From assembly GCF_900101855.1 (NCBI RefSeq), contig NZ_FMVC01000002.1:501599-565598 (forward strand): a stretch of DNA of 64,000 nucleotides, written 5' to 3'. The DNA is from Flavobacterium anhuiense (GTDB lineage: Bacteria; Bacteroidota; Bacteroidia; Flavobacteriales; Flavobacteriaceae). Under the pieces are notes generated by a model that saw only the letters and a program-made list of their open reading frames with translations, was not told where the DNA came from and made no database searches. The position numbers were made by a program, and so were the translations under genes. This document shows, piece after piece, positions 1 to 64,000 of the stretch (within the stretch, counting starts at the first letter, position 1; every line of letters begins with the position of its first letter).

Positions 1-1538
1 TATTCGTAACCTGCGATAATCATTCTTGCCACCCAGAAAAATAAAATATCCGGACCCGTTACCAAGTCATTTGTTGGATAGTAATATTTAAAATCTGGAC
101 TTTCTGGATCCATAATACCACCGAAAACAGACATTGGCCATAACCACGAAGAAAACCAAGTGTCTAATGCGTCAACATCTTGTTTTAAGCTGTCGGTTGT
201 TAGTTGCGGGTTGTTGGTTTTTTCTTTTGCTAATGCTAACGCATCTTCGATGTTTTCTGCAACTACGAAATCTTCTTTTCCGTCTCCGTAATAGTAAGCC
301 GGAATTTGTTGTCCCCACCATAACTGGCGAGAAATATTCCAATCACGAATATTGTTTAACCAGTGCGCATAAGTGTTTTCGAAACGTTTTGGATGTAATT
401 TAATATCTCCTGTTTCTAAAACCGATTTAATTGCTGGTTTTACCAATTCTTCCATTTTCAAGAACCATTGATCAGATAATCTTGGCTCGATTACGGCTTT
501 TGTTCTTTCAGAAGTTCCCACTTTATTTAAGTGTGTTTCTGTTTTTGCTAAAGCTCCAATTTCTTGAAGTTCTTTTTCAATTTCCCTACGAACCACAAAA
601 CGGTCTTTTCCTTGATAGTGTAATCCGAAGCTGTTTAATGTCGCATCTTCATTAAAAATATCAACGATTTCTAAGTTGTGTTTTTCACCCAACGTTTTAT
701 CGTTCATATCGTGAGCAGGCGTTACTTTCAAACATCCTGTTCCGAATTCAATATCAACATATTCGTCTTCAATAATTGGAATAACTCTTCCGCAAATTGG
801 AACAATTGCTTTTTTACCTTTTAAATGTGTAAAACGCTCATCGTTTGGATTGATACAGATAGCAGTATCTCCGAAAATAGTTTCTGGACGCGTTGTAGCA
901 ATAGTCAAGAAATCTTCTGAGCCTTCAATTTTATATTTTAAGAAAAATAATTTTCCTTGCTGTTCTTCGTAAATTACTTCTTCGTCAGAAAGAGTAGTTT
1001 TTGCTTCTGGATCCCAGTTTACCATACGGTATCCTCTGTAGATTAATCCTTTGTTGTATAAATCCACAAACGATTTAATTACAGATGCAGACATATCTGG
1101 ATCCATTGTAAATTTAGTGCGTTCCCAATCGCAAGAAGCACCTAATTTCTTAAGTTGTTCTAAGATTGTTCCTCCATATTTATCTGTCCATTCCCAAGCA
1201 TGTTTTAGGAATTCTTCACGGGTCAAATCGTTTTTATTGATTCCTTCAGCTTTTAATTTCGCTACCACTTTTGCTTCAGTAGCAATAGAAGCGTGGTCTG
1301 TTCCAGGTACCCAACAAGCGTTGAATCCTTTAAGACGTGCTCTACGAATTAAAACATCTTGAATCGTATTATTCAACATATGTCCCATGTGAAGGACTCC
1401 AGTGACGTTTGGCGGCGGGATTACAATGGTGTACGGTGTTCTGTGATCTGGTTCTGAATGAAAATAGTTATTTTTCATCCAGTAATCATACCATTTACTC
1501 TCAATCGTCTTAGCGTCAAATTGTGCTGGAATTGTCAT
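1..1538 (-). CDS. valS: valine--tRNA ligase, N-terminal part (runs off the window)
   Basis: Class Ia aminoacyl-tRNA synthetase that charges tRNA-Val with valine in the cytoplasm. About 512 residues are visible from the start codon. The HIGH-type ATP signature appears as HMGH at residues 50-53, preceded by PPPNVTG. The ligase core and the inserted editing domain follow, with a [12 protein letters not shown]-type editing segment and then [10 protein letters not shown]. The KMSKS loop and anticodon-binding domain lie beyond base 1. The ATG at 1536-1538 fits the family N-terminus. A -7 type promoter box lies at 1705-1712, so the mRNA would carry a leader of about 160 bases containing the hairpin repeat at 1547-1670. 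Identification is secure; the 3' end is missing only because the window ends. Confidence 0.96.
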
Positions 1539-1546
1539 TTATATAT

Positions 1547-1670
1547 GTTTAATCGTTTACTTTTTTGTTGATTCGTTTAATCGTTAAATTGTTTAATCGC
1601 TTGTTTTTTCGTGAAATCAATTTAAGGTAAATCGGTTAAACGATTAAACAGTTAAGCACATAAGCGAAAC
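1547..1670. repeat. octamer-array hairpin in the valS leader
   Basis: The first arm (1547-1608) contains 8-base units such as attcgttt, aatcgtta, aattgttt and aatcgctt in exact register. The second arm (1627-1670) contains gtaaatcg, gttaaacg, attaaaca, gttaagca and cataagcg, also in register. The arms are imperfectly complementary and could fold into a long hairpin. If the promoter at 1705-1712 is real, this lies in the valS 5' leader. It resembles other short-period hairpins in the window. Confidence 0.6.
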
Positions 1671-1704
1671 TTTGGTTCAGTTTTTGTATTTTATTAGCTG
1701 ACAG

Positions 1705-1712
1705 CAAAAGTA
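1705..1712 (-). promoter_or_regulatory. -7 promoter box for valS
   Basis: On the minus strand the bases read TACTTTTG, an exact match to the Bacteroidota -7 consensus TAnnTTTG. It lies about 167 bases upstream of the valS start. No convincing TTG -33 element is seen at the usual spacing, so this is a motif-based proposal. Confidence 0.4.
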
Positions 1713-1803
1713 AATAATTAAGTAGACTATAAAAAGAGAAATAATAATTTGTGTGTTAATTAAAAGAATGTATATTTACTTACAATTAAAAAAAAGATTT
1801 CAT

Positions 1804-2184
1804 ATGAAAAATGCAGCCTCTTTTATTGCAGTCTTATTGTTTAGTGCAATAAGTTATGCGCAAAATGGCCCAAAAATTGAATTTGCAGCCCCTGATAATA
1901 CAATTGATTATGGAAAAATTTCTAAAAGTGACAATGGGCTTCGTTCATTTGAATTTACCAACACTGGAGATGCTCCTTTATTAATTACAGGTGCAGAATC
2001 TACAGTAAGTTCAATTATTGTGACTAAACCTGCGGCAGCCATTATGCCAGGCAAAAAAGGAAAAATTGATGTAAAATATAATATGGTCGCAGGACCTATC
2101 CGTAAAACTATTACTGTTGAAACAAATGCAGTAAACTATCCTGACGGAAGAGTAGCTCTTAAAATTAAGGGTGAAGTTCAATAA
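1804..2184 (+). CDS. secreted DUF1573 domain protein
   Basis: Small exported protein of 126 residues. It has a signal peptide (about residues 1-20, ending SYAQ) and one Ig-like DUF1573 domain: IDYGKISKSDNGLRSFEFTN, then GDAPLLITGAESTVSS, then a PGKKGKIDVKYN strand. DUF1573 proteins are common in Bacteroidota envelopes, and their exact role is not established. An ATG 51 bases upstream is in frame, but the ATG at 1804 puts the signal peptide at the N-terminus and is preferred. The gene is monocistronic and is followed at once by a strong terminator. Confidence 0.85.
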   Translation: MKNAASFIAVLLFSAISYAQNGPKIEFAAPDNTIDYGKISKSDNGLRSFEFTNTGDAPLLITGAESTVSSIIVTKPAAAIMPGKKGKIDVKYNMVAGPIRKTITVETNAVNYPDGRVALKIKGEVQ

Positions 2185-2206
2185 GAATCAAATAATCTAA
2201 AATAAC

Positions 2207-2240
2207 AAAAGCCGTTTCTAAATCTAGAAACGGCTTTTTA
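2207..2240 (+). terminator. terminator after the DUF1573 gene
   Basis: Perfect 14-bp stem (aaaagccgtttcta paired with tagaaacggctttt) with a 4-base loop. It begins 22 bases after the stop codon. The A-rich and T-rich flanks mean it could also stop transcription coming from the other strand. Confidence 0.88.
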
Positions 2241-2280
2241 TTTTGCAAAGAAGCATCTTGCTTCTGAACTCTTTCCTCTT

Positions 2281-2778
2281 TTATTTCTTCTCAGCGCATT
2301 CAGCGGTATCAAATTTATACTTTACGCTTTCAAAGTCAATTGGTTTGTCTTTTACTAAATAAGTAACCCCCATTGTTGTCTGCATAGTTCCGTTTCCTAA
2401 AATAAGCTGATTATTGCGTTTTAAAAGTGCCATCGGATTTTTGAATGTTTTGTCCCCGTTTACGTTGTCTTTAAAAGTATAATCTACAAACAGCGTATCT
2501 CCATGAAACTCTCCTGCAACTTCACCCGTTCTAACAGTTGAAGGCGCCACTCTCATAACCATATCTCCAGATAATTTTCCGTTTTTTAAAGTATTTAATT
2601 TTAAATCTATTGTGTCCTTTTCATAAATTGCTTTGTAACATGCCGTGCTTACTATTGTTTCACCTTCTGCTTTTGCAGCTTCAGCGGCTTTTTGTTTTTC
2701 TTCATTTTTACAGCTTTGCAATCCAATGAAGGATAAAAGCAAACAAGATAAGGTTAGATTTCTCATAATATTTTTCAT
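2281..2778 (-). CDS. small lipoprotein of unknown function
   Basis: Predicted lipoprotein of 165 residues. A hydrophobic signal ends in the lipobox GLQSC, with the lipidated Cys near residue 23, followed by charged KNEEKQKAAEAAKAEGE. The mature part looks like a beta-rich domain (DTIDLKLNTLKNGKLSGDMV and VDYTFKDNVNGDKTF). I do not recognise a characterised family. A second ATG at 2766 (MRNLTL) is equally plausible as the start. The gene converges with the DUF1573 gene and shares the terminator region. Confidence 0.75.
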   Translation of the reverse strand: MKNIMRNLTLSCLLLSFIGLQSCKNEEKQKAAEAAKAEGETIVSTACYKAIYEKDTIDLKLNTLKNGKLSGDMVMRVAPSTVRTGEVAGEFHGDTLFVDYTFKDNVNGDKTFKNPMALLKRNNQLILGNGTMQTTMGVTYLVKDKPIDFESVKYKFDTAECAEKK

Positions 2779-2855
2779 TTTTTTGATATTACTATAAAAT
2801 TAAAGAAAAAGAATTTATTTCTTCAATAATTTTCATCTGTTGGTAAAAATTAATT

Positions 2856-2991
2856 TTAACACATAGAAACATAGTTTCAATAAACTTAAAAAGGCGTTTC
2901 ACTAATTTCAATACACATAGCTAAGTGTTAAAGCTAGCTTTTCCTATAATCTTAAACAAAAACAATAAAAATCTATGTTTCTATGTGTTTA
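2856..2991. repeat. hairpin with octamer-like arms
   Basis: Arm 2856-2874 is complementary at 18 of 19 bases to arm 2973-2991. The first arm consists of cacatag/aaacatag units with an 8-base spacing. The loop (about 100 bases) holds related words such as cacatagctaagtg. It lies between the lipoprotein start and the end of the OmpA gene, and could act as a 3' structure for the latter. Confidence 0.7.
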
Positions 2992-3019
2992 AATTCAATT
3001 TAACTCAAAAGGATGATTT

Positions 3020-5158
3020 TTATAAATTTTTAATTACAAATTCAGATCTTCTGTTTAATTCATGTTCTTCTTCTGAGCACGAGTCATCAGTTTTGCATTT
3101 TATAATTGGCACCGATTCACCATAACCTTTTGCTGTGATCCTTTGGGCATCTATTCCCGATTGAATAATAAACTCTCTAGTAGAATTAGCTCTCTTTTGC
3201 GATAAGTCTTCATTAAATTTAGCATTTCCTCTAGAATCGGTATGCGATCCTATTTCGATTTTCATTTCAGGATATTTCTTCATTAGTTCGACAACTCTTC
3301 CTAGAACCACTTTTGATTCTTTACGAATGTACCACATATTATAGTCAAAGTAAATTGGATCTGTTTTGATGATCAAGCGGTCTTTGTCTTTTACAACATC
3401 TTTTTCTTTCGCTAAAATCTCTTTTACTTTTTCCTGTTTTTTAACTTCAGCTGCAACAATTGCGGCTTCTTTGGCCTTTTTCTCTTTTTCTTTTAACTCA
3501 AGCGCAACCAAAGCTTCTTTTTTCTTGTTCTCTTCTTCAATAATAATTTCCTGTTTTCTCTTATTTTCAGCAATTTGTTTTTCTTCTTTTTTGATGGCTT
3601 CTAAAGATCTCAACGCCAAAGAAGCATCATTAACTTTATCTCTAGTTTTATCTAAGGTCAATATTTTAGAAGCATTGGTATAGTTTTCTTTGAAAGCGCT
3701 TATTTTATACGAACTCTCACAGGCAACCGTAAAACTGAATTTTCCGTCAGCAGAAGTTGTGATTGTATTTAAGGTTTTATTTTCTGAATCCTGCAATAAT
3801 ACTGTTGCACTTTCTAGAGCCAATTGCGTATCTACATCTGTAATTGTTCCTGCAATAAACTGTTTGCAATCTTCAACGATTAGATCTTTTATTTCTTTGA
3901 ATTGATAAATGTCGTCGCTTCCCTTTCCTCCTTCTCTATTTGAAGCAAAAAATCCTTCTTTGGTATTAGAATCGATATTAAACGCAAAATCATCTAAATT
4001 AGAATTTAACGGAAGTCCAACATTTACTGGTTTTGAATAGTCATTTCCATTTATTTCAGAAACAAAAACATCTAATGATCCGTAACCTAAATGTCCGTCT
4101 GATGAAAAATATAATTTATTGTCTCCCGAAGCAAAAGGAAACTGCTCTCTCTTACCGGTATTGACTTGCGGCCCTAAATTCTTTGGAGTATCAAATGCTC
4201 CTTTATTTATGTTTACCGAATAAATATCAAATGAACCCAAAGAACCTGGCATATCTGAAGCAAAATACAATACTTTTTCATCGGCACTCAAAGCGGGATG
4301 CTCAACAGAATAATTCGGACTGTTGAAGGGAAGCGATGTAATATTGGTCCATTTTCCTTCTACTAATTCTGCTTTAAAAATCTGAAGATTTGAGATTTTT
4401 TTATCGTCTTTTTTCTTCTTGCCATTTTTAGAATTGTTTCTCGTAAAATACATCGTTTTGCCATCTTTTGTAAAAACTGCATTCGATTCGTGCATTCCAG
4501 TTTTTAATTCTTTAGCAAAATAATGAACGATAGAATCTGCCGAATTGATGTTTTTTAAAGGAATTGAAACTAAATTCAAATAGGTTTCGTTATCCCATTT
4601 GTATTTTTTATCGAATAAACCAGGTTTCAATTTAACTCCTGCAAAAACTAGATTTTCTTTGTATTTAACTGCTCCAAATTCAGAATTTGGCGTATTTATA
4701 GCAAGGTTTTTAATTTCAAAACGCTTACCGATCGCAGTAACATTTTCTAAAGTTTTAAGTTCTTTTTCAAATTTGGTAAGATCTTCTGGATTACTAGATT
4801 TAGCATAATATTCTTTTAAATTGGCATTTGCGTCATCGTTGCTATTTGTTGCTTTTAACGTTTGTGCGTATCTAAAATAATATTCTCGGTCTAAATTATT
4901 GCTGTAATTGCCAATCAGAAGACGATAATAACGCTGCGCTTTAACCAAATCATTGGTATAGAAATAAGAATCGGCCAAGTTTTTAATGACTTCTTGAGAA
5001 GGTCTTTCGTCGGCTAATTTTTGGTATAAAATAATGGCTTCGCTGTAATACGTTTTATCAAAAAAACGTTTTGCTCTAATCAATTCCTGATCCTGTGCAC
5101 TTATAAACTGTATTGAAAATACGAATATAATAACGAGTAGTTTTTTCATATTTTTCAT
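3020..5158 (-). CDS. OmpA-family protein with TPR, PD40 propeller and OmpA domains
   Basis: Exported protein of 712 residues, probably anchored to peptidoglycan from the outer membrane side. In order: signal peptide (1-22, ending SAQ); TPR-like helices (about 25-130); WD40-like PD40 propeller repeats (about 160-420, e.g. EHPALSADEKVLYFASDMPG and FPFASGDNKLYFSSDGHLG); a carboxypeptidase-regulatory-like beta domain (about 430-515); a highly charged Lys/Glu coiled coil (about 525-590); and a C-terminal OmpA domain (about 600-712) with IGSHTDSRG and the NEDLSQKRA motif. It is the third gene of the T9SS cassette; its start lies two bases beyond the PorP/SprF stop. Such proteins are thought to link PorP/SprF partners to the cell wall. 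MKKLL at 5149 is an alternative start. Confidence 0.92.
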   Translation of the reverse strand: MKNMKKLLVIIFVFSIQFISAQDQELIRAKRFFDKTYYSEAIILYQKLADERPSQEVIKNLADSYFYTNDLVKAQRYYRLLIGNYSNNLDREYYFRYAQTLKATNSNDDANANLKEYYAKSSNPEDLTKFEKELKTLENVTAIGKRFEIKNLAINTPNSEFGAVKYKENLVFAGVKLKPGLFDKKYKWDNETYLNLVSIPLKNINSADSIVHYFAKELKTGMHESNAVFTKDGKTMYFTRNNSKNGKKKKDDKKISNLQIFKAELVEGKWTNITSLPFNSPNYSVEHPALSADEKVLYFASDMPGSLGSFDIYSVNINKGAFDTPKNLGPQVNTGKREQFPFASGDNKLYFSSDGHLGYGSLDVFVSEINGNDYSKPVNVGLPLNSNLDDFAFNIDSNTKEGFFASNREGGKGSDDIYQFKEIKDLIVEDCKQFIAGTITDVDTQLALESATVLLQDSENKTLNTITTSADGKFSFTVACESSYKISAFKENYTNASKILTLDKTRDKVNDASLALRSLEAIKKEEKQIAENKRKQEIIIEEENKKKEALVALELKEKEKKAKEAAIVAAEVKKQEKVKEILAKEKDVVKDKDRLIIKTDPIYFDYNMWYIRKESKVVLGRVVELMKKYPEMKIEIGSHTDSRGNAKFNEDLSQKRANSTREFIIQSGIDAQRITAKGYGESVPIIKCKTDDSCSEEEHELNRRSEFVIKNL

Positions 5159-5159
5159 T

Positions 5160-6086
5160 TTAGAAGAATCTTGGTGATTTATCGAATCCTTTCCCTAACA
5201 AATCCAAATCGAACAACAGCATTATTTCGTGTGTTCCTGAATTAAACTGACCGAAATTTGTGAGCGTATAATCATAGGCGTAACCCACTCTCAATGTCGG
5301 CGTAACATTAATATTGAATAAAGCACTAACTGAATCATCAATTCTGTAGGCAGCTCCAAATTCAAACTTTTCATTATACAAAACATTCGCAGTGACGTCT
5401 AAAGTAATTGGCGCGCCTTTTACAAATTTTGACATAAATGCTGGTTTCAACTTCACCTTATCGCTAAACTGAAAAACATAACCTGCCGTTAAAAAAGTGT
5501 GTATTTCTTCAGAACCAAAAGCATTCATTCCTGATTTTTCTTCAATGTATTTTGATTTCAGCAAATTCGGCACAGATAGTCCGATATAAAGATTGTCTCT
5601 GAAATAATAAGCTCCAACTCCAATATTTGGTTTGGTTGCATTTATATTTTCTGCAAAAGCTAAATCAGTCTGAGGATCCGTAAAACGAAATCCGTTAAAA
5701 TTAGTTTGCATGGATGAAAATCCCGCTTTTAAGCCCAGCGACAATTTATTTTTTCCGCCTAATTTTAAAACATAGGCAAAATCGGCATAAACATTATTTT
5801 CTTTTTTTGCTCCGTCTCCAATATCATCTGAAATAAAAGAGATTCCAGCTTCTATTTTGTCATTAATCGCTGTATGTCCAAAAAACGTAAATGTTTTTGG
5901 AGCACCGTAAGCGCCCACCCATTGCGTTCTATACAATCCGCCAAAATTCATCATAGCAGGAACGCCTGTCGCATAAGCAGGATTGACTACACTCATATTG
6001 TACATATAATGCGTGTATTCTGGATCTTGCTGTGCAGAGACCGATAAGCAGAAAAGGAAATTTATAAGGAGTACTATTTTTTTCAT
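5160..6086 (-). CDS. PorP/SprF family type IX secretion membrane protein
   Basis: Outer-membrane beta-barrel of 308 residues with signal peptide MKKIVLLINFLFCLSVSAQ followed by the family hallmark QQDPEYTHYMYNM and VVNPAYAG-like VNPAYATGV. The rest alternates beta strands and ends with an aromatic-terminated barrel strand (LLGKGFDKSPRFF). In F. johnsoniae the paralogue SprF is needed to secrete the type B-sorted adhesin SprB. By analogy this protein probably serves the Ig-like protein encoded immediately upstream. It lies between that gene (32-base gap) and the OmpA gene (2-base gap), so the three are very likely one transcript. Confidence 0.94.
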   Translation of the reverse strand: MKKIVLLINFLFCLSVSAQQDPEYTHYMYNMSVVNPAYATGVPAMMNFGGLYRTQWVGAYGAPKTFTFFGHTAINDKIEAGISFISDDIGDGAKKENNVYADFAYVLKLGGKNKLSLGLKAGFSSMQTNFNGFRFTDPQTDLAFAENINATKPNIGVGAYYFRDNLYIGLSVPNLLKSKYIEEKSGMNAFGSEEIHTFLTAGYVFQFSDKVKLKPAFMSKFVKGAPITLDVTANVLYNEKFEFGAAYRIDDSVSALFNINVTPTLRVGYAYDYTLTNFGQFNSGTHEIMLLFDLDLLGKGFDKSPRFF

Positions 6087-6118
6087 TTGAAAACTGTATT
6101 AAAATGTAAAAAGAGATT

Positions 6119-8752
6119 TTATCGATTTAAATAAAGACGGCCTTGTTTTGGCGGTTTATTGTCTTTATTGAAATGCAGTACATAAAAATAAACTCCGTTG
6201 GGTGCGATACCTCCCGCGATACCACTTTTTTCATAATTTTTACCGTCCCAAGCTGGTTTACTATTATCTCCTTTATACATTCCGTTTCCGTATCTATTAT
6301 AAATTTCAAGTGTATAATTCGGGTATAAAAACTCAATATCTTTTATCACAAACGAATCGTTTACACCATCTCCGTTTGGTGAAAATCCGTCTGGAATAAA
6401 AAACTCGTATTGAGCCACCTCGCAGTCTTGCAAAGAGACTTTTACTTCTCTGTAACTTTCAGACAAGCATCTTGTTACTTCATTTAAATCATATCCGTAA
6501 TAAGTTGCATTATGGACTAGTAATGTAGTTGAAGGCAATAAATTTCCATCTGCTGCGTCATACCAAGCAACTGTTGTGGGAACATTGGTTTTACTGGAAA
6601 GATCACTTATTTTCGGATTTGCCAATCCGCAGAAGTCTGGCGTTTCTGTCATTTCAGGAGCTGGCGTATCGTTTATAATTACCGAAATTTTGGCTGGTTC
6701 TGAAGTACAGCCCGCTGCTGAAGTTTCTCTAACGAAATAATCTTCTGTTTTTAAAACATAATCAACTGCTAACGGTGTTGTTGCTGTTGCCGAATTATAC
6801 CATTTATATTGCGCCCCTTTTGGTTCTAAATTGGCTATTGATGCTTCATCAACTTTACAAAACTGCTGATCTGTTACAGTTGGTGCTGGCGGAATTGGAT
6901 TTATTACAAAATCATCTGTAACATTGATTAAATCTACATCGCAATTTGTAACGGTATTGGTTAAATTCAATAATGTAATTTTTGTTGTTCCTGTATTTAA
7001 AAGCAATTCGGCAGGAATAATAAAATCTAATTTTCCATTTGTGACTGCTTTTGCAATAGTTTGCACGGATGAAGAATTGCTTTCAGACAATGCGTAAGAA
7101 ATACTGGCATTCGTTAAGCTTCCTAAACCAGAAACTGCAACAGTAACAGGCGCATTCAAACAGAAATCATTAACTTTTGCCATCACAGTTACTGCATTTG
7201 GAAGCGGATTTATATTTAAATTCCCTGCTACATTTGCCGTATTGCTGCATTGAGGCGAAGGATTTGTAATATCAGTGATGCTATAAATACTAATTACCGA
7301 TAATCCGCTTCTAGTATTTAAACTTTTTGGAACTATAAAAGAAGCCTTTCCTCCAACAGACTGCATTTCTGCTGTTTCGCCAAGAGCCAAATTATCTCCA
7401 TTTACGTTATAAGAAATACGGTAATTTCCATCGAGCAATTGAGGCGCTGTGACTTGAATTGTAGCATCATCATTTTGACAAATAGGAAGCGCCGATAATG
7501 TAGCATTAGTCAAACGCGGTAATGGATAAATAGTCAAAATAGTTGAAAACGGACTAAAGATATTTACACATTTTCCTTTACTTGATGTTGACACTATACG
7601 CGTAACCGTTATGGTATATTGCCCCACTTGTTTAAAATAAGAAGATCGAATTGGAAAGTTAAATTCTCCATTTGCAAAATTTCCTCTTATAGTTTCAGAT
7701 CCAGACGCTCCCGGTCCGACAACACTAAAACTAACGTCGTATACTCCATTAGGTATAGAGTCTGGTCCTTGCGTAATTTTTGCCGAATACGTTGCTGTGG
7801 CAATTTCCGATTCGCAGATATCTTTGCTAACTGCGATTTTTGACCCTGTAAAATCGAGTCTTTTTTCGAGCAATATTTTTACAGTAGCATTATCATCAGG
7901 ACATATAAAGCTGTTAGGAACAGCTAAAACAGTATACGTATAAGAATATTCTCCTGGTCCATTTGCGTCAAATAATTCTTGAAGATTAATAGTATGATCA
8001 GTGGGCGATGTTATTCCGATACCTGTCCAAGTTCCATCTGGGTCTTCACCAGTAAGCCGATCATTTAAATTCAAATCGGTATATGCTGCCAAATCGGTTG
8101 TCCCGCACAACTCCAAATGCTGTGGTTCTCCTGCTTCTGGAGCTATATAAATAGTTACTTGCACATTGGTAGACTTTTCGTCGGGAGAACATTCAAGCAC
8201 AGCTGGCACGGTATAGATAAAGTTAAGTGTAGTTTTGGTTTTATATTGGTCAATCGTTATTGAAGATTCTACGGGCTCTCCTTTGTCAGTCTTAAATGTC
8301 CCGTTTACATGTGGTCCCATTACTTTACTGTCAAAAGCCGTAAAAAGATTAAAAGTTCGATTTTTATTACAAACAGTAGCTTCCGAGCCAACTCCCACAT
8401 ATGCACCTATCGTAATTGTAACTACAGCTTTATTATCTGTACATCCTGAAGTCGCTGGGGCAGTATAAGTATAATAATACGTTCCACCGCCAAGAATAAG
8501 TTGCGCGTTCAAAATACCATTTACAGCATCTAAACCTTGCTTGCTGCTTCCTGTCCATGTTCCGCCAGGAACTGGAGAACCTCCTAATAAAGAAAATAAA
8601 TTTACCGATTGATAAATTGGATTAGAGACGTCACAAATTAATTCATTTGTATTATCATCACCAGCACATTGTGCAGTTAGTTTTGAAGAAATGAGGGTAA
8701 AAAAAATAAAAAACAATACAAAACAGTGGTAGCTAATGTAGTTTTTTGCCAT
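6119..8752 (-). CDS. large surface protein with T9SS type B sorting domain
   Basis: Exported protein of 877 residues with a Sec signal peptide (about 1-28, ending TAQ). A series of Ig/PKD-like beta modules follows, e.g. repeated VTITIGAYVGVGSE and ANVTIYIAPEAGE-type segments with Cys-containing CxDD/CxN motifs. The C-terminal 90 residues match the gliding-motility-associated type B sorting domain: FFIPDGFSPNGDGVND, LEIYNRYGNGMY, WDGKN, then PNGVYFYVLHFN. It should be exported through the type IX system and displayed or released. It is the first gene of the cassette with PorP/SprF and OmpA. Its ligand or adhesive target cannot be told from sequence. Confidence 0.93.
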   Translation of the reverse strand: MAKNYISYHCFVLFFIFFTLISSKLTAQCAGDDNTNELICDVSNPIYQSVNLFSLLGGSPVPGGTWTGSSKQGLDAVNGILNAQLILGGGTYYYTYTAPATSGCTDNKAVVTITIGAYVGVGSEATVCNKNRTFNLFTAFDSKVMGPHVNGTFKTDKGEPVESSITIDQYKTKTTLNFIYTVPAVLECSPDEKSTNVQVTIYIAPEAGEPQHLELCGTTDLAAYTDLNLNDRLTGEDPDGTWTGIGITSPTDHTINLQELFDANGPGEYSYTYTVLAVPNSFICPDDNATVKILLEKRLDFTGSKIAVSKDICESEIATATYSAKITQGPDSIPNGVYDVSFSVVGPGASGSETIRGNFANGEFNFPIRSSYFKQVGQYTITVTRIVSTSSKGKCVNIFSPFSTILTIYPLPRLTNATLSALPICQNDDATIQVTAPQLLDGNYRISYNVNGDNLALGETAEMQSVGGKASFIVPKSLNTRSGLSVISIYSITDITNPSPQCSNTANVAGNLNINPLPNAVTVMAKVNDFCLNAPVTVAVSGLGSLTNASISYALSESNSSSVQTIAKAVTNGKLDFIIPAELLLNTGTTKITLLNLTNTVTNCDVDLINVTDDFVINPIPPAPTVTDQQFCKVDEASIANLEPKGAQYKWYNSATATTPLAVDYVLKTEDYFVRETSAAGCTSEPAKISVIINDTPAPEMTETPDFCGLANPKISDLSSKTNVPTTVAWYDAADGNLLPSTTLLVHNATYYGYDLNEVTRCLSESYREVKVSLQDCEVAQYEFFIPDGFSPNGDGVNDSFVIKDIEFLYPNYTLEIYNRYGNGMYKGDNSKPAWDGKNYEKSGIAGGIAPNGVYFYVLHFNKDNKPPKQGRLYLNR

Positions 8753-8902
8753 AGATTAAATTTTTTACTAAACATAAGAAAATATTTAACAAAAAACACG
8801 ATTTTTAGTAAACTTATTTTCACAAAAAGTAAACATTTCTACAATACAACATCTTAAAATGCTGTTTTCATAATAAATCAAAAATTATGACCTAGTTCTT
8901 TT

Positions 8903-10234
8903 TTACAATTCATCTTCTAGCCTAAATCTAAATTTAAGCACCACACTATTTCGTTCAACCTCGATATTAATCCAAATATCATCTTCCGATTTTAAAAGAT
9001 TATTAATCTGTTGGAGAGTATATTTATACGGCTGTGTCTTATTAATACTGATAATAATGTCACCTTTAAGAAGTCCGCATTTTTCAGCTGCAGAATTCTT
9101 ACGCACGTTTACAATTTCATAAACAGGCTTTAGAGCAAATTTATATTTAAAATTATTGCTGTTCTTCTCTTTTTCCTGCAATTCATCCATCGAGGAAGCA
9201 ACTCGCACGGTTTCTAAATGCACTGTTTCCTGTACCCACTGAAGTCCATTGTGCTGAACCGTGATTCCACTTTTATTGTAGGTAAAAGGTTCTCCAAATT
9301 TGCTATTCTTTTTCAGGTAGAGTTTTTTCCCTTTATAATCCAAAACCAAAGTAAATCGTTTTAAAACTTCGCCACCAACAGATCCAATACGTCCTGGGAC
9401 CATCTTAACGTTCCGAATGGAGGCAGAATCAGGAAAAGAAACGATTGGTTTTTTAAAATCAAATTCGTCAATCGAAAATTTATCAATTTTAGCACGATGC
9501 CCTTCAATATCCCCGCTAAATCCTTTTCCTAAAAAATCTGGAAAATTTTTATTTGGGAGTTTGATTTTATCATTCTCAAAAACCCAGAAAGCATCACTAT
9601 TTCCAATATCAATTAGAAGCTTTGCCGGAATTTCTTCATTATTGACCGTTGCTGTTGTCATGATGTAGGGTTTTGATTTTTCTACTGTTATCGGAACCAT
9701 TCTAAACTTTTTATTTAGTTTTTCCTCAAACTTATTATTCTTCGCATGAACTATTATTTTCCTTTTCTGGTAATTAACTTCTACATAGTTATTTCGAAAG
9801 AATTTATGGCCGATAATTCCATTGACAGGAATTCCGATATGAGAAGACAAATTGAAGCTTTGGTCTAAAATAATAAAGACCATATGATCATTGGATTTCA
9901 GACCATGTGTTTCCAAAATATTCTTTGTCGATTTCAGACCTTCTATTTCTTCCTCGCTTCCTAAACCGCGGAGTTTAATTTTTTCCACATTATTAAAACT
10001 GACTTCCTGCTTTTCTTCCATACTAAACAGAATCGTTTCTTCGACACCAGAATCTAAAAGAAAATTAAGCTCAACTCCATTTACTTTTATCGGAATAAAA
10101 ACAAGATTATTTATCAATTTAAAAGGAATTGTGGCCTTTGTTGCATTGTTTTCCAATAAAAAATCGCCTTGTCCAAAAAGCAAAAAAGGTAAGAATAACC
10201 CAAAAAACAATACTATATATTTTTTCATTGACAA
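8903..10234 (-). CDS. retropepsin-like aspartyl protease with PDZ domain
   Basis: Exported protein of 443 residues with a signal peptide (about 1-22, ending LLFGQ). It has two retropepsin-like halves: the first has NFLLDSGVEETI, where the D-S-G is the catalytic triad, and the second has LLIDIGNSDAFW with a D-I-G. GIIGHKFFRN follows the first and GSVGGEVLKRF the second, as in Asp_protease_2 family proteins. The last 90 residues form a PDZ domain (VYEIVNVRKNSAAEKCGL, GDIIISINK). The likely role is periplasmic proteolysis; substrate unknown. The start could be the second Met at 10228. The gene stands alone, 150 bases from the T9SS cassette. Confidence 0.86.
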   Translation of the reverse strand: MSMKKYIVLFFGLFLPFLLFGQGDFLLENNATKATIPFKLINNLVFIPIKVNGVELNFLLDSGVEETILFSMEEKQEVSFNNVEKIKLRGLGSEEEIEGLKSTKNILETHGLKSNDHMVFIILDQSFNLSSHIGIPVNGIIGHKFFRNNYVEVNYQKRKIIVHAKNNKFEEKLNKKFRMVPITVEKSKPYIMTTATVNNEEIPAKLLIDIGNSDAFWVFENDKIKLPNKNFPDFLGKGFSGDIEGHRAKIDKFSIDEFDFKKPIVSFPDSASIRNVKMVPGRIGSVGGEVLKRFTLVLDYKGKKLYLKKNSKFGEPFTYNKSGITVQHNGLQWVQETVHLETVRVASSMDELQEKEKNSNNFKYKFALKPVYEIVNVRKNSAAEKCGLLKGDIIISINKTQPYKYTLQQINNLLKSEDDIWINIEVERNSVVLKFRFRLEDEL

Positions 10235-10321
10235 TATTTTATTATAAAATTAGTAAATATATTTATTATTGTTACATTTTTGCAAGTACCCGTATTGTTT
10301 ACGTTAAATTGGAAAAAAAAA

Positions 10322-10333
10322 TGCAAATTTGCA
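10322..10333. promoter_or_regulatory. 12-bp palindrome upstream of the aminotransferase
   Basis: TGCAAATTTGCA is a perfect palindrome 18 bases before the start codon. The right half resembles a -7 box (CAAATTTG against TAnnTTTG), so the site may overlap the promoter. No regulator is identified. Confidence 0.3.
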
Positions 10334-10351
10334 CTTCAATAATTTATACTC

Positions 10352-11548
10352 ATGCCGACAATTTCACACAAGGGAAGAAACATGCCCGAATCTCCGATAC
10401 GCAAGCTGGCTCCTTTTGCTGATTTAGCAAAGAAAAAAGGACACAAGGTGTATCACTTAAACATTGGTCAACCGGATATCAAGACACCGGAAGTGGCCAT
10501 CGAGGCGGTAAAAAATATTGATTTGAGTATTATAGAATACAGTCCGTCTGCCGGATATGAAAGCTATAGAAAAAAATTAGCTCATTTTTACCAGCGCCAA
10601 AATGTAAACGTTAACACAGAAGACATCATTGTAACTACTGGTGGTTCTGAAGCCTTACTTTTTGCACTGGCCACAATTACAGATCCTGGAGATGAAATCA
10701 TTATCCCAGAACCTTTTTATGCTAATTATCATGCGTTTGCTTCTTCTACAAGTGCAACTGTAGTGCCTCTTGTTTCTACTATTGAAACTGGTTTTGCTTT
10801 GCCAAGTATTGACGAAGTTGAAAAACTAATAACACCAAGAACAAAAGCCATTCTGATTTGCAACCCTGGAAATCCGACTGGATATTTATACTCTGAAGCC
10901 GAAATTAAACAATTGGCTCATTTAATTAAAAAACACGATTTATACTTAATCGCTGATGAAGTGTACCGTGAATTTTTATATGATGGAGATGATGTTCATT
11001 TTTCTGTAATGAATCTAGAAGATGTACAGCAAAATGTAATCATGGTTGATTCTGTTTCTAAACGCTACAGTATGTGCGGAGCAAGAATTGGCTGTCTGGT
11101 GACAAAAAACAAAGACGTCTTGGCAACCGTAATGAAGTTTGCTCAAGCGCGTTTAAGTCCGCCAACTATTGAGCAGATAGCTTGCGAAGCTGCTATAGAC
11201 ACTCCGCAGAGTTATTTTGATGAAGTAATTGGTGAATACAAAGAACGTCGCAATACCTTAATTGCCGAATTAAACAAGATTGAAGGTGTTGTGGTAACAA
11301 AACCAAAAGGCGCTTTTTATTGTATTGCCGAACTTCCGATAGAAGATTCAGACGATTTTGCACAATGGCTTCTTGAAAGTTATAATTTAAATGGCGAAAC
11401 AGTAATGATTGCTCCTGCAAAAGGTTTCTATTCAACTCCTGGAATGGGACTAAATCAGGTTCGTATTGCTTATGTGTTGAACAAAAAAGATTTGATTACT
11501 GCTGTAAATATCTTAAAGGAAGCTTTACTGGTTTACAACAACAGATAA
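10352..11548 (+). CDS. PLP-dependent aminotransferase, class I/II
   Basis: Fold-type I aminotransferase of 398 residues resembling aspartate aminotransferases. The substrate-binding segment is HLNIGQPDIKTP, followed by GGSEAL for phosphate binding, CNPGNPTGY (Asn binding the PLP ring), DEVYREF, and SVSKRYSMCGARIG with the Schiff-base lysine. The C-terminal RIAY supplies the carboxylate-binding Arg. The ATG at 10352 fits the family; a second in-frame ATG lies at 10382. A 12-bp palindrome TGCAAATTTGCA at 10322-10333, just upstream, could be an operator or part of the promoter. The amino acid substrate cannot be decided from sequence. A terminator follows. Confidence 0.92.
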   Translation: MPTISHKGRNMPESPIRKLAPFADLAKKKGHKVYHLNIGQPDIKTPEVAIEAVKNIDLSIIEYSPSAGYESYRKKLAHFYQRQNVNVNTEDIIVTTGGSEALLFALATITDPGDEIIIPEPFYANYHAFASSTSATVVPLVSTIETGFALPSIDEVEKLITPRTKAILICNPGNPTGYLYSEAEIKQLAHLIKKHDLYLIADEVYREFLYDGDDVHFSVMNLEDVQQNVIMVDSVSKRYSMCGARIGCLVTKNKDVLATVMKFAQARLSPPTIEQIACEAAIDTPQSYFDEVIGEYKERRNTLIAELNKIEGVVVTKPKGAFYCIAELPIEDSDDFAQWLLESYNLNGETVMIAPAKGFYSTPGMGLNQVRIAYVLNKKDLITAVNILKEALLVYNNR

Positions 11549-11570
11549 TCAATTCATTATAATCGATTTA

Positions 11571-11606
11571 AAAAGACAATAACGTTCTTCGTTGTTGTCT
11601 TTTTTG
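11571..11606 (+). terminator. terminator after the aminotransferase
   Basis: Stem aaaagacaataacg with cgttgttgtctttt (one G-T wobble), loop ttctt, then a T-run. It begins 22 bases after the stop codon. Confidence 0.85.
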
Positions 11607-11751
11607 TTTTTAATAACAATATTTCTCTTTAAAATTTAAATTATATCCAAAAACGAGTAATTAAATCCTAAAAACCATAGAAAAGGTTTCCCATTTATTA
11701 ATTATCTTTACCGCCTTAAAAAGATATACCACATTATAATAGTAGTTCTTA

Positions 11752-12423
11752 ATGATAAATAACGAAGAATTTTTAGACGAAATAGGTGACAGTCATTTCA
11801 GCAGTAATGCAAAAAACCCTCTAAGAGCGGATGCTTTTGACATCACTGATGAAGAAAAAATAGAAAAAATTAAAAAAGATGTCGAAAACATCCTGCAAAC
11901 TTTAGGAATGGATTTGACGGATGACAGCATTAAAGGAACTCCAAATCGAGTTGCAAAAATGTTTGTAAAAGAAATTTTTGGAGGCCTTAACCCTGCAAAA
12001 CAGCCAAAAGCTTCTACTTTTGACAATAATTATAAATATGGCGAGATGCTTGTAGAAAAAAACATCACGGTTTATTCTACTTGCGAACACCACTTACTGC
12101 CAATTATCGGGCGTGCTCACGTTGCTTACATCTCAAGCGGACGCGTTATTGGTTTATCAAAAATGAACCGTATCGTAGAGTATTATGCAAAAAGACCTCA
12201 AGTACAAGAGCGTCTAACTATGCAGATTGTTCAAGAGCTTCAAAAAGCTTTAGGAACAGAAGATGTAGCCTGCGTTATTGATGCTAAACACCTTTGCGTA
12301 AACTCACGCGGAATTAAAGATATCGAAAGCAGCACAGTAACTTCTGAGTTCGGAGGAAAATTCAAAGAGCCACAAACAAAAAGAGAATTTTTAGATTATA
12401 TTAAGCTAGACACTCAATTCTAA
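11752..12423 (+). CDS. folE: GTP cyclohydrolase I
   Basis: Converts GTP to 7,8-dihydroneopterin triphosphate, the first step of tetrahydrofolate and pterin synthesis. At 223 residues it is normal for the family. The zinc-ligand region is STCEHHLLPIIG, followed by GRVIGLSKMNRIVEYYAKRPQ and QERLT, then the second Cys in VACVIDAKHLCVNSRG. This is the zinc-dependent type IA. The acidic N-terminal 30 residues are not conserved in the catalytic core. A near-consensus -7 box (TATCTTTA) lies about 45 bases upstream. It is followed by the IVP gene, which appears to be an insertion between folE and cysS. Confidence 0.97.
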   Translation: MINNEEFLDEIGDSHFSSNAKNPLRADAFDITDEEKIEKIKKDVENILQTLGMDLTDDSIKGTPNRVAKMFVKEIFGGLNPAKQPKASTFDNNYKYGEMLVEKNITVYSTCEHHLLPIIGRAHVAYISSGRVIGLSKMNRIVEYYAKRPQVQERLTMQIVQELQKALGTEDVACVIDAKHLCVNSRGIKDIESSTVTSEFGGKFKEPQTKREFLDYIKLDTQF

Positions 12424-12425
12424 AA

Positions 12426-12460
12426 TGTTTATTGTTTTTAGTTTATAGTTTGTTGTTTTT
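12426..12460. repeat. left arm of inverted repeat enclosing the IVP gene
   Basis: On the complementary strand the bases read in 7-base units (aaaaaca, acaaact, ataaact, aaaaaca, ataaaca). Twenty-four of 27 aligned bases match the reverse complement of the right arm at 12864-12899. The arm ends exactly at the IVP start codon. Confidence 0.75.
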
Positions 12461-12850
12461 ATGGCCAAAATAGAAAAGTTTGAAGATTTAGAAATTTGGA
12501 GATTAGCTCGAGAAATCTGTCTTCAAATTGAATTTTTAATTCAAAATACAAACTTGAAAACAAACTATTCGTTAAAAGATCAAATTGATAGAAGTTCTGG
12601 TTCAATAATGGATAATATCGCAGAAGGTTTTGAAAGAAATGGCAATCGAGAATTTATTAATTTTTTAAGTATTGCAAAAGGTTCTGCTGGCGAAGTAAAA
12701 TCTCAATCCTATAGAGCCTTTGATAAAAAACTGATTAATCAGGAACAACATTTAAAACTGAATGAAAAGGTTGAACTTGTTAAAAACAAAATTGGGGCAA
12801 TGATGAACTATTTAAACAAATGTGAAATCAAAGGTCTAAAATTCAAATAA
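12461..12850 (+). CDS. four-helix-bundle protein of the IVP/S23 family
   Basis: Protein of 129 residues with the conserved pattern of the 23S rRNA intervening-sequence protein family: FEDLEIWRLAREIC at the N-terminus, LKDQIDRSSGSIMDNIAEGFER in the middle (written here in two parts of one helix) and FLSIAKGSAGEVKSQ. These proteins form four-helix bundles that assemble as pentamers. They occur inside intervening sequences of 23S rRNA and as stand-alone genes, and the related Avd protein is an accessory of diversity-generating retroelements. Function here is unknown. The gene sits between folE and cysS inside an inverted repeat made of heptamer arrays, like an insertion in a hairpin loop. Confidence 0.88.
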   Translation: MAKIEKFEDLEIWRLAREICLQIEFLIQNTNLKTNYSLKDQIDRSSGSIMDNIAEGFERNGNREFINFLSIAKGSAGEVKSQSYRAFDKKLINQEQHLKLNEKVELVKNKIGAMMNYLNKCEIKGLKFK

Positions 12851-12863
12851 ACAATTTCATCCC

Positions 12864-12899
12864 AAAACAATAAACCAAAAACAATAAACAACAAACATT
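12864..12899. repeat. right arm of inverted repeat enclosing the IVP gene
   Basis: Reads as exact 7-base units aaaacaa, taaacca, aaaacaa, taaacaa, caaacat. Complementary to the left arm at 12426-12460. It ends 7 bases before the cysS start codon, so it may form the cysS upstream region. Confidence 0.75.
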
Positions 12900-12906
12900 A
12901 AAAAAT

Positions 12907-14388
12907 ATGCCACTATATAGCAGTCAGCCTTTAAAAATATACAATTCGCTTTCTGGCGAAAAAGAAGATTTCAAACCAATCCATGAAGGAAACGTTGGAA
13001 TGTATGTTTGTGGACCTACCGTATATAGTAATGTTCACTTAGGAAACGTGAGAACTTTTATGTCTTTTGATGTAATTTTCAGATATTTTCTTCATTTGGA
13101 TTATAAAGTTCGTTATGTTCGAAATATTACCGACGTTGGACATATCGTAGACGATGTGGATGAAGGTGAAGATAAAATTGCTAAAAAAGCACGCTTAGAG
13201 CAATTGGAACCAATGGAAGTAGTACAGCGTTATACCGTAGATTTCCACAACATTCTAAAAGCTTTCAACTTTTTGCCTCCAAGCATCGAGCCTACAGCAA
13301 CAGGGCATATTATTGAGCAAATTGAAATTATTAAAAAAATTATCGATAAAGGCATCGCTTATGTGGCAAACGGATCGGTATATTTTGATGTTGTAAAATA
13401 TAACGAGACTAATAATTACGGTATATTAAGCGGTAGAAATATCGATGATATGCTGGCAAACACACGTGATCTTGACGGGCAATCTGACAAGAGAAATCCA
13501 CAAGATTTTGCGCTTTGGAAAAAAGCAGAGCCGGAACATATCATGAGATGGCCTTCACCTTGGAGTGATGGTTTCCCTGGATGGCACTTAGAGTGTACTG
13601 CCATGAGCACCAAATATCTTGGGAATCATTTTGACATTCACGGAGGCGGAATGGATTTAAAATTCCCTCACCACGAGTGTGAAATCGCTCAAAATGAAGC
13701 TTGCACAGGTCAGGCGCCAGTAAATTACTGGATGCATGCGAACATGCTTACTTTAAACGGAAAGAAAATGGCAAAATCGACTGGAAACAATATTCTTCCA
13801 GGCGAAATTCTTAGCGGAGACAACAACATCTTAAGCAAACCATTCTCTGCTTCTGTAACTCGTTTTTTCATGCTTCAAGCACATTACAGAAGCATCTTAG
13901 ATTTTTCTGACGATGCTATTGTTGCGGCCGAAAAAGGATATAAAAGATTGATGGAAGCACTAGATGCTTTACCAAATATTACTGCAGGAAATTCTAGTTC
14001 AATAGATTTTGCTGCTTGGAAACAGCTTTGCTACGATGCAATGAATGATGATTTCAACACGCCAATTTTAATTGCGCAGCTGTTTGAAGCCGTTCGCTAC
14101 ATCAATTTATTAAAAGATGGCAAAGAAACGATTTCTGCTGATGATTTAGCCGATTTCAAAAAAGCCGTAAATGCTTTTGTTTTTGACGTTTTAGGACTCA
14201 ATGATGACAAAGCTGCTGATGGCGATAGCGATAAACTGGAAGGTGTAGTAAACATGCTTATCAAAATGAGAAATCAGGCGAGAGCAGATAAAAACTTTGC
14301 GCTTTCTGACCAAATTCGCGATCAATTAATTGCTTTGGGAATTCAGCTTAAAGACGGAAAAGAAGGAACTACTTTTAGCATTCAATAA
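12907..14388 (+). CDS. cysS: cysteine--tRNA ligase
   Basis: Class Ia synthetase charging tRNA-Cys. At 493 residues it has normal length. The zinc and ATP site are seen in [20 protein letters not shown] (HIGH variant HLGN near residues 45-48, with the zinc Cys in YVCGP). [10 protein letters not shown] and [11 protein letters not shown] provide further zinc ligands, and KKMAKSTGN is the KMSKS loop. The DALR anticodon-binding region and a C-terminal helical tail follow. The start at 12907 is 7 bases after the heptamer repeat. Probably transcribed with yidD and lgt. Confidence 0.97.
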
Positions 14389-14390
14389 AA

Positions 14391-14454
14391 AGTATTCAAT
14401 ATTAGTTTTTAGTGTTTCATTCATTCTGAACACTAAAAACTGAGTATTGAACAC
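14391..14454. repeat. octamer-type hairpin between cysS and yidD
   Basis: Arm 14391-14416 pairs with arm 14429-14454 (one indel), separated by 12 bases. The second arm reads aacacta, aaaactga, gtattgaa with an 8-base spacing. It starts 2 bases after the cysS stop codon. There is no T-run, so it is not a typical terminator. Confidence 0.65.
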
Positions 14455-14477
14455 CAACTAAACGATACAAGAAAAAT

Positions 14478-14726
14478 ATGTTTTCAAAAATTCTGATATA
14501 TCCGTTTGTATTGTTAGTCCGTTTTTATCAGACTGCCATTTCACCGTTTACACCGGCTTCTTGCAGATTTGAGCCAACTTGTTCGACATATATGATTCAG
14601 GCATTGCAAATTCATGGATTGTTCTATGGCGGATTTTTAGGCGTCAAGCGCATTTTAAGCTGTCACCCTTGGGGAAGAAGTGGTTACGATCCTGTACCAG
14701 AAAAGAAATGCAACCACAAACATTAA
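14478..14726 (+). CDS. yidD: membrane protein insertion efficiency factor YidD
   Basis: Small membrane-associated protein of 82 residues that assists YidC-mediated membrane protein insertion. Family hallmarks: an N-terminal amphipathic/hydrophobic helix ([12 protein letters not shown]), then [19 protein letters not shown] with the conserved Cys pair, and [14 protein letters not shown] near the C-terminus. Elsewhere it often neighbours rnpA and yidC; here it lies between cysS and lgt, a plausible flavobacterial arrangement. Confidence 0.95.
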
Positions 14727-14790
14727 CTTTTTAGGAAACGGTACTTTACATTAAATATTTATTTTTACAGCTATATAAAAACATTTATAC

Positions 14791-15723
14791 ATGACACACG
14801 CCTTAAATTTAGTTTGGAATCCTTCTGAGGGAATCAACTTAGGATTTTTTATGATTCGCTATTACAGCTTAATGTTTGTAATTGCTTTTGGTTTAGGATG
14901 GTTCCTAATGAAAAAGATGTTCGAAAGAGAAAACGAATCGATTGAAAAACTAGATTCTCTATTTGTTTGGACAGTTTTAGCCACTTTAATAGGCGCTCGT
15001 TTAGGTCATGTTTTCTTTTACGATTGGGAATATTTCAGAAATCATTTGCTTGAAATTTTCTTGCCATTTAAATTTGAGCCTGAATTTCAATTTACAGGCT
15101 TCCAAGGATTAGCAAGTCATGGCGCAGCTATTGCCATTATTGTTGCGATGTATTACTACAGCAAAAAAATTCTAAAACGTCCATTGTTATGGATTTTAGA
15201 CCGAGTTGTAATTCCTGTTGCAAGCGGTGCTATTTTTGTACGTTTAGGGAATTTCTTTAATTCAGAAATTATTGGCCACGAAACTACTTCTGCATTCGGA
15301 ATCCGTTTTCTTCATGATAAATTCAGTAAAGCCGAAGCTGTACAAAAAACGGGAATAGCCGATCCAAAAGAAGCTTATAACGCAATAGCTTCAGATCCAA
15401 GATTTGCTAATTTGCTAGCAGAAGTTCCTTCAAGACATCCTACTCAGCTTTACGAAGCAATCTGTTACGTTTTTGTTTTTGCTATTTTATACTTTTTATA
15501 CTGGAAAACAAATGCAAGACTTAAATCTGGTCTATTATTCGGATTGTTTTTAGTTCTTTTATTTGTTGTGCGTTTCATCGTAGAGTTTGTAAAAGAAAGC
15601 CAAGGCGGTTTTGAGAGCGAATTAGGCTTATTTTCGACAGGACAATGGCTAAGCATACCATTTATCATTATTGGACTTTTCTTTGTTATTAGAGCACAAA
15701 GAAATCCTTTAGCTGACGCATAA
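14791..15723 (+). CDS. lgt: prolipoprotein diacylglyceryl transferase
   Basis: Transfers diacylglycerol from phosphatidylglycerol to the lipobox Cys of prolipoproteins, in the inner membrane. At 310 residues it has about seven membrane segments. Recognisable motifs are MIRYYSLMFVIAFGLG, GARLGHVFFYDW, FQGLASHGAAI (the conserved His of HGG/HGA), VRLGNFFNSEIIG and PTQLYEAICY. It matches the lipobox proteins in the window (at 2281 and 62622). A bidirectional terminator follows 16 bases after the stop codon. Confidence 0.96.
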   Translation: MTHALNLVWNPSEGINLGFFMIRYYSLMFVIAFGLGWFLMKKMFERENESIEKLDSLFVWTVLATLIGARLGHVFFYDWEYFRNHLLEIFLPFKFEPEFQFTGFQGLASHGAAIAIIVAMYYYSKKILKRPLLWILDRVVIPVASGAIFVRLGNFFNSEIIGHETTSAFGIRFLHDKFSKAEAVQKTGIADPKEAYNAIASDPRFANLLAEVPSRHPTQLYEAICYVFVFAILYFLYWKTNARLKSGLLFGLFLVLLFVVRFIVEFVKESQGGFESELGLFSTGQWLSIPFIIIGLFFVIRAQRNPLADA

Positions 15724-15738
15724 AACAATTTTAATTCA

Positions 15739-15780
15739 TAAAAAAATGCCCAATATTTAAAGTATTGGGCATTTTCTTTT
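15739..15780. terminator. bidirectional terminator between lgt and the PagL-like gene
   Basis: Stem aaaatgcccaata pairs with tattgggcatttt around a 7-base loop, flanked by A- and T-runs. It separates two converging genes and touches the stop codon of the minus-strand gene. Confidence 0.88.
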
Positions 15781-16395
15781 TATGGTTGATACGAAATACC
15801 AAATTCGATATTCTTAGTATTATATCCTGCATTACTGCTTCCTAAACCTGCATTAGAAACGTGCCGCAAACTCGGGCGAAGATCAAACTGCATTTTATTA
15901 TAGTCAACGGTAAAACCAAGCGCCAAAACATCTGCAAAAGCAAATCCTTTTGACATTCTCTCTGTTTCTGTATCTGTAATAAGAGGACCAACACTTCCTA
16001 ATATATATATCGAGCACATTTTTCCAATTGGCTTTCTAACCACAAATCCAATATTCAGAACATATTCCATCACTTCCTTCATTTTCATATATTCTATTCT
16101 TTTCTGCTCGAAATCTGGTTTCTCTGGCTTTACAAAATAATAATTAAGCAATTGATGTTTTCCAAAATTGATTTCGGGTTGAACTAAAACTTCGTACTGA
16201 AAATTTCTAGATTCTTTGATTTTATAATACAATTGCACTTTATAAAAATGATTCTCAAAAGTATAATCGGTATTACTAAATTCACCTCCGAATCCATAAC
16301 TTAAACCTATTCTATAATTTCTATTTTTCTCCTGTGCTTGAAGCTGAAAAGCAACAAAAAAAAGCAATTATAAAAAATCTTAGTTTTCGAATCAT
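15780..16395 (-). CDS. PagL-like lipid A deacylase (acyloxyacyl hydrolase), frameshifted in the signal peptide
   Basis: Outer-membrane beta-barrel of about 205 residues. The C-terminal LRHVSNAGLGSSNAGYN and the following NIEFGISY recall the active site of PagL-type 3-O-deacylases, where His, Ser and Glu are catalytic. The main reading frame begins only at a TTG at 16367, giving a truncated signal MLFFVAFQLQAQ. The natural ATG at 16393-16395 opens a good signal sequence (MIRKLRFFIIAFF) but loses frame in a run of eight T (16356-16363). Removing one T restores MIRKLRFFIIAFFVAFQLQAQ, a complete signal peptide. The family assignment rests on that C-terminal motif alone. Confidence 0.72.
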
Positions 16396-16425
16396 AATTC
16401 GTTTTAGATTGGCAAATGCAAACAT

Positions 16426-16459
16426 AAAAAAAGATCCAGTGAAAACTGGATCTTTTTTT
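16426..16459 (-). terminator. terminator after secDF
   Basis: Seven A, stem gatccagt/actggatc, loop gaaa, seven T. It is 20 bases past the secDF stop codon in the direction of transcription, and separates secDF from the PagL-like gene start. Confidence 0.88.
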
Positions 16460-16478
16460 ATATCAAACAAGGTTTTAA

Positions 16479-19469
16479 TTATGCCTTATTGTGTTTGTCT
16501 TCAATTGTGTGTTTCTCATCACTTGAAATCGTGTCAACCAATACTGGTGTAGCGATAAATAATGAAGAGTAAGTACCAACGATAATACCGATTAACATTG
16601 CAAAGATAAATCCTCTGATAGATTCTCCACCGAAAATAAACATCGTTAATAATACGATAATCATCATTAATGAAGTATTCAATGTTCTAGATAATGTAGT
16701 ATTAATAGAAGCGTTTACAATATCTTCAAAGCTACCTTTACGGTTTCCGATGATAAACTCTCTTACCCTGTCAAATACAATTACTGTATCGTTCATAGAA
16801 TAACCAATTACAGTTAAGATCGCAGCGATAAAGTGCTGATCCATTTCCATGTGGAATGGCATGAATTTGTAGCATAATGAATAAATTCCTAATACGAAGA
16901 TTACGTCGTGAGCAACAGCTGCAATCGCACCTAATGAATACTGCCATTTACGGAAAGATACCATTAAGTATAAGAAAATAACTGCCATCGCACCAAGAAC
17001 TGCCCAGTAAGAGTTAGTTTTAATATCTTCAGAGATAGAAGCACCTACTTTAGAAGCTTGTAATACTCCAACTCTCTTACCATCAAATGAGTTGATGAAT
17101 TTATCGTAAGTTGTATTTGGGAAATACTTCTGTAAAGCAGCATATAATTTTTGGTTTACTTCCTCATCAATAGCAACACCGTCTTCTTTAATTTTATATT
17201 TAGTAGTGATTTTCAATTGATCATCATCACCTAAAATTTTAGCCTCAACCGGAGTACCGAAAGCTGCAGACAATTCATCTGAAACTACAGTCGCATCAAC
17301 TGGTTTTTCAAATTTAACTTGGAAAGTTCTTCCTCCAACAAAATCAACACCTTCATCTAATCCGTTAACGAAGAAGATAGATACTAAACTTACTACTGTT
17401 ACAATAGAAGAAAAGATATAAGTGAACTTTTTGATTTTGATGAAATCAAAGTGGAAGTTTGTAAACCAGTTTTTAGTAATACTTGTAGAGAAAGTCAAAT
17501 CTGCTTTTCCTGCAATATTTCTGTCAATGAAAATTCTAGCAATAAAGATAGAAGTAAACAATGAAGTTACGATACCAATTAATAATGTTAATGCGAAACC
17601 TTTAATAGGACCTGTTCCGAAAATAAACAAGATAGCTCCAGTTAAAACGTGAGTAACGTTAGCATCAATAATAGAACGCATTGCACCATGCCATCCGTAA
17701 GAAGCTGTAACTGCTTCAGAAAGAGATTTTCCTTCACGCAATTCCTCTTTCGCTCTTTCGTAGATAATAATGTTCGCATCTACCGCAGTACCTAATGTAA
17801 GTACGATACCTGCAATACCTGGTAATGTCAATACAAAACCAAAACTTGCCATAATTCCGAATAAGAATAGTAAGTTTAACAATAAAGCAAGGTTTGCATA
17901 CCAACCAGCTTTACCATAATAGAATACCATCCAAACGCAAACTAATAAGAATCCTAATACAGAAGAGATTGTACCTGCATCAATAGCCGCTTGTCCTAAA
18001 GATGGACCTACAACAGTTGATTGAATAATATCTGCAGAAGCTGGTAATTTACCTGCATTTAATACGTTAGCTAAATCTTTTGTTTCAGCTACATCAAATG
18101 AACCTGTAATCTCAGATCTTCCTCCAGCAATAGGACCGCTTGTTACACCTGGAGCAGAATATACGATATCATCTAATACAATAGCAATGTAACTTTTTTG
18201 AGCAAATGCTCTTCCTGTCAATTCTTCCCAAACTTTAGCACCTTGGCTGTTCATCTGCATAGAAACTGCAGGTTTACCCATTTGGTCAAAAGTATCTTTT
18301 GCATCAGTTACAACACCACCGCTCATAGCTGGCGCATTGTCTCTGTTTCCTTTTAAAGCATACAATTCTACAACTTCAACATCTGCTGCAGTTTTTGGAT
18401 CTTTTGCTTTAGGATCTTTTATAGTTGTTGGCTTACTCCATACAAATTTAGCATAGTGCTGATCAGCAGCCAATAAAACTCTAATTTCTGGTCTTTTAAA
18501 ATATTCATTGATAGAAGCAGTATCTTTAGGTGCAAAATAACCTAAAACTGGTCCACCACCATTACCAATCATTTTATCAAACAAAGGATTGTTTCCTTTT
18601 TTAACATCTGAAGAATCTTTAGCATCTGTTAATAATGCATTTAATGAATCTTTAGCAACAGTTTTGGTTTCAGTCTTTTTAACTTCAGTTTTCTTTAAAG
18701 CTTCGTTTGCTGATACTAAGAAATTACCGATTTCTTCAATTTTGAAAGTTTCCCAAAACTCTAATTGAGCTTTTCCTCCTAATAATTTTTTAATTCTATC
18801 AACATCCTTAGCACCTGGAAGCTCAACTAAGATTCTTCCTGTTTCTCCCAATTTTTGGATGTTTGGCTGAGTAACACCAAATTTGTCGATACGCTCTCTT
18901 AATACTTTAAAAGCGCTTTCTACAGACTCATCAACTTTTCTTTTGATAACTTTTTGAACTTGCGCGTCAGACATTTGAAAGTCTACTCCACCTTCTCCTT
19001 GAAGGCTTCTGTTAGCGAAAATATCTGGAGATGCTAATTTTACAGTTCCTTTTGAATTTGCTTCAAAAGCTTCAAAAAACTTATTTAAATATGTTTTGTT
19101 TCCTTCTAAATTTGCAGATGCATCAGCTAATGATTTATTAAAAACTGGATTTTTAGAATTATTAGCCAAACCTTTTAATACATCTTTAATAGAAATTTGA
19201 AGAATTACGTTGATTCCCCCTTCTAAGTCAAGACCTTTATTAAGCTGTTTGTTTTTCACTTCGTTATAAGTGAAATCAGTAAAACCAAGATTTAATACTT
19301 TTTCTTTACCAATAGAATCTAAATATTTCAGCTCTTTATCAGGGTTATCTCCTGCAAAAGCTTTAGCTTCACTTTTGACACTATTTGCCACAAAAGTGAA
19401 GGATAGTTGGTAAATACTTACCAATGCAAATAGAATTGCGAAAAATTTAATAAGTCCTTTATTCTGCAT
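16479..19469 (-). CDS. secDF: fused protein translocase subunit SecDF
   Basis: Proton-driven accessory subunit of the Sec translocon, with SecD and SecF fused in one chain of 996 residues, as is usual for Bacteroidota. SecD half: LNKGLDLEGGINVILQ, a large periplasmic domain (ERIDKFGVTQPNIQ, RILVELPGA) and six membrane segments including GIVLTLGTAVDANIIIYER. SecF half: GLDEGVDFVGGRTFQVKF, then GYSMNDTVIVFDRVRE and its membrane segments. The periplasmic region carries a low-complexity Lys/Thr/Asp insert (about residues 258-300). A TAnnTTTG box with TTG upstream lies at 19595-19625, and a terminator follows the gene. Confidence 0.96.
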   Translation of the reverse strand: MQNKGLIKFFAILFALVSIYQLSFTFVANSVKSEAKAFAGDNPDKELKYLDSIGKEKVLNLGFTDFTYNEVKNKQLNKGLDLEGGINVILQISIKDVLKGLANNSKNPVFNKSLADASANLEGNKTYLNKFFEAFEANSKGTVKLASPDIFANRSLQGEGGVDFQMSDAQVQKVIKRKVDESVESAFKVLRERIDKFGVTQPNIQKLGETGRILVELPGAKDVDRIKKLLGGKAQLEFWETFKIEEIGNFLVSANEALKKTEVKKTETKTVAKDSLNALLTDAKDSSDVKKGNNPLFDKMIGNGGGPVLGYFAPKDTASINEYFKRPEIRVLLAADQHYAKFVWSKPTTIKDPKAKDPKTAADVEVVELYALKGNRDNAPAMSGGVVTDAKDTFDQMGKPAVSMQMNSQGAKVWEELTGRAFAQKSYIAIVLDDIVYSAPGVTSGPIAGGRSEITGSFDVAETKDLANVLNAGKLPASADIIQSTVVGPSLGQAAIDAGTISSVLGFLLVCVWMVFYYGKAGWYANLALLLNLLFLFGIMASFGFVLTLPGIAGIVLTLGTAVDANIIIYERAKEELREGKSLSEAVTASYGWHGAMRSIIDANVTHVLTGAILFIFGTGPIKGFALTLLIGIVTSLFTSIFIARIFIDRNIAGKADLTFSTSITKNWFTNFHFDFIKIKKFTYIFSSIVTVVSLVSIFFVNGLDEGVDFVGGRTFQVKFEKPVDATVVSDELSAAFGTPVEAKILGDDDQLKITTKYKIKEDGVAIDEEVNQKLYAALQKYFPNTTYDKFINSFDGKRVGVLQASKVGASISEDIKTNSYWAVLGAMAVIFLYLMVSFRKWQYSLGAIAAVAHDVIFVLGIYSLCYKFMPFHMEMDQHFIAAILTVIGYSMNDTVIVFDRVREFIIGNRKGSFEDIVNASINTTLSRTLNTSLMMIIVLLTMFIFGGESIRGFIFAMLIGIIVGTYSSLFIATPVLVDTISSDEKHTIEDKHNKA

Positions 19470-19594
19470 TATTACTAAAAATTAATTATGTTTTATTTTT
19501 GATTTTGTTTTAAAGTCCCATAAAATAAGCCCTGACATTATTTTTTAAAACAAAAAAACGAGATCACGAATTACCAATTTTTTTTTAAACCGAG

Positions 19595-19625
19595 CAAATA
19601 TATAATTAACGAAAATATTAACCAA
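19595..19625 (-). promoter_or_regulatory. promoter of secDF
   Basis: On the minus strand TATATTTG (19595-19602) matches TAnnTTTG, and a TTG lies 20 bases upstream (19623-19625), within the usual spacing of Bacteroidota promoters. The start of secDF is about 126 bases downstream. Confidence 0.55.
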
Positions 19626-19645
19626 TTTATTTATTAATTAATCTC

Positions 19646-19682
19646 AAAAAAAAAGCTGCAAAAGTGCAGCTTCTTTTCTTTT
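19646..19682 (-). terminator. terminator after mdh
   Basis: Stem aagctgca/tgcagctt with loop aaag and flanking A- and T-rich runs, 13 bases past the mdh stop codon. Confidence 0.85.
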
Positions 19683-19694
19683 TTGCCGTTTTTA

Positions 19695-20630
19695 TTATAC
19701 TAAAATCGTTTTTAGAGCATCATTCATACTACGAACTGCATCTGCACTTTTAGCAAATAATGCTTTTTCTTGATCGTTTAATTTAATATCAACTATCTCT
19801 TCTACTCCGTTTTTACCAATTATGCATGGCACACCAATACAAATATCATTCTGCCCATATTCTCCTTCTACAAAAACAGAACATGCAATCATTTTTTTCT
19901 GATCGTTTAAAATGCTATCTACCAAATAAGCTACAGAAGCCCCTGGAGCGTACCAAGCTGAAGTGCCTAAAAGCCCAGTAAGAGTAGCTCCTCCAACCAT
20001 AGTATCTGCTGCAACTTTTTGCAGTACTTCTTCCGAAAGAAACTGCGATACTGGAATTCCATTATAAGAAGCTAAACGTGTTAACGGAATCATAGTGGTA
20101 TCTCCATGACCTCCAATTACCATTGCCGAAATATCATTTGCGGGTTTATCCAAAGCTAATGAAAGGTAAGTTCTAAAACGAGAACTATCTAAAGCACCGC
20201 CCATTCCTATTATTCTATTTTTCGGAAGACCTGTAGCTTTTAAAGCTAAATACGTCATCGTATCCATCGGATTGGAAACTACGACAATTATAGTATTAGG
20301 AGAATATTTTAGTACATTTTCGGCAACTGTTTTTACAATTCCTGCATTAATACCTATTAATTCTTCTCTTGTCATTCCTGGTTTTCTCGGAATTCCTGAT
20401 GTAATTACTACTACATCGCTTCCCGCGGTTTTAGAATAATCGTTGGTAACTCCCGAAACTCTGGTATTAAAACCTGTGTTTGTGGCACACTGTGTAATAT
20501 CCAGCGCCTTCCCCTCTGCAAAACCTTCTTTAATATCCAACAATACTACTTCGCTTGCAATTCCTCTATAAGAAATGACATCTGCACAGGTAGCTCCAAC
20601 ATTTCCTGCTCCTACAATGGTAACTTTCAT
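19695..20630 (-). CDS. mdh: malate dehydrogenase
   Basis: NAD-dependent oxidation of malate to oxaloacetate in the TCA cycle. At 311 residues it is of the LDH-like MDH type. Nucleotide-binding motif GAGNVGATCADV at residues 7-18; SGIPRKPGMTREELI provides the substrate-binding Arg; VVVSNPMDTMTYLA; and catalytic HGDTTMIPLTR. The C-terminus is helical. A hairpin repeat with arms at 20677-20691 and 20707-20721 separates it from gyrB. No promoter of its own was clear. Confidence 0.96.
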   Translation of the reverse strand: MKVTIVGAGNVGATCADVISYRGIASEVVLLDIKEGFAEGKALDITQCATNTGFNTRVSGVTNDYSKTAGSDVVVITSGIPRKPGMTREELIGINAGIVKTVAENVLKYSPNTIIVVVSNPMDTMTYLALKATGLPKNRIIGMGGALDSSRFRTYLSLALDKPANDISAMVIGGHGDTTMIPLTRLASYNGIPVSQFLSEEVLQKVAADTMVGGATLTGLLGTSAWYAPGASVAYLVDSILNDQKKMIACSVFVEGEYGQNDICIGVPCIIGKNGVEEIVDIKLNDQEKALFAKSADAVRSMNDALKTILV

Positions 20631-20676
20631 ATTTTTTACTTTATCGGTTATTAATTATGTCTATTCTCTAAAAAGA

Positions 20677-20721
20677 CAATTCGTTTAATTGTCTAGTAAA
20701 TTTAAACAATTAAACGAATTG
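20677..20721. repeat. perfect 15-bp inverted repeat between mdh and gyrB
   Basis: Arms 20677-20691 and 20707-20721 are exact inverted copies (caattcgtttaattg and its complement) with a 15-base loop. The words resemble the valS-leader repeat (gtttaat). It lies after the gyrB stop codon without a clear T-run, so a terminator role is only possible. Confidence 0.75.
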
Positions 20722-20740
20722 AAATTATTAATTTTTCATT

Positions 20741-22711
<1,971 letters not shown>

Positions 22712-22719
22712 CTAACACG

Positions 22720-22727
22720 CAAATATA
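22720..22727 (-). promoter_or_regulatory. -7 promoter box for gyrB
   Basis: Minus strand TATATTTG matches TAnnTTTG, 38 bases upstream of the gyrB ATG. No TTG at the expected distance was found. Confidence 0.45.
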
Positions 22728-22931
22728 TAAAAACGCGAGCTATATACCCAGTAAATTACAACTTAAAGCACCTAAGTTATTAACACAATCGTCTGAAAAA
22801 CCTAAAAATAAGTCCAAAAATGAATTTAAATTCGAATTTTTTGAAAATCCCAAAATTTTAAATGTCAAATTCTAATTTTGAAATCTGAAATATCGAATCA
22901 AAATTTTAAGATCCGCTTAAAACATTACAAT

Positions 22932-22970
22932 AAAAAAACCGAAATCACATTAAAATGTTTTTCGGTTTTT
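22932..22970 (-). terminator. terminator after the first asnB
   Basis: Stem with aaaaaccgaaa and ttttcggttttt arms and an inner acat/atgt pair. About 95 bases past the stop codon of the minus-strand asparagine synthetase. Confidence 0.75.
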
Positions 22971-22986
22971 CTATATCAGCCCCAAC

Positions 22987-23056
22987 TTGGAATTTGGAAT
23001 TTATTTTATTGATTTTTCCTTTTTTTTTGGAATTTGGAATTTAAGAAATTGGAATT
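22987..23056. repeat. heptamer array (ttggaat)
   Basis: Tandem ttggaat units at 22987-23000 and again at 23027-23040, followed by similar words. Period is 7 bases. Lies just after the asparagine synthetase stop codon. Confidence 0.6.
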
Positions 23057-23064
23057 TTCCACTT

Positions 23065-24678
23065 TTAAGCAATAACAGTAGTTTTTACAGTTTCAAAATT
23101 ACCGTTTAAGTGTGCGGCATTTGCCCTTCCGCTTGGATCGAGATTTTCTTGCCATTTTGGTATCCATTTTCGAACAGTTTGCGCTGCACTGACCTGCGGA
23201 TAGAATTTATGGAAAATCGATCTGTATAAATACGCTTCTTTAGTCGTTGGCGAATTGTACGGAAACTCAACACTTGCTCCAGCCAATTGCTCATCTGTAA
23301 CCTGCGAAGCGCAATATTCGATCAACTCATCAACCCAACTATATCCTACACCATCAGAAAATTGCTCTTTCTGACGCCATAAAACTTCTGAAGGCAAATA
23401 AGGATCTTCTGTATCAAAAGCTTTTCTTAAAATGTATTTTTCAACACCGTCATACGTTTTTGGCTGTTTTTCTTCTGTTTTAATTCGAATCGCAACATCT
23501 AAAAATTCGGTATCCAAAAACGGAATTCGCACTTCTAAACCATTTGCCATTGTCGTTTTATCTGCACGTAGCAAATCTGCTGTAAACAGCTTCTGCACTC
23601 GTTCTATCGTTTCATCCTGAAATTCTTCTTCCGAAGGCGCATTTCTAAAATACAAATGTCCACCAAAAACCTCATCAGCTCCCTCGCCAGACAAGATTAC
23701 TTTTATTCCTTGATCAGCGATAGCTTTAGAAAGCAAATACATTGGCACACCAGATCTAACCGAAATAATATCGTAAGTCTCGATATGATAAATTACTTTT
23801 TCTAAGGCTTTCACTCCTTCTTCTACAGAAAAATGAATTTCGTGATGTTCTGTCCCCAAAAATGCAGCTGCTTTTCTTGCCACAACATTATCTGGAGCAT
23901 CAGCATCCAATCCGATAGAAAAAGAATGCAGTTTTTCGCCTTTTTCTTTTAATAATCTTGACGTAATTGCTGAAATTAATGAAGTATCTAAACCTCCTGA
24001 CAGCACAACTCCCAAAGGCACTTCTGCCAATAGACGTTTGCGTGTTGCCTGAATTAAGCTTTCGCGAATTAACTCTAAATCTAGTGGCTGAGTTGCATTT
24101 TTATGGTCTTCGTATTCTGGACGATAGTATTTTACAAAACCAGTTTTTGCTGTATAATAATGTCCTGGAGGAAAAGTAGAAAACGATTTGCATTGGTCTG
24201 CAATAGATTTCATTTCTGACGAAAAATAAATTCGTCCTCTTTCATCCAAACCATAATACAAAGGTTTTACCCCAATCGGGTCACGGCCAGCAATATATTT
24301 ATCTCCATCGATAACCACAAAAGCAAAATCTCCATCTAATTTATTGCAGAAATCATATCCAAATTCTTCATACAGATGTACAATCACTTCTGAATCTGAT
24401 TCTGTTCTAAAAGTATGGTGCTTTAATACCGTATTTTTAAGTTCTTTATAATTATAAATTTCCCCATCATGCACCATCCATGCTTTATTAGTTCCTTGAA
24501 TTGGCTGTTTCCCCGAATTAAGATCAATAATCGATAGGCTTTCATGACAAAGTATACTGCCATTTTCCATGATATGAATATCGCTTTCGTCAGGTCCGCG
24601 ATGTGACATTCTTTCAGAAAGTTCTTTTACAAGTTTCGGGTCTTTTCCTTTTCCAATTACGGCCAATAATCCAGACAT
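23065..24678 (-). CDS. asnB: asparagine synthetase paralogue with a degenerate glutaminase site
   Basis: A 537-residue AsnB-like protein. The N-terminal domain has the Ntn glutaminase fold (MSHRGPDESD, HDGEIYNYKEL), but the catalytic Cys2 is Ser (start MSGLLAVIG). The substrate Arg of HERLSI is Ser47 (HESLSI), and the Asn of NGEIYN is Asp71. Asp95 is kept. The C-terminal synthetase domain is intact: PP-loop VVLSGGLDTSLISA, LSGEGADEVFGG and NGLEVRIPFLD. It should still form asparaginyl-AMP but is probably unable to hydrolyse glutamine, so it would need free ammonia or another donor. Tandem with a complete AsnB at 24988-26664. The start codon is ATG with an in-frame stop upstream and no other ATG. 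Confidence 0.88.
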   Translation of the reverse strand: MSGLLAVIGKGKDPKLVKELSERMSHRGPDESDIHIMENGSILCHESLSIIDLNSGKQPIQGTNKAWMVHDGEIYNYKELKNTVLKHHTFRTESDSEVIVHLYEEFGYDFCNKLDGDFAFVVIDGDKYIAGRDPIGVKPLYYGLDERGRIYFSSEMKSIADQCKSFSTFPPGHYYTAKTGFVKYYRPEYEDHKNATQPLDLELIRESLIQATRKRLLAEVPLGVVLSGGLDTSLISAITSRLLKEKGEKLHSFSIGLDADAPDNVVARKAAAFLGTEHHEIHFSVEEGVKALEKVIYHIETYDIISVRSGVPMYLLSKAIADQGIKVILSGEGADEVFGGHLYFRNAPSEEEFQDETIERVQKLFTADLLRADKTTMANGLEVRIPFLDTEFLDVAIRIKTEEKQPKTYDGVEKYILRKAFDTEDPYLPSEVLWRQKEQFSDGVGYSWVDELIEYCASQVTDEQLAGASVEFPYNSPTTKEAYLYRSIFHKFYPQVSAAQTVRKWIPKWQENLDPSGRANAAHLNGNFETVKTTVIA

Positions 24679-24987
24679 AATACTTCTATTTTATTTATTT
24701 ACATTCAGTTTTTAGGCTAACTGAACATTAAAAAATCATTAAAATTTTTCATACAAAGCAAAACTAAATATTAAATTTTGCTTTTTGCTATTAAATTCTT
24801 AAAATACTATAGCATTTAACGTTTTTTATGGGGTTTCAAATATATTAAAAGAAAGTTAAATAATTACAAATAACAAATCTTAGAGAGGCCTTAATTATTT
24901 AATTTAACAGTTAAGACAAAAAAACGCTCTCTTAAAGAGAACGTTTTTTCGCAATATATATACTAATTCTAAAAATTAAACTCTATT
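24679..24987. other. intergenic region between the two asnB genes
   Basis: AT-rich upstream region of the first asnB, about 300 bases, ending with the terminator of the second asnB at 24918-24949. No -7 box of good quality, RNA or small gene was recognised. Confidence 0.5.
24918..24949 (-). terminator. terminator after the second asnB
   Basis: Stem aaaaaacgctctct/agagaacgtttttt with a 3-4 base loop and one mismatch, 39 bases past the stop codon. Confidence 0.8.
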
Positions 24988-26664
24988 TTATGCTTTAACG
25001 TAAGCATCGTCGTGAACATTTGCTACTGCTCTTCCTGATGGATCGTTTAAGTTTTTGAAAGCTTCATCCCACTCCAAAGCAATTTTTGTACTACATGCCA
25101 CACTTGCTTCTTGAGGCACACACAATGCTGCTGCATCGCTTGGGAAATGTTCAGTAAAAATTGAACGATAATAGTACTCTTCTTTTGAAGTTGGTGTTTG
25201 CAATGGGAATTTAAATCTCGCGTTTGCCAATTGTTCGTCTGAAACTTCTCTAGCTACCACTTCTTTTAAAGTATCAATCCAGCTGTATCCTACTCCATCA
25301 GAGAATTGTTCTTTTTGTCTCCAAGCCACACTTTCTGGAAGCATGTCTTCAAAAGCTTTACGAACTACCCATTTTTCCATTGGGTGCTCTTTGTTGATCA
25401 TTTTATCTTGCGGGTTGATGCGCATGGCAACATCCATAAATTCTTTATCCAAGAATGGCACACGACCTTCAATTCCCCAAGCCGCTAAACTTTTGTTGGC
25501 ACGTAAACAATCATACATGTGAAGTTTTCCTAATTTACGAACGTTTTCTTCGTGGAATTCTTTAGCGTTTGGCGCTTTGTGGAAATATAAATATCCTCCA
25601 AACAACTCATCTGCACCTTCTCCTGAAAGAACCATTTTGATTCCCATAGATTTGATCACTCTCGCCATTAACCACATTGGAGTTGAAGCTCTAACTGTAG
25701 TTACATCATATGTTTCAAGGTTGTAAATTACATCACGAACCGCATCTAATCCTTCTTGGATCGTAAATTTGATTTCATGGTGAATAGTTCCAATATGATC
25801 TGCAACTTTTCTTGCTGCTGCTAAATCTGGAGAACCTTCTAAACCAACAGAAAAAGAGTGCAATTGTGGATACCAAGCATCTGTAGTGTCATCTGACTCA
25901 ATTCTTTTTTGAGCAAATTTCTTAGCCACAGCCGAAGTAATAGAAGAATCTAAACCTCCTGAAAGTAAAACTCCGTAAGGAACGTCACTCATTAGTTGTC
26001 TGTGAACTGCAGCTTCCAATGCTTTTCTGATTTCAGGAATGCTTGTTTCGTTATCTTTTACAGCATCATATTCTGTCCAGTCTCTTTTGTACCATTGTAC
26101 AAATTCACCGTCTTTACTTGATAAATAATGTCCTGGAGGGAATAACTCGATTTTTGTACAATATCCTTCAAGAGCTTTTAACTCAGAAGCAACATAGAAA
26201 GTCCCGTGCTGATCCCATCCAATGTACAACGGAATAATTCCCATATGGTCACGAGCAACGAAATACTCGTCTTTATCTACATCGTAGATTGCAAATCCGA
26301 AGATTCCGTTTAATTCATCAACGAAGTTTACTCCTTTTTCTTTATATAAAGCTAAAATAACTTCACAATCACTTTCAGTTTGAAAGTTATATTTACCAGC
26401 AAATTGTTTACGAAGATCTCTGTGGTTGTAGATTTCACCATTTGCAGCCAAAACCAATTTTTTATCTTCTGTAAATAAAGGTTGTTTTCCTGACGCTGGA
26501 TCTACAATTGCCAAACGCTCGTGAGAAAGAATTGCTTTATCATTACTGAAAATTCCGCTCCAGTCTGGTCCACGGTGACGAATGATTTTTGACATTTCTA
26601 ATACTTGAGGTCTTAAAGCTTCAGCTTTTTGTTTAAGATCAAAGGCACATACAATTCCACACAT
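24988..26664 (-). CDS. asnB: asparagine synthetase B, glutamine-hydrolysing
   Basis: Forms asparagine from aspartate, ATP and glutamine. At 558 residues it closely follows the E. coli AsnB pattern: MCGIVCAF with catalytic Cys2, MRHRGPDWSGI-like IIRHRGPDWSGIF, HERLAIVD (Arg50), NGEIYN (Asn75) and SDCEVI (Asp99). The synthetase domain has GVLLSGGLDSSITSAV, LSGEGADELFGGYLYF and EGRVPFLDKEF. An upstream in-frame ATG at 26706 would add 14 residues, but the nucleophile must be residue 2 (exposed after Met removal), so the start is 26664. It is upstream of the degenerate paralogue, both on the minus strand, with a terminator between. Confidence 0.95.
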   Translation of the reverse strand: MCGIVCAFDLKQKAEALRPQVLEMSKIIRHRGPDWSGIFSNDKAILSHERLAIVDPASGKQPLFTEDKKLVLAANGEIYNHRDLRKQFAGKYNFQTESDCEVILALYKEKGVNFVDELNGIFGFAIYDVDKDEYFVARDHMGIIPLYIGWDQHGTFYVASELKALEGYCTKIELFPPGHYLSSKDGEFVQWYKRDWTEYDAVKDNETSIPEIRKALEAAVHRQLMSDVPYGVLLSGGLDSSITSAVAKKFAQKRIESDDTTDAWYPQLHSFSVGLEGSPDLAAARKVADHIGTIHHEIKFTIQEGLDAVRDVIYNLETYDVTTVRASTPMWLMARVIKSMGIKMVLSGEGADELFGGYLYFHKAPNAKEFHEENVRKLGKLHMYDCLRANKSLAAWGIEGRVPFLDKEFMDVAMRINPQDKMINKEHPMEKWVVRKAFEDMLPESVAWRQKEQFSDGVGYSWIDTLKEVVAREVSDEQLANARFKFPLQTPTSKEEYYYRSIFTEHFPSDAAALCVPQEASVACSTKIALEWDEAFKNLNDPSGRAVANVHDDAYVKA

Positions 26665-26706
26665 AATTTTATATTTTATTTTGTAAATTTTAATTTGATA
26701 GGGCAA

Positions 26707-27139
26707 AGATGTGATATTAGTTACAATTGAAAAACATAAACATCAATTTCAATTACAATTTAAAACCAAAATTTTATTTTTACACATAAAATGTAAAATT
26801 TAAAAGTAAAAATAAGCTCAAAACTTGAAATTTTTAATTTTGACTATAAAACTGGTTGAAAATTGAAACTTTAAATCGGTTTTTTGAATTAAATTTTGAG
26901 TTATTCTGTTACAAATGAAAGATTCGTAAAGATGAGAAGAAAAGTTGTTCTGGAATTGTATTTTAAGCAAGAACACAGTGTTTGTCATTCTGAGGAACGA
27001 AGAATCTCACTAGAAACTCCGCAAAGAATAATGCCGATCTTTGTCGACAAACTAGTGAGATTCTTCGTTCCTCAGAATGACAAGATTGGATAAGATGGTT
27101 ACGTATTGAACTTTGTCAAAGTTGATAGCGAAAAAAGAC
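26707..27139. other. intergenic region holding a perfect inverted repeat element
   Basis: Contains AT-rich word-like sequence (26760-26890) and the 32-bp inverted repeat at 26982-27083. An open frame at 26896-27093 is made almost entirely of the repeat and is unlikely to be a gene. No RNA gene seen. Confidence 0.6.
26982..27083. repeat. 32-bp perfect inverted repeat element (REP-like)
   Basis: Arms 26982-27013 and 27052-27083 are exact inverted copies. The left arm begins ttgtcattctgaggaac and ends gaatctcactag. The 38-base spacer contains the palindrome tttgtcgacaaa at 27040-27051. The core 'tgtca..ctgag..cgaag' words also occur in imperfect single copies at 51647-51671 and 55934-55958, so this is probably a dispersed REP-like family. 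Confidence 0.85.
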
Positions 27140-27589
27140 TTATTCTACACTTTCAATAGTATAATGCGTCTTATTAATTTCAAATTGAAATCCAGCTTTA
27201 TTTCCCATTAAGTGATTTCCTAAGGGAGATTGTGGAGAAAGCGCAATAACATTAATTCCTTCAATTGCAATTTTAGGAAGCGCAACACTCACATATAAAT
27301 AAATTCCGTTGGCTTTTACTAAACTGCCTAAAACGATGTTTTCTGTTGTCTTAAGCGGGTCTATTTTATCTAAAATTGCTTTTTGCTCAAGGGCTTCCTT
27401 CAACTTATTAGTCAATTTTTCCTGTTCGATATGCATCATCGACAAAGCTGTTTCGTGTTTATCGCCAGCTGAACCTTTGGCATCGTTTTTTGAATCTTCT
27501 GTCAAACCAGAAATCATGTCTCTAAAAACATCAATTCTGTCTTGAACCATTTGTGTATAGTGAGAATATATTTTTTCTTTGAAAGTCAT
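27140..27589 (-). CDS. GreA/GreB C-terminal-like domain protein
   Basis: Protein of 149 residues with an N-terminal alpha-helical coiled-coil half (MVQDRIDVFRDMISGL, HETALSMMHIEQEKLTNKLKEAL) and a C-terminal FKBP-like half with IALSPQSPLGNHLMGNKAG, which resembles the SPLGKALLGK segment of GreA. It may bind RNA polymerase like GreA or Rnk. In flavobacterial genomes it is sometimes misnamed 3-oxoacyl-ACP synthase; nothing in this sequence supports that. No Gre catalytic acidic tip (two acidic residues at a hairpin) can be identified with confidence. It lies 64 bases downstream of the GNAT gene on the same strand. Confidence 0.72.
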   Translation of the reverse strand: MTFKEKIYSHYTQMVQDRIDVFRDMISGLTEDSKNDAKGSAGDKHETALSMMHIEQEKLTNKLKEALEQKAILDKIDPLKTTENIVLGSLVKANGIYLYVSVALPKIAIEGINVIALSPQSPLGNHLMGNKAGFQFEINKTHYTIESVE

Positions 27590-27599
27590 TTTTTTAAAG

Positions 27600-27631
27600 G
27601 TACTGAGATTCTGAGGTGCAAAAGTGCAAAG
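27600..27631. repeat. octamer array (NNNCWRAG)
   Basis: Four units in exact 8-base register: gtactgag, attctgag, gtgcaaaa, gtgcaaag. It lies between the GreA-like and GNAT genes, immediately upstream of the GreA-like start. Confidence 0.75.
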
Positions 27632-27653
27632 GTTTTTCCTTTTGTCTAAATTT

Positions 27654-28184
27654 TTATTCGAAAAAAGCTTTTGGATAGACCACTTCTCCGCTTACTCCTT
27701 TTAAACCATCTTCCGCTAATGCAATAACCATACAGTTTTCTGATGGAACATCAAAAGGCATTTTGATATTGTACTTTTCACAAAGTTTATATCCAAATCT
27801 TGGATAATAATCTTGATGTCCTAACAAAATAACCGATTTGTAACCTAACCTTTTCGCGATTTCATGTCCATGTAAAATAAGTTTAGAACCAATTCCTTTT
27901 CCTTGAAATTCTGGCAAAACTGAAACGGGAGCTAATGCCAAAGATTCAAATGAATTTAAATTATTTTTAATTTTCAGCTTGGTAAATAAAATATGACCGA
28001 CAATTTCATTATCAATTTCTGCAACAATAGACAATTCAGGAATAAAGGCTTCAGAGTTTCTAAGTCTTTCTACTAAAAATTGTTCTTTGTAATCGCTGTA
28101 TTTTTCCTTTTCAAAAGCTTTTTCTATCAAATGAAAAACACTTTCAAAATCATTTTTATTTTCTTGACGTAATATAATTTCCAT
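27654..28184 (-). CDS. GNAT family N-acetyltransferase
   Basis: Acetyl-CoA dependent acyltransferase of 176 residues. The core motif A is VLPEFQGKGIGSKLILHGHEIAKRLGY, followed by the hydrophobic strand SVILLGHQDYYPRFGYKLCEK. This YPRFGY tail is typical of the GNAT group that acetylates small molecules or protein N-termini (YhbS-like). The substrate is unknown. The ATG at 28184 is followed by EIILRQENKNDFESVF, a typical GNAT beginning. A hairpin repeat lies upstream at 28202-28251. Confidence 0.88.
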   Translation of the reverse strand: MEIILRQENKNDFESVFHLIEKAFEKEKYSDYKEQFLVERLRNSEAFIPELSIVAEIDNEIVGHILFTKLKIKNNLNSFESLALAPVSVLPEFQGKGIGSKLILHGHEIAKRLGYKSVILLGHQDYYPRFGYKLCEKYNIKMPFDVPSENCMVIALAEDGLKGVSGEVVYPKAFFE

Positions 28185-28201
28185 TTTATAAAATTAAAAA
28201 A

Positions 28202-28251
28202 CAGCCACGAATTCACGAATCTACTCCAAAAAATTCATGAGCCCATGGCTG
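28202..28251. repeat. octamer-type hairpin (agccacgaattcacgaat family)
   Basis: Arms 28202-28220 and 28233-28251 match at 14 of 19 positions. The arm word agccacgaattcacgaat recurs almost unchanged at 54902-54921. The units cacgaatt repeat with an 8-base period. Lies between the GNAT start and the barrel gene stop. Confidence 0.7.
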
Positions 28252-28281
28252 AAAAAAAAGGCACTTTATCTTTTATAAAAT

Positions 28282-28321
28282 CTTTGTGCCTTAGTGTCTT
28301 TGTGGCATTAAGCCTTAAAAA
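28282..28321. repeat. octamer array overlapping the barrel gene stop codon
   Basis: Five units in register: ctttgtgc, cttagtgt, ctttgtgg, cattaagc, cttaaaaa. The stop codon of the outer-membrane gene (28315-28317) is within the last unit. Same consensus as the arrays at 27600, 54992 and 63590. Confidence 0.75.
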
Positions 28322-30066
28322 TCAAATTTATAATTTGCACCTCCTAAAACTTGGAATCCTTGTACAGGATAATTCAACCATTTTTCGTAAGCTTGATTTC
28401 CAATATTATTCAATTTTAAGAAAAACGTCAAACGCTCACTAAATTTATAACCAACATGCGCATTGGCATCAAAATAACTTTTTAAGGTAATTGGTGTTGC
28501 ATCAATTCCTAAAGAAGTATTGGTCTGCATATCTTTTCTTTCGCCAACATAAAACACATTCAATCCTGCGTACCATTGCTTTGTAATATTAACGTCTAAA
28601 GTCGAACTTAATTTCATTGATGGCAAATTCCATGCTTCAACTGCATTGTCTGTATTATAACTATTAAAAGTTCCGTTGATTCCAAAAGTTACATTTTGAG
28701 AAAAATCAGCTTTTAATTCTCCGTAGAAACGGAACGTTCTAATATCTTCATACACTACTCCAAATGAGTTCCCGAAAGCATAATCTTCGTTGGTAATTAC
28801 TTCTGTATAATCATTTGCTTTAAACAGTGCTTTATCTTTTTCATTCAAGTAAGAAGCGGTCAAGTTATAATTTACGTTATTTGCCAATTTCCCTTTTAAA
28901 CCTGCAAATACATTATATTGTGTACTTGACGGACGCATGTTTAAAGTCGGAGACAAAAACGGATTCTCGGTCACAAAATCGGCATACGAATTTTGGTTTA
29001 AAGCTCCATTAACTCCTGTATAAAAAATCATCAAATCGCCAACCAATCTATATGAAGCATTTACTTTTGGATAGAAATAAAACTTATTGCCACTGTTTTC
29101 AGAATCTGCACTGTAATAGATTCCAGCTCCTAGTTCTAATGTCCATTCGTTTTCATTGATTACAAAACTTGGTTCGATTCCAACATTTGTAAAACTGTAT
29201 TTTAAAGCTTCTGTATTATCTTGAAAATAATTGTTTTTAAAAGATCCGCTTACATGATCTACAATTACATTGGTTTTAATTGCCTGATCCATTACATCAA
29301 CTGTAAAAGTAGGCTTTACATAAAATCTGTTTTCCGATGAAGAATAACTGTCTGAAAAATGAGTAAATTTCGCAGAAAGCTTACTAAAAATACTTTCTGT
29401 AAATTCTGCATTTCCGCCAACCCAAATGGTATTATAAGAATGGTCTGGATTAATGCTGTTTACCAAATCATAACGCTGATCTGGAATTGTCGAGCCAAAA
29501 TCTGATGGAAGTCCGTACCAGTTATAAATTTGGTTTTGATATCCTAAATCGACTCCCCAAGTATTATCTCTATTGTTTTGACCGTAACCAACATTTATTG
29601 ATGTATCGTAAAATTCATCATTCAATTCAACATCTTTAATTCCGCCTTGAGAAGAGTGATGGCGAAACATTCCGGCTACATAATCATTATTGCCCAAATC
29701 CTGATTTACGAATAATTCACCGTTCAAAGTGCTGTAATTTCCAAGTCCTAAAGTCGCGTAATTATTAAACAATCTTTCTTTTTTAGCTTTTTCCACACCT
29801 TCAGCTTTTCCCTTTGAAGGCGTAAAAGTAGAAGCCACAGGAACAGACAAAATACTATATTTAATTACTTCTTTCGGCTGATTCCCGCTATCGTCAAGCG
29901 AAGGTGTTTCTTTTACTTTAAAAGCATCTGAAACAGTCGGCGAATATGGTTTTACCACGTTTACAGTTTCAGTTCCGATACTTTCATTTTTCTTCTGTGC
30001 AATCGAAAACTGACCAACAAATAATACTAGCAAAATGATAATTTTATACTGGCAATTTAATTTCAT
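28315..30066 (-). CDS. outer-membrane beta-barrel, TonB-receptor-like without a visible plug
   Basis: Exported protein of 583 residues. Signal peptide MKLNCQYKIIILLVLF...FSIAQ (about 1-23), a short linker with KPYSPTVSDAFKVKE, then long alternating strands typical of a 20+ stranded barrel (YATLGLGNYSTLNGELFV, VGGNAEFTESIFSKLSAKF, RLTFFLKLNNIGNQAYEKW). The final residues GGANYKFDF end in Phe as most outer-membrane barrels do. The C-terminal NNIGNQAYEKWLNYPVQG resembles TonB-dependent receptors, but I see no TonB box or plug. The true start is the ATG at 30066; the 66 bases upstream in frame lack a signal. In the same direction as the TPR gene upstream (31215-34229), with a PhzF gene between. 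Confidence 0.8.
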   Translation of the reverse strand: MKLNCQYKIIILLVLFVGQFSIAQKKNESIGTETVNVVKPYSPTVSDAFKVKETPSLDDSGNQPKEVIKYSILSVPVASTFTPSKGKAEGVEKAKKERLFNNYATLGLGNYSTLNGELFVNQDLGNNDYVAGMFRHHSSQGGIKDVELNDEFYDTSINVGYGQNNRDNTWGVDLGYQNQIYNWYGLPSDFGSTIPDQRYDLVNSINPDHSYNTIWVGGNAEFTESIFSKLSAKFTHFSDSYSSSENRFYVKPTFTVDVMDQAIKTNVIVDHVSGSFKNNYFQDNTEALKYSFTNVGIEPSFVINENEWTLELGAGIYYSADSENSGNKFYFYPKVNASYRLVGDLMIFYTGVNGALNQNSYADFVTENPFLSPTLNMRPSSTQYNVFAGLKGKLANNVNYNLTASYLNEKDKALFKANDYTEVITNEDYAFGNSFGVVYEDIRTFRFYGELKADFSQNVTFGINGTFNSYNTDNAVEAWNLPSMKLSSTLDVNITKQWYAGLNVFYVGERKDMQTNTSLGIDATPITLKSYFDANAHVGYKFSERLTFFLKLNNIGNQAYEKWLNYPVQGFQVLGGANYKFDF

Positions 30067-30089
30067 ATTTCTTTCTTTTAAGAGGGTTA

Positions 30090-30222
30090 AGAAGCAAGAG
30101 AAAAGACCTATCAAATCTATTTCTTTTCTCAAAACTCTTGTTCTATCCTCTATATTCTATTATCTAAATCTAAAAATTCTTTTTCCTTGACTCTTGTTTT
30201 TTGCGTCTTTCTTCTTGCTTCT
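30090..30222. repeat. imperfect inverted repeat around the barrel gene leader
   Basis: Arm 30090-30108 (gaagcaagagaaaagac) is complementary to the region 30203-30222 (gtctttcttcttgctt). In between, word-like tctatcctctatattctat sequence fills the loop. It lies between the PhzF stop and the barrel start. Confidence 0.5.
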
Positions 30223-30234
30223 TTCTTCTAAAGT

Positions 30235-31098
30235 TTAAGCTTCCCACTCTCCTTTGGCTACAAATTGAGCTTTTCCTCCTATTTTAATATCAAACTGATC
30301 TCCGCTAAGTTTTCCATCAAAATAAATTTCAGACGGTCGGCCAATGTAATCTCCCTGATGGTTTGTTACTTCAATTACAGGAGAATGATATTTTAATAGA
30401 TAGGCCTGCAGACAAGTACTTGCACTTCCTGTTGCTGCATCTTCCACCAATTGATTATTTTCTACACATAACATTCTGGTTGCCAACTTCGAATCTTCAA
30501 AACTATAAAAATACAGCCCTCTGTGATCTGTTTTACAATGCTGTTTCAACCATTTATCGGTTTTATCTTTATCTAAAACCAAATTCTCTAAAGCTCTTTT
30601 GCTGTTTAACGGAACAATTACAAATGCACTTCCCGTAGTCACTTCTTGTATCAAATATTGATTGTCAAAATCATCAATTGTCAAGTTGCTGAAAGACGGG
30701 AAATCTTCTTTTGCAAAAACATCCCAAAACTTTGGTTGCGCCGCTTTTAGCCAAATCAAATCTTCGGTTTTATTGATCGAAATTGGTCCAATAGGAACTT
30801 CTAATTTTATTTCATTAGGCGAATTTTCAAAAATCTTATTCATCAAAACCCAAGAAGTCCCAATGATCGGATGTCCTGCAAACTGCATTTCGTGCGCAGG
30901 AGTAAAAATTCTTATTTCGGCTTTATTGTTTTCTTTGTCCAGTTTCGTTACAAATGTGCTTTCCGCAAAATTAATCTCGCGCGCAATCTGCTGCATTTCT
31001 TTCGAACTCAAATTCTCAGCATCTAAAAAAACCGCCAACTGATTTCCGGCATATTTCTTATCAGCAAAAACATCAACTATGTAAAAAGGTAAACTCAT
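30235..31098 (-). CDS. PhzF family isomerase/epimerase
   Basis: Protein of 287 residues of the PhzF/DapF-like fold. Motifs: YIVDVFADKKYAGNQLAVF at the N-terminus, INFAESTFV (catalytic Glu in AEST), TPAHEMQFAGHPIIGTSWVL, and VEDAATGSASTCLQAY in the C-terminal half. PhzF itself isomerises a dihydroanthranilate, but most members have no known substrate, and there are no phenazine genes nearby. The ATG at 31098 is followed directly by this motif. It separates the TPR gene from the barrel gene, and its flanks on both sides hold hairpin repeats. Confidence 0.9.
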   Translation of the reverse strand: MSLPFYIVDVFADKKYAGNQLAVFLDAENLSSKEMQQIAREINFAESTFVTKLDKENNKAEIRIFTPAHEMQFAGHPIIGTSWVLMNKIFENSPNEIKLEVPIGPISINKTEDLIWLKAAQPKFWDVFAKEDFPSFSNLTIDDFDNQYLIQEVTTGSAFVIVPLNSKRALENLVLDKDKTDKWLKQHCKTDHRGLYFYSFEDSKLATRMLCVENNQLVEDAATGSASTCLQAYLLKYHSPVIEVTNHQGDYIGRPSEIYFDGKLSGDQFDIKIGGKAQFVAKGEWEA

Positions 31099-31117
31099 TT
31101 CTTTCTTTTTTTCTTTT

Positions 31118-31214
31118 AGAAAATAGAATATAGAATATAGAGAATAGACTTTCCAATCTTTGCTTTAATATCTATACTCTTTATTCTTTTCTCTATACTC
31201 TATTATCTTTTTTC
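31118..31214. repeat. imperfect hairpin repeat between TPR and PhzF genes
   Basis: Arm 31118-31150 (agaatatag words) is largely complementary to arm 31171-31214 (ctctatactc, tattatct words). The second arm ends at the TPR gene stop codon. Confidence 0.55.
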
Positions 31215-34200
31215 TTATCTATTAATCGACGAATTTGTTTTTGACTCTTCTGCTTTAATAGCGCTCAATTCTTTTTTCGCTTCTTCGACAACATCTGGAT
31301 AATCTGTAAAATTGTTGATTACGTTATCTAAAATATAAGTTGCCTGATAACTGTCTTTTAATCCGTAGAAGTTCTTCGCCATTAACACCAAACCTTTTGC
31401 TCCGTAATATTTATACGCCGAATAGCTTTTTGCCAATTTTTGAACAGCGGTGTTTGAAGCATCAAATTTCCCTTCTTTGGTTTTAAAATAGGCATCGTAA
31501 TACAACGCTTCTGCTGCTAATTCTCCTTTTGAAGTTGTCATTAATTTAGCGTAAGCTGTTTTCGCTTTATCTTCATTTCCTGTTTGAATCGCCGCTCTTG
31601 CTACAATGATTTGAGCGTCTGCTTTTACTCCTGCATCAGATTTTGGGTTTTCTAAAACTTTTTCAGCAGCAGTAACCGAATTGTCATAATCTTTTTTGTC
31701 ATAATAACATTTCATTAGGTTTGCCTGAGCAAAAGTCTTGTTCTGCGGATAATCTGCTTCGCTTTCTAAACGTTTTAAAACTGGAATTGCTTTATCACAA
31801 TCTTTTGCTTTTAAGTAAATCTGAGCCAATCTATTTAAAGCCTGTTCTGTAAATTCATTTCTAGGCTGATCGATTACATATTGATAATTTGATGTGGATT
31901 TTGTTTCAGATCCTTCAGCATAATACAATTGTGCTAGATAAAAATTAGCTTCCAAAGCGTGCAAACCAGCCGGAAATTTGCTTACATAACCTCCAAATCC
32001 TGTAATTGCAGCTTTGCTATTGTTTTGACTATATTGTTTAAAGGCAGCATCGTAAGTATCGTTATCTAATTCAGCATCTGAAACCTCAACAAAATCTAAA
32101 GTACGAACCCAAGTTGCATATTCGTCTACTTTTCCTGAATCAACATAGATTAATCTTGCTGTTGAAACCGCTTCTAAAGCTTCTGGTGTTTTCGGAAATT
32201 CAGCCGCTACTTTTTTGAATTTTGTTAAAGCCTGCTGATCGCGATCTGAATTATAATAAATCAATCCTTGTTTTAAAATTGCTTTTGAAGTAAAAGATCC
32301 GTTTTGGAATTCTGAAATCAATTGATCATACGTTTTCAAAGCTTGATCGTTTTTCTTTTCTGCAACGTAAGTATTTCCTAATTCGAACAAAGCATCATCT
32401 CTGTAAGACGATTTTTTGTACATCTGAAGGAAATTATTCAATTCATCCACTTTCTTCGCATTATTTGACATGAATCCGTAAGAAAGTGCTTTTTGAAATT
32501 GCGCATAATCAGCATCTACGCCTTTAGCCGCAATTGCTTTTGCGTATGCCTCGTTAGCAGCGCTGTATTTTGAAGTCACGAAACGACAATCTCCTAAACG
32601 CAAATAAGAATCGTTTAAACGAACTTTGTCTGAAGGCGAATTATCGATTTGAGCCTGAAAAGAATTCGCCGCCTGATCATATTCTTTCAGCTTAAAATAC
32701 GTGTAACCAATATTGTAATTGATATTTTTATATTCGTCTGTAGATTTTGCAGTAGCCATTCCAGCAAATTGCTTGTAAGTCAGTAAAGCATTTTGCATAT
32801 CATCATTCAGATATTCTGTTTCTGCTTTCCAGAAAGTGGCACGTGCTGTGAACTCAGGTGTTTTTTGTTCGCTGATCGCACTTTTGAACATTTTACCCGC
32901 TTCTTGGTAATTATTTTCGTTGTACAATTCCAATCCACGATAGAAAAGCACTTTTTGATACGCAGCTTTGTTTTCAGCAGATCTATTTTTTTCTAATAAA
33001 ACTAAAGCTTCTTTGTAATTTTTAGAAGAAATATAAGAATCAACCAAAAGTTTTTCTACTTCTGCACGGCTTGAATTGTTTGGATATTTTTTAAGGAAAT
33101 CCAATAAAATACCAGGAACGGCTTGATAAGCATTTCCGATATCGTAACTTAATTTAGCATAATTTAAAGCAGCATCTTCTTGAATCTGCGCGTTGAAATC
33201 CATTTCAGAAGCATTCTTAAAAGCATTTAAAGCTTCTTGCTTTTTACCTGTATTTAAATAGCTTAAACCTAAATGGTAATAAGCATTCTGAGCAACAAAA
33301 TCTTTTCCTTCAATAATTTTATTGAATTGAGAAATTGCTTTTTCGTAGTCTTTCTGCTCATAATACGCATATCCTAACTGATAAAAATCGGTATTATTCC
33401 ATTTTCCTTTTTTACCAGCATATTTTTCCAAATACGGAATTGCTTTTCCATATTGTTTTAGGTTGAAATAACTTTCTCCAATAATTTTATTCAGTTCCGA
33501 TTTTTCAATATCGTTAGATTTATTCATGGCTACCAATCCTAGATCAATCGCCTTTTGGAAATTTCCTAACTTGAAATTCATATCGGCCTGATAATACGAC
33601 AGCTTTTCTTTGTATTTTTCTTCTCCAGAAACCTCATCAAAATATTTTGTGGCCTCTTTATAATCGTCGCCCTCATACGCCATAAAACCTAAGTAATATT
33701 TGGCCTGTGAACCATATTCTTTAGAGTTTACAACTTTATTAAAATAATTGGTGGCTTCTTTTTTCTTTTTAGCATTAAAATAGCTGTAGCCTTTCATGAA
33801 GTTAAACTTATCCGATTCAGTTTTACTCATGTAACTTTCGTCTACCTTGTCAAACCACTGTAAAGCTTTTGGATAGTTCCCTTGTTCGAAAAAATATTGC
33901 GCAGCTTCAATATAAGCCTGATTTTGTTTAGTACTTGTTGGATAGTCGTTAACAAAATTTTCTACCAAAGCATCGGCATTTGCTTTATTGGTTCTAATCG
34001 CACAATTGGCAATGTAGTACGCACAATCTGACTGAACTTCTTCGTTAGTCGCATTGTATTTTACTTTTTCAAAAATCAATTGAGCCGAAGCATATTGTTT
34101 ATCGTTATATAAAGCCAGTGCTTTGTCAAAATCCTTTAATTCGTAAGTATAAATAGCCGATTTTTGTGCCGTAGCTATAGTCGAAGCAAGGATAATTTGG

Positions 34201-34229
34201 TATAAAAAGAACTTGGAAAGTTTACGCAT
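31215..34229 (-). CDS. very large tetratricopeptide repeat protein
   Basis: Exported protein of 1004 residues with an N-terminal signal (RKLSKFFLYQIILASTIATAQ). It consists almost entirely of 34-residue TPR units. Examples: FDKALALYNDKQYASAQLIFEK, ALQWFDKVDESYMSK and KAIPYLEKYAGKKGKWNNTDFYQLGYAYYEQKDYEKAISQFNKI (in parts). It is a solenoid scaffold for protein-protein contacts, probably in the periplasm. Similar TPR proteins are found next to TonB-receptor-like barrels, but its partner is unknown. A TAnnTTTG box lies upstream at 34249-34256. The product ends with a low-complexity tail KAEESKTNSSINR. Confidence 0.9.
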   Translation of the reverse strand: MRKLSKFFLYQIILASTIATAQKSAIYTYELKDFDKALALYNDKQYASAQLIFEKVKYNATNEEVQSDCAYYIANCAIRTNKANADALVENFVNDYPTSTKQNQAYIEAAQYFFEQGNYPKALQWFDKVDESYMSKTESDKFNFMKGYSYFNAKKKKEATNYFNKVVNSKEYGSQAKYYLGFMAYEGDDYKEATKYFDEVSGEEKYKEKLSYYQADMNFKLGNFQKAIDLGLVAMNKSNDIEKSELNKIIGESYFNLKQYGKAIPYLEKYAGKKGKWNNTDFYQLGYAYYEQKDYEKAISQFNKIIEGKDFVAQNAYYHLGLSYLNTGKKQEALNAFKNASEMDFNAQIQEDAALNYAKLSYDIGNAYQAVPGILLDFLKKYPNNSSRAEVEKLLVDSYISSKNYKEALVLLEKNRSAENKAAYQKVLFYRGLELYNENNYQEAGKMFKSAISEQKTPEFTARATFWKAETEYLNDDMQNALLTYKQFAGMATAKSTDEYKNINYNIGYTYFKLKEYDQAANSFQAQIDNSPSDKVRLNDSYLRLGDCRFVTSKYSAANEAYAKAIAAKGVDADYAQFQKALSYGFMSNNAKKVDELNNFLQMYKKSSYRDDALFELGNTYVAEKKNDQALKTYDQLISEFQNGSFTSKAILKQGLIYYNSDRDQQALTKFKKVAAEFPKTPEALEAVSTARLIYVDSGKVDEYATWVRTLDFVEVSDAELDNDTYDAAFKQYSQNNSKAAITGFGGYVSKFPAGLHALEANFYLAQLYYAEGSETKSTSNYQYVIDQPRNEFTEQALNRLAQIYLKAKDCDKAIPVLKRLESEADYPQNKTFAQANLMKCYYDKKDYDNSVTAAEKVLENPKSDAGVKADAQIIVARAAIQTGNEDKAKTAYAKLMTTSKGELAAEALYYDAYFKTKEGKFDASNTAVQKLAKSYSAYKYYGAKGLVLMAKNFYGLKDSYQATYILDNVINNFTDYPDVVEEAKKELSAIKAEESKTNSSINR

Positions 34230-34538
34230 TGTAATAATATTTAGTATTCAAATGTATCATTTTATACGGGTTATAACGAAACGTTTTGAGGTTTTATTAT
34301 GAACAAATATTCGATAATTCCCATTTAAGCGTATTATAAAAATTGATTCTGGGCCATTGTAAGATAGATAAGTTATTATAAGTTAGGAGCTTTTGGCAGA
34401 TTAACCAAAATGAACTTAGATTACTTTCAGGGTTTAAATTTTCAACCGTTTTTCGAGAATTTTTCTTAAGAAATGATTGAAATTTATTTTGAATACAAGC
34501 GTTATCTTATTACTTTTACCATTCAAACCAATTTTATT
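34230..34538. other. divergent intergenic region TPR gene / ftsE
   Basis: About 310 bases between divergent genes. Holds the -7 box at 34249-34256 for the TPR gene. No clear promoter for ftsE, no RNA gene and no obvious repeat were found. Confidence 0.5.
34249..34256 (-). promoter_or_regulatory. -7 promoter box for the TPR gene
   Basis: Minus-strand TACATTTG matches TAnnTTTG, 20 bases upstream of the TPR start. No TTG -33 element found. Confidence 0.4.
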
Positions 34539-35222
34539 ATGTCACAAACCGTACTGTCTCTTAAAGAAGTCACTATATATCAAGAAGGAAGAAAAATTAT
34601 ATCTCACATTAACTTAGATGTTAAGCATGGTGAGTTTATCTACATTATTGGAAAAACTGGTTCTGGGAAAAGTAGTTTCCTAAAAACTTTGTATGCTGAT
34701 TTGCCGTTAATTGAAGGTGAAGGACATATTGTTGAATTTGATTTGGCTACTTTAAAAGAAAACGATATTCCGTACTTGAGACGTAAAATCGGAATTGTAT
34801 TTCAGGATTTCAAACTGCTTCCAGACCGTTCTATAAAAGACAATATGCTGTTTGTTTTGAGAGCTACAGGATGGACAGAAAAAGAAGCCATGCAGCACAA
34901 AATAGATGAAGTTTTGGACAAAGTAGGCATGAAAGATTTTGTAAACAAAATGCCTCATCAGCTTTCTGGCGGAGAACAGCAGCGTGTTGCAATTGCAAGA
35001 GCATTGCTTAACGACCCAGAGTTTATTTTAGCCGACGAACCTACAGGAAATCTTGATCCGCAAACGAGTTCTGAAGTATTGGAAGTGCTAAAAGCAATCA
35101 ACGCCGCTGGTAAAACGGTTATTATGGCGACTCACGATTATGCTTTACTAATGAAATTCCCTTCTAAGACTTTGAAATGTGAAGATGAAAGAATCTTCGA
35201 AGTGGTTCAAAGAAGCGTGTAA
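34539..35222 (+). CDS. ftsE: FtsE-like ABC transporter ATP-binding protein
   Basis: ABC ATPase of 227 residues: Walker A GKTGSGKSS, the Q-loop VFQDFKLLPDRSIKDN, signature LSGGEQQRVAIARAL, Walker B FILADEPTGNLD and switch His in ATHDYALL. The Q-loop sequence with KLLPDRSIKDN is typical of FtsE, which with FtsX activates cell-wall hydrolases in division. ftsX is not in the window. The upstream in-frame ATG at 34473 would add 22 residues unlike any FtsE, so the ATG at 34539 is preferred. Its stop codon overlaps the next start (TAATG), coupling it to glycosyltransferase genes. Confidence 0.9.
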   Translation: MSQTVLSLKEVTIYQEGRKIISHINLDVKHGEFIYIIGKTGSGKSSFLKTLYADLPLIEGEGHIVEFDLATLKENDIPYLRRKIGIVFQDFKLLPDRSIKDNMLFVLRATGWTEKEAMQHKIDEVLDKVGMKDFVNKMPHQLSGGEQQRVAIARALLNDPEFILADEPTGNLDPQTSSEVLEVLKAINAAGKTVIMATHDYALLMKFPSKTLKCEDERIFEVVQRSV

Positions 35223-36103
35223 TGCTTTCCATTTTAATTCCGGTTTATAATTATGATGTTTTACCGCTTGTAAGCGAATTAGTAAAGCAATGCAATTCTT
35301 GCGGAATTATTTTTGAAATCATTTGTCTAGATGATGCTTCTCAAAGTTTTATACTTGAAAATCAAAGAATCAATCTATTTGAGAACGCTTCATATTCTGT
35401 TTTAGAAAAAAATATTGGACGAAGCGCGATTCGAAATTTATTGGCCGAAAAAGCAGTTTACGAAAACTTGCTATTTTTGGATGCTGATACAATTCCAGTT
35501 CACGATAATTTTATTTCGAATTATATTTCAGAAATAAAAAATAAAGCTGTTTTTGGCGGACTTTTGTATGAAAACAAAAAGCCACTACCAGAACAAATTT
35601 TACGTTGGATTTATGGCAAAAAAAGAGAAGCTTTAAGTTTATCAGAAAGAAATAAAAATCCATCAAACACTGCATTGGTTTCTAATTTATTGATCAAGAA
35701 AGAAATTCTTAATCACTTTCCTTTTGATGAAAATCTAACAAAATACGGTTATGAAGATCTGCTTTTTTTTGCCATATTAAAATCTAATCAAATTGAGATT
35801 AAACATATTGAAAATCCTGTTTTTCATTTAAATTTGGAATCTTCCTCTTTATTTCTAAGCAAAACAAAAACTGCATTAGAAAATCTAGTTCTTTTAGATT
35901 ATTTGAATAAAATATCGAAAAAAGAAAGCAAAATTATCCGCTCTTTCGACCGCTTAAAAAAACTAAAACTGACTTCTCTTTTTAATTTTGTTTTTAAAAA
36001 ATCGGAACAAAAAATTGAGCGAAATTTACTTTCAGACAAACCTTCACTTTTTCTGTTTGACATTTACAAGTTAGGTTATTACTGTTTTCTTAAAACAAAA
36101 TAA
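35222..36103 (+). CDS. glycosyltransferase family 2 (first)
   Basis: Glycosyltransferase of 293 residues with the GT-A fold: MLSILIPVYNYDVLP at the N-terminus, ICLDDASQ, NIGRSAIRNLL, and the metal-binding LFLDADTIP (DxD equivalent). GYEDLLFF probably includes the catalytic acidic residue. Donor and acceptor sugars are unknown. The start overlaps the ftsE stop codon by one base (TAATG), and the stop codon abuts the next gene, so the three are one operon. Confidence 0.88.
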   Translation: MLSILIPVYNYDVLPLVSELVKQCNSCGIIFEIICLDDASQSFILENQRINLFENASYSVLEKNIGRSAIRNLLAEKAVYENLLFLDADTIPVHDNFISNYISEIKNKAVFGGLLYENKKPLPEQILRWIYGKKREALSLSERNKNPSNTALVSNLLIKKEILNHFPFDENLTKYGYEDLLFFAILKSNQIEIKHIENPVFHLNLESSSLFLSKTKTALENLVLLDYLNKISKKESKIIRSFDRLKKLKLTSLFNFVFKKSEQKIERNLLSDKPSLFLFDIYKLGYYCFLKTK

Positions 36104-37033
36104 ATGGCTTTTTTTTCTATCATAATTCCGCTTTACAACAAAGAAAACTTTATCGCAAACACGATACAAAGCGTTTTCGATCAAACTTTTCAGAACTTTG
36201 AAATTATTGTAGTAAATGACGGATCAACAGATAAAAGCGAAGAAAAGCTACTTCAATTTAAAGATTCTAGAATCCATTATTTTAGCAAAAAAAATGAAGG
36301 CGCTTCTGCGGCTAGAAATTACGGAATCGAAAAAGCATCAGCCCATTTTATAACTTTTCTTGATGCCGACGATTATTGGTATCCGACATTTTTAGAAACT
36401 ATGTTTACCAATATTTCAAAACTTCCAGACCAAAAAGTATTTTCTGCTGCAATAGAATTTGAAACTTCAAAAAAAGTAATCTCTGCACAATATTCGATTT
36501 CAAAAACAAATGACGAATTTGAAATTGTAAACTATTTTAAGGCCAGTTTAAAAGAAACCGTTCTATGTACTTCGTGTGCTGTTTTTCATCAATCTGTTTT
36601 TGCTGAAATTGGAAATTTTGACACCAAAATTAAAAGCGGTCAAGATACCGATTTATGGATTAGAATCGGACTTGTTTTTCCAGTTGTTTTTTCTTGGAAA
36701 ATATTGGCAAGATATGTCTACGACCCTAAAAGTCTTTCGAAAAACAAAAATCTGATGAAAGAAAAAATGGATTTTTCAAAATTTGAAGAAGCCGAAAAAA
36801 CAAATTCAGATTTAAAAAAGTTCTTGGATTTAAATCGGTTTTCGCTTGCTATTAAAAGCAAATTATCTGGAGAAACTGCTCTTTTTTATAAGTATTACAA
36901 CTCAATTGATCTAAAAAAAATTAGCTGGAAGAAAAGATTTTTACTGCATCTTCCTGCATTTATTTTACGCATTTTAATTTCTTTTAAAACCTTTTTAGCA
37001 AATTTAGGAATCGGTTCATCTGTTTTTAAATAA
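36104..37033 (+). CDS. glycosyltransferase family 2 (second)
   Basis: Glycosyltransferase of 309 residues with a textbook GT2 start: FFSIIIPLYNKENFIANTI, VNDGSTDKSEEKL, NEGASAARNYGIEKA, FLDADDYWYP (DxD), and SGQDTDLWIRIG for catalysis. A C-terminal hydrophobic segment (LPAFILRILISFKTFLANLG) could lie on the membrane. Expected to add one sugar in surface polysaccharide synthesis. The last 18 bases overlap the last bases of the convergent WxcM-like gene. Directly follows the first GT2 without a gap. Confidence 0.9.
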   Translation: MAFFSIIIPLYNKENFIANTIQSVFDQTFQNFEIIVVNDGSTDKSEEKLLQFKDSRIHYFSKKNEGASAARNYGIEKASAHFITFLDADDYWYPTFLETMFTNISKLPDQKVFSAAIEFETSKKVISAQYSISKTNDEFEIVNYFKASLKETVLCTSCAVFHQSVFAEIGNFDTKIKSGQDTDLWIRIGLVFPVVFSWKILARYVYDPKSLSKNKNLMKEKMDFSKFEEAEKTNSDLKKFLDLNRFSLAIKSKLSGETALFYKYYNSIDLKKISWKKRFLLHLPAFILRILISFKTFLANLGIGSSVFK

Positions 37034-37423
37034 TCGGAACTTTTTGTATTCTCGAATATAATCTTCCTCGCTAAATTCACCCGAAGACAAAACTAGACAA
37101 ACACTTCCCGACGAGAAATTTTTAAGTTCACGCCAAATTCCCGAAACAATAAGCAAACCTACATTTGGTTTATTTAATGTAATTGTTTTGGTATTTTTCC
37201 CATCTTTCAAAACCACATCAAAACTGCCGCTTAGAGCTATTAAAAGTTCCTGCTGTTCAATATGCGCATGTCCTCCCCTTTTGCTTCCACTCGGCACATC
37301 ATACAAATAATATACTCTTTTGGAAACAAACGGAATCGTACTGCCTTCAACAACTGAAAGATTTCCTCTCCGATCTTGAATTTTTGGAATCTCGATCAAT
37401 TGAATGTCTGAAATATTCGTCAT
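37016..37423 (-). CDS. WxcM/FdtA-like sugar 3,4-ketoisomerase
   Basis: Small cupin of 135 residues that in its family converts dTDP-4-keto-6-deoxyglucose to the 3-keto isomer. Hallmarks: DRRGNLSVVEG, YDVPSGSKRGGHAHIEQQELLIALSG (His-rich active site, in parts) and GSFDVVLKDG. The product would be aminated at C3 by a DegT enzyme, which is found at 42178-43278. Start at 37423 is chosen because the ATG overlaps the stop codon of the upstream glycosyltransferase (TAATG) and fits the family; an ATG at 37450 would extend into that gene. Overlaps the convergent GT2 gene by 18 bases at its end. Confidence 0.85.
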   Translation of the reverse strand: MTNISDIQLIEIPKIQDRRGNLSVVEGSTIPFVSKRVYYLYDVPSGSKRGGHAHIEQQELLIALSGSFDVVLKDGKNTKTITLNKPNVGLLIVSGIWRELKNFSSGSVCLVLSSGEFSEEDYIREYKKFRLFKNR

Positions 37424-38505
37424 TAGTGATTGTTTAGAAGTTTTTTCCATTGATCTGAAATATGTTTTAAAGACAAATGTTTTACACTTTCAACCGCATT
37501 CTGTTTGCAAAAACGATATAATTCAGCGTCATCTACAAATCTATTCATTGCTTCGGCTAAATCTTTCGTGTTATGGTCTTCGACCAATAAACCATTAAAC
37601 TCATTCTGAATAATTTCTCGCGGTCCAGAATTGCAATCAACGGCAACAACTGGCGTTCCTAATGCTAATGATTCTATAACCGATAGCGGAAATCCTTCGT
37701 AATAACTTGTCAAAATTGTAAATTTTGCTTCTCGAACTTCTTCAAAAGGATTTTCTTTGAATGGAAGAATCTTAACATAACCATTCAAATTAAAAGTTTT
37801 AATTTTCTGCTGAATAAAATCTGCATCATCTCCAGATCCCATCAAATGTAATTGATATCCTTTTTCATATAATTTTGATTGAGAAAAAGCTTCTAACATC
37901 AGTGTAAAATTTTTCACTTTTTCTTCAAATCTTCCAAAATATAAAATTACTTTTTTGGTTTCTAAGACTTCTTTTTTCAATTCTTCTTCTTCAATAGAAA
38001 ACGGATTGTAAATGGTAATGGTGTTTTTAAGTTCGTATAACTTATTTATTTTTTCCTCTATTGCCTTTGAAACACAGACTAAAGCTTGAACATTCTCATA
38101 AAGTATTTTCGACCAAAACTTTGAAGAAGGAAAATATTCTTTAAAATTATAACTGTGAACGATATAATAGATTTTTGAATTGCGGTAAATAAATTTAGTA
38201 ATTAGTTCTCGCAACAAAATATTTCTCGTTCTGCTGTCAATAACAATATCAATATTATTTTGGTTTAAATAATTCCTTAACAGTTTTCCTTTTTTTAATT
38301 TTCTAAAAACAGAAAATGAACCCGCACTTTCTTTTTCTAAATTGAACAAAGCTCCAGTATATTCATAATCTATATCGTCATTGACAATTATGGAATGAAC
38401 TTCAAAACCAGAACTTTCTAACATGAAAGTAAGCAAACCTGCAAAACGTTCTGCACCTCCTTTTCCAAGAGAAATCGAAACAATAGCAACTTTCTTTTTA
38501 TTCAT
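37423..38505 (-). CDS. glycosyltransferase family 4
   Basis: GT-B fold glycosyltransferase of 360 residues. N-terminal VAIVSISLGKGGAERFAGLL is the acceptor-side GGAER loop. The C-terminal domain has VILYFGRFEEKVKNFTLML (GRfxxxK), LMGSGDD, ILTSYYEGFPLSVIESLALGTPVVA, and the EX7E-type acidic pair (EGFPLSVIE). The ATG at 38505 (MNKKKV) places this loop at residues 12-18; an ATG at 38538 is also in frame. Probably acts in the polysaccharide locus with a nucleotide sugar donor. Confidence 0.88.
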   Translation of the reverse strand: MNKKKVAIVSISLGKGGAERFAGLLTFMLESSGFEVHSIIVNDDIDYEYTGALFNLEKESAGSFSVFRKLKKGKLLRNYLNQNNIDIVIDSRTRNILLRELITKFIYRNSKIYYIVHSYNFKEYFPSSKFWSKILYENVQALVCVSKAIEEKINKLYELKNTITIYNPFSIEEEELKKEVLETKKVILYFGRFEEKVKNFTLMLEAFSQSKLYEKGYQLHLMGSGDDADFIQQKIKTFNLNGYVKILPFKENPFEEVREAKFTILTSYYEGFPLSVIESLALGTPVVAVDCNSGPREIIQNEFNGLLVEDHNTKDLAEAMNRFVDDAELYRFCKQNAVESVKHLSLKHISDQWKKLLNNH

Positions 38506-38550
38506 GTTTTTAACCGAAAAAGTAAATATATTTGTCAAATATACATATAA

Positions 38551-39687
38551 ATGAAAGTTTTACTGGTAGGCGAATACAGCCATTTGCACAATTCTTTAAA
38601 AGATGGTTTGAAGGCTTTAGGACATGAAGTTTTTATTATTGGTCATAAGGACGGTTTTAAAAATTTTCCTGTAGATTTTCCTATCCAAAAAAAATGGGAT
38701 TCTGGTTTACCAAAAAAAGTAAAAGTTGCCGTTTATAAAATCTCGGGATTTGATATCACTTCTTATCTGACTTTTAGACAATTTTTAAAATTTGAAAAAC
38801 AATGTTCTGGTTTTGATGTTGTCCAACTCATTAACGAAAACAGCTTCTATTGTACTTATCATTTTGAGAAAAAAATCATTTCGTATCTCTTAAAAAATAA
38901 CCAAAAACTTTTTCTTTTAAGTACCGGTTATGATTATCTAAATGTGAAATATTGCTTCGAAAATCCTAATTTTAAATCTGTAATTCCGCTATATCTTAAT
39001 CATAAGATTGATAAAAAGTCTTTTGGAAATGTTTTGAAATTCCGTGAAAAAGCTTTTTTAAAACTCCATCAGTTTATTTACAAAAACATAAACGGAATTA
39101 TTGCTACAGATTTAGATTATCATCTTCCATTACAAGGAAATAAGAAATATTTAGGGATGATTCCGAATCCTATTAATATTGGAAAACTTCATTTCGAACC
39201 GCTTAATATTCATGACAAAATTGTTATTTTTCACGGAATCAACAATGAAAATTATTTAAAAAAGGGAAATGACTATTTTGAAAAAGCTTTAGAAATAATT
39301 GAGCAAAAATATGCTTCAAAAATCGAAATTATAACGGTTCGCAGTATTCCTTACGCTGAATATATCAATCTTTACAACAGCTGTCATATTTTACTGGATC
39401 AGATTTATGCGTATGATCAAGGTTATAATGCATTAGAAGCAATGGCAAAAGGAAAAGTAGTTTTTACAGGTGCCGAAAAAGAATTCACAGCAAGATATAA
39501 TCTTTCTGAAAAAGTCTGCATAAATGCCATTCCGGACGTTGATTATCTGGTTAGCGAATTATCTTTTTTAATTGAAAATCCAGAAAAAATTACTGCAATC
39601 GGAAGAAGAGCTAGAGATTTTATTGAAAGAGAACATGATTATGTGAAAATTGCTCATCATTATCAAGATATCTGGATAAATAATTAA
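38551..39687 (+). CDS. glycosyltransferase-like protein (GT-B)
   Basis: Protein of 378 residues that begins MKVLLVGEYSHLHNSLKDGL, typical of GT-B N-terminal domains. The C-terminal half has VIFHGINNENYLKKGNDYF, IEIITVRSIPYAEYINLYNSC and LDQIYAYDQGYNALEAMAKGKVVF with an EAMAKG motif, all seen in GT1/GT4-like transferases. It is more divergent than the neighbouring transferase, so the exact family is uncertain. Divergently transcribed from the GT4 gene with a 45-base gap. A strong bidirectional terminator follows. Confidence 0.75.
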   Translation: MKVLLVGEYSHLHNSLKDGLKALGHEVFIIGHKDGFKNFPVDFPIQKKWDSGLPKKVKVAVYKISGFDITSYLTFRQFLKFEKQCSGFDVVQLINENSFYCTYHFEKKIISYLLKNNQKLFLLSTGYDYLNVKYCFENPNFKSVIPLYLNHKIDKKSFGNVLKFREKAFLKLHQFIYKNINGIIATDLDYHLPLQGNKKYLGMIPNPINIGKLHFEPLNIHDKIVIFHGINNENYLKKGNDYFEKALEIIEQKYASKIEIITVRSIPYAEYINLYNSCHILLDQIYAYDQGYNALEAMAKGKVVFTGAEKEFTARYNLSEKVCINAIPDVDYLVSELSFLIENPEKITAIGRRARDFIEREHDYVKIAHHYQDIWINN

Positions 39688-39718
39688 AAAAGAGAATCAA
39701 AAATTCTCTTTTTTAATT
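39682..39718. terminator. bidirectional terminator between converging genes
   Basis: Perfect 16-bp stem aattaaaaaagagaat/attctcttttttaatt with a 5-base loop. The terminator overlaps the stop codon of the plus-strand glycosyltransferase gene. Confidence 0.9.
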
Positions 39719-39731
39719 ATTACTAAAGAAG

Positions 39732-40763
39732 TTATTTCTTTTGTTGTATTAATATTTTTACCTGCGATTTTAATTCTTCTATTTCTTTATTTTGCTGAAT
39801 CAAATACAGTGTAAGCTCTTCAATTTTTTCTTGTTGTACTTTAGACATTTCTCCAAGTTCTAAACCATGTTCAGCAATTTCTTTCGCGGATGGTACATTT
39901 TTTAAGTGCCCATTTTTTTTAATATAACTTTCTACTTCTTTTAAATTATCAAGTTTATAATCTGAGGCAAAAACATAATCTGCCCAAGTGTTATATACTT
40001 TTATTTCTTCAGCACGGATTTTTCCTTTTACGGAAAGCCTATAAGAATCTGAACCATCAACAAAATTAGATGTACCAATACCAATACTTCCCATTGACAC
40101 AACATTACCTTCCACAAATGCACTACCCGAACCGTCCAAAAATGTTGAACCGCATTTTCCTCCTTTAATAACTAACTTATACTTTGCATTTTCATCAGAA
40201 GTAAGACTTTCATAGCTTGAGCCTATTATTAATTTTGTATTAGACTGAGGAAGTGAAACATGACTAAAACTACAGCCATCTGAACCTGTATCTTCAGAAA
40301 CTTTAAATACATTTCTCTGGGTATTATCATTTATTTCAAATCCCCCATATCCTCCTGTCTCAGCATAACTTCTAAATCTCTGGTTATCTCCTCTATCATC
40401 AATAGAAAACCAAAACATTGACTTACCGTTTATATTTGAAGAAGGAAAATCATAAAAATTCATCATTCTATTTGTTGCATTTACAAAACTTCCTGCATTA
40501 AACACAATTGTTTTATTTCCTCTGTCAGTTGCATTTGAAAATGTTTGTCCATTTGCAAGACTTGCACCAGAAAAAGTGACATTCCCATTAATTTCCAATT
40601 TTGCTGTAGGATTTGTAGTTCCTATCCCAACATTGGTATTAGATGTTGGTGAATTTGCTAAAATACTAGCAGCTCCACCTGTGCCCGTACTGATTTGAGC
40701 TTGTAATTCTGAAGCAGCTAGAAACAAAATCGCTGCATAAATTGTAGTGGTAATTTTTTTCAT
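39732..40763 (-). CDS. secreted protein with tail-fibre-like repeats and coiled-coil C-terminus
   Basis: Exported protein of 343 residues. Signal peptide MKKITTTIYAAILFLAASEL ending LQAQ. Phage tail fibre-type motif NVGIGTTNPTAKLEINGNV recurs later as GSIGIGTSNFVDGSDSYRLSVKGK. The C-terminus is a coiled coil (VQQEKIEELTLYLIQQNKEIEELKSQVKILIQQKK, in parts), suggesting a trimer. Such proteins are common and variable in Bacteroidota; role unknown, perhaps a surface fibre. The ATG at 40763 is preferred to 40859 since it opens the signal peptide. Lies among polysaccharide genes but with no motif tying it to sugar chemistry. Confidence 0.82.
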   Translation of the reverse strand: MKKITTTIYAAILFLAASELQAQISTGTGGAASILANSPTSNTNVGIGTTNPTAKLEINGNVTFSGASLANGQTFSNATDRGNKTIVFNAGSFVNATNRMMNFYDFPSSNINGKSMFWFSIDDRGDNQRFRSYAETGGYGGFEINDNTQRNVFKVSEDTGSDGCSFSHVSLPQSNTKLIIGSSYESLTSDENAKYKLVIKGGKCGSTFLDGSGSAFVEGNVVSMGSIGIGTSNFVDGSDSYRLSVKGKIRAEEIKVYNTWADYVFASDYKLDNLKEVESYIKKNGHLKNVPSAKEIAEHGLELGEMSKVQQEKIEELTLYLIQQNKEIEELKSQVKILIQQKK

Positions 40764-40880
40764 GTTATTGGCAATTTTTAAAAATTTTCCTTCAAATTTA
40801 ATCAAATGCACATCCATATGTAAATCCCTACAATTATTTATAAAGAATTTTATTAACAACTAAAACATACATAAGAGACG

Positions 40881-42176
40881 TTAAGAAAGCTCCTCTGATT
40901 TTTTCTTTAAAACTGATCTAAAACACAAAAACAATATAATAAAATAAATAAGATTATTCAGTGCATAAGCCATAACAACGCCTTCAATTTGAAATTCTTT
41001 TATAAAATACAAACTAGAAAAATATAAGACTGACAACGAAAAGAATTCGGTTAAAATAAACATCAAAGTCTTTCTTTTTGCGAAAAACTGATACCCCAAA
41101 ATTAAAGCGCAAACTTTAAAAACATCACCAAAAAGCTGCCAAAAAAACAAATAGGTTACAGGTAAAAATTCTTTTGTAAAAAGCAATTGAATAACAAAAA
41201 AGCGACTAAAATAAAGTACTGCCAACGCAAGTACAAAAACTGGTAAAATATATTTATAGTACTGAAAAAAAATAGTTTTAGTTTCCTGATTATTTTGGGC
41301 TTTGGATAATTTTGGCAGGAAATAAACACTCAAAATTGCACTGACAAACATTAAATAATAGCTTGAAATTCGCGTCATGGTTTCCCAATATCCAGCTTGT
41401 TCTATTCCTAAATCCTGAATAATATGATTTCGAATTGCAAGAAATACAAAAGGACCGAAAACAGACGAAACCAGTGTCATTAAAGAATAAGCCGAAAGAT
41501 TTTTCAAAACTTTGAAATCGAAGACATCTAATTTTATAAATTGAAAAATCTGAATCTCTTTTTGAACTAAATAAAACGTGATAAAAAACAGCAATGATGG
41601 AGCAATTATAATAGCCATTAAAGCTCCAATGGTTTTGAATTGAATTATAAGAAAAACAGAAGTCAACAGCCCTACAATGTTTCCAATAATATTAATACTA
41701 ATTACTTTTTTAAACTTGCCTAAACCATTAATTACAGAAATAAAAAATATAGAAAGTCCGTAAGTTGGCAAGACAAACGATAAGGCTTTAAAAACAATTA
41801 AATATTCTGTATTATCTCCAAAGATTTTTTCATTCCAATAAGAAGCTGAACAAAAAAGAATGATGCTTAAAAGAATCGCAACTCCTACTAAAGCAATAAA
41901 AACGGTCGAAATTATTTTTTGAAGTTCAATTCTACTTTTTTCGCTTTCAGCAGTGTATTTTACAATTCCATTTTGAAAACCTAAAGTGGCGATATTTTCC
42001 AATGAAGTCAAAAAATTGCGAAGATTTCCAACTAGAGCCATTCCGCTTGGCCCAACAAAAACTGCTAATATTTTTGAAGTAATTAATCCAATTCCGATTT
42101 TTAAAGCAACACTTAAACTGTTTAAAGAAGTAATCTTAAACAAATTCGTTTGAATTATTTTTCTGTAAAAACTCAA
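40881..42176 (-). CDS. Wzx-type polysaccharide flippase
   Basis: Integral membrane protein of 431 residues with about 12 membrane segments of the MOP/Wzx superfamily. Early motif GPSGMALVGNLRNFLTSLENIATLGFQNGIVKY (in parts) resembles O-antigen flippases, which move undecaprenyl-linked repeat units across the inner membrane. Segments continue to FIILFLCFRSVLKKK. The start codon lies one base after the end of the aminotransferase gene (stop at 42178-42180), so the two are translated together. The substrate would be the glycan built by the neighbouring transferases. Confidence 0.88.
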   Translation of the reverse strand: MSFYRKIIQTNLFKITSLNSLSVALKIGIGLITSKILAVFVGPSGMALVGNLRNFLTSLENIATLGFQNGIVKYTAESEKSRIELQKIISTVFIALVGVAILLSIILFCSASYWNEKIFGDNTEYLIVFKALSFVLPTYGLSIFFISVINGLGKFKKVISINIIGNIVGLLTSVFLIIQFKTIGALMAIIIAPSLLFFITFYLVQKEIQIFQFIKLDVFDFKVLKNLSAYSLMTLVSSVFGPFVFLAIRNHIIQDLGIEQAGYWETMTRISSYYLMFVSAILSVYFLPKLSKAQNNQETKTIFFQYYKYILPVFVLALAVLYFSRFFVIQLLFTKEFLPVTYLFFWQLFGDVFKVCALILGYQFFAKRKTLMFILTEFFSLSVLYFSSLYFIKEFQIEGVVMAYALNNLIYFIILFLCFRSVLKKKSEELS

Positions 42177-42177
42177 A

Positions 42178-43278
42178 TTAGTATTGATTTAAAATTTCAA
42201 TAATATAATCCACTTCAGATTCAGTCAAAACTGGACTTATAGGCAGACTTAAAGCCTCTTTATGAATCTTTTCAGTTATCGGAAATGACAAATTATTCCA
42301 TTGCGAAAAAGCTTTTTGCTTATGCGGAGGAATCGGATAATGAATTACAGTTTGAATATTATTTTGAGTTAAATATTCTTGAAGCTTTTCTCTGTTTTCT
42401 GTTCGAATAACAAACAAATGAAAAACATGATTATTGGAGAAATCCCAAAATGGCAACACTATTTTATGGTTTTTAATTTCTTTTAAATAGCGCTCTGCAA
42501 TGGCTCTTCGTTTTTCATTATCCGAATCTAAGTTTGGTAATTTCAGATTTAAAAATCCAGCCTGCAATTCGTCTAGTCTTGAATTTACTCCAACAAATTC
42601 ATTGTGATATTTTTTTTCCGAGCCATAATTTCGAAGCGAAAAAAGAACTTTTGCTAATGCTTCATCATTTGTTGTAATTGCTCCTCCGTCGCCGAGACAG
42701 CCCAGATTTTTTCCCGGGTAAAAACTGTAAGCGATTGCAGATTTTAGATTATAGATTTTAGATTTTAGATTTTTCTCTACGCCATGAGATTGCGCAGCAT
42801 CTTCTACAACAATTAAACTGTGTTTTTCTGCAAGCTCATTTATCTTATTCATTTCAGCCAATTGTCCGTATAAATGAACCGCTAAAATGGCTTTTGTCTT
42901 TGGAGTGATTTTTTCGGGAATTAATTCTGGATTTATATTGTAAGTTTCTAATCTTGGTTCAACCAAAACAGGAACTAAATCGGCTTGTAAAATGGCTAGA
43001 ATACTTGCAATATAAGTGTTGGCAGGAACAATAACCTCATCACCTTTTTTGAGTTTTCCGAGTTCGATATAGCCTTTAAAAATGAGAACCAAAGCATCAA
43101 AACCATTTCCGACTCCAATACAAAATTTTGATTGGCAATATTCAGCAAAAGCTTTTTCAAATGTTTCCACTTCTTTTCCTAAAATATACCAGCCGTTGTC
43201 TAAAACCGATTTCAATTTTTCTTGAAATGCAGTTTCATACGGTTTGTTTATTTTTTTTAGGTCTAAGAATGGTATCAC
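42178..43278 (-). CDS. DegT/DnrJ/EryC1/StrS sugar aminotransferase
   Basis: PLP aminotransferase of 366 residues for a nucleotide-linked keto sugar. Key features are VPANTYIASILAILQADL, DAAQSHG (Asp and Gln of the cofactor pocket), SFYPGKNLGCLGDGGAI with the catalytic Lys, and NSRLDELQAGFL. With the FdtA-like isomerase at 37016-37423 it probably makes a 3-amino-3,6-dideoxy sugar. Between SHG and the Lys motif the usual GS-rich sequence is replaced by residues KNLKSKIYNLKS, encoded by a heptamer array (42739-42774). The gene overlaps the GNAT gene upstream by 4 bases (ATGA). Confidence 0.92.
   Translation of the reverse strand: MIPFLDLKKINKPYETAFQEKLKSVLDNGWYILGKEVETFEKAFAEYCQSKFCIGVGNGFDALVLIFKGYIELGKLKKGDEVIVPANTYIASILAILQADLVPVLVEPRLETYNINPELIPEKITPKTKAILAVHLYGQLAEMNKINELAEKHSLIVVEDAAQSHGVEKNLKSKIYNLKSAIAYSFYPGKNLGCLGDGGAITTNDEALAKVLFSLRNYGSEKKYHNEFVGVNSRLDELQAGFLNLKLPNLDSDNEKRRAIAERYLKEIKNHKIVLPFWDFSNNHVFHLFVIRTENREKLQEYLTQNNIQTVIHYPIPPHKQKAFSQWNNLSFPITEKIHKEALSLPISPVLTESEVDYIIEILNQY
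42739..42774. repeat. heptamer array inside the aminotransferase coding sequence
   Basis: Plus strand reads agatttt, agattat, agatttt, agatttt, agatttt in exact 7-base register. The minus strand (aaaatct) is the same unit as the intergenic array at 55973-56014. It is in frame and open. Confidence 0.7.
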
Positions 43279-44222
43279 TTTATTTCTATTTTATAAAAAT
43301 CCTGATTGTAAACAGAACAGCCTAATTCTTCCTTCTGAGCTAAAAGCCCTTGATTATAGCCTAATTCATTTTCTTCACCCACAATTCCCATATCAAAGAA
43401 ATGTTTTCCTTTTCGTTTGTATTTGTGAATCAGATTGATGAATAAAAAATCTAGTGCGCGAAATTCTTCTCCTATTTTTGAAGTGGCGCCATATTGCGAT
43501 TTTACGACATTTTTGGTTTCAAAAATCGTTATTCCAGCTATAATTTCATCATTTCTATAAGCAGAATATTGTCTGATATTTTTAGGAAATTTAGATTTCA
43601 AAAATGCAATTTCTTCTTTGGAATGCACTGGCTTTACATTAAATTTTTCTGCTAATCTTGGCTCAAGAATTTTTTCCCAAAATGGATCAAAATTTTCTTC
43701 TTCAAAAATATCCAAATCTAAATTTTCGATTCTTCTAAAATGCTTCATTTTGCTTTTAGAAATCTTTAAAGGAGCTTGCAGATTAACTGCTAAATTCATT
43801 TCTTTTCGTTCTAGAATCGCTCCCCTTTTCAACAAAAAAAAATCCATTGCTGCGTTTCCTTCAGAAAAATAAAAATTCGGAACTGGCTTATAATAAAAAG
43901 TATTGACTTGGTTTTCTTTCAAAAAAAGTAAAATTTCATCTAAAATGGATTCAACCTTTTCTGCTTTCAATTTCGGCAAATAAATCAATCCTCCGTATGT
44001 AAGACCTTGATGCGAATAAATGGCATTTTCTTTTTTATTCGCAGGAAGAATAGCACGCAGTTTTTCATCTTCAAATACTAAAAGCGAAAAATCTTCAAAA
44101 CGATCTTTATGATATTCCATAAAATCGCGGTGAAACAAAAACGTGGCATTTTTGGACTGGGCGACAAAATCGTTCCAAATTGAATAATCTTCTTGAGAAT
44201 ACTTTTTTATGGTGTATTTCAT
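43275..44222 (-). CDS. FemAB-like GNAT acyltransferase
   Basis: Protein of 315 residues related to GNAT/FemAB acyltransferases: two GNAT-like halves, with YSHQGLTYGGLIYLP in the first, and SAYRNDEIIAGITIFETKNVVKSQYGATSK and FFDMGIVGEENELGYNQGL in the second. The likely role is N-acylation of the amino sugar produced by the DegT enzyme, encoded in the next gene. Family and context support this, but the donor is not known. The stop codon overlaps the DegT start by 4 bases (ATGA), implying coupled translation. Confidence 0.78.
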   Translation of the reverse strand: MKYTIKKYSQEDYSIWNDFVAQSKNATFLFHRDFMEYHKDRFEDFSLLVFEDEKLRAILPANKKENAIYSHQGLTYGGLIYLPKLKAEKVESILDEILLFLKENQVNTFYYKPVPNFYFSEGNAAMDFFLLKRGAILERKEMNLAVNLQAPLKISKSKMKHFRRIENLDLDIFEEENFDPFWEKILEPRLAEKFNVKPVHSKEEIAFLKSKFPKNIRQYSAYRNDEIIAGITIFETKNVVKSQYGATSKIGEEFRALDFLFINLIHKYKRKGKHFFDMGIVGEENELGYNQGLLAQKEELGCSVYNQDFYKIEIK

Positions 44223-44224
44223 GC

Positions 44225-44827
44225 CTATTTATGATCAAATGCTTTTAAATGCCATTTATACTTTACTGCCATTAATCTAATCACAATAATCACAAGCGAG
44301 GTAACTAAATATAAAATGTCGTCGTTTAAATTTAGTTTTCGCAATCCAAAAAATACCATTCCGCCAAAAATACAGATTGTGGCATAAATTTCTTCTCTAA
44401 AAACGTTTGGAATTTCGTTGCACAAAATATCACGAATTACGCCTCCAAAACAAGCTGTCATGGTGCCAAGGGCAATGCAAATTGCGGGATGAAGTCCAGT
44501 TAAAATTCCTCTTTCTAAACCAATTAAAGTAAAAACTCCGAGCCCGATTGTATCAAAAAGAAACAATGAAGTTCGAAGCTTATCGAAACTTTTTCTAAAA
44601 AGAATCGCTAGAAAAAATCCTAAAATGATCACATACACATATTGCATGTCACGCATCCAGCCCACAGGAGTTCTTCCGATTAAGACATCGCGAAGTGTTC
44701 CGCCTCCAACGGCAGTTACAAATGCAATGATAAAAACCCCAAACGGATCTAGTTTTTTGTGCATTGCGGTCAAGGCACCTGACATTGCAAACGCCATTGT
44801 CCCAATAATATCAAGTAAGTGAAACAT
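44225..44827 (-). CDS. trimeric intracellular cation channel-like protein (UPF0126)
   Basis: Integral membrane protein of 200 residues with seven predicted segments in two repeats. Family hallmarks: GTMAFAMSGALTAMHKKLDPFGVFIIAFVTAVGGGTLRDVLIGRTPVGW (in parts), and the second half-repeat ICIALGTMTACFGGVIRDILCNEIPNVFR. Members are K+ channels of the TRIC type. The preferred start is ATG 44827. It lies 2 bases past the GNAT start region, on the same strand, and may share its transcript. Confidence 0.9.
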   Translation of the reverse strand: MFHLLDIIGTMAFAMSGALTAMHKKLDPFGVFIIAFVTAVGGGTLRDVLIGRTPVGWMRDMQYVYVIILGFFLAILFRKSFDKLRTSLFLFDTIGLGVFTLIGLERGILTGLHPAICIALGTMTACFGGVIRDILCNEIPNVFREEIYATICIFGGMVFFGLRKLNLNDDILYLVTSLVIIVIRLMAVKYKWHLKAFDHK

Positions 44828-44840
44828 TTTTTTTGAGTTA

Positions 44841-44872
44841 CAAAGATGCAAAGGGTCAAAGTTACAAAGTTG
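44841..44872. repeat. octamer array (CAAAGNNN)
   Basis: Four perfect-register units: caaagatg, caaagggt, caaagtta, caaagttg. Located 14 bases upstream of the channel gene start on the minus strand, so it may overlap its promoter. Confidence 0.75.
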
Positions 44873-44911
44873 TACCGAATAATCTTAACAACTCTTACTC
44901 ATAAACGTTTC

Positions 44912-45757
44912 TTATTTTTTCACGTAAATCGGACTTCTTTTTAATAAATAAGAAATAGAATCCATCCAACCGTCTTTTACTGCCAGCAAAGGCTTACGGG
45001 TTTGTGAATAGATTTTATCTGTATTTCTATACATGTCAAAATAGACCGTATAATAGTAATACGTCTGATTGTTTGCGGTTGTTGTAGAAATATCATTTGT
45101 GGTTACTTTTTTGTTGTTGTCGCTCACTTTTGCATTTCCGCTGTTATATGTGGTAGCTGTAGTACCGGTTCCAATTGTGTATGAAACTTTTGCGGCCACA
45201 ATGTTATCAACTCCTAATATTTTTTCAAGATCTTCTATTGGCGTTTCGTCAATGTTATTATGGTCGATTCCAGCTTTGTGCAACAAACTATTTGTTGTTC
45301 TTAAATCCTGAACTGTTAGCGGAAAAATGTTTGAAGATTTATCTAACAATTTGTTGTACAAATCGTTTTGAGCAAATTTTGCCATATCTTCAGAACCTTG
45401 CTGATTATCTGCATTTACATACGGAATTGGCAATACGGCAATTGTATTACGTTTCATCTCAGCGCTTGCAATATTTGTACTTTGATCAGCACTGCTAGTG
45501 TTTGGAGAAATATCAAAGGTTTGAGATCTTCCGCTTGCAAAATCAATTTTGGCAATCTGAGAAACGTCTAGCGAAATCTGAACGGTCTCTCCCGGAAGTG
45601 AATATTCTACTGTTTTATCAGACATTTTTAAAACTGTGCATTCAATAATCTGATAATCTCTTTTTATAATTTTATCTAATTTTTTTCCGCTTTGGGCAAA
45701 ACTCACAAAAGCAGACAATAGTACTAGTAATACGAGAAAAGGCTTTGTAATTTTCAT
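44912..45757 (-). CDS. secreted protein, possibly CsgG/FlgO-like
   Basis: Exported protein of 281 residues with signal peptide ending SFAQ (about residue 22). A first beta domain (TVLKMSDKTVEYSLPGETVQISL) precedes a second with NTIAVLPIPYVNAD, KFAQNDLYNKLL and LRTTNSLLHKAGID. The latter resembles the nucleotide/peptidoglycan-like core seen in CsgG and FlgO-type proteins, which polymerise in the outer membrane or bind there. I am not sure of the family. A low-complexity Thr/Asn stretch (about 205-230) follows. Function unknown. Confidence 0.7.
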   Translation of the reverse strand: MKITKPFLVLLVLLSAFVSFAQSGKKLDKIIKRDYQIIECTVLKMSDKTVEYSLPGETVQISLDVSQIAKIDFASGRSQTFDISPNTSSADQSTNIASAEMKRNTIAVLPIPYVNADNQQGSEDMAKFAQNDLYNKLLDKSSNIFPLTVQDLRTTNSLLHKAGIDHNNIDETPIEDLEKILGVDNIVAAKVSYTIGTGTTATTYNSGNAKVSDNNKKVTTNDISTTTANNQTYYYYTVYFDMYRNTDKIYSQTRKPLLAVKDGWMDSISYLLKRSPIYVKK

Positions 45758-45863
45758 TTGTTTGGAGATTTATGAATTAATTATCTATATATAAATTTAC
45801 GAAGAAATTTTAAAAAATTATCAGTAAAAATTAGAAAAATTCAACAATTCTTCAAGAAAAAAA

Positions 45864-46607
45864 TTACATATTCTGAGTGTAAAAATTGTAATCTTTTAAA
45901 ATTACTCTAATAAAATCGCTGTTATTTCCAGATTGATTTTTAATTCCTGTTACGCTTTCAATTTTGGCAGCCAACTTGTAAATAACTTCATGATCGTTTT
46001 TAGCCACCGCCTTTTGAAAGGTTTCTTTAATGATACGCATATCGTTATCTGAAAGCTTTATTACCAAAGGATACGTTGGCACATAAGATTCGCCAATATC
46101 TTCGAGAATAGTATGACTGATATTAATTTTATTCTTCAAAGTAATTACCGCCGTACCTGCCGCCATATCTCCCAATCGTTGTGATTTCTGGCTCGTAATA
46201 ACCGTGATAAGACCCGGAAGTCCGAAAAAAGTAAAAAAGTCTATTACTCTAAAAAACCAGCGAATTAAATAGTCTCCAAAACCTGCTTGATAACCATCAA
46301 TTTTAACCACTTTAATTTTCAATAATTTTTTCCCAAGCGACTGTCCTTCAAAAACACTTTCTAAAACCAACGAATAAACTATAACGGGAGAATACAATAA
46401 TAAAAAAATCGCTCCGCGCGACCAGCCGTCCAAATTAACCATTAATCTATCGAGCTGCAACCAGTCAAAAAGAACTATAGAAAGTGCTGTTATATAACAG
46501 ATTACAATAAATAAATCGATAAAAAACGCACCTAGTCTTTCGCCTACAGAAGCAGCGATAAAATTTATTTTAACATTTTGTGTCGTATTAATAGATAATT
46601 CTGACAT
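45864..46607 (-). CDS. RDD family membrane protein
   Basis: Protein of 247 residues with an RDD domain: GERLGAFFIDLFIVICYITALSIV (Arg and Asp of the RDD motif), FEGQSLGKKLLKIKVVK, and SQRLGDMAAGTAVI. About four membrane segments, then a cytosolic tail. RDD proteins may move Na+ or other small ions. It is divergent from the SpoIIM gene with a gap of 20 bases, so both likely share a promoter region and are associated with the MoxR operon. Confidence 0.9.
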   Translation of the reverse strand: MSELSINTTQNVKINFIAASVGERLGAFFIDLFIVICYITALSIVLFDWLQLDRLMVNLDGWSRGAIFLLLYSPVIVYSLVLESVFEGQSLGKKLLKIKVVKIDGYQAGFGDYLIRWFFRVIDFFTFFGLPGLITVITSQKSQRLGDMAAGTAVITLKNKINISHTILEDIGESYVPTYPLVIKLSDNDMRIIKETFQKAVAKNDHEVIYKLAAKIESVTGIKNQSGNNSDFIRVILKDYNFYTQNM

Positions 46608-46627
46608 ATTTCATATTTTAGCCTACA

Positions 46628-47605
46628 ATGAGAGAAATCGCCTTTATAAAACAAAACAGAGAAAAATGGCTCGAGTTTGAGCTGGCAATTTTTGGTAAAG
46701 CTAAAAAAAATCCTGATGAATTAGCTAATTTGTACATTCAAATGATGAATGATTTGTCGTATGCTCAAACGTATTATCCTAAAAGTAAAACGGTTGTGTA
46801 TCTCAATCATCTCGCTTCTCAGATTTATCAAAAAATTTACAAAACCAAACGCACCGATCAGAATCGACTTACAGATTTCTTTAAAATCGAAGTTCCTTTA
46901 TTGGTTTACGAATACAGAAGGTATTTGGTTTATGCATTTGCTTTATTTTTTGTCACCGTTTCTATCGGAGTTCTTTCTGCTCGTTATGATCGTGATTTTG
47001 TGCGTCTCATTTTAGGTGACGAATATGTAAATATGACTTTAGAAAACATCAAAAAAGGCAATCCGATGGCTGTGTATGGTTCAGGCAGCAATTGGGGAAG
47101 TTTTATTGGCATTACAGTCAATAACCTTTTTGTAGGCGCAAGATGTTATTTCTACGGAATTTTTGCAGGAATCGGAACTTTTAATGTTTTTCTTCAAAAC
47201 TGTATTATGCTCGGTTCTTTTCAGTATTTTTTCTACGAACAAGGCGTTTTTTGGAAAAGCGTTCGAGGCATCTGGATTCACGGTTCTATGGAGATTTTTG
47301 CCATCGTAATCGAGACTACAGCTGGATTTATTTTAGGAGCTTCTATCCTATTTCCTAAAACTTTTTCTAGGCTAAATTCTTTTAAAATCGGTTTCAAAAA
47401 CAGCTTTAAAATATTCTTAAGCACTTTTCCTTTCACCATAAGTGCAGGGTTTTTAGAAGGTTTTATTACACGATATTCTATCGATATGCCCAACTGGCTA
47501 AGCAGTTTTATTATTTTATTGACACTGGCAATAATTTCATTTTACTACTTGATATACCCTTTTATTGTACACAAAAAAATAACTTCAAAACCAATTCATT
47601 TATAA
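46628..47605 (+). CDS. stage II sporulation protein M-like membrane protein
   Basis: SpoIIM-family protein of 325 residues. The N-terminal helical part (about 1-95) is followed by about six membrane segments. Family motif: FIGITVNNLFVGARCYFYGIFAGIGT, then GSFQYFFY and GIWIHGSMEIFAIVIETTAGFILG (in parts). In sporulators SpoIIM works with peptidoglycan hydrolases; in Bacteroidota it belongs to a MoxR-type operon of unknown role. The next gene starts on the last base of the stop codon. Confidence 0.88.
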   Translation: MREIAFIKQNREKWLEFELAIFGKAKKNPDELANLYIQMMNDLSYAQTYYPKSKTVVYLNHLASQIYQKIYKTKRTDQNRLTDFFKIEVPLLVYEYRRYLVYAFALFFVTVSIGVLSARYDRDFVRLILGDEYVNMTLENIKKGNPMAVYGSGSNWGSFIGITVNNLFVGARCYFYGIFAGIGTFNVFLQNCIMLGSFQYFFYEQGVFWKSVRGIWIHGSMEIFAIVIETTAGFILGASILFPKTFSRLNSFKIGFKNSFKIFLSTFPFTISAGFLEGFITRYSIDMPNWLSSFIILLTLAIISFYYLIYPFIVHKKITSKPIHL

Positions 47606-48561
47606 TGTTCGAGCTTTACAGAAAAAGACAATTAGGTGATAATCTTGGCGATACTTTTACTTTTTTCAAAAATTACGGAAAGAACTTTTTCAAGATATTT
47701 TTTATTACAAATGGAGCATTTTTACTTCTTTTTGCCATAGTAATTTATACGCTCCTTAAAGTCAATTTTGAACACATCCAAGAATCTGGTCTTGAAAACA
47801 ATCAATTAAAAAGCGATCTTCTTGAATACTTCAATCATAATGAAGGATTAGTCGTTGCATTGATATTTATCTGCGTTTTTTTATTCTTTATCATGTCCTT
47901 GTTTAATTATGCTTATCCGGTTTTATATTTAAAATTGATTGCTGCTGGCCAAGAAGATCTTGAAGTGAATGATCTCTCGGCAAGTTTCTTTAAAGTTCTT
48001 TTTAAATTAATAAAATTCAGCATAGGCTATTTGTTTTTAGTTTTTCCGGTTTTAATAATTGCCTTAATCATCTTGTTTTTTCTGTGCTTCATTATTATCG
48101 GAATTCCACTGCTAATGATTGCATTACCAGCGTTGTTCACGTTTTTAAACCTGCATTTTTACAGTTATTTGACAGAAGAAAAACGCTTTTTTGAATCTCT
48201 AAAACACGCTTACGATTTAGTAAAATTAGATTTTTGGAATACAATTGGAACAACTTTTATCATTATGATGATAATGCAGTTTGTTCAGTTTGCCATAACA
48301 ATGTGTTTATATTTTGTAGGTATGTTTATCGCTTTAGCGTATTTAATTGGAAATTCTGCTTCAGACAACACAAATACTGTAGAACCTTCACCATTATTGA
48401 TCGGCTTTATAACGATTGTCGTAATTGTGTTAATTGTTCTTGGTAACATTTTCAACAACATTATTATCGTGAATCAGGGAATGATTTATTATAGTTTAGA
48501 GTCAGGAGACAAACAAGAATCGAAATCAATTGATTTAATCGGAGATACTACAAATGAATAG
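47605..48561 (+). CDS. multi-pass membrane protein of unknown family
   Basis: Membrane protein of 318 residues with about six long hydrophobic segments (e.g. FFIITNGAFLLLFAIVIYTLL, VVALIFICVFLFFIMSLFNYAY, LFLVFPVLIIALIILFFLCF). Pfam family not recognised; DUF4013-like or similar proteins share this shape. The start overlaps the stop of the SpoIIM gene and the stop overlaps the start of the DUF4129 gene, so it belongs in the MoxR operon. It may form part of a membrane complex with the SpoIIM and RDD proteins. Confidence 0.7.
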   Translation: MFELYRKRQLGDNLGDTFTFFKNYGKNFFKIFFITNGAFLLLFAIVIYTLLKVNFEHIQESGLENNQLKSDLLEYFNHNEGLVVALIFICVFLFFIMSLFNYAYPVLYLKLIAAGQEDLEVNDLSASFFKVLFKLIKFSIGYLFLVFPVLIIALIILFFLCFIIIGIPLLMIALPALFTFLNLHFYSYLTEEKRFFESLKHAYDLVKLDFWNTIGTTFIIMMIMQFVQFAITMCLYFVGMFIALAYLIGNSASDNTNTVEPSPLLIGFITIVVIVLIVLGNIFNNIIIVNQGMIYYSLESGDKQESKSIDLIGDTTNE

Positions 48562-49327
48562 GTTTGTTATTATTTTATATTTTCTTTTCTGTCTGAGCCC
48601 TTTCTATGCTCAAGATACTCTGGTTGAAGAAGATCCTCCAAAAATTATTGGAATTAAGTATACCGAAAAAGATATCACGGTAGACTCTGGATCTGTAGAA
48701 GCCAGACATTTTGAAAAGGATTTCAAGAAAAAATATACCGATAAGGACTTTGTTTACGAATACAAAGAACCCGAAAAAAGCTGGTGGGATCATTTTAAAC
48801 ATTGGCTCGCTAGACAAATTGCCAATTTATTTAATTTCGGAAGTGTAAAATCATCTCTAAACTTTATTTCAATTTTGTTTAGAATAATTGCTGTTCTGGT
48901 TGTTATACTTTTAATATACTTTATTGTCAAGGCATTAATCAAACGAGAAGGAATGTGGATTTTTGGAAAGAATGCTGACAAAAGAGCTTTGTTTTATTCT
49001 GATGCCGAAAAAAATATTCATCTTTTAGATTTTGAAAAACTTATTAAAGAAAGCATTGAAGCAGGCGAAAAAAGAATTGCCGTGCGATATTATTATTTAT
49101 GGCTTTTGAAAGTAATGGCACAGTATCATTATATTGAATGGGATATCGAAAAAACCAATTCGGATTATTTGTACGAGTTGCATAATCCTGGTCACAAAGA
49201 AGAGTTTACTTATCTTTCTTATTTGTACAATTATATTTGGTATGGTGAATTTGAAATTGATGATGCAACATTTAGAAAGACTGAAAACAGATTTAAAAAA
49301 GCATTAAAAACTTTTGGCAATGGATAA
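48554..49327 (+). CDS. DUF4129 domain protein
   Basis: Protein of 257 residues with an N-terminal signal-like segment (RFVIILYFLFCLSPFYA), an extracytoplasmic stretch, one membrane segment (about 110-128, IIAVLVVILLIYFIVKALI), and a C-terminal cytosolic DUF4129 domain (LDFEKLIKESIEAGEKRIAVRYYYLWLLKVMAQ, in parts). DUF4129 genes are regularly found in MoxR operons. It overlaps both neighbours by 8 bases. Confidence 0.87.
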   Translation: MNRFVIILYFLFCLSPFYAQDTLVEEDPPKIIGIKYTEKDITVDSGSVEARHFEKDFKKKYTDKDFVYEYKEPEKSWWDHFKHWLARQIANLFNFGSVKSSLNFISILFRIIAVLVVILLIYFIVKALIKREGMWIFGKNADKRALFYSDAEKNIHLLDFEKLIKESIEAGEKRIAVRYYYLWLLKVMAQYHYIEWDIEKTNSDYLYELHNPGHKEEFTYLSYLYNYIWYGEFEIDDATFRKTENRFKKALKTFGNG

Positions 49328-50522
49328 TAAAGTTAAAATATACATTGCTATTCTGGTTCTAATTTTCGGAATAACATTACTCGTAGGCAAAGGGCAGCCA
49401 AAACCTATTGATTGGACCCCAACGTATTCTGTTGAAGATAAAATCCCGTTTGGATTGTACGTTTTCGACCAAGAAGCGGATGGTCTTTTTAAACAGAAAG
49501 TAGAAAGAATTTCGACGCAGACTCCTTATGAATATTTGGATTCTCAATATGATGCTAGAGAAAATGTACAAACCTATAAAGTTAAAGGTACTTTTATGAA
49601 TATTTCTGAAGTCGATAATATTGACCAGCAATCCATGAAAGAAATTCTATATTTTGTTTCTCACGGAAATAATGCTTTTTTAAGCATGAAAGTGTTTCCG
49701 AAAGTATTGTTAGATTCTTTGAAAATTGAATTAAAAACCGATTTCATGCCCAATGACAGCATTTCGGTTTGGATGGCGAACAAAAAAGCTGGCACAAAAA
49801 AATATACTTTTAATACTGGATTGAGTGATTATTTTTCTAAAATAGACACTTTAAATACAAAAGTTTTAGGGTATCAAATTAGCAGTAAAAACAAAAAACA
49901 AGTCAACTTTATTGAAGTTCCTTATAAAAATGGTTATCTCTATCTGCATACGCAGCCAGTGGCCTTTACCAATTACAATCTGCTGAAAAAAGATTATTAT
50001 CAATATGCAGAAAACGTTCTGTCTTATATTCCGAAAGGAAATGTGTTTTGGTATAATAAAACTTTAAACGATAAACGAATTTCAAGCTCTCCGATGCGTT
50101 ATATCTGGAGTCAGCCCGCTTTAAAATCGGCTTGGTATTTAGGTTTAATTGGAATTCTTATTTTTATGATTTTTAATGCAAAACGCAAACAGCGAATTGT
50201 TCCGATTATAAAACCATTACAGAACCTAACTGTTGATTTTACCAAAACAATTGGAAATTTATATTATCAGGAAGGCGATCATACCAATATTATTGATAAA
50301 AAGATTATTTACTTTTTAGAAAAAATCAGAACCGATTATCTGCTTGATACCAGCAAACTTGATAACGATTTTATAATGAAATTGCATTATAAAACAGGAA
50401 AAGATGAAAAAGATATCCGTGATGTGGTTCAGTTAATTAATGACCATCGAAATAGTTATCACGGAAGTCTTGAAGAAGATTTGATTAAAATAAATACAGC
50501 AATAGAAAAGATTTTACATTAA
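49320..50522 (+). CDS. DUF4350 domain membrane protein
   Basis: Protein of 400 residues. It has an N-terminal membrane segment (VKIYIAILVLIFGITLLV), an extracytoplasmic DUF4350 domain (PKPIDWTPTYSVEDKIPFGLYVFDQEADGLF, in parts) and a second membrane segment (about 280-298, WYLGLIGILIFMIFNAKRK). The C-terminal part is a cytosolic helical tail. The ATG at 49320 overlaps the upstream stop codon by 8 bases. A TTG at 49314 would only add two residues. Family function unknown; consistently with MoxR and DUF58 genes. Confidence 0.85.
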   Translation: MDNKVKIYIAILVLIFGITLLVGKGQPKPIDWTPTYSVEDKIPFGLYVFDQEADGLFKQKVERISTQTPYEYLDSQYDARENVQTYKVKGTFMNISEVDNIDQQSMKEILYFVSHGNNAFLSMKVFPKVLLDSLKIELKTDFMPNDSISVWMANKKAGTKKYTFNTGLSDYFSKIDTLNTKVLGYQISSKNKKQVNFIEVPYKNGYLYLHTQPVAFTNYNLLKKDYYQYAENVLSYIPKGNVFWYNKTLNDKRISSSPMRYIWSQPALKSAWYLGLIGILIFMIFNAKRKQRIVPIIKPLQNLTVDFTKTIGNLYYQEGDHTNIIDKKIIYFLEKIRTDYLLDTSKLDNDFIMKLHYKTGKDEKDIRDVVQLINDHRNSYHGSLEEDLIKINTAIEKILH

Positions 50523-50560
50523 AATTCTAAACGAAATTTAAAAAGAAAACAGACCAAATT

Positions 50561-51574
50561 ATGGACGATATCAATACAACATCAAACGAAATCACAAATG
50601 AAAATGTGAATTTTGAAACAAGAATTAATTTAGGACCGCTTTTAGATCACGTAAATACGATCAAAAAAGAAATCGAAACCGTAATCGTTGGACAGCATAA
50701 AATGGTAGATCAGCTTTTGGTTGCTATTTTGTCAAACGGTCACGTACTTTTAGAAGGTGTTCCAGGAGTTGCCAAAACCATTACGGCTAAATTATTGGCT
50801 AAAACCTTAAATATTGGTTTCAGCAGAATCCAATTTACTCCCGATTTAATGCCTTCAGATATTTTAGGAACTTCTATTTTCAATCTGAAAAACTCAGAAT
50901 TTGAATTCAAAAAAGGGCCAATTTTTTCTAATCTGATTTTAATTGATGAAATCAACCGTGCTCCAGCAAAAACACAAGCTGCCCTTTTTGAAGTAATGGA
51001 AGAACGCCAAATTACAATTGATGGTTCTGCTTATCAATTGGAGGCTCCGTTTTTGGTAATTGCAACTCAGAATCCTGTAGAACAAGAAGGAACTTATCGT
51101 TTGCCAGAAGCGCAATTAGATCGTTTTCTTTTTAAAATTACAATTGATTACCCAAAACTGAACGAAGAAATTTTAATTATACAAAGGGAACATTCTTTAC
51201 AAGATCACGGAAAACTGGATGCTATTAAAACGATTCTTTCTGCTGAGGAAATCAAAGAATATCAAGGTCTGGTAAAACAAATTAGAGTAGAACAAAACTT
51301 GTTGGAATACATTGCTCGAATTGTAGTAAATACACGCGAAAATGCATTTTTATATTTAGGCGCTTCGCCTCGTGCTTCTATCGCGATTTTGAACGCCGCA
51401 AAAGGTTTTGCTGCAATCCGAGGACGTGATTTTGTAACGCCAGAAGATATTAAAGAAGCTGCAATTCCAGTTTTACAGCACCGTGTAATTGTTGCTCCAG
51501 AACGCGAAATGGAAGGTATTTCAAGTCCAGAAATCATCAAACAGATTATTGAAACAGTCGAAATTCCGAGATAA
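50561..51574 (+). CDS. MoxR family AAA+ ATPase
   Basis: AAA+ ATPase of 337 residues. Walker A is GVPGVAKT, followed by LMPSDILGTSIF, Walker B LILIDEINRAPAKTQAALFEVMEE, sensor I ATQNPVEQEG, and the Arg-finger RLPEAQLDRFLFKI. The C-terminal AAA_lid_2 is DFVTPEDIKEAAIPVLQHRV. MoxR ATPases act as chaperones that assemble or activate complexes, here probably those of the DUF58, DUF4129 and DUF4350 proteins encoded beside it. The typical partner with a VWA domain is replaced by DUF58. Confidence 0.94.
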   Translation: MDDINTTSNEITNENVNFETRINLGPLLDHVNTIKKEIETVIVGQHKMVDQLLVAILSNGHVLLEGVPGVAKTITAKLLAKTLNIGFSRIQFTPDLMPSDILGTSIFNLKNSEFEFKKGPIFSNLILIDEINRAPAKTQAALFEVMEERQITIDGSAYQLEAPFLVIATQNPVEQEGTYRLPEAQLDRFLFKITIDYPKLNEEILIIQREHSLQDHGKLDAIKTILSAEEIKEYQGLVKQIRVEQNLLEYIARIVVNTRENAFLYLGASPRASIAILNAAKGFAAIRGRDFVTPEDIKEAAIPVLQHRVIVAPEREMEGISSPEIIKQIIETVEIPR

Positions 51575-51577
51575 TTA

Positions 51578-51634
51578 TTAATGGTGAATTGTAAATGGTG
51601 AATTGTTAATGGTTAATGGTTAATGGTTAATGGT
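51578..51634. repeat. heptamer array (ttaatgg)
   Basis: Tandem units in 7-base register: ttaatgg, tgaattg, taaatgg, tgaattg, then four ttaatgg. Sits directly after the MoxR stop codon inside the operon. Confidence 0.75.
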
Positions 51635-51646
51635 GGAAAACGTAAA

Positions 51647-51671
51647 AGGCTTCGACTTCGCTCAGCCTGAC
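51647..51671. repeat. single copy of the 'tgtcaggctgag' repeat family
   Basis: Reverse complement of this stretch differs at 3 of 25 positions from the stretch at 55934-55958. Core words ggcttcg and tcagcctgaca. Related to the inverted repeat at 26982-27083. Confidence 0.65.
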
Positions 51672-51682
51672 AAAAAAGAACA

Positions 51683-51710
51683 AAACCTGAAACTTGAAAC
51701 TTGAAACAAT
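51683..51710. repeat. heptamer array (aacttga)
   Basis: Units aacctga, aacttga, aacttga, aacaata in exact register, just before the start of the next gene (51725). Confidence 0.65.
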
Positions 51711-51724
51711 AAAAACAAAAAAAA

Positions 51725-52336
51725 TTGAAACCGTCTAAACTTCTTATATTATTCTCTCTGCTATTGTTGACTGTTTTTCAGCCATCAAATGCGGCTCTTT
51801 TAAGAAATAAAAAAGATTCTTTTTATTTCAAAAATGACAAACAGGAAATTGAAACTTTAGTTAAGAAATTGTACGAATGGGTAGAAACTAAAAATAGCAA
51901 TAATGATTTCAATCCTATTGCAAACAAAAAAGGAGATAAATACATTGGCTTAGATTTAAACTCACATAAAAAAAGATTGGAAGAATTGAAGAAAACCAAT
52001 TTCTTTTCACAACAGTTTTTAGACAATTACAATAAAATTGCTCTGAGAATAGATTCTAATCTTAAAACTAAAAAAATAGAATGGCTTGAAGGAGATTTAC
52101 CTCCTTTTGGAAATGATGCCAATCCGTGGTGTAATTGTCAGGATTATCCCGATAATTATTGGAAAACTATGACGATTAATCATTTGAAGATTGAAAACGA
52201 CAAAGCTTCTTTTGATTGGACTTGGTCGTGGAAAGGTGATTTTAAATACAAAGTGAAAACCATTAAAGAAAACGGAGTTTGGAAAATAGCTTCTTTAGAA
52301 GGCTTTGATTTTAATGACTTCACTAAAATTTATTAG
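51725..52336 (+). CDS. small secreted protein, function unknown (TTG start)
   Basis: Protein of 203 residues with a signal peptide (KPSKLLILFSLLLLTVFQPSNA, N-terminal). The mature domain includes EIETLVKKLYEWVETKN and WTWSWKGDFKYKVKTIKENGVWKI, which suggests a DUF3828-like, NTF2-type fold; not certain. The start codon is TTG at 51725 with no ATG in frame before it. The gene appears to be inserted between moxR and the DUF58 gene, and its upstream region is made of repeats at 51578-51710. Confidence 0.72.
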   Translation: MKPSKLLILFSLLLLTVFQPSNAALLRNKKDSFYFKNDKQEIETLVKKLYEWVETKNSNNDFNPIANKKGDKYIGLDLNSHKKRLEELKKTNFFSQQFLDNYNKIALRIDSNLKTKKIEWLEGDLPPFGNDANPWCNCQDYPDNYWKTMTINHLKIENDKASFDWTWSWKGDFKYKVKTIKENGVWKIASLEGFDFNDFTKIY

Positions 52337-52358
52337 AAAAACATAAAACCGAGAAAAC

Positions 52359-53690
52359 TTGAAATTCATAAAAAGTCTATATCTGAACAATTTCTTTTTC
52401 TATGTGCTCATTGGCATTATAGGATTGTTTGTCTGCGCTTTTATTTTTCCGAATATGTATAATGCTGTTTGGCTGCTCGTTTTAGGTTTAATTACTTTTT
52501 TAGGACTTGATATTTTGCTTTTGTATGTGGCAAGAACAGGACTTGAAGCCGAAAGAATTACGCCAGAAAAATTATCAAATGGTGATTTAAATCCGATAAA
52601 AATTAATTTAAAAAACCATTATACTTTTCCCGTTTCGGTTAAAATTATTGATGAAATTCCGTTTCAATTTCAGGTTCGAGATTTCAAAATTGTAAAAACA
52701 ATAAAAGCTGCGACGCAAAAAGAAATTGGTTATGATCTTCGCCCGACAGAACGCGGAGAATACCATTTTGGTTCTCTAAACATTTATGTTTCATCTCCAT
52801 TAAGACTCATTTCCAGAAGATTTATTTTTGATAAAGATCAAATGGTTCCGACCTACCCTTCTTATATTCAGTTAAGAAAATACGATTTGATTGCTTTTTC
52901 GAATAACTTATTTCAATACGGAATCAAAAAAATACGCCGAATCGGTCATACAATGGAGTTTGAACAGATTAAAGAATATGTTCAAGGCGACGATTTGCGA
53001 ACTTTAAACTGGAAAGCAACTGCCAAAAGAAATTCATTGATGGTCAATCAGTTTCAAGACGAAAAATCACAATCCGTTTATATGGCAATTGATAAAGGGC
53101 GCGTAATGCAAATGCCTTTTGACGGATTAAGTTTATTGGATTATGCGATTAATTCGGCTTTGGTTTTATCCAATGTCATCCTGAAAAAGCAAGATAAAGC
53201 AGGGCTTTTTTCTTTTTCTAAAAAAGTAGAAAACAGAGTTTTTGCTGAAAGAAGAGGTTCGCAAATGCAGAAAATCCTAGAAACTTTGTACAATGTAAAA
53301 ACCGATTTCTTCGAAAGTGATTACAGCAGATTGTATGTTGACATTAAGAAAAACATCAATCAGAGAAGTTTAATAATTCTGTACACCAATTTTGAAACCA
53401 TGGACGGTTTAAATCGTCAATTACCTTATTTAAAAGGAATTGCCAAAAGCCATTTATTGGTTGTGGTTTTCTTTAGTAATACAGAATTAAACGGTATCAT
53501 CAACAAAAAAACCACTACAATTCAGGAAGTTTATGACAAAGTAATTGCCGAAAAATTCATGTTTGAAAAACGCCTAATCGTAAACGAATTGAAGAAATAT
53601 GGAATCCATTCTGTCTTAACGCAGCCAGAAAATCTTACGCTTGACGCCATTAATAAATATTTGGAGATTAAATCGAGAGGAATTTTATAG
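52359..53690 (+). CDS. DUF58 domain protein
   Basis: Protein of 443 residues with two N-terminal membrane segments (about 10-55), a beta-rich linker (RPTERGEYHFGSLNIYVSSPLRL, in parts), and the DUF58 signature GDDLRTLNWKATAKRN at about 210-225. A VWA-like domain follows (SVYMAIDKGRVMQ, SLLDYAINSALVL). DUF58 proteins are regular partners of MoxR ATPases. The start codon is TTG at 52359; the first in-frame ATG lies inside the membrane segments. Confidence 0.9.
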   Translation: MKFIKSLYLNNFFFYVLIGIIGLFVCAFIFPNMYNAVWLLVLGLITFLGLDILLLYVARTGLEAERITPEKLSNGDLNPIKINLKNHYTFPVSVKIIDEIPFQFQVRDFKIVKTIKAATQKEIGYDLRPTERGEYHFGSLNIYVSSPLRLISRRFIFDKDQMVPTYPSYIQLRKYDLIAFSNNLFQYGIKKIRRIGHTMEFEQIKEYVQGDDLRTLNWKATAKRNSLMVNQFQDEKSQSVYMAIDKGRVMQMPFDGLSLLDYAINSALVLSNVILKKQDKAGLFSFSKKVENRVFAERRGSQMQKILETLYNVKTDFFESDYSRLYVDIKKNINQRSLIILYTNFETMDGLNRQLPYLKGIAKSHLLVVVFFSNTELNGIINKKTTTIQEVYDKVIAEKFMFEKRLIVNELKKYGIHSVLTQPENLTLDAINKYLEIKSRGIL

Positions 53691-53808
53691 TCTTGCTTAA
53701 TCTGTTAACTTATGGTTATTTTACAGATTGGCTTTACTATTATCTCCATTATTAAATTAGTTTTGAAAGAAAATAACAATCTAAGAACACCAACTTAAAA
53801 CAGATAAA

Positions 53809-54894
53809 ATGAAAAAAACAATTCTAATTCTGTTCGTATTATTAGGCATTCAATCTCAAGCGCAAAAAACAGAAAATATCATCATCATTACAACAGATGG
53901 TTTTAGATGGCAGGAAGTTTTTAAAGGCATTGATCCCACAATTGCCAATGACAAAAAATTCAATCAAGGAGACAGTGCCTACATTTATAAAAAATATAGC
54001 GATGCTAATGTTAAAGAAGCACGTAAAAAACTAATGCCTTTTTTCTGGTCTGAAATTGCTTCTAAAGGTCAGATTTATGGAAATCGAGATTTAGGAAACA
54101 AAGTTGATGTTGCCAATCCGTACTGGTTTAGCTATCCTGGTTATAGCGAAATCATGACTGGAAATGTCGATTTAAAAGTCAACTCAAACGGATACAAAGC
54201 CAATCCAAACGTAAATGTTTTAGAATTTTTAAATCAGCAATCTAAACTAAAAGGCAAAGTTGCCGCTTTTGGCGCATGGGATGCTTTTGACCGAATTTTA
54301 AATGAAGAAAGAAGCGGTTTTCCTGTAATTTCAGCCTTTGACAAAGTAGGCGGAAATAAACCAACAGCAGCTCAGCACTTATTAAATGAGATGCGTGACA
54401 ACTCATATAAACCATTTCATATGGATGAATGCCTAGATGTTTTTACGCATTATCAAGCTTTAGATGAACTAAAAAATAAAAAGCCAAAAGTGCTTTATAT
54501 TGCATACGGAGAAACGGACGAATGGGCACATCATGGGCAATACCGTTCGTATTTGGACGCAGCCAATCAAGTTGACAAATGGATTCAGGAAATCTGGAAT
54601 TTTGTTCAAAATGATCCACAATACAAGAACAAAACTACTTTATTCATAACCGTAGATCACGGACGCGGCGACAAAGTAAAATCGCAATGGACAGATCACG
54701 GTTCTGATGTTCCTGGAGCTTCAGAAATTTGGTTTGCCGCAATGGGACCTGAAATCGCTCCAAAAGGCGAAATAACAACACAATCTCAATTCTATCAAAA
54801 ACAATTTGCTCAAACTTTAGCAAAATTGATGGGATATGATTTCAAAACCGATCATCCTGTAGAAACTGAGATTAAAGAAGTTTTTGAGAAATAG
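53809..54894 (+). CDS. alkaline phosphatase superfamily hydrolase
   Basis: Exported protein of 361 residues, signal peptide MKKTILILFVLLGIQSQA. The core shows metal ligand IIIITTDGFRWQEVFKGID, then SYPGYSEIMTGN (probable nucleophile Ser or Thr), ETDEWAHHGQYRSYL and VDHGRGDKVKSQWTDHGSDVPGA with metal-binding Asp and His. The fold is that of type I phosphodiesterases/sulfatases, most likely a phosphatase or phosphodiesterase in the periplasm. Substrate unknown. The gene is single, with a hairpin repeat after it. Confidence 0.86.
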   Translation: MKKTILILFVLLGIQSQAQKTENIIIITTDGFRWQEVFKGIDPTIANDKKFNQGDSAYIYKKYSDANVKEARKKLMPFFWSEIASKGQIYGNRDLGNKVDVANPYWFSYPGYSEIMTGNVDLKVNSNGYKANPNVNVLEFLNQQSKLKGKVAAFGAWDAFDRILNEERSGFPVISAFDKVGGNKPTAAQHLLNEMRDNSYKPFHMDECLDVFTHYQALDELKNKKPKVLYIAYGETDEWAHHGQYRSYLDAANQVDKWIQEIWNFVQNDPQYKNKTTLFITVDHGRGDKVKSQWTDHGSDVPGASEIWFAAMGPEIAPKGEITTQSQFYQKQFAQTLAKLMGYDFKTDHPVETEIKEVFEK

Positions 54895-54901
54895 TTTTTT
54901 A

Positions 54902-54964
54902 TAGCCACAAATTCACGAATTTTATTTTGATTATGAAACCAAATAATTCGTGAATTCGTGGCTA
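54902..54964. repeat. octamer-type hairpin (agccacaaattcacgaat family)
   Basis: Arms 54902-54921 and 54945-54964 match at 19 of 20 positions (one G-T type difference). The word agccacRaattcacgaat is shared with 28202-28220. Starts 8 bases after the hydrolase stop codon and could act as a terminator-like structure, but lacks a T-run. Confidence 0.8.
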
Positions 54965-54991
54965 TTTTAAATTATTGCGAGAAGAAAAAAA

Positions 54992-55031
54992 CTCAGTACC
55001 TTAGCGCCTTAGAAACTTAGCATCTCAAAAA
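54992..55031. repeat. octamer array (CTYWGNNN) touching the methyltransferase start
   Basis: Units ctcagtac, cttagcgc, cttagaaa, cttagcat, ctcaaaaa in exact 8-base register. The array ends 2 bases before the ATG of the next gene, so it occupies the ribosome-binding region. Confidence 0.8.
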
Positions 55032-55033
55032 AA

Positions 55034-55822
55034 ATGAAACAAATTACTTCAGTTCAAAATCCGTTTATCAAATCTTTGGTTTTACTTCAGGAAAAAGCCA
55101 AGGCCAGAAAACAAACCGGAACATTTTTGATTGAAGGACAACGCGAAATTTCATTAGCCATAAAAGGTGGTTATGAAATCGAAACGGTTTTATTTTTACC
55201 AGAATTAGTTTCAGAATCAGAAATCAATAAATTAATCCAAGCTCCTTTTCAGATTATCGAAATCAACAAGGAAGTTTACCAAAAACTGGCGTATCGCGAC
55301 ACTACAGAAGGTATTTTAGCCGTTGCCAAAACTAAATCTTTAAAATTATCTGATTTAAAACTATCTGATAATCCATTAATTTTGGTTGTAGAATCTTTAG
55401 AAAAACCTGGAAATATTGGTGCTGTTTTACGAACTGCCGATGCTGCCAATTTAGATGCAGTTTTGATCGCCAATCCAAAAAGCGATTTATACAATCCAAA
55501 TATTGTCCGTTCGAGTGTTGGTTGCCTTTTTACGAATCAGATTGCAACTGGAACAACAGCAGAAATTATTGCTTTTTTGAAAGAAAAAAAGATCAATTTC
55601 TACAGCGCCACTTTACAAAATTCAACTTCATATCATACCCAGAATTTTACCACTCCAACCGCTTTAGTTGTGGGCACAGAAGCAACGGGTTTGACGCAAG
55701 AATGGCGTGACGAAGCAACTCAAAACATCATTATCCCAATGCAGGGAGAAATAGACAGTATGAATGTTTCTGTCGCTGCCGCTATTTTAATTTTCGAAGC
55801 AAAAAGACAGAGAGGATTCTAA
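55034..55822 (+). CDS. TrmH/SpoU family RNA methyltransferase
   Basis: SAM-dependent ribose 2'-O-methyltransferase of 262 residues with an N-terminal L30e-like RNA-binding part (KQTGTFLIEGQREISLAI) and the SPOUT domain: motif 1 LEKPGNIGAVLRTADAAN, motif 2 VVGTEATGLTQEW, motif 3 IPMQGEIDSMNVSVAAAILIFEAKRQR (in parts). The tRNA or rRNA site methylated is not known. The start ATG at 55034 follows the octamer array. Confidence 0.92.
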   Translation: MKQITSVQNPFIKSLVLLQEKAKARKQTGTFLIEGQREISLAIKGGYEIETVLFLPELVSESEINKLIQAPFQIIEINKEVYQKLAYRDTTEGILAVAKTKSLKLSDLKLSDNPLILVVESLEKPGNIGAVLRTADAANLDAVLIANPKSDLYNPNIVRSSVGCLFTNQIATGTTAEIIAFLKEKKINFYSATLQNSTSYHTQNFTTPTALVVGTEATGLTQEWRDEATQNIIIPMQGEIDSMNVSVAAAILIFEAKRQRGF

Positions 55823-55829
55823 TTTAAAA

Positions 55830-55869
55830 GGTGCAAAGGAACAAAGATGCAAAGGTTCTGAGGTTCAAA
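55830..55869. repeat. octamer array (NNNCAAAG / NNNCTGAG)
   Basis: Units gtgcaaag, gaacaaag, atgcaaag, gttctgag, gttcaaat in exact 8-base register. Lies just after the methyltransferase stop codon. Confidence 0.75.
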
Positions 55870-55933
55870 TTAAAAGTCTTCAACTTTTAATTTTTAATCT
55901 TTAATTTTTAATCAAAGAAAATGACTGCTTCAA

Positions 55934-55958
55934 TGTCAGGCTGAGACGAGTCGAAGCC
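55934..55958. repeat. second single copy of the 'tgtcaggctgag' repeat family
   Basis: Matches the reverse complement of 51647-51671 at 22 of 25 bases; the two copies are in opposite orientation. Confidence 0.65.
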
Positions 55959-55972
55959 TTATTCCTACATGG

Positions 55973-56014
55973 AAAATCTAAAATCTGCACTCTAAAATCA
56001 ACAATCTAAAATCT
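55973..56014. repeat. heptamer array (aaaatct)
   Basis: Units aaaatct, aaaatct, gcactct, aaaatca, acaatct, aaaatct in exact 7-base register, about 50 bases before the rsh start. The same heptamer is found in the coding sequence of the DegT gene at 42739-42774. Confidence 0.75.
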
Positions 56015-56063
56015 TGTGTATGTTCAAACTAATTCTTATTTTTAGTACTTGAACTATGCCGTT

Positions 56064-58283
56064 ATGACAGAAATAGATATCGAAAAAGAAAACAAAGCTA
56101 TTGCGCAGGAATACAAGGAATTACTTCGAATAAGTTACCAAACTTTAACCCCAGCAGACAAAAAATTAATTAGAAAAGCATTTGATGTTGCCGTCGATGC
56201 ACACAAAGAGCAGAGACGTAAATCGGGCGAAGCTTATATCTTTCATCCTATTGCAGTTGCAAAAATTGTTGCCTCAGAAATTGGTCTGGGAGCGACCTCT
56301 ATCGCCGCGGCTTTACTTCACGATGTTGTAGAAGATACGCCAATGACCGTTGAAGACATTGAGCGTTTGTTTAATCCTAAAGTGGCACAGCTGGTTGAAG
56401 GACTTACGAAAATCTCATTAGTTCAAAAAGATTTGAATGCTTCGATGCAGGCTGAGAATTTCAGAAAAATGATTCTGACCCTGAATGATGATGTTCGTGT
56501 AATTTTAATTAAACTTGCCGATCGTCTTCATAATATGCAAACCATGGATTCGATGGCGGAGTACAAACAAACTAAAATCGCATCTGAAACTTTATACATT
56601 TATGCTCCTCTAGCCCACCGTTTGGGACTTTATAACATTAAAACCAAATTGGAGGATTTAGGATTAAAATATACTGAGCCTGCGGTCTATGATGACATTG
56701 TAAGCAAAATTCGCGAAACTAAAGAACAGCAGGACGCATATATCAAAGACATTTCGGAGGTTTTGAAGAAATCTTTAGACAACGAAGGCATAGATTATAT
56801 CATCAAAGGCCGACCAAAATCGATTTATTCTATTCGCCGAAAAATGCGTGCGCAAAACGTAACATTTGATGAAGTTTATGATAAGTTCGCACTTAGAATT
56901 GTGTACAAAGCCGATCCGCATGAAGAAAAATTCATAGCCTGGAAAATCTATTCTATCGTAACAGACCATTATAGACCGAGTCCGAGCCGTTTGCGTGACT
57001 GGATTTCATCTCCAAAATCAACTGGTTATGAAGCCCTTCACATCACCGTTATGGGACCAAAAGGACGTTGGGTTGAAGTTCAGGTGCGAAGCGAGCGTAT
57101 GGACGAAATCGCCGAAAAAGGTTACGCAGCTCATTACAAATATAAAAATGGAGCAACAGAAGAAAGCGGCTTGGACACATGGCTAAACTTACTACGTGAA
57201 GCTTTAGAAAACCCAGAAACCAATGCAGTTGATTTTGTGGAAGATTTTAAAATGAATTTGTATTCTAAAGAAATCTTCGTCTTTACTCCAAAAGGAGAAA
57301 TTAAATCGTTGCCAAAAGGTGCCACTTCTCTTGATTTTGCTTTCAGTATTCACTCTGAAATTGGAATTAAAACTCGCGGAACTCGGGTAAACGGACGTTT
57401 AGTCCCGTTGAATTATGAACTAAAAAGCGGTGATCAGGTCGAAGTAATTACTTCTCCAAACCAGAAACCAACGGTAAACTGGCTGGAATACGTAACAACT
57501 TCGAGAGCTAAAAATAAAATCAAAAACGTTCTGAACGAGAACACCAAAAAAATTGCAGAAGAAGGAAAAGAATTACTGGTTAGAAAATTAAAACACCTAA
57601 AAGTTACCTTTAACGAACAGGTTACAAACGAGTTAGTAAATTTCTTTAAACTAAAAACCAGTTTGGATTTATTTTATAGAGTTGGAATTGGTGCGATCGA
57701 AAATCAGCAGTTAAAAGATTATGCAGCGCAGAAAAGCAATTCGTTTATTAATTTCTTCAAAAATAAAATTAAACGAAATAAAGATACTGCAGCCGAAGAT
57801 ATTCATAAGCCAGTCATTAGCAGCAATTACGATATGCTTGTTTTTGGAACCGAACATGACAAGCTAGATTACAAACTTTCGCAATGCTGCAACCCTATTC
57901 CAGGTGATGACGTTTTTGGTTTTGTGACTATTAACGAAGGAATCAAAGTGCATAAAAAAGACTGTCCGAATGCAATTGGAATGCAGTCTAACTATGCTTA
58001 CAGAATCATGAGTGCCAAATGGATCGATTCTTCACAAGAGGAATTCAAAGCCATTATCAATATTACAGGAATGGATGTTTTAGGACTTACCAACCAACTT
58101 ACACGAGTAATTTCGAATAATATGAGCGTTAATATTCAAAGTATTTCTTTGAGTACAGACGCCGGAATTTTCCACGGTCAGATTGCGGTAATTGTAAAAA
58201 ACAATACCATTTTGAAGAAAATGATCAATGCCATTAAGAAAATTGACGGGGTCGATAAGGTTACCAGAGAGTACAGAACCTAA
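56064..58283 (+). CDS. RelA/SpoT-type bifunctional (p)ppGpp synthetase/hydrolase
   Basis: Long RSH protein of 739 residues that makes and degrades the alarmone (p)ppGpp. HD hydrolase domain: HPIAVAKIVASEIG and LLHDVVEDTPM near residues 60-95, then LADRLHNMQT. Synthetase domain: KGRPKSIYSIRRKM and STGYEALHITVMGPKGRWVEVQVRS (in parts). TGS domain: VFTPKGEIKSLPKGATSLDFAF. A Zn-finger-like CCNPIPGDDVFGFVT and an ACT domain close it. The preferred ATG is 56064 (MTEIDIEKEN); an upstream TTG is less likely. It is upstream of the Fur-family gene. Confidence 0.95.
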   Translation: MTEIDIEKENKAIAQEYKELLRISYQTLTPADKKLIRKAFDVAVDAHKEQRRKSGEAYIFHPIAVAKIVASEIGLGATSIAAALLHDVVEDTPMTVEDIERLFNPKVAQLVEGLTKISLVQKDLNASMQAENFRKMILTLNDDVRVILIKLADRLHNMQTMDSMAEYKQTKIASETLYIYAPLAHRLGLYNIKTKLEDLGLKYTEPAVYDDIVSKIRETKEQQDAYIKDISEVLKKSLDNEGIDYIIKGRPKSIYSIRRKMRAQNVTFDEVYDKFALRIVYKADPHEEKFIAWKIYSIVTDHYRPSPSRLRDWISSPKSTGYEALHITVMGPKGRWVEVQVRSERMDEIAEKGYAAHYKYKNGATEESGLDTWLNLLREALENPETNAVDFVEDFKMNLYSKEIFVFTPKGEIKSLPKGATSLDFAFSIHSEIGIKTRGTRVNGRLVPLNYELKSGDQVEVITSPNQKPTVNWLEYVTTSRAKNKIKNVLNENTKKIAEEGKELLVRKLKHLKVTFNEQVTNELVNFFKLKTSLDLFYRVGIGAIENQQLKDYAAQKSNSFINFFKNKIKRNKDTAAEDIHKPVISSNYDMLVFGTEHDKLDYKLSQCCNPIPGDDVFGFVTINEGIKVHKKDCPNAIGMQSNYAYRIMSAKWIDSSQEEFKAIINITGMDVLGLTNQLTRVISNNMSVNIQSISLSTDAGIFHGQIAVIVKNNTILKKMINAIKKIDGVDKVTREYRT

Positions 58284-58357
58284 CTTTTTAGGGAAACTAT
58301 AAGAATTTTGTAACGAAACTTTAAACCCGAAACTTTTATTCATTAAAAATAAAAAAT

Positions 58358-58365
58358 TATCTTTG
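58358..58365 (+). promoter_or_regulatory. -7 promoter box close to the Fur-family start
   Basis: TATCTTTG matches TAnnTTTG. It lies 7 bases before the ATG at 58372, so transcription would begin at or next to the start codon. Consistent with a leaderless mRNA. Confidence 0.5.
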
Positions 58366-58371
58366 CCGGAT

Positions 58372-58836
58372 ATGACACTTATTTCAACTGACAACACTAA
58401 GAATCAAGAAATTGTAAAAAATGTTTTTACACTATATCTTGAACAAAAAGGGCATCGCAAAACTCCTGAGCGTTATGCTATACTTCAGGAAATTTACGAT
58501 AGCGAGGAGCATTTTGATATCGAAAACCTTTATATCAAAATGAAAAACAAGAACTATCGTGTGAGTAGAGCTACTTTATACAACACGATTGAGTTATTGT
58601 TGGACTGCGCTTTGGTTAGAAAACATCAATTTGGACAAAATCAGGCTTACTACGAAAAATCATATTTTGATAAACAGCATGATCACATCATTATGACAGA
58701 TTCGGGAGAAGTAATTGAATTTTGTGATCCAAGAATTCAAACCATCAAAAAGACTATCGAAGAAATTTTTGATATCGAAATTACAAATCATTCGCTTTAT
58801 TTCTACGGAAACAAAAAGCAAAATTCAAATTCATAG
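58372..58836 (+). CDS. Fur-family transcriptional regulator
   Basis: Metal-responsive repressor-type protein of 154 residues. DNA-binding winged helix: [28 protein letters not shown] and [14 protein letters not shown] (in parts). Metal-binding segment is [21 protein letters not shown]. The Cys pair of structural zinc sites in E. coli Fur is absent (MTDS in place of CxxC), so it is of the type lacking a CxxC zinc site. Flavobacterial Fur-like proteins may be like this; which metal it senses is unknown. The ATG at 58372 is only 7 bases from the -7 box; the TTG at 58363 is unlikely. Confidence 0.85.
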
Positions 58837-58935
58837 TCTATTCAATTAGACTTTTTCAAAAAAAAATAAAAAAAAGAAAATTAACTACATAATCAGTAGG
58901 ACAACTTTGATTGTCCCAACGCAAATTAAAACAGA

Positions 58936-60207
58936 ATGACCGTAGATTTATTACTAGGATTACAATGGGGAGATGAAGGTAAAGGAAAAATTGTAGACGT
59001 ACTTACCTCAAATTATGATATTATTGCACGTTTTCAAGGAGGACCAAATGCAGGACATACATTAGAATTTGACGGAATTAAACACGTACTTAGAACAATC
59101 CCTTCTGGAATTTTTCATAAAAACTCAGTAAATGTTATCGGAAATGGTGTTGTAATTGATCCTGTAGTTTTTCAAAAAGAAATTGAAGGTTTAGAAAAAT
59201 TCAACCTTGATATCAAAAGCAAATTAATCATTTCGAGAAAAGCACATTTAATTTTACCAACTCACCGTTTATTAGATGCTGCTTCTGAAGCTTCTAAAGG
59301 TAAAGCTAAAATTGGTTCTACTCTTAAAGGAATTGGGCCAACTTATATGGACAAAACGGGTAGAAATGGTTTACGTGTTGGAGATATTGAATTAGAAGAT
59401 TTTAAAGAGCGTTACAGAGCTTTGGCTGACAAACACGAAGCCATGATTGCTTTTTATGATGTTAATATCCAATACAATTTAGCTGAATTAGAAAAAGAAT
59501 TCTTTGAAGCTATTGAAGAACTTAAAAAATTAGATTTCATCGACAGTGAAGAATACATGCACCAAGCTCAAAAAGCAGGTAAATCTATTCTTTGCGAAGG
59601 AGCTCAAGGATCTTTATTAGATGTTGATTTCGGAACTTATCCTTTCGTAACTTCATCAAACACTACTGCTGCTGGAGCTTGTACTGGTTTAGGAATTGCT
59701 CCTAACAAAATCAAAGAGGTTTACGGAATTTTCAAAGCTTACGTTACACGTGTTGGTAGCGGACCTTTCCCAACTGAACTTTTTGACGAAGTTGGCGCTA
59801 CAATGGCAAAAGTAGGTAACGAATTTGGTTCTGTAACAGGAAGACAAAGACGTTGCGGATGGTTAGACCTTGTTGCTTTAAAATATGCAGTTCAAGTTAA
59901 CGGAGTTACTCAGTTAATGATGATGAAAGGTGATGTTCTTTCTGGTTTCGAAACTTTGAAAGTTTGTACAGAGTACAACTACAAAGGACAAAACATTTCT
60001 CACTTCCCTTATAACATTGAACCAGAAAACGTTACTCCAATTTACAAAGAGTTTAAAGGATGGAAGCAAGATTTAACAGGATTGACAACTTACGATCAAT
60101 TGCCAATTGAGCTAAAAGAATATATTGAGTTTATTGAAAAAGAAATCGAAGTGCCAATCAAAATCGTATCGGTTGGACCAGATAGAAAACAAACAATAAC
60201 AAAATAA
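58936..60207 (+). CDS. purA: adenylosuccinate synthase
   Basis: Converts IMP and aspartate with GTP to adenylosuccinate, the first committed step of AMP synthesis. At 423 residues it is normal. Motifs: GLQWGDEGKGKIVDVL (P-loop type), GGPNAGHTLEFDG, GSTLKGIGPTYMDK (IMP binding), and GRQRRCGWLDLVALK. The ppGpp-producing rsh gene is nearby, and PurA is a known target of ppGpp in some bacteria; here that is only context. The region just upstream has ggacaa...ttgtcc inverted words (58899-58916), a possible operator. A terminator follows. Confidence 0.97.
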   Translation: MTVDLLLGLQWGDEGKGKIVDVLTSNYDIIARFQGGPNAGHTLEFDGIKHVLRTIPSGIFHKNSVNVIGNGVVIDPVVFQKEIEGLEKFNLDIKSKLIISRKAHLILPTHRLLDAASEASKGKAKIGSTLKGIGPTYMDKTGRNGLRVGDIELEDFKERYRALADKHEAMIAFYDVNIQYNLAELEKEFFEAIEELKKLDFIDSEEYMHQAQKAGKSILCEGAQGSLLDVDFGTYPFVTSSNTTAAGACTGLGIAPNKIKEVYGIFKAYVTRVGSGPFPTELFDEVGATMAKVGNEFGSVTGRQRRCGWLDLVALKYAVQVNGVTQLMMMKGDVLSGFETLKVCTEYNYKGQNISHFPYNIEPENVTPIYKEFKGWKQDLTGLTTYDQLPIELKEYIEFIEKEIEVPIKIVSVGPDRKQTITK

Positions 60208-60213
60208 TACATT

Positions 60214-60244
60214 TAAACGCTCTGATTATCAGAGCGTTTTTTTT
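60214..60244 (+). terminator. terminator after purA
   Basis: Stem aaacgctctga/tcagagcgttt with a 3-base loop and T-run, 7 bases after the purA stop codon. It ends at 60244, overlapping a TTG that would be a false start for the next gene. Confidence 0.9.
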
Positions 60245-60257
60245 GACTATTACCGAC

Positions 60258-60842
60258 ATGAGAAAAAATCCAGAAATTGAGATCACAGAAACCAAATTGT
60301 TATCCGACAATTGGTATATATTAAACAAAGTTACTTTTAACTATAAAAAAGAAAATGAAAAAGTAGAATCACATATTCGTGAAGTTTATGACCGCGGAAA
60401 TGGAGCTGGAATTTTACTATATAATTCAACAAAAAAGACTGTTATTCTAACCAGACAATTTCGTTTGCCAACTTATCTTAACGGAAATAAAACGGGAATG
60501 ATGATTGAAGTTTGTGCTGGACTTTTGGACAAAGACAATGCAGAACAAGCTATTATTCGCGAGACAGAAGAAGAAACAGGATATCGAATTTCTAAAGTTC
60601 AAAAAGTTATTGAAACGTATATGTCACCAGGTTCCGTAACAGAGATTTTGTATTTGTTTGTTGGCGAGTATGACGAAAGCATGAAAGTAAGTTCTGGTGG
60701 TGGACTTGACGCAGAACAAGAAAACATCGAAGTTTTAGAATATACTTTTGATGAAGCTTACGCTATGATTGAATCTGGAGAAATTACTGATGCTAAAACT
60801 ATTATGCTTCTGCAGCATGCAAAAATTAAAGGCTTGATTTAA
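60258..60842 (+). CDS. NudK-like Nudix hydrolase
   Basis: Nudix hydrolase of 194 residues. The Nudix-type box is CAGLLDKDNAEQAIIRETEEETGYRI (in parts), followed by TYMSPGSVTEILYLFVGEYDES. This closely follows the pattern of E. coli NudK, a GDP-mannose pyrophosphatase (YMSPGGVTE). It could hydrolyse a nucleotide sugar; substrate untested. The start is ATG 60258 because the earlier in-frame TTG (60243) lies inside the purA terminator. Confidence 0.88.
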   Translation: MRKNPEIEITETKLLSDNWYILNKVTFNYKKENEKVESHIREVYDRGNGAGILLYNSTKKTVILTRQFRLPTYLNGNKTGMMIEVCAGLLDKDNAEQAIIRETEEETGYRISKVQKVIETYMSPGSVTEILYLFVGEYDESMKVSSGGGLDAEQENIEVLEYTFDEAYAMIESGEITDAKTIMLLQHAKIKGLI

Positions 60843-60881
60843 AAGTTTTTTGAGTATTTTAGATCAATCAAAAAATCTAAA

Positions 60882-62372
60882 ATGCTCAAATTCAAAATAG
60901 CTCTTATTTTCTTTTTACCGCTTTTCGCTTTTTCTCAAAACGAAAAATGGCCAGCAGAAAAACTCAAGCAAGATTTAACCATTTTTAAAGAAATAAGAGA
61001 AAAAGCCAATTCTGGACTTTATAAATACAGAACAAAACAGCAGATTGACAGTATTTATTCTTGGGCTTTTTCGCAGATCAATACGCCCAAAAGCCTTATA
61101 GAATTTTATAAAATAGTTTTGCAGATTACCGATTTTGAAGGAAGTCTGCATAACGACACTACACTTCCTGAAGATTTTGAAAAGAAATATTCGTCAGGAA
61201 ATGTTTTCTTTCCTTTTCCTGTAAAACTTATTAATGATCAGCTGGTTGTTAATTTTCAAAATTCTAAAATTCCGTTGGGCTCTCAAATTTATAGCATTAA
61301 CGGAATCGAGACTTCAAAACTACTGTCAACTGTCTACAAATATTACACAACAGATGGTTATAACATCACAGGGAAATCAATTGGAATTGGGAGTTCTTTT
61401 GCCAAATATTTTGAAATGGAATATGGTCCGCAAAAGAGATTTACAGTAGAATATTCGCTTCCAAATCAAACCAAAAGATTAAAAAAAACAGTTTCAGCTG
61501 TTTCAAACGAAATTCGAAAAGAGAATTTCAAAAAACGCCATTCACTTCCCATTGATAGCATACAATACAACCGTGCAAAGGATAAATATTCTTTTAAAGT
61601 CATTTCTAATAATACCGCTTTACTTTCTGTCCATACTTTTGTAATTGGCCGAAATGCAAAACATAAAGAACATTTGGCTTATAAAAAATATTTGGATAGC
61701 TGTTTTAATTATCTTTCAAAAAACAATCAAATAAAGAATTTAATTGTTGATGTAAGAAATAATGGCGGCGGAACAGATCCTAACGACATTGTTACCTTTT
61801 CTTATTTAGCAGAAAAACCGTTTCGTGAAAATGCATCTGCATATGTTAATTTCCAGAAAATTCCATTTGCTGAATATTTAGTTTATGAAGAAACGGAACC
61901 GCAGAAAAAACAGGAAGAAAAAAAGGATTTTGAAGATGAATTGAAAGAAGAATTTCCAAAGTCGGAAAACGGGAAATACATTCAAGACGAAAAATTCAAC
62001 CCATTATTACAGGCTGAGAAAAACAGTTTTAAAGGTCAGATTTATTTATTGATAAGTCCGAGAATTGCTTCTGCTGGATCACTATTTGCTTCATTAGTTG
62101 CAGGAAACACAAAAGGAATTGTTATTGGAGAAGAAACCATGGGCGGCTATTTCGGACACAATGGCCACACGCCTATTGAATATGAATTGCCCAATACAAA
62201 AATTAAAACACAATTTTCTATTGTAAATCTAGAACAAGATGTTCCTAAAAAGCCCAATCAGATTTTTGGAAGAGGCATAATTCCAGATTATGAAGTGAAG
62301 CAGACTTTTGAAGATTTTATGAAAAACAGAGATACGCAATTGGAATATACCTTGAAATTGATTGAGGAATAA
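60882..62372 (+). CDS. S41 family serine peptidase
   Basis: Exported protein of 496 residues with signal peptide MLKFKIALIFFLPLFAFSQN. A PDZ-like middle part (NSKIPLGSQIYSINGIETSKLL) precedes the tail-specific protease domain: LIVDVRNNGGGTDPND, and LISPRIASAGSLFASLVAGN with the candidate catalytic Ser in ASAGS. TMGGYFGHNGHTPIEY ends the site. S41 enzymes process periplasmic proteins in some cases; the substrate is unknown. Single gene with no clear partner; follows the Nudix gene by 39 bases. Confidence 0.86.
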   Translation: MLKFKIALIFFLPLFAFSQNEKWPAEKLKQDLTIFKEIREKANSGLYKYRTKQQIDSIYSWAFSQINTPKSLIEFYKIVLQITDFEGSLHNDTTLPEDFEKKYSSGNVFFPFPVKLINDQLVVNFQNSKIPLGSQIYSINGIETSKLLSTVYKYYTTDGYNITGKSIGIGSSFAKYFEMEYGPQKRFTVEYSLPNQTKRLKKTVSAVSNEIRKENFKKRHSLPIDSIQYNRAKDKYSFKVISNNTALLSVHTFVIGRNAKHKEHLAYKKYLDSCFNYLSKNNQIKNLIVDVRNNGGGTDPNDIVTFSYLAEKPFRENASAYVNFQKIPFAEYLVYEETEPQKKQEEKKDFEDELKEEFPKSENGKYIQDEKFNPLLQAEKNSFKGQIYLLISPRIASAGSLFASLVAGNTKGIVIGEETMGGYFGHNGHTPIEYELPNTKIKTQFSIVNLEQDVPKKPNQIFGRGIIPDYEVKQTFEDFMKNRDTQLEYTLKLIEE

Positions 62373-62621
62373 ATTGAATATTTTCGGAAATTTTTTTCAT
62401 CAGAACACAATTTAAAATTCCTGAATACTCAAACAAAATTCTGATTATAAATCACTTAACTTTTTAATTTTTCTAAAAACAATAGCTATATTACCAACAC
62501 TTCAGAAGAAAAATGAGCTATTTGAAATTTCTAAATGAAAATCCCGAAACCAATTCAAAAAATTATGTAACCCTTTTCAGCTATCAGATGTATAACTTTA
62601 TATTCATAAAAATACCAACCT

Positions 62622-63506
62622 ATGAAAAAGTTATATTACACAGCAAACGCCCTACTGATTTTAATGTTAGTCTTATTAGGTTCTTGCAAAAAAACCGATA
62701 CTATAACATTGACTGAAAATAAAAAAGAAAAAAAGAAAGTAATTGAATATAAAAAGCCAGAAACAGTTTCTTATCAAATCACAAATACAAAAGAATGGCT
62801 GAAACTTAATGAAGCTGACAGTTCTAAAATGGACATTGTTTACGCTTTAAACAGAACAGATAAAGCCAATTTTAAAAAACTGGATTCTGTTGTAATTCCA
62901 GCAGATTTTAGCGGAGATTTGGTTTATTATCTTCCATTTCCATTACACGTTTCTGCATTAGAAGAAGTTTCAAAAATTATCCTTTTTTCTTATCCGACGC
63001 AGACCTTTGCCGCTTACGAAAATGGTGAATTGATGCGTACGGGTCCAACCAATATGGGAAGAAAAAAAGATCCTACTCCTACTGGATTATTTTTCACCAA
63101 TTGGAAAGCAGAAAAAACAACCAGTACATTTAACGATGAGTGGGAACTAAAATGGAACTTTAATATTGAAAATAAACTAGGAGTTGGCTTTCATCAATAC
63201 GATTTGCCAGGATATCCTGCTTCTCATTCTTGTTTGAGATTATTAGAAAAAGATGCCAAATATCTTTACACTTTTGCTGACGAATGGATTCTAAAAGACA
63301 AAGAAAATGTAAAAGTAAAAGGAACTCCTGTTGTAGTTTTTGGAAGTTATGATTTTGACGGACCAAAACCTTGGCTAAAATTAGCATCAGATCCGGAAGC
63401 TCTAAATATTCCAGAATCTGAAATTGAAAATCAGGTAAAACCGTTTTTAAAAGAGATTTTAGAAAATCAAAATCTAAGAGAAGCCGAGCCTACAAAAACA
63501 ATATAA
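62622..63506 (+). CDS. L,D-transpeptidase (YkuD) lipoprotein
   Basis: Lipoprotein of 294 residues, lipobox LLGSC with Cys at about residue 22. The catalytic domain has VGFHQYDLPGYPASHSCLRLLE, where the usual SHGC motif reads SHSC and the Cys is the nucleophile. Members cross-link peptidoglycan with 3-3 bonds or attach lipoproteins. Upstream there is a short open frame (62513-62716) that overlaps and is probably not a gene. The C-terminal extension (SEIENQVKPFLKEILENQNLREAEPTK, in parts) is charged. A terminator follows. Confidence 0.9.
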   Translation: MKKLYYTANALLILMLVLLGSCKKTDTITLTENKKEKKKVIEYKKPETVSYQITNTKEWLKLNEADSSKMDIVYALNRTDKANFKKLDSVVIPADFSGDLVYYLPFPLHVSALEEVSKIILFSYPTQTFAAYENGELMRTGPTNMGRKKDPTPTGLFFTNWKAEKTTSTFNDEWELKWNFNIENKLGVGFHQYDLPGYPASHSCLRLLEKDAKYLYTFADEWILKDKENVKVKGTPVVVFGSYDFDGPKPWLKLASDPEALNIPESEIENQVKPFLKEILENQNLREAEPTKTI

Positions 63507-63521
63507 ATATACTCTCGATAT

Positions 63522-63567
63522 AAAAATCAGCTGAAATGATATACTTTATTTCAGCTGATTTTTTTAT
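63522..63567 (+). terminator. terminator after the L,D-transpeptidase
   Basis: Perfect 16-bp stem aaaaatcagctgaaat / atttcagctgattttt with a 10-base loop and a T-run, 16 bases after the stop codon. Confidence 0.9.
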
Positions 63568-63589
63568 GTTTAAATATTTAGCTAAAAAA

Positions 63590-63629
63590 CTCAGTACCTC
63601 AGCACCTTATAACCTTAGCGTCTTAAAAA
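63590..63629. repeat. octamer array (CTYWGNNN) upstream of tetR
   Basis: Units ctcagtac, ctcagcac, cttataac, cttagcgt, cttaaaaa in exact 8-base register. Same family as the arrays at 54992-55031 and 28282-28321. Confidence 0.8.
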
Positions 63630-63667
63630 AACAATTCATAAATAAGCGATCGTTCATTTATTATTCA

Positions 63668-63675
63668 TATCTTTG
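63668..63675 (+). promoter_or_regulatory. -7 promoter box for the TetR-family gene
   Basis: TATCTTTG matches TAnnTTTG, 20 bases before the start codon of the regulator. A gcgatcg palindrome-like sequence a little upstream (about 63645-63652) could be the operator. Confidence 0.5.
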
Positions 63676-63695
63676 TACCATAATTAATTAGAATT

Positions 63696-64000
63696 ATGAG
63701 AACAAGAGATATTAATAAAGAAGAAATTGTAAAACAAAAAGCAATAGAAATGATCGTTAACCAAGGCATAGAAGGCTTTGGAATGAACCGTTTGGCAAAA
63801 GAATGCGGAATATCTGTTGCTACACTTTATATATATTATTCAGACAAGGAAGATTTGATTCGTAAAATTGGAATCGAAATTGGCCAAAACTTCTTTGAAA
63901 AGATGTTTGACGGTTTCTCGACAGATATGTCTTTCAGAGACGGATTACGAAATCAATGGGAAAATCGTATTTATTTTACTCAAAATTTTGCGCTCCAAGC
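63696..64000 (+). CDS. TetR-family transcriptional regulator, N-terminal part (runs off the window)
   Basis: At least 101 residues are visible. The N-terminal helix-turn-helix is MRTRDINKEEIVKQKAIEMI, GIEGFGMNRLAKECGISVATLYIYYSDKEDLIRKI (in parts), a clear TetR_N domain. The ligand-binding half is cut off at base 64000. The regulated gene is not visible. The start is ATG at 63696, 20 bases after a -7 box; ATGs further upstream are absent. Confidence 0.92.
   Translation, partial: MRTRDINKEEIVKQKAIEMIVNQGIEGFGMNRLAKECGISVATLYIYYSDKEDLIRKIGIEIGQNFFEKMFDGFSTDMSFRDGLRNQWENRIYFTQNFALQ

Follow-up and report, generated by a model that had tools for sequence, protein, structure and literature searches.

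The window analysed here is a 64,000-nt stretch of the Flavobacterium anhuiense genome (G000). It contains a small gene of the S23/IVP family that is enclosed by an inverted pair of short-repeat arrays, or arms, in the spacer between two protein-coding genes. The flanking ORFs are named from their translations and are presumably folE-like and cysS-like. All three genes lie on one strand, and the features of the locus are as follows.

11752-12423, plus strand: folE-like gene, an ORF in the window ORF list
12426-12461, plus strand: upstream arm, five 7-nt units (GTTTATT GTTTTTA GTTTATA GTTTGTT GTTTTTA, at 12427-12461)
12461-12850, plus strand: IVP / S23 / four-helix-bundle gene, 129 aa, PF05635 and TIGR02436
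12864-12899, plus strand: downstream arm, five AAAC cores at 7-nt spacing, the reverse complement of the upstream unit type
12907-14388, plus strand: cysS-like gene, an ORF in the window ORF list

At most 3 nt separate the folE-like stop from the upstream arm, the final base of which doubles as the first (A) of the IVP start codon, leaving no gap between arm and gene; 7 bases lie between the downstream arm and the cysS-like start. The gene and its two arms span about 475 bp and sit in sense in the spacer of two co-directional genes, outside any 23S rRNA gene. The IVP gene is the only ORF of at least 60 aa between the arms, and an encoded transposase is absent. GTTT cores occur at 12427, 12434, 12441, 12448 and 12455 and AAAC cores at 12865, 12872, 12879, 12886 and 12893, so that each arm holds five cores set exactly 7 nt apart. 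A preliminary description of this DNA had reported arms built of exact 7-base units. The spacing is indeed exact, but the four-base core alone is constant while the other three bases vary, and the units are therefore not exact copies. The inverted arms that it had described around the gene proved to be real: positions 12426-12451 and 12865-12890 form an ungapped inverted pair that is 92% complementary over 26 nt, and a longer pair (12417-12459 and 12864-12906) reaches 79% over 43 nt. When the 49 ORFs of the window were scored for inverted matches between upstream and downstream flanks, the IVP gene ranked at the top (29; next 27, median 15), and its flanks (L287) gave p = 0.005, the lowest attainable value, against 199 single-base shuffles. 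No Rfam match at the gathering score was found within the window.

The encoded protein matched PF05635 (E = 2e-30, 105.6 bits; curated cut-off 33.8) and TIGR02436 (E = 1.7e-28, 99 bits; curated cut-off 24). Domain searches returned the IVP domain alone and no Y1/HUH tyrosine transposase domain. To our knowledge, no function has been assigned to the S23/IVP family. An AlphaFold2 model of the protein formed a four-helix bundle (mean pLDDT 96.7), and its top PDB matches by Foldseek were 2GSC (TM-score 0.78-0.93) and 2RLD, followed by weaker matches to the DGR accessory protein Avd (4DWL) and a DGR ribonucleoprotein (8UB7/8UBE; E 0.05-0.4). Each of these two solved relatives, 2GSC and 2RLD, is a five-chain entry, and the 2GSC paper appears among the references of PMC10053308 as describing an assembly of five four-helix bundles.

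Comparison of the window gene with 14 relatives gave dN/dS values of 0.01-0.24, with most dS values above 1 and near saturation. The window IVP protein is under purifying selection. The arms were shown to be conserved alongside it: at folE-cysS loci L295-L297, four-fold sites were 0.34-0.46 identical and arms 0.80-0.89, in a comparison that covers L293-L297 and in which the gapped alignment used for the arms favours them. In G084 the IVP protein is identical to that of the window and the downstream arm is longer by 14 nt, exactly two units, which shows by example how arms change. The folE-cysS IVP has diverged about as much as FolE (95% and 95% between G000 and G353), as expected under vertical inheritance.

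G000 contains ten PF05635 matches, and one of these has an internal stop codon. All ten genes lie between genes of their own direction, and for nine the inverted flanks are significant (p 0.005-0.015, single-base shuffles); the remaining gene, L291, had no significant arms by the same shuffles (p = 0.25). The arm units differ from gene to gene and include GTTTATT, AAAGTGACA, CTTAGATTTTTAGAC, GAAAGAAGCAA and CAGTCGCAGTTTT, among others. Away from the IVP genes, 33 merged arrays of 7- or 8-nt units were found in 464 kb. Arrays with an inverted partner above the null numbered 7 of 35, the 35 including the two arrays of the window element. We read the solitary arrays of this genome as scars or derivatives. 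A specific origin from the arms of the genome's own IVPs was unsupported, since their mean score of 17.2 compares with 16.3 for IVP sets of other Flavobacterium, 11 of 60 of which scored as well; among IVP sets of other genera and phyla, 1 of 60 was as good. In a separate count, 7 arrays were found in 400 kb for five genomes with 9-15 IVPs, compared to 1 in 400 kb for five genomes with 0-1, and the same count gave 31 in 464 kb for G000. That IVP-rich genomes carry more arrays is suggestive only, as two of them had no array in this count and relatedness and GC content were uncontrolled.

Several further arrays in G000 are recorded here as observations in their own right. At 31114-31150 and 31171-31224 of the window, inverted AGAATAT-type heptamer arrays face each other across a short loop that holds no gene, an arrangement resembling an empty element. 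A REP-like sequence lies between heptamer arrays in two regions of the window, as GGCTTCGACTTCGCTCAGCCTGACA within 51570-51715 and in similar form on the opposite strand within 55877-56014; the two arrays of each region have different units. An AGATTTT heptamer array at 42732-42776 is located inside a minus-strand ORF (42177-42852), and AGATTTT is also the arm type of another IVP gene of this genome (L292). Outside the window, at L240 14771-14819 (contig C5), an array of the window repeat type (AAACAATAAACC) lies away from the ten IVP genes and is a possible scar.

Inverted flanks were a general feature of IVP genes. The Flavobacterium set comprised 61 genomes, 60 of which had a match, and yielded 93 unique loci from the best-scoring matches. 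Against dinucleotide shuffles, 61 of the 93 reached p <= 1/61, the lowest attainable value, and 71 reached p <= 0.05; the corresponding numbers for 199 co-directional control genes of G000, which probably include the window IVP gene itself, were 4 and 9. An IVP-family match was present in 157 of 198 genomes sampled across the phylum, often in several copies, and 33 of 69 genes in this phylum set passed at p <= 1/61 and 43 of 69 at p <= 0.05. The loci were chosen from the best family matches and not at random, and repeated identical proteins and loci without a full flank were removed before counting. This filtering took 100 hits at 95 loci to 93 in the Flavobacterium set, 72 hits at 68 loci to 68 or 69 in the phylum set, and 90 hits at 80 loci to 83 genes in the named genomes, where 2 of 11 other-phylum loci were lost.

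Loci with related neighbours were merged so that each site counted once, which reduced 177 unique genes to 54 sites. Per site, again against dinucleotide shuffles, inverted flanks were found in 40.1 of 54 at p <= 0.05 and in 27.7 of 54 at p <= 0.01; about a quarter of sites fell short of p <= 0.05. Per locus, 129 of 177 passed at p <= 0.05. The better flank match was inverted at 140 of the 177 loci, direct at 29 and equal at 8. IVP genes lay in sense between two co-directional genes at 88 of 93 Flavobacterium loci, 51 of 68 phylum loci and 36.8 of 54 sites, against a background in which 275 of 380 adjacent gene pairs were on one strand in any direction. By single-base shuffles, inverted flanks at p <= 0.05 were found in 58 of 74 named-genome genes that were not labelled as other-phylum (nearly all Bacteroidota by title), and in all 9 usable genes from other phyla, whose record titles name Verrucomicrobia, Planctomycetes (Pirellula), Nitrospirae, Desulfosarcina, Ignavibacteriae and Balneolaceae/Fodinibius. 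Plasmids contributed 15 records with an IVP gene. Significant inverted flanks were present in 5 of the 8 examined by single-base shuffles (4 of 7 cyanobacterial loci and one from Riemerella); of the others, one had long direct arrays and two were non-significant. Plasmid arm units were such as GGGAAAA and GGGAACA. No match to phages was obtained at E 1e-3. These results confirmed that inverted arrays around IVP genes are general and occur in several phyla. The flanks of relatives are not random (40.1 of 54 sites compared to 9 of 199 controls at p <= 0.05), and the arms go far beyond what chance gives in AT-rich DNA. As a separate observation, the IVP gene of the Pseudanabaena plasmid pPg_01 (L433) lies between cas6 and cas4 with long heptamer arrays in direct orientation on both sides.

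Of 108 site-weighted IVP flanks, 74.0 had a best period of 7 and 17.7 a best period of 8; in control flanks, 7 or 8 was best in 146 of 398, and the rest were distributed over all periods. A looser periodicity score passed 94.1 of 108 arms (8.5 in dinucleotide shuffles) but also 155 of 398 controls and 17 of 22 AT-rich empty spacers, and we therefore relied on the best-period counts and the inverted-match tests. The two arms of a locus use the same unit length in 40.1 of the 41.6 cases with an array on each side. Units per arm peak at four to five and range from 2 to more than 20. An earlier nearest-neighbour test had suggested that unit length (7 or 8) tracks the protein across sites (108 of 122; permuted mean 64.7), with a site filter that admitted related sites. 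With one IVP per site the signal was gone (45 sites; 8 changes, 8.4 in shuffles), and the claim was accordingly dropped.

A test that is independent of unit length came from the window protein's own subfamily. A search of 299 Flavobacterium genomes with this protein gave 20 loci of at least 71% identity, its own included (L001, L293-L310, L315), of which four have internal stop codons; G343 has a partial match, 76% over 75 residues, outside the 20. The subfamily occupies four sites: folE-cysS (9 loci) and positions before what we take to be an EttA-like ABC-F gene (6), a holA-like gene (4) and a YciO/Sua5-like gene (1). At three of the four holA-like loci, a simple ORF caller placed the nearest upstream ORF on the opposite strand, and at the fourth it called none. 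Window-like arms on both sides were present at every one of the 8 further folE-cysS loci and of the 11 loci at the three remaining sites. By comparison, they occurred at 3 of 176 loci of other IVPs, at none of the 83 named loci and in none of the 10 relatives that are 55-60% identical; the score limit was fixed after the site data had been viewed. By eye, the units of the relatives at 55-60% identity are GGGTTNC or GTTTAAA. Since window-type arms accompany the subfamily at all of its sites, gene and arms travel, or at least are inherited, together.

Spacers at these sites were found in both filled and gene-free form. Among 30 genomes compared at folE-cysS, from 59 with a cysS match, three have an IVP gene. 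Apart from G000 these are G045, whose IVP is 88% identical and has the same repeat type, and G051, whose IVP is 35% identical and has another. In the other 27, the gene-free spacers measure 50-208 nt and could not accommodate the gene. At the EttA-like site, 30 loci from 61 genomes included one with a window-type gene (G050), 22 spacers of 28-110 nt, one 564-nt spacer without a match to the window IVP, and six loci without the usual upstream gene; G000 itself is empty at this site. None of the 49 gene-free spacers (27 folE-cysS and 22 EttA-like) had window-like arms in both orientations at a score of at least 14. A single scar-like match (17-18) was present in 4 of the 22 EttA-like gene-free spacers (L410, L412, L417, L431). 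Arrays of other types occur in some folE-cysS spacers (L011, L015, L025, L029). By eye, filled and empty spacers look too diverged for a comparison of target sites, and the loci compared showed neither a transposase nor a target duplication nor a fresh insertion. The preliminary description had seen no evidence of movement. Indirect evidence now comes from the presence of one subfamily with one repeat type at four sites and from sites that lack both.

Other occupants of the folE-cysS spacer were also recorded. In G051 (L014 931-1510) the different IVP gene has GTTTAAT-type arms, and in G053 (L015) only a solitary, scar-like GTTTAAT-type array is present. The Flavo-1 RNA (RF01705) lies in this spacer in 12 of 24 relatives, for instance at L006 1400-1475 and L009 1946-2021. 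The folE-cysS spacer seems to be a place where different small elements replace each other. At an ndpA-like site, for which 30 of 145 matching genomes were taken, an IVP gene was present in 25 of 30 genomes plus L208. In L216 and L220, which lack the gene, a short hairpin of array-like units was seen by eye where relatives carry the element.

The ndpA-like site also allowed the two arms of each locus to be compared across loci. In 32 rows (L209 entered twice, L056 truncated), own arms scored a mean of 19.8 compared to 15.2 for mismatched arms, and none of 20,000 permutations reached the own mean. The advantage was clearest at 60-70% IVP identity (20.5 vs 13.9), with no difference above 90%, and the own downstream arm was the best match in 4 of 32 rows.

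The recurrence of this arrangement around many relatives in other bacteria suggests that the gene and its repeats form one element that comes and goes. That the gene and two arms are one inherited unit is well supported, and we hold it as very probable. The best overall explanation, which we favour with moderate confidence, is that the IVP gene and its arms are one dispersing element whose arms are recognised by its own protein. The repeat type differs between elements yet is common to both arms of one element, and the arms would be the recognition sites of the encoded IVP. Dispersal to new sites is probable, although patchy occurrence could reflect loss of old copies, which weighs against it. 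Binding of the IVP to its own arms as putative recognition sites is slightly favoured, and we lean to a similar degree towards RNA rather than DNA as its main substrate. TRAP has a ring layout in which each subunit contacts one repeat unit of one strand. The five chains of the solved relatives and the four to five units per arm would make a similar pentameric IVP ring the likeliest layout, with one unit of one strand for each subunit. The arms can also pair within the transcript, leaving the gene looped out as it is in a 23S intervening sequence; the protein may bind the arm RNA, or the matching DNA ends, and thereby protect, process or disperse the element. Loss of the element would leave a solitary array as a scar.

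The alternatives differ mainly in what they take the arms to be. If the element were an RNA hairpin of the type of 23S intervening sequences, the arms would be kept for base-pairing that holds the gene in a loop, RNase III would excise the gene from an operon mRNA, and the protein would be a passenger or accessory. The predicted fold of the window element does pair the arms (-97.1 kcal/mol, z -3.76, 0 of 100 shuffles as good), the arms of L003/L048, inspected by eye, match almost perfectly for about 38 nt, and the sense placement between co-directional genes at 88 of 93 Flavobacterium loci is in keeping with such a role. The Coxiella intervening sequence provides a model, with a 28-bp stem, an S23 ORF in the loop and cutting by RNase III in vitro, as given in part of PMC4990558. 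Selected pairing predicts ordered units, however, and ordered pairing as the conserved property was unsupported per site: own unit order beat permuted units at 19 of 40 sites (mean gain 0.45; Wilcoxon p = 0.30), even though 13 of 107 single loci favoured their own order at p <= 0.05. Because unit order is not collinear between arms, the arms share a unit and not an ordered palindrome, each resembling an independent run of the common unit, and it is not pairing alone that has been conserved. These data fit a protein reading the unit better than they fit selection for pairing alone, and we consider the hairpin account possible but doubtful.

A vertically inherited, immobile host gene with autoregulatory repeats, its patchiness due to gene loss, would agree with the low dN/dS (0.01-0.24 against 14 relatives), with an ndpA-like site that is filled in most genomes (25 of 30 plus L208), and with scar-like solo arms (L015, L410, L412). 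It accords poorly with one subfamily at four sites, with a folE-cysS spacer that holds one or the other of two unrelated IVPs (35% identical) depending on the species, and with the short gene-free spacer at the EttA-like site in 22 of the 30 genomes taken; we regard it as rather unlikely. If instead the arrays were ordinary intergenic heptamer microsatellites into which IVP genes merely insert, the 33 arrays away from IVP genes in 464 kb of G000 and the commonness of partnerless arrays (7 of 35 above the null) would be expected. Insertion into an array would give arms in direct orientation, yet inverted matches exceed direct ones at 140 of 177 loci; moreover, paired window-type arms occur in 0 of 49 gene-free spacers and the repeat type follows the protein subfamily. 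This explanation is disfavoured as improbable. G-quadruplex elements, as proposed for the GGGAATC repeats of Xanthomonas and Nostoc, are the least probable and inapplicable to the window element, whose GTTTATT units, like most listed arm units, have no G runs.

Under the favoured reading of a dispersing element recognised by its own protein, the arms become a candidate nucleic-acid partner for the S23/IVP family, and a concrete functional test is now possible. The finding is sound and wider in scope than a single-sequence reading could show. It joins two unexplained things, the S23/IVP protein family and the bacterial excess of heptamer repeats, and, if gene and arms move, they would constitute a very small protein-coding mobile element without a recognised recombinase. 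The widest view, which is speculative and which we consider less likely than not, is that IVP elements are widespread minimal mobile elements, each with its own repeat code that is read by its own pentamer at one unit per subunit. A 120-residue pentameric protein and a pair of arrays, with some five units of 7 or 8 nt apiece, would make up each element. Arms, scars and derivatives might then account for the heptamer excess in Xanthomonas, Nostoc, Beggiatoaceae and Bacteroidetes, and 23S intervening sequences might be copies that landed in rRNA.

Among known systems, REP sequences and RAYT genes offer one likeness. There, as in the window element, a gene lies between inverted copies of a repeat that has further copies elsewhere in the genome. 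The window element differs in having no HUH/Y1 transposase domain. The DGR accessory protein Avd (4DWL; 8UB7, 8UBE) has the same fold by Foldseek, with weak E values of 0.05-0.4 and 8-9% sequence identity. The neighbours of the window IVP differ from those of a DGR, being folE and cysS, and, judged by their translations, the ORFs listed at 10000-16000 apparently include no reverse transcriptase or template/variable repeats. A resemblance of PF05635 to Avd is stated in part of PMC10053308.

Short repeats like the arms have been described on their own. The TAACTGA heptamer repeats of Beggiatoaceae, Cyanobacteria and Bacteroidetes are, like IVP arms, intergenic 7-nt direct repeats, often near start codons; as presented in part of PMC4679880, that study follows one repeat sequence, unlike the varied IVP arms, and the terms S23, helix bundle and intervening sequence are absent from its main text. 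GGGAATC and GGGGA(C/T)T repeats of Xanthomonas and Nostoc resemble IVP arms in their placement relative to ORFs, mostly have four units and include inverted pairs; the passages of PMC4692102 concerned read them as G-quadruplexes generally not associated with mobile elements. The same source notes an over-representation of heptamers among the repeats of many bacterial genomes, a matter that had received no detailed study, and the terms S23 and 'four helix' are absent from its text. No link between the IVP family and heptamer arrays was found among the matches listed for open-licence literature, judged by their listings and the openings of their abstracts.

The closest comparison is with the 23S intervening sequences of Coxiella and Leptospira, which share a homologous protein family and an ORF placed in the loop between terminal inverted repeats. 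In length they are also similar, at 428-444 nt for Coxiella in the relevant part of PMC4990558. Their mobility, like that of the window element, is suspected yet unproven. The window element differs in lying in the spacer of protein genes and in having 7- or 8-nt arrays with a unit that differs per element, and IVP elements occur in several unrelated copies per genome. The likeness that the preliminary description had drawn to these sequences holds in anatomy: the window element has terminal inverted repeats, an ORF in the loop and a predicted fold closed by the arms. We conclude that the element is related to the 23S intervening sequences.
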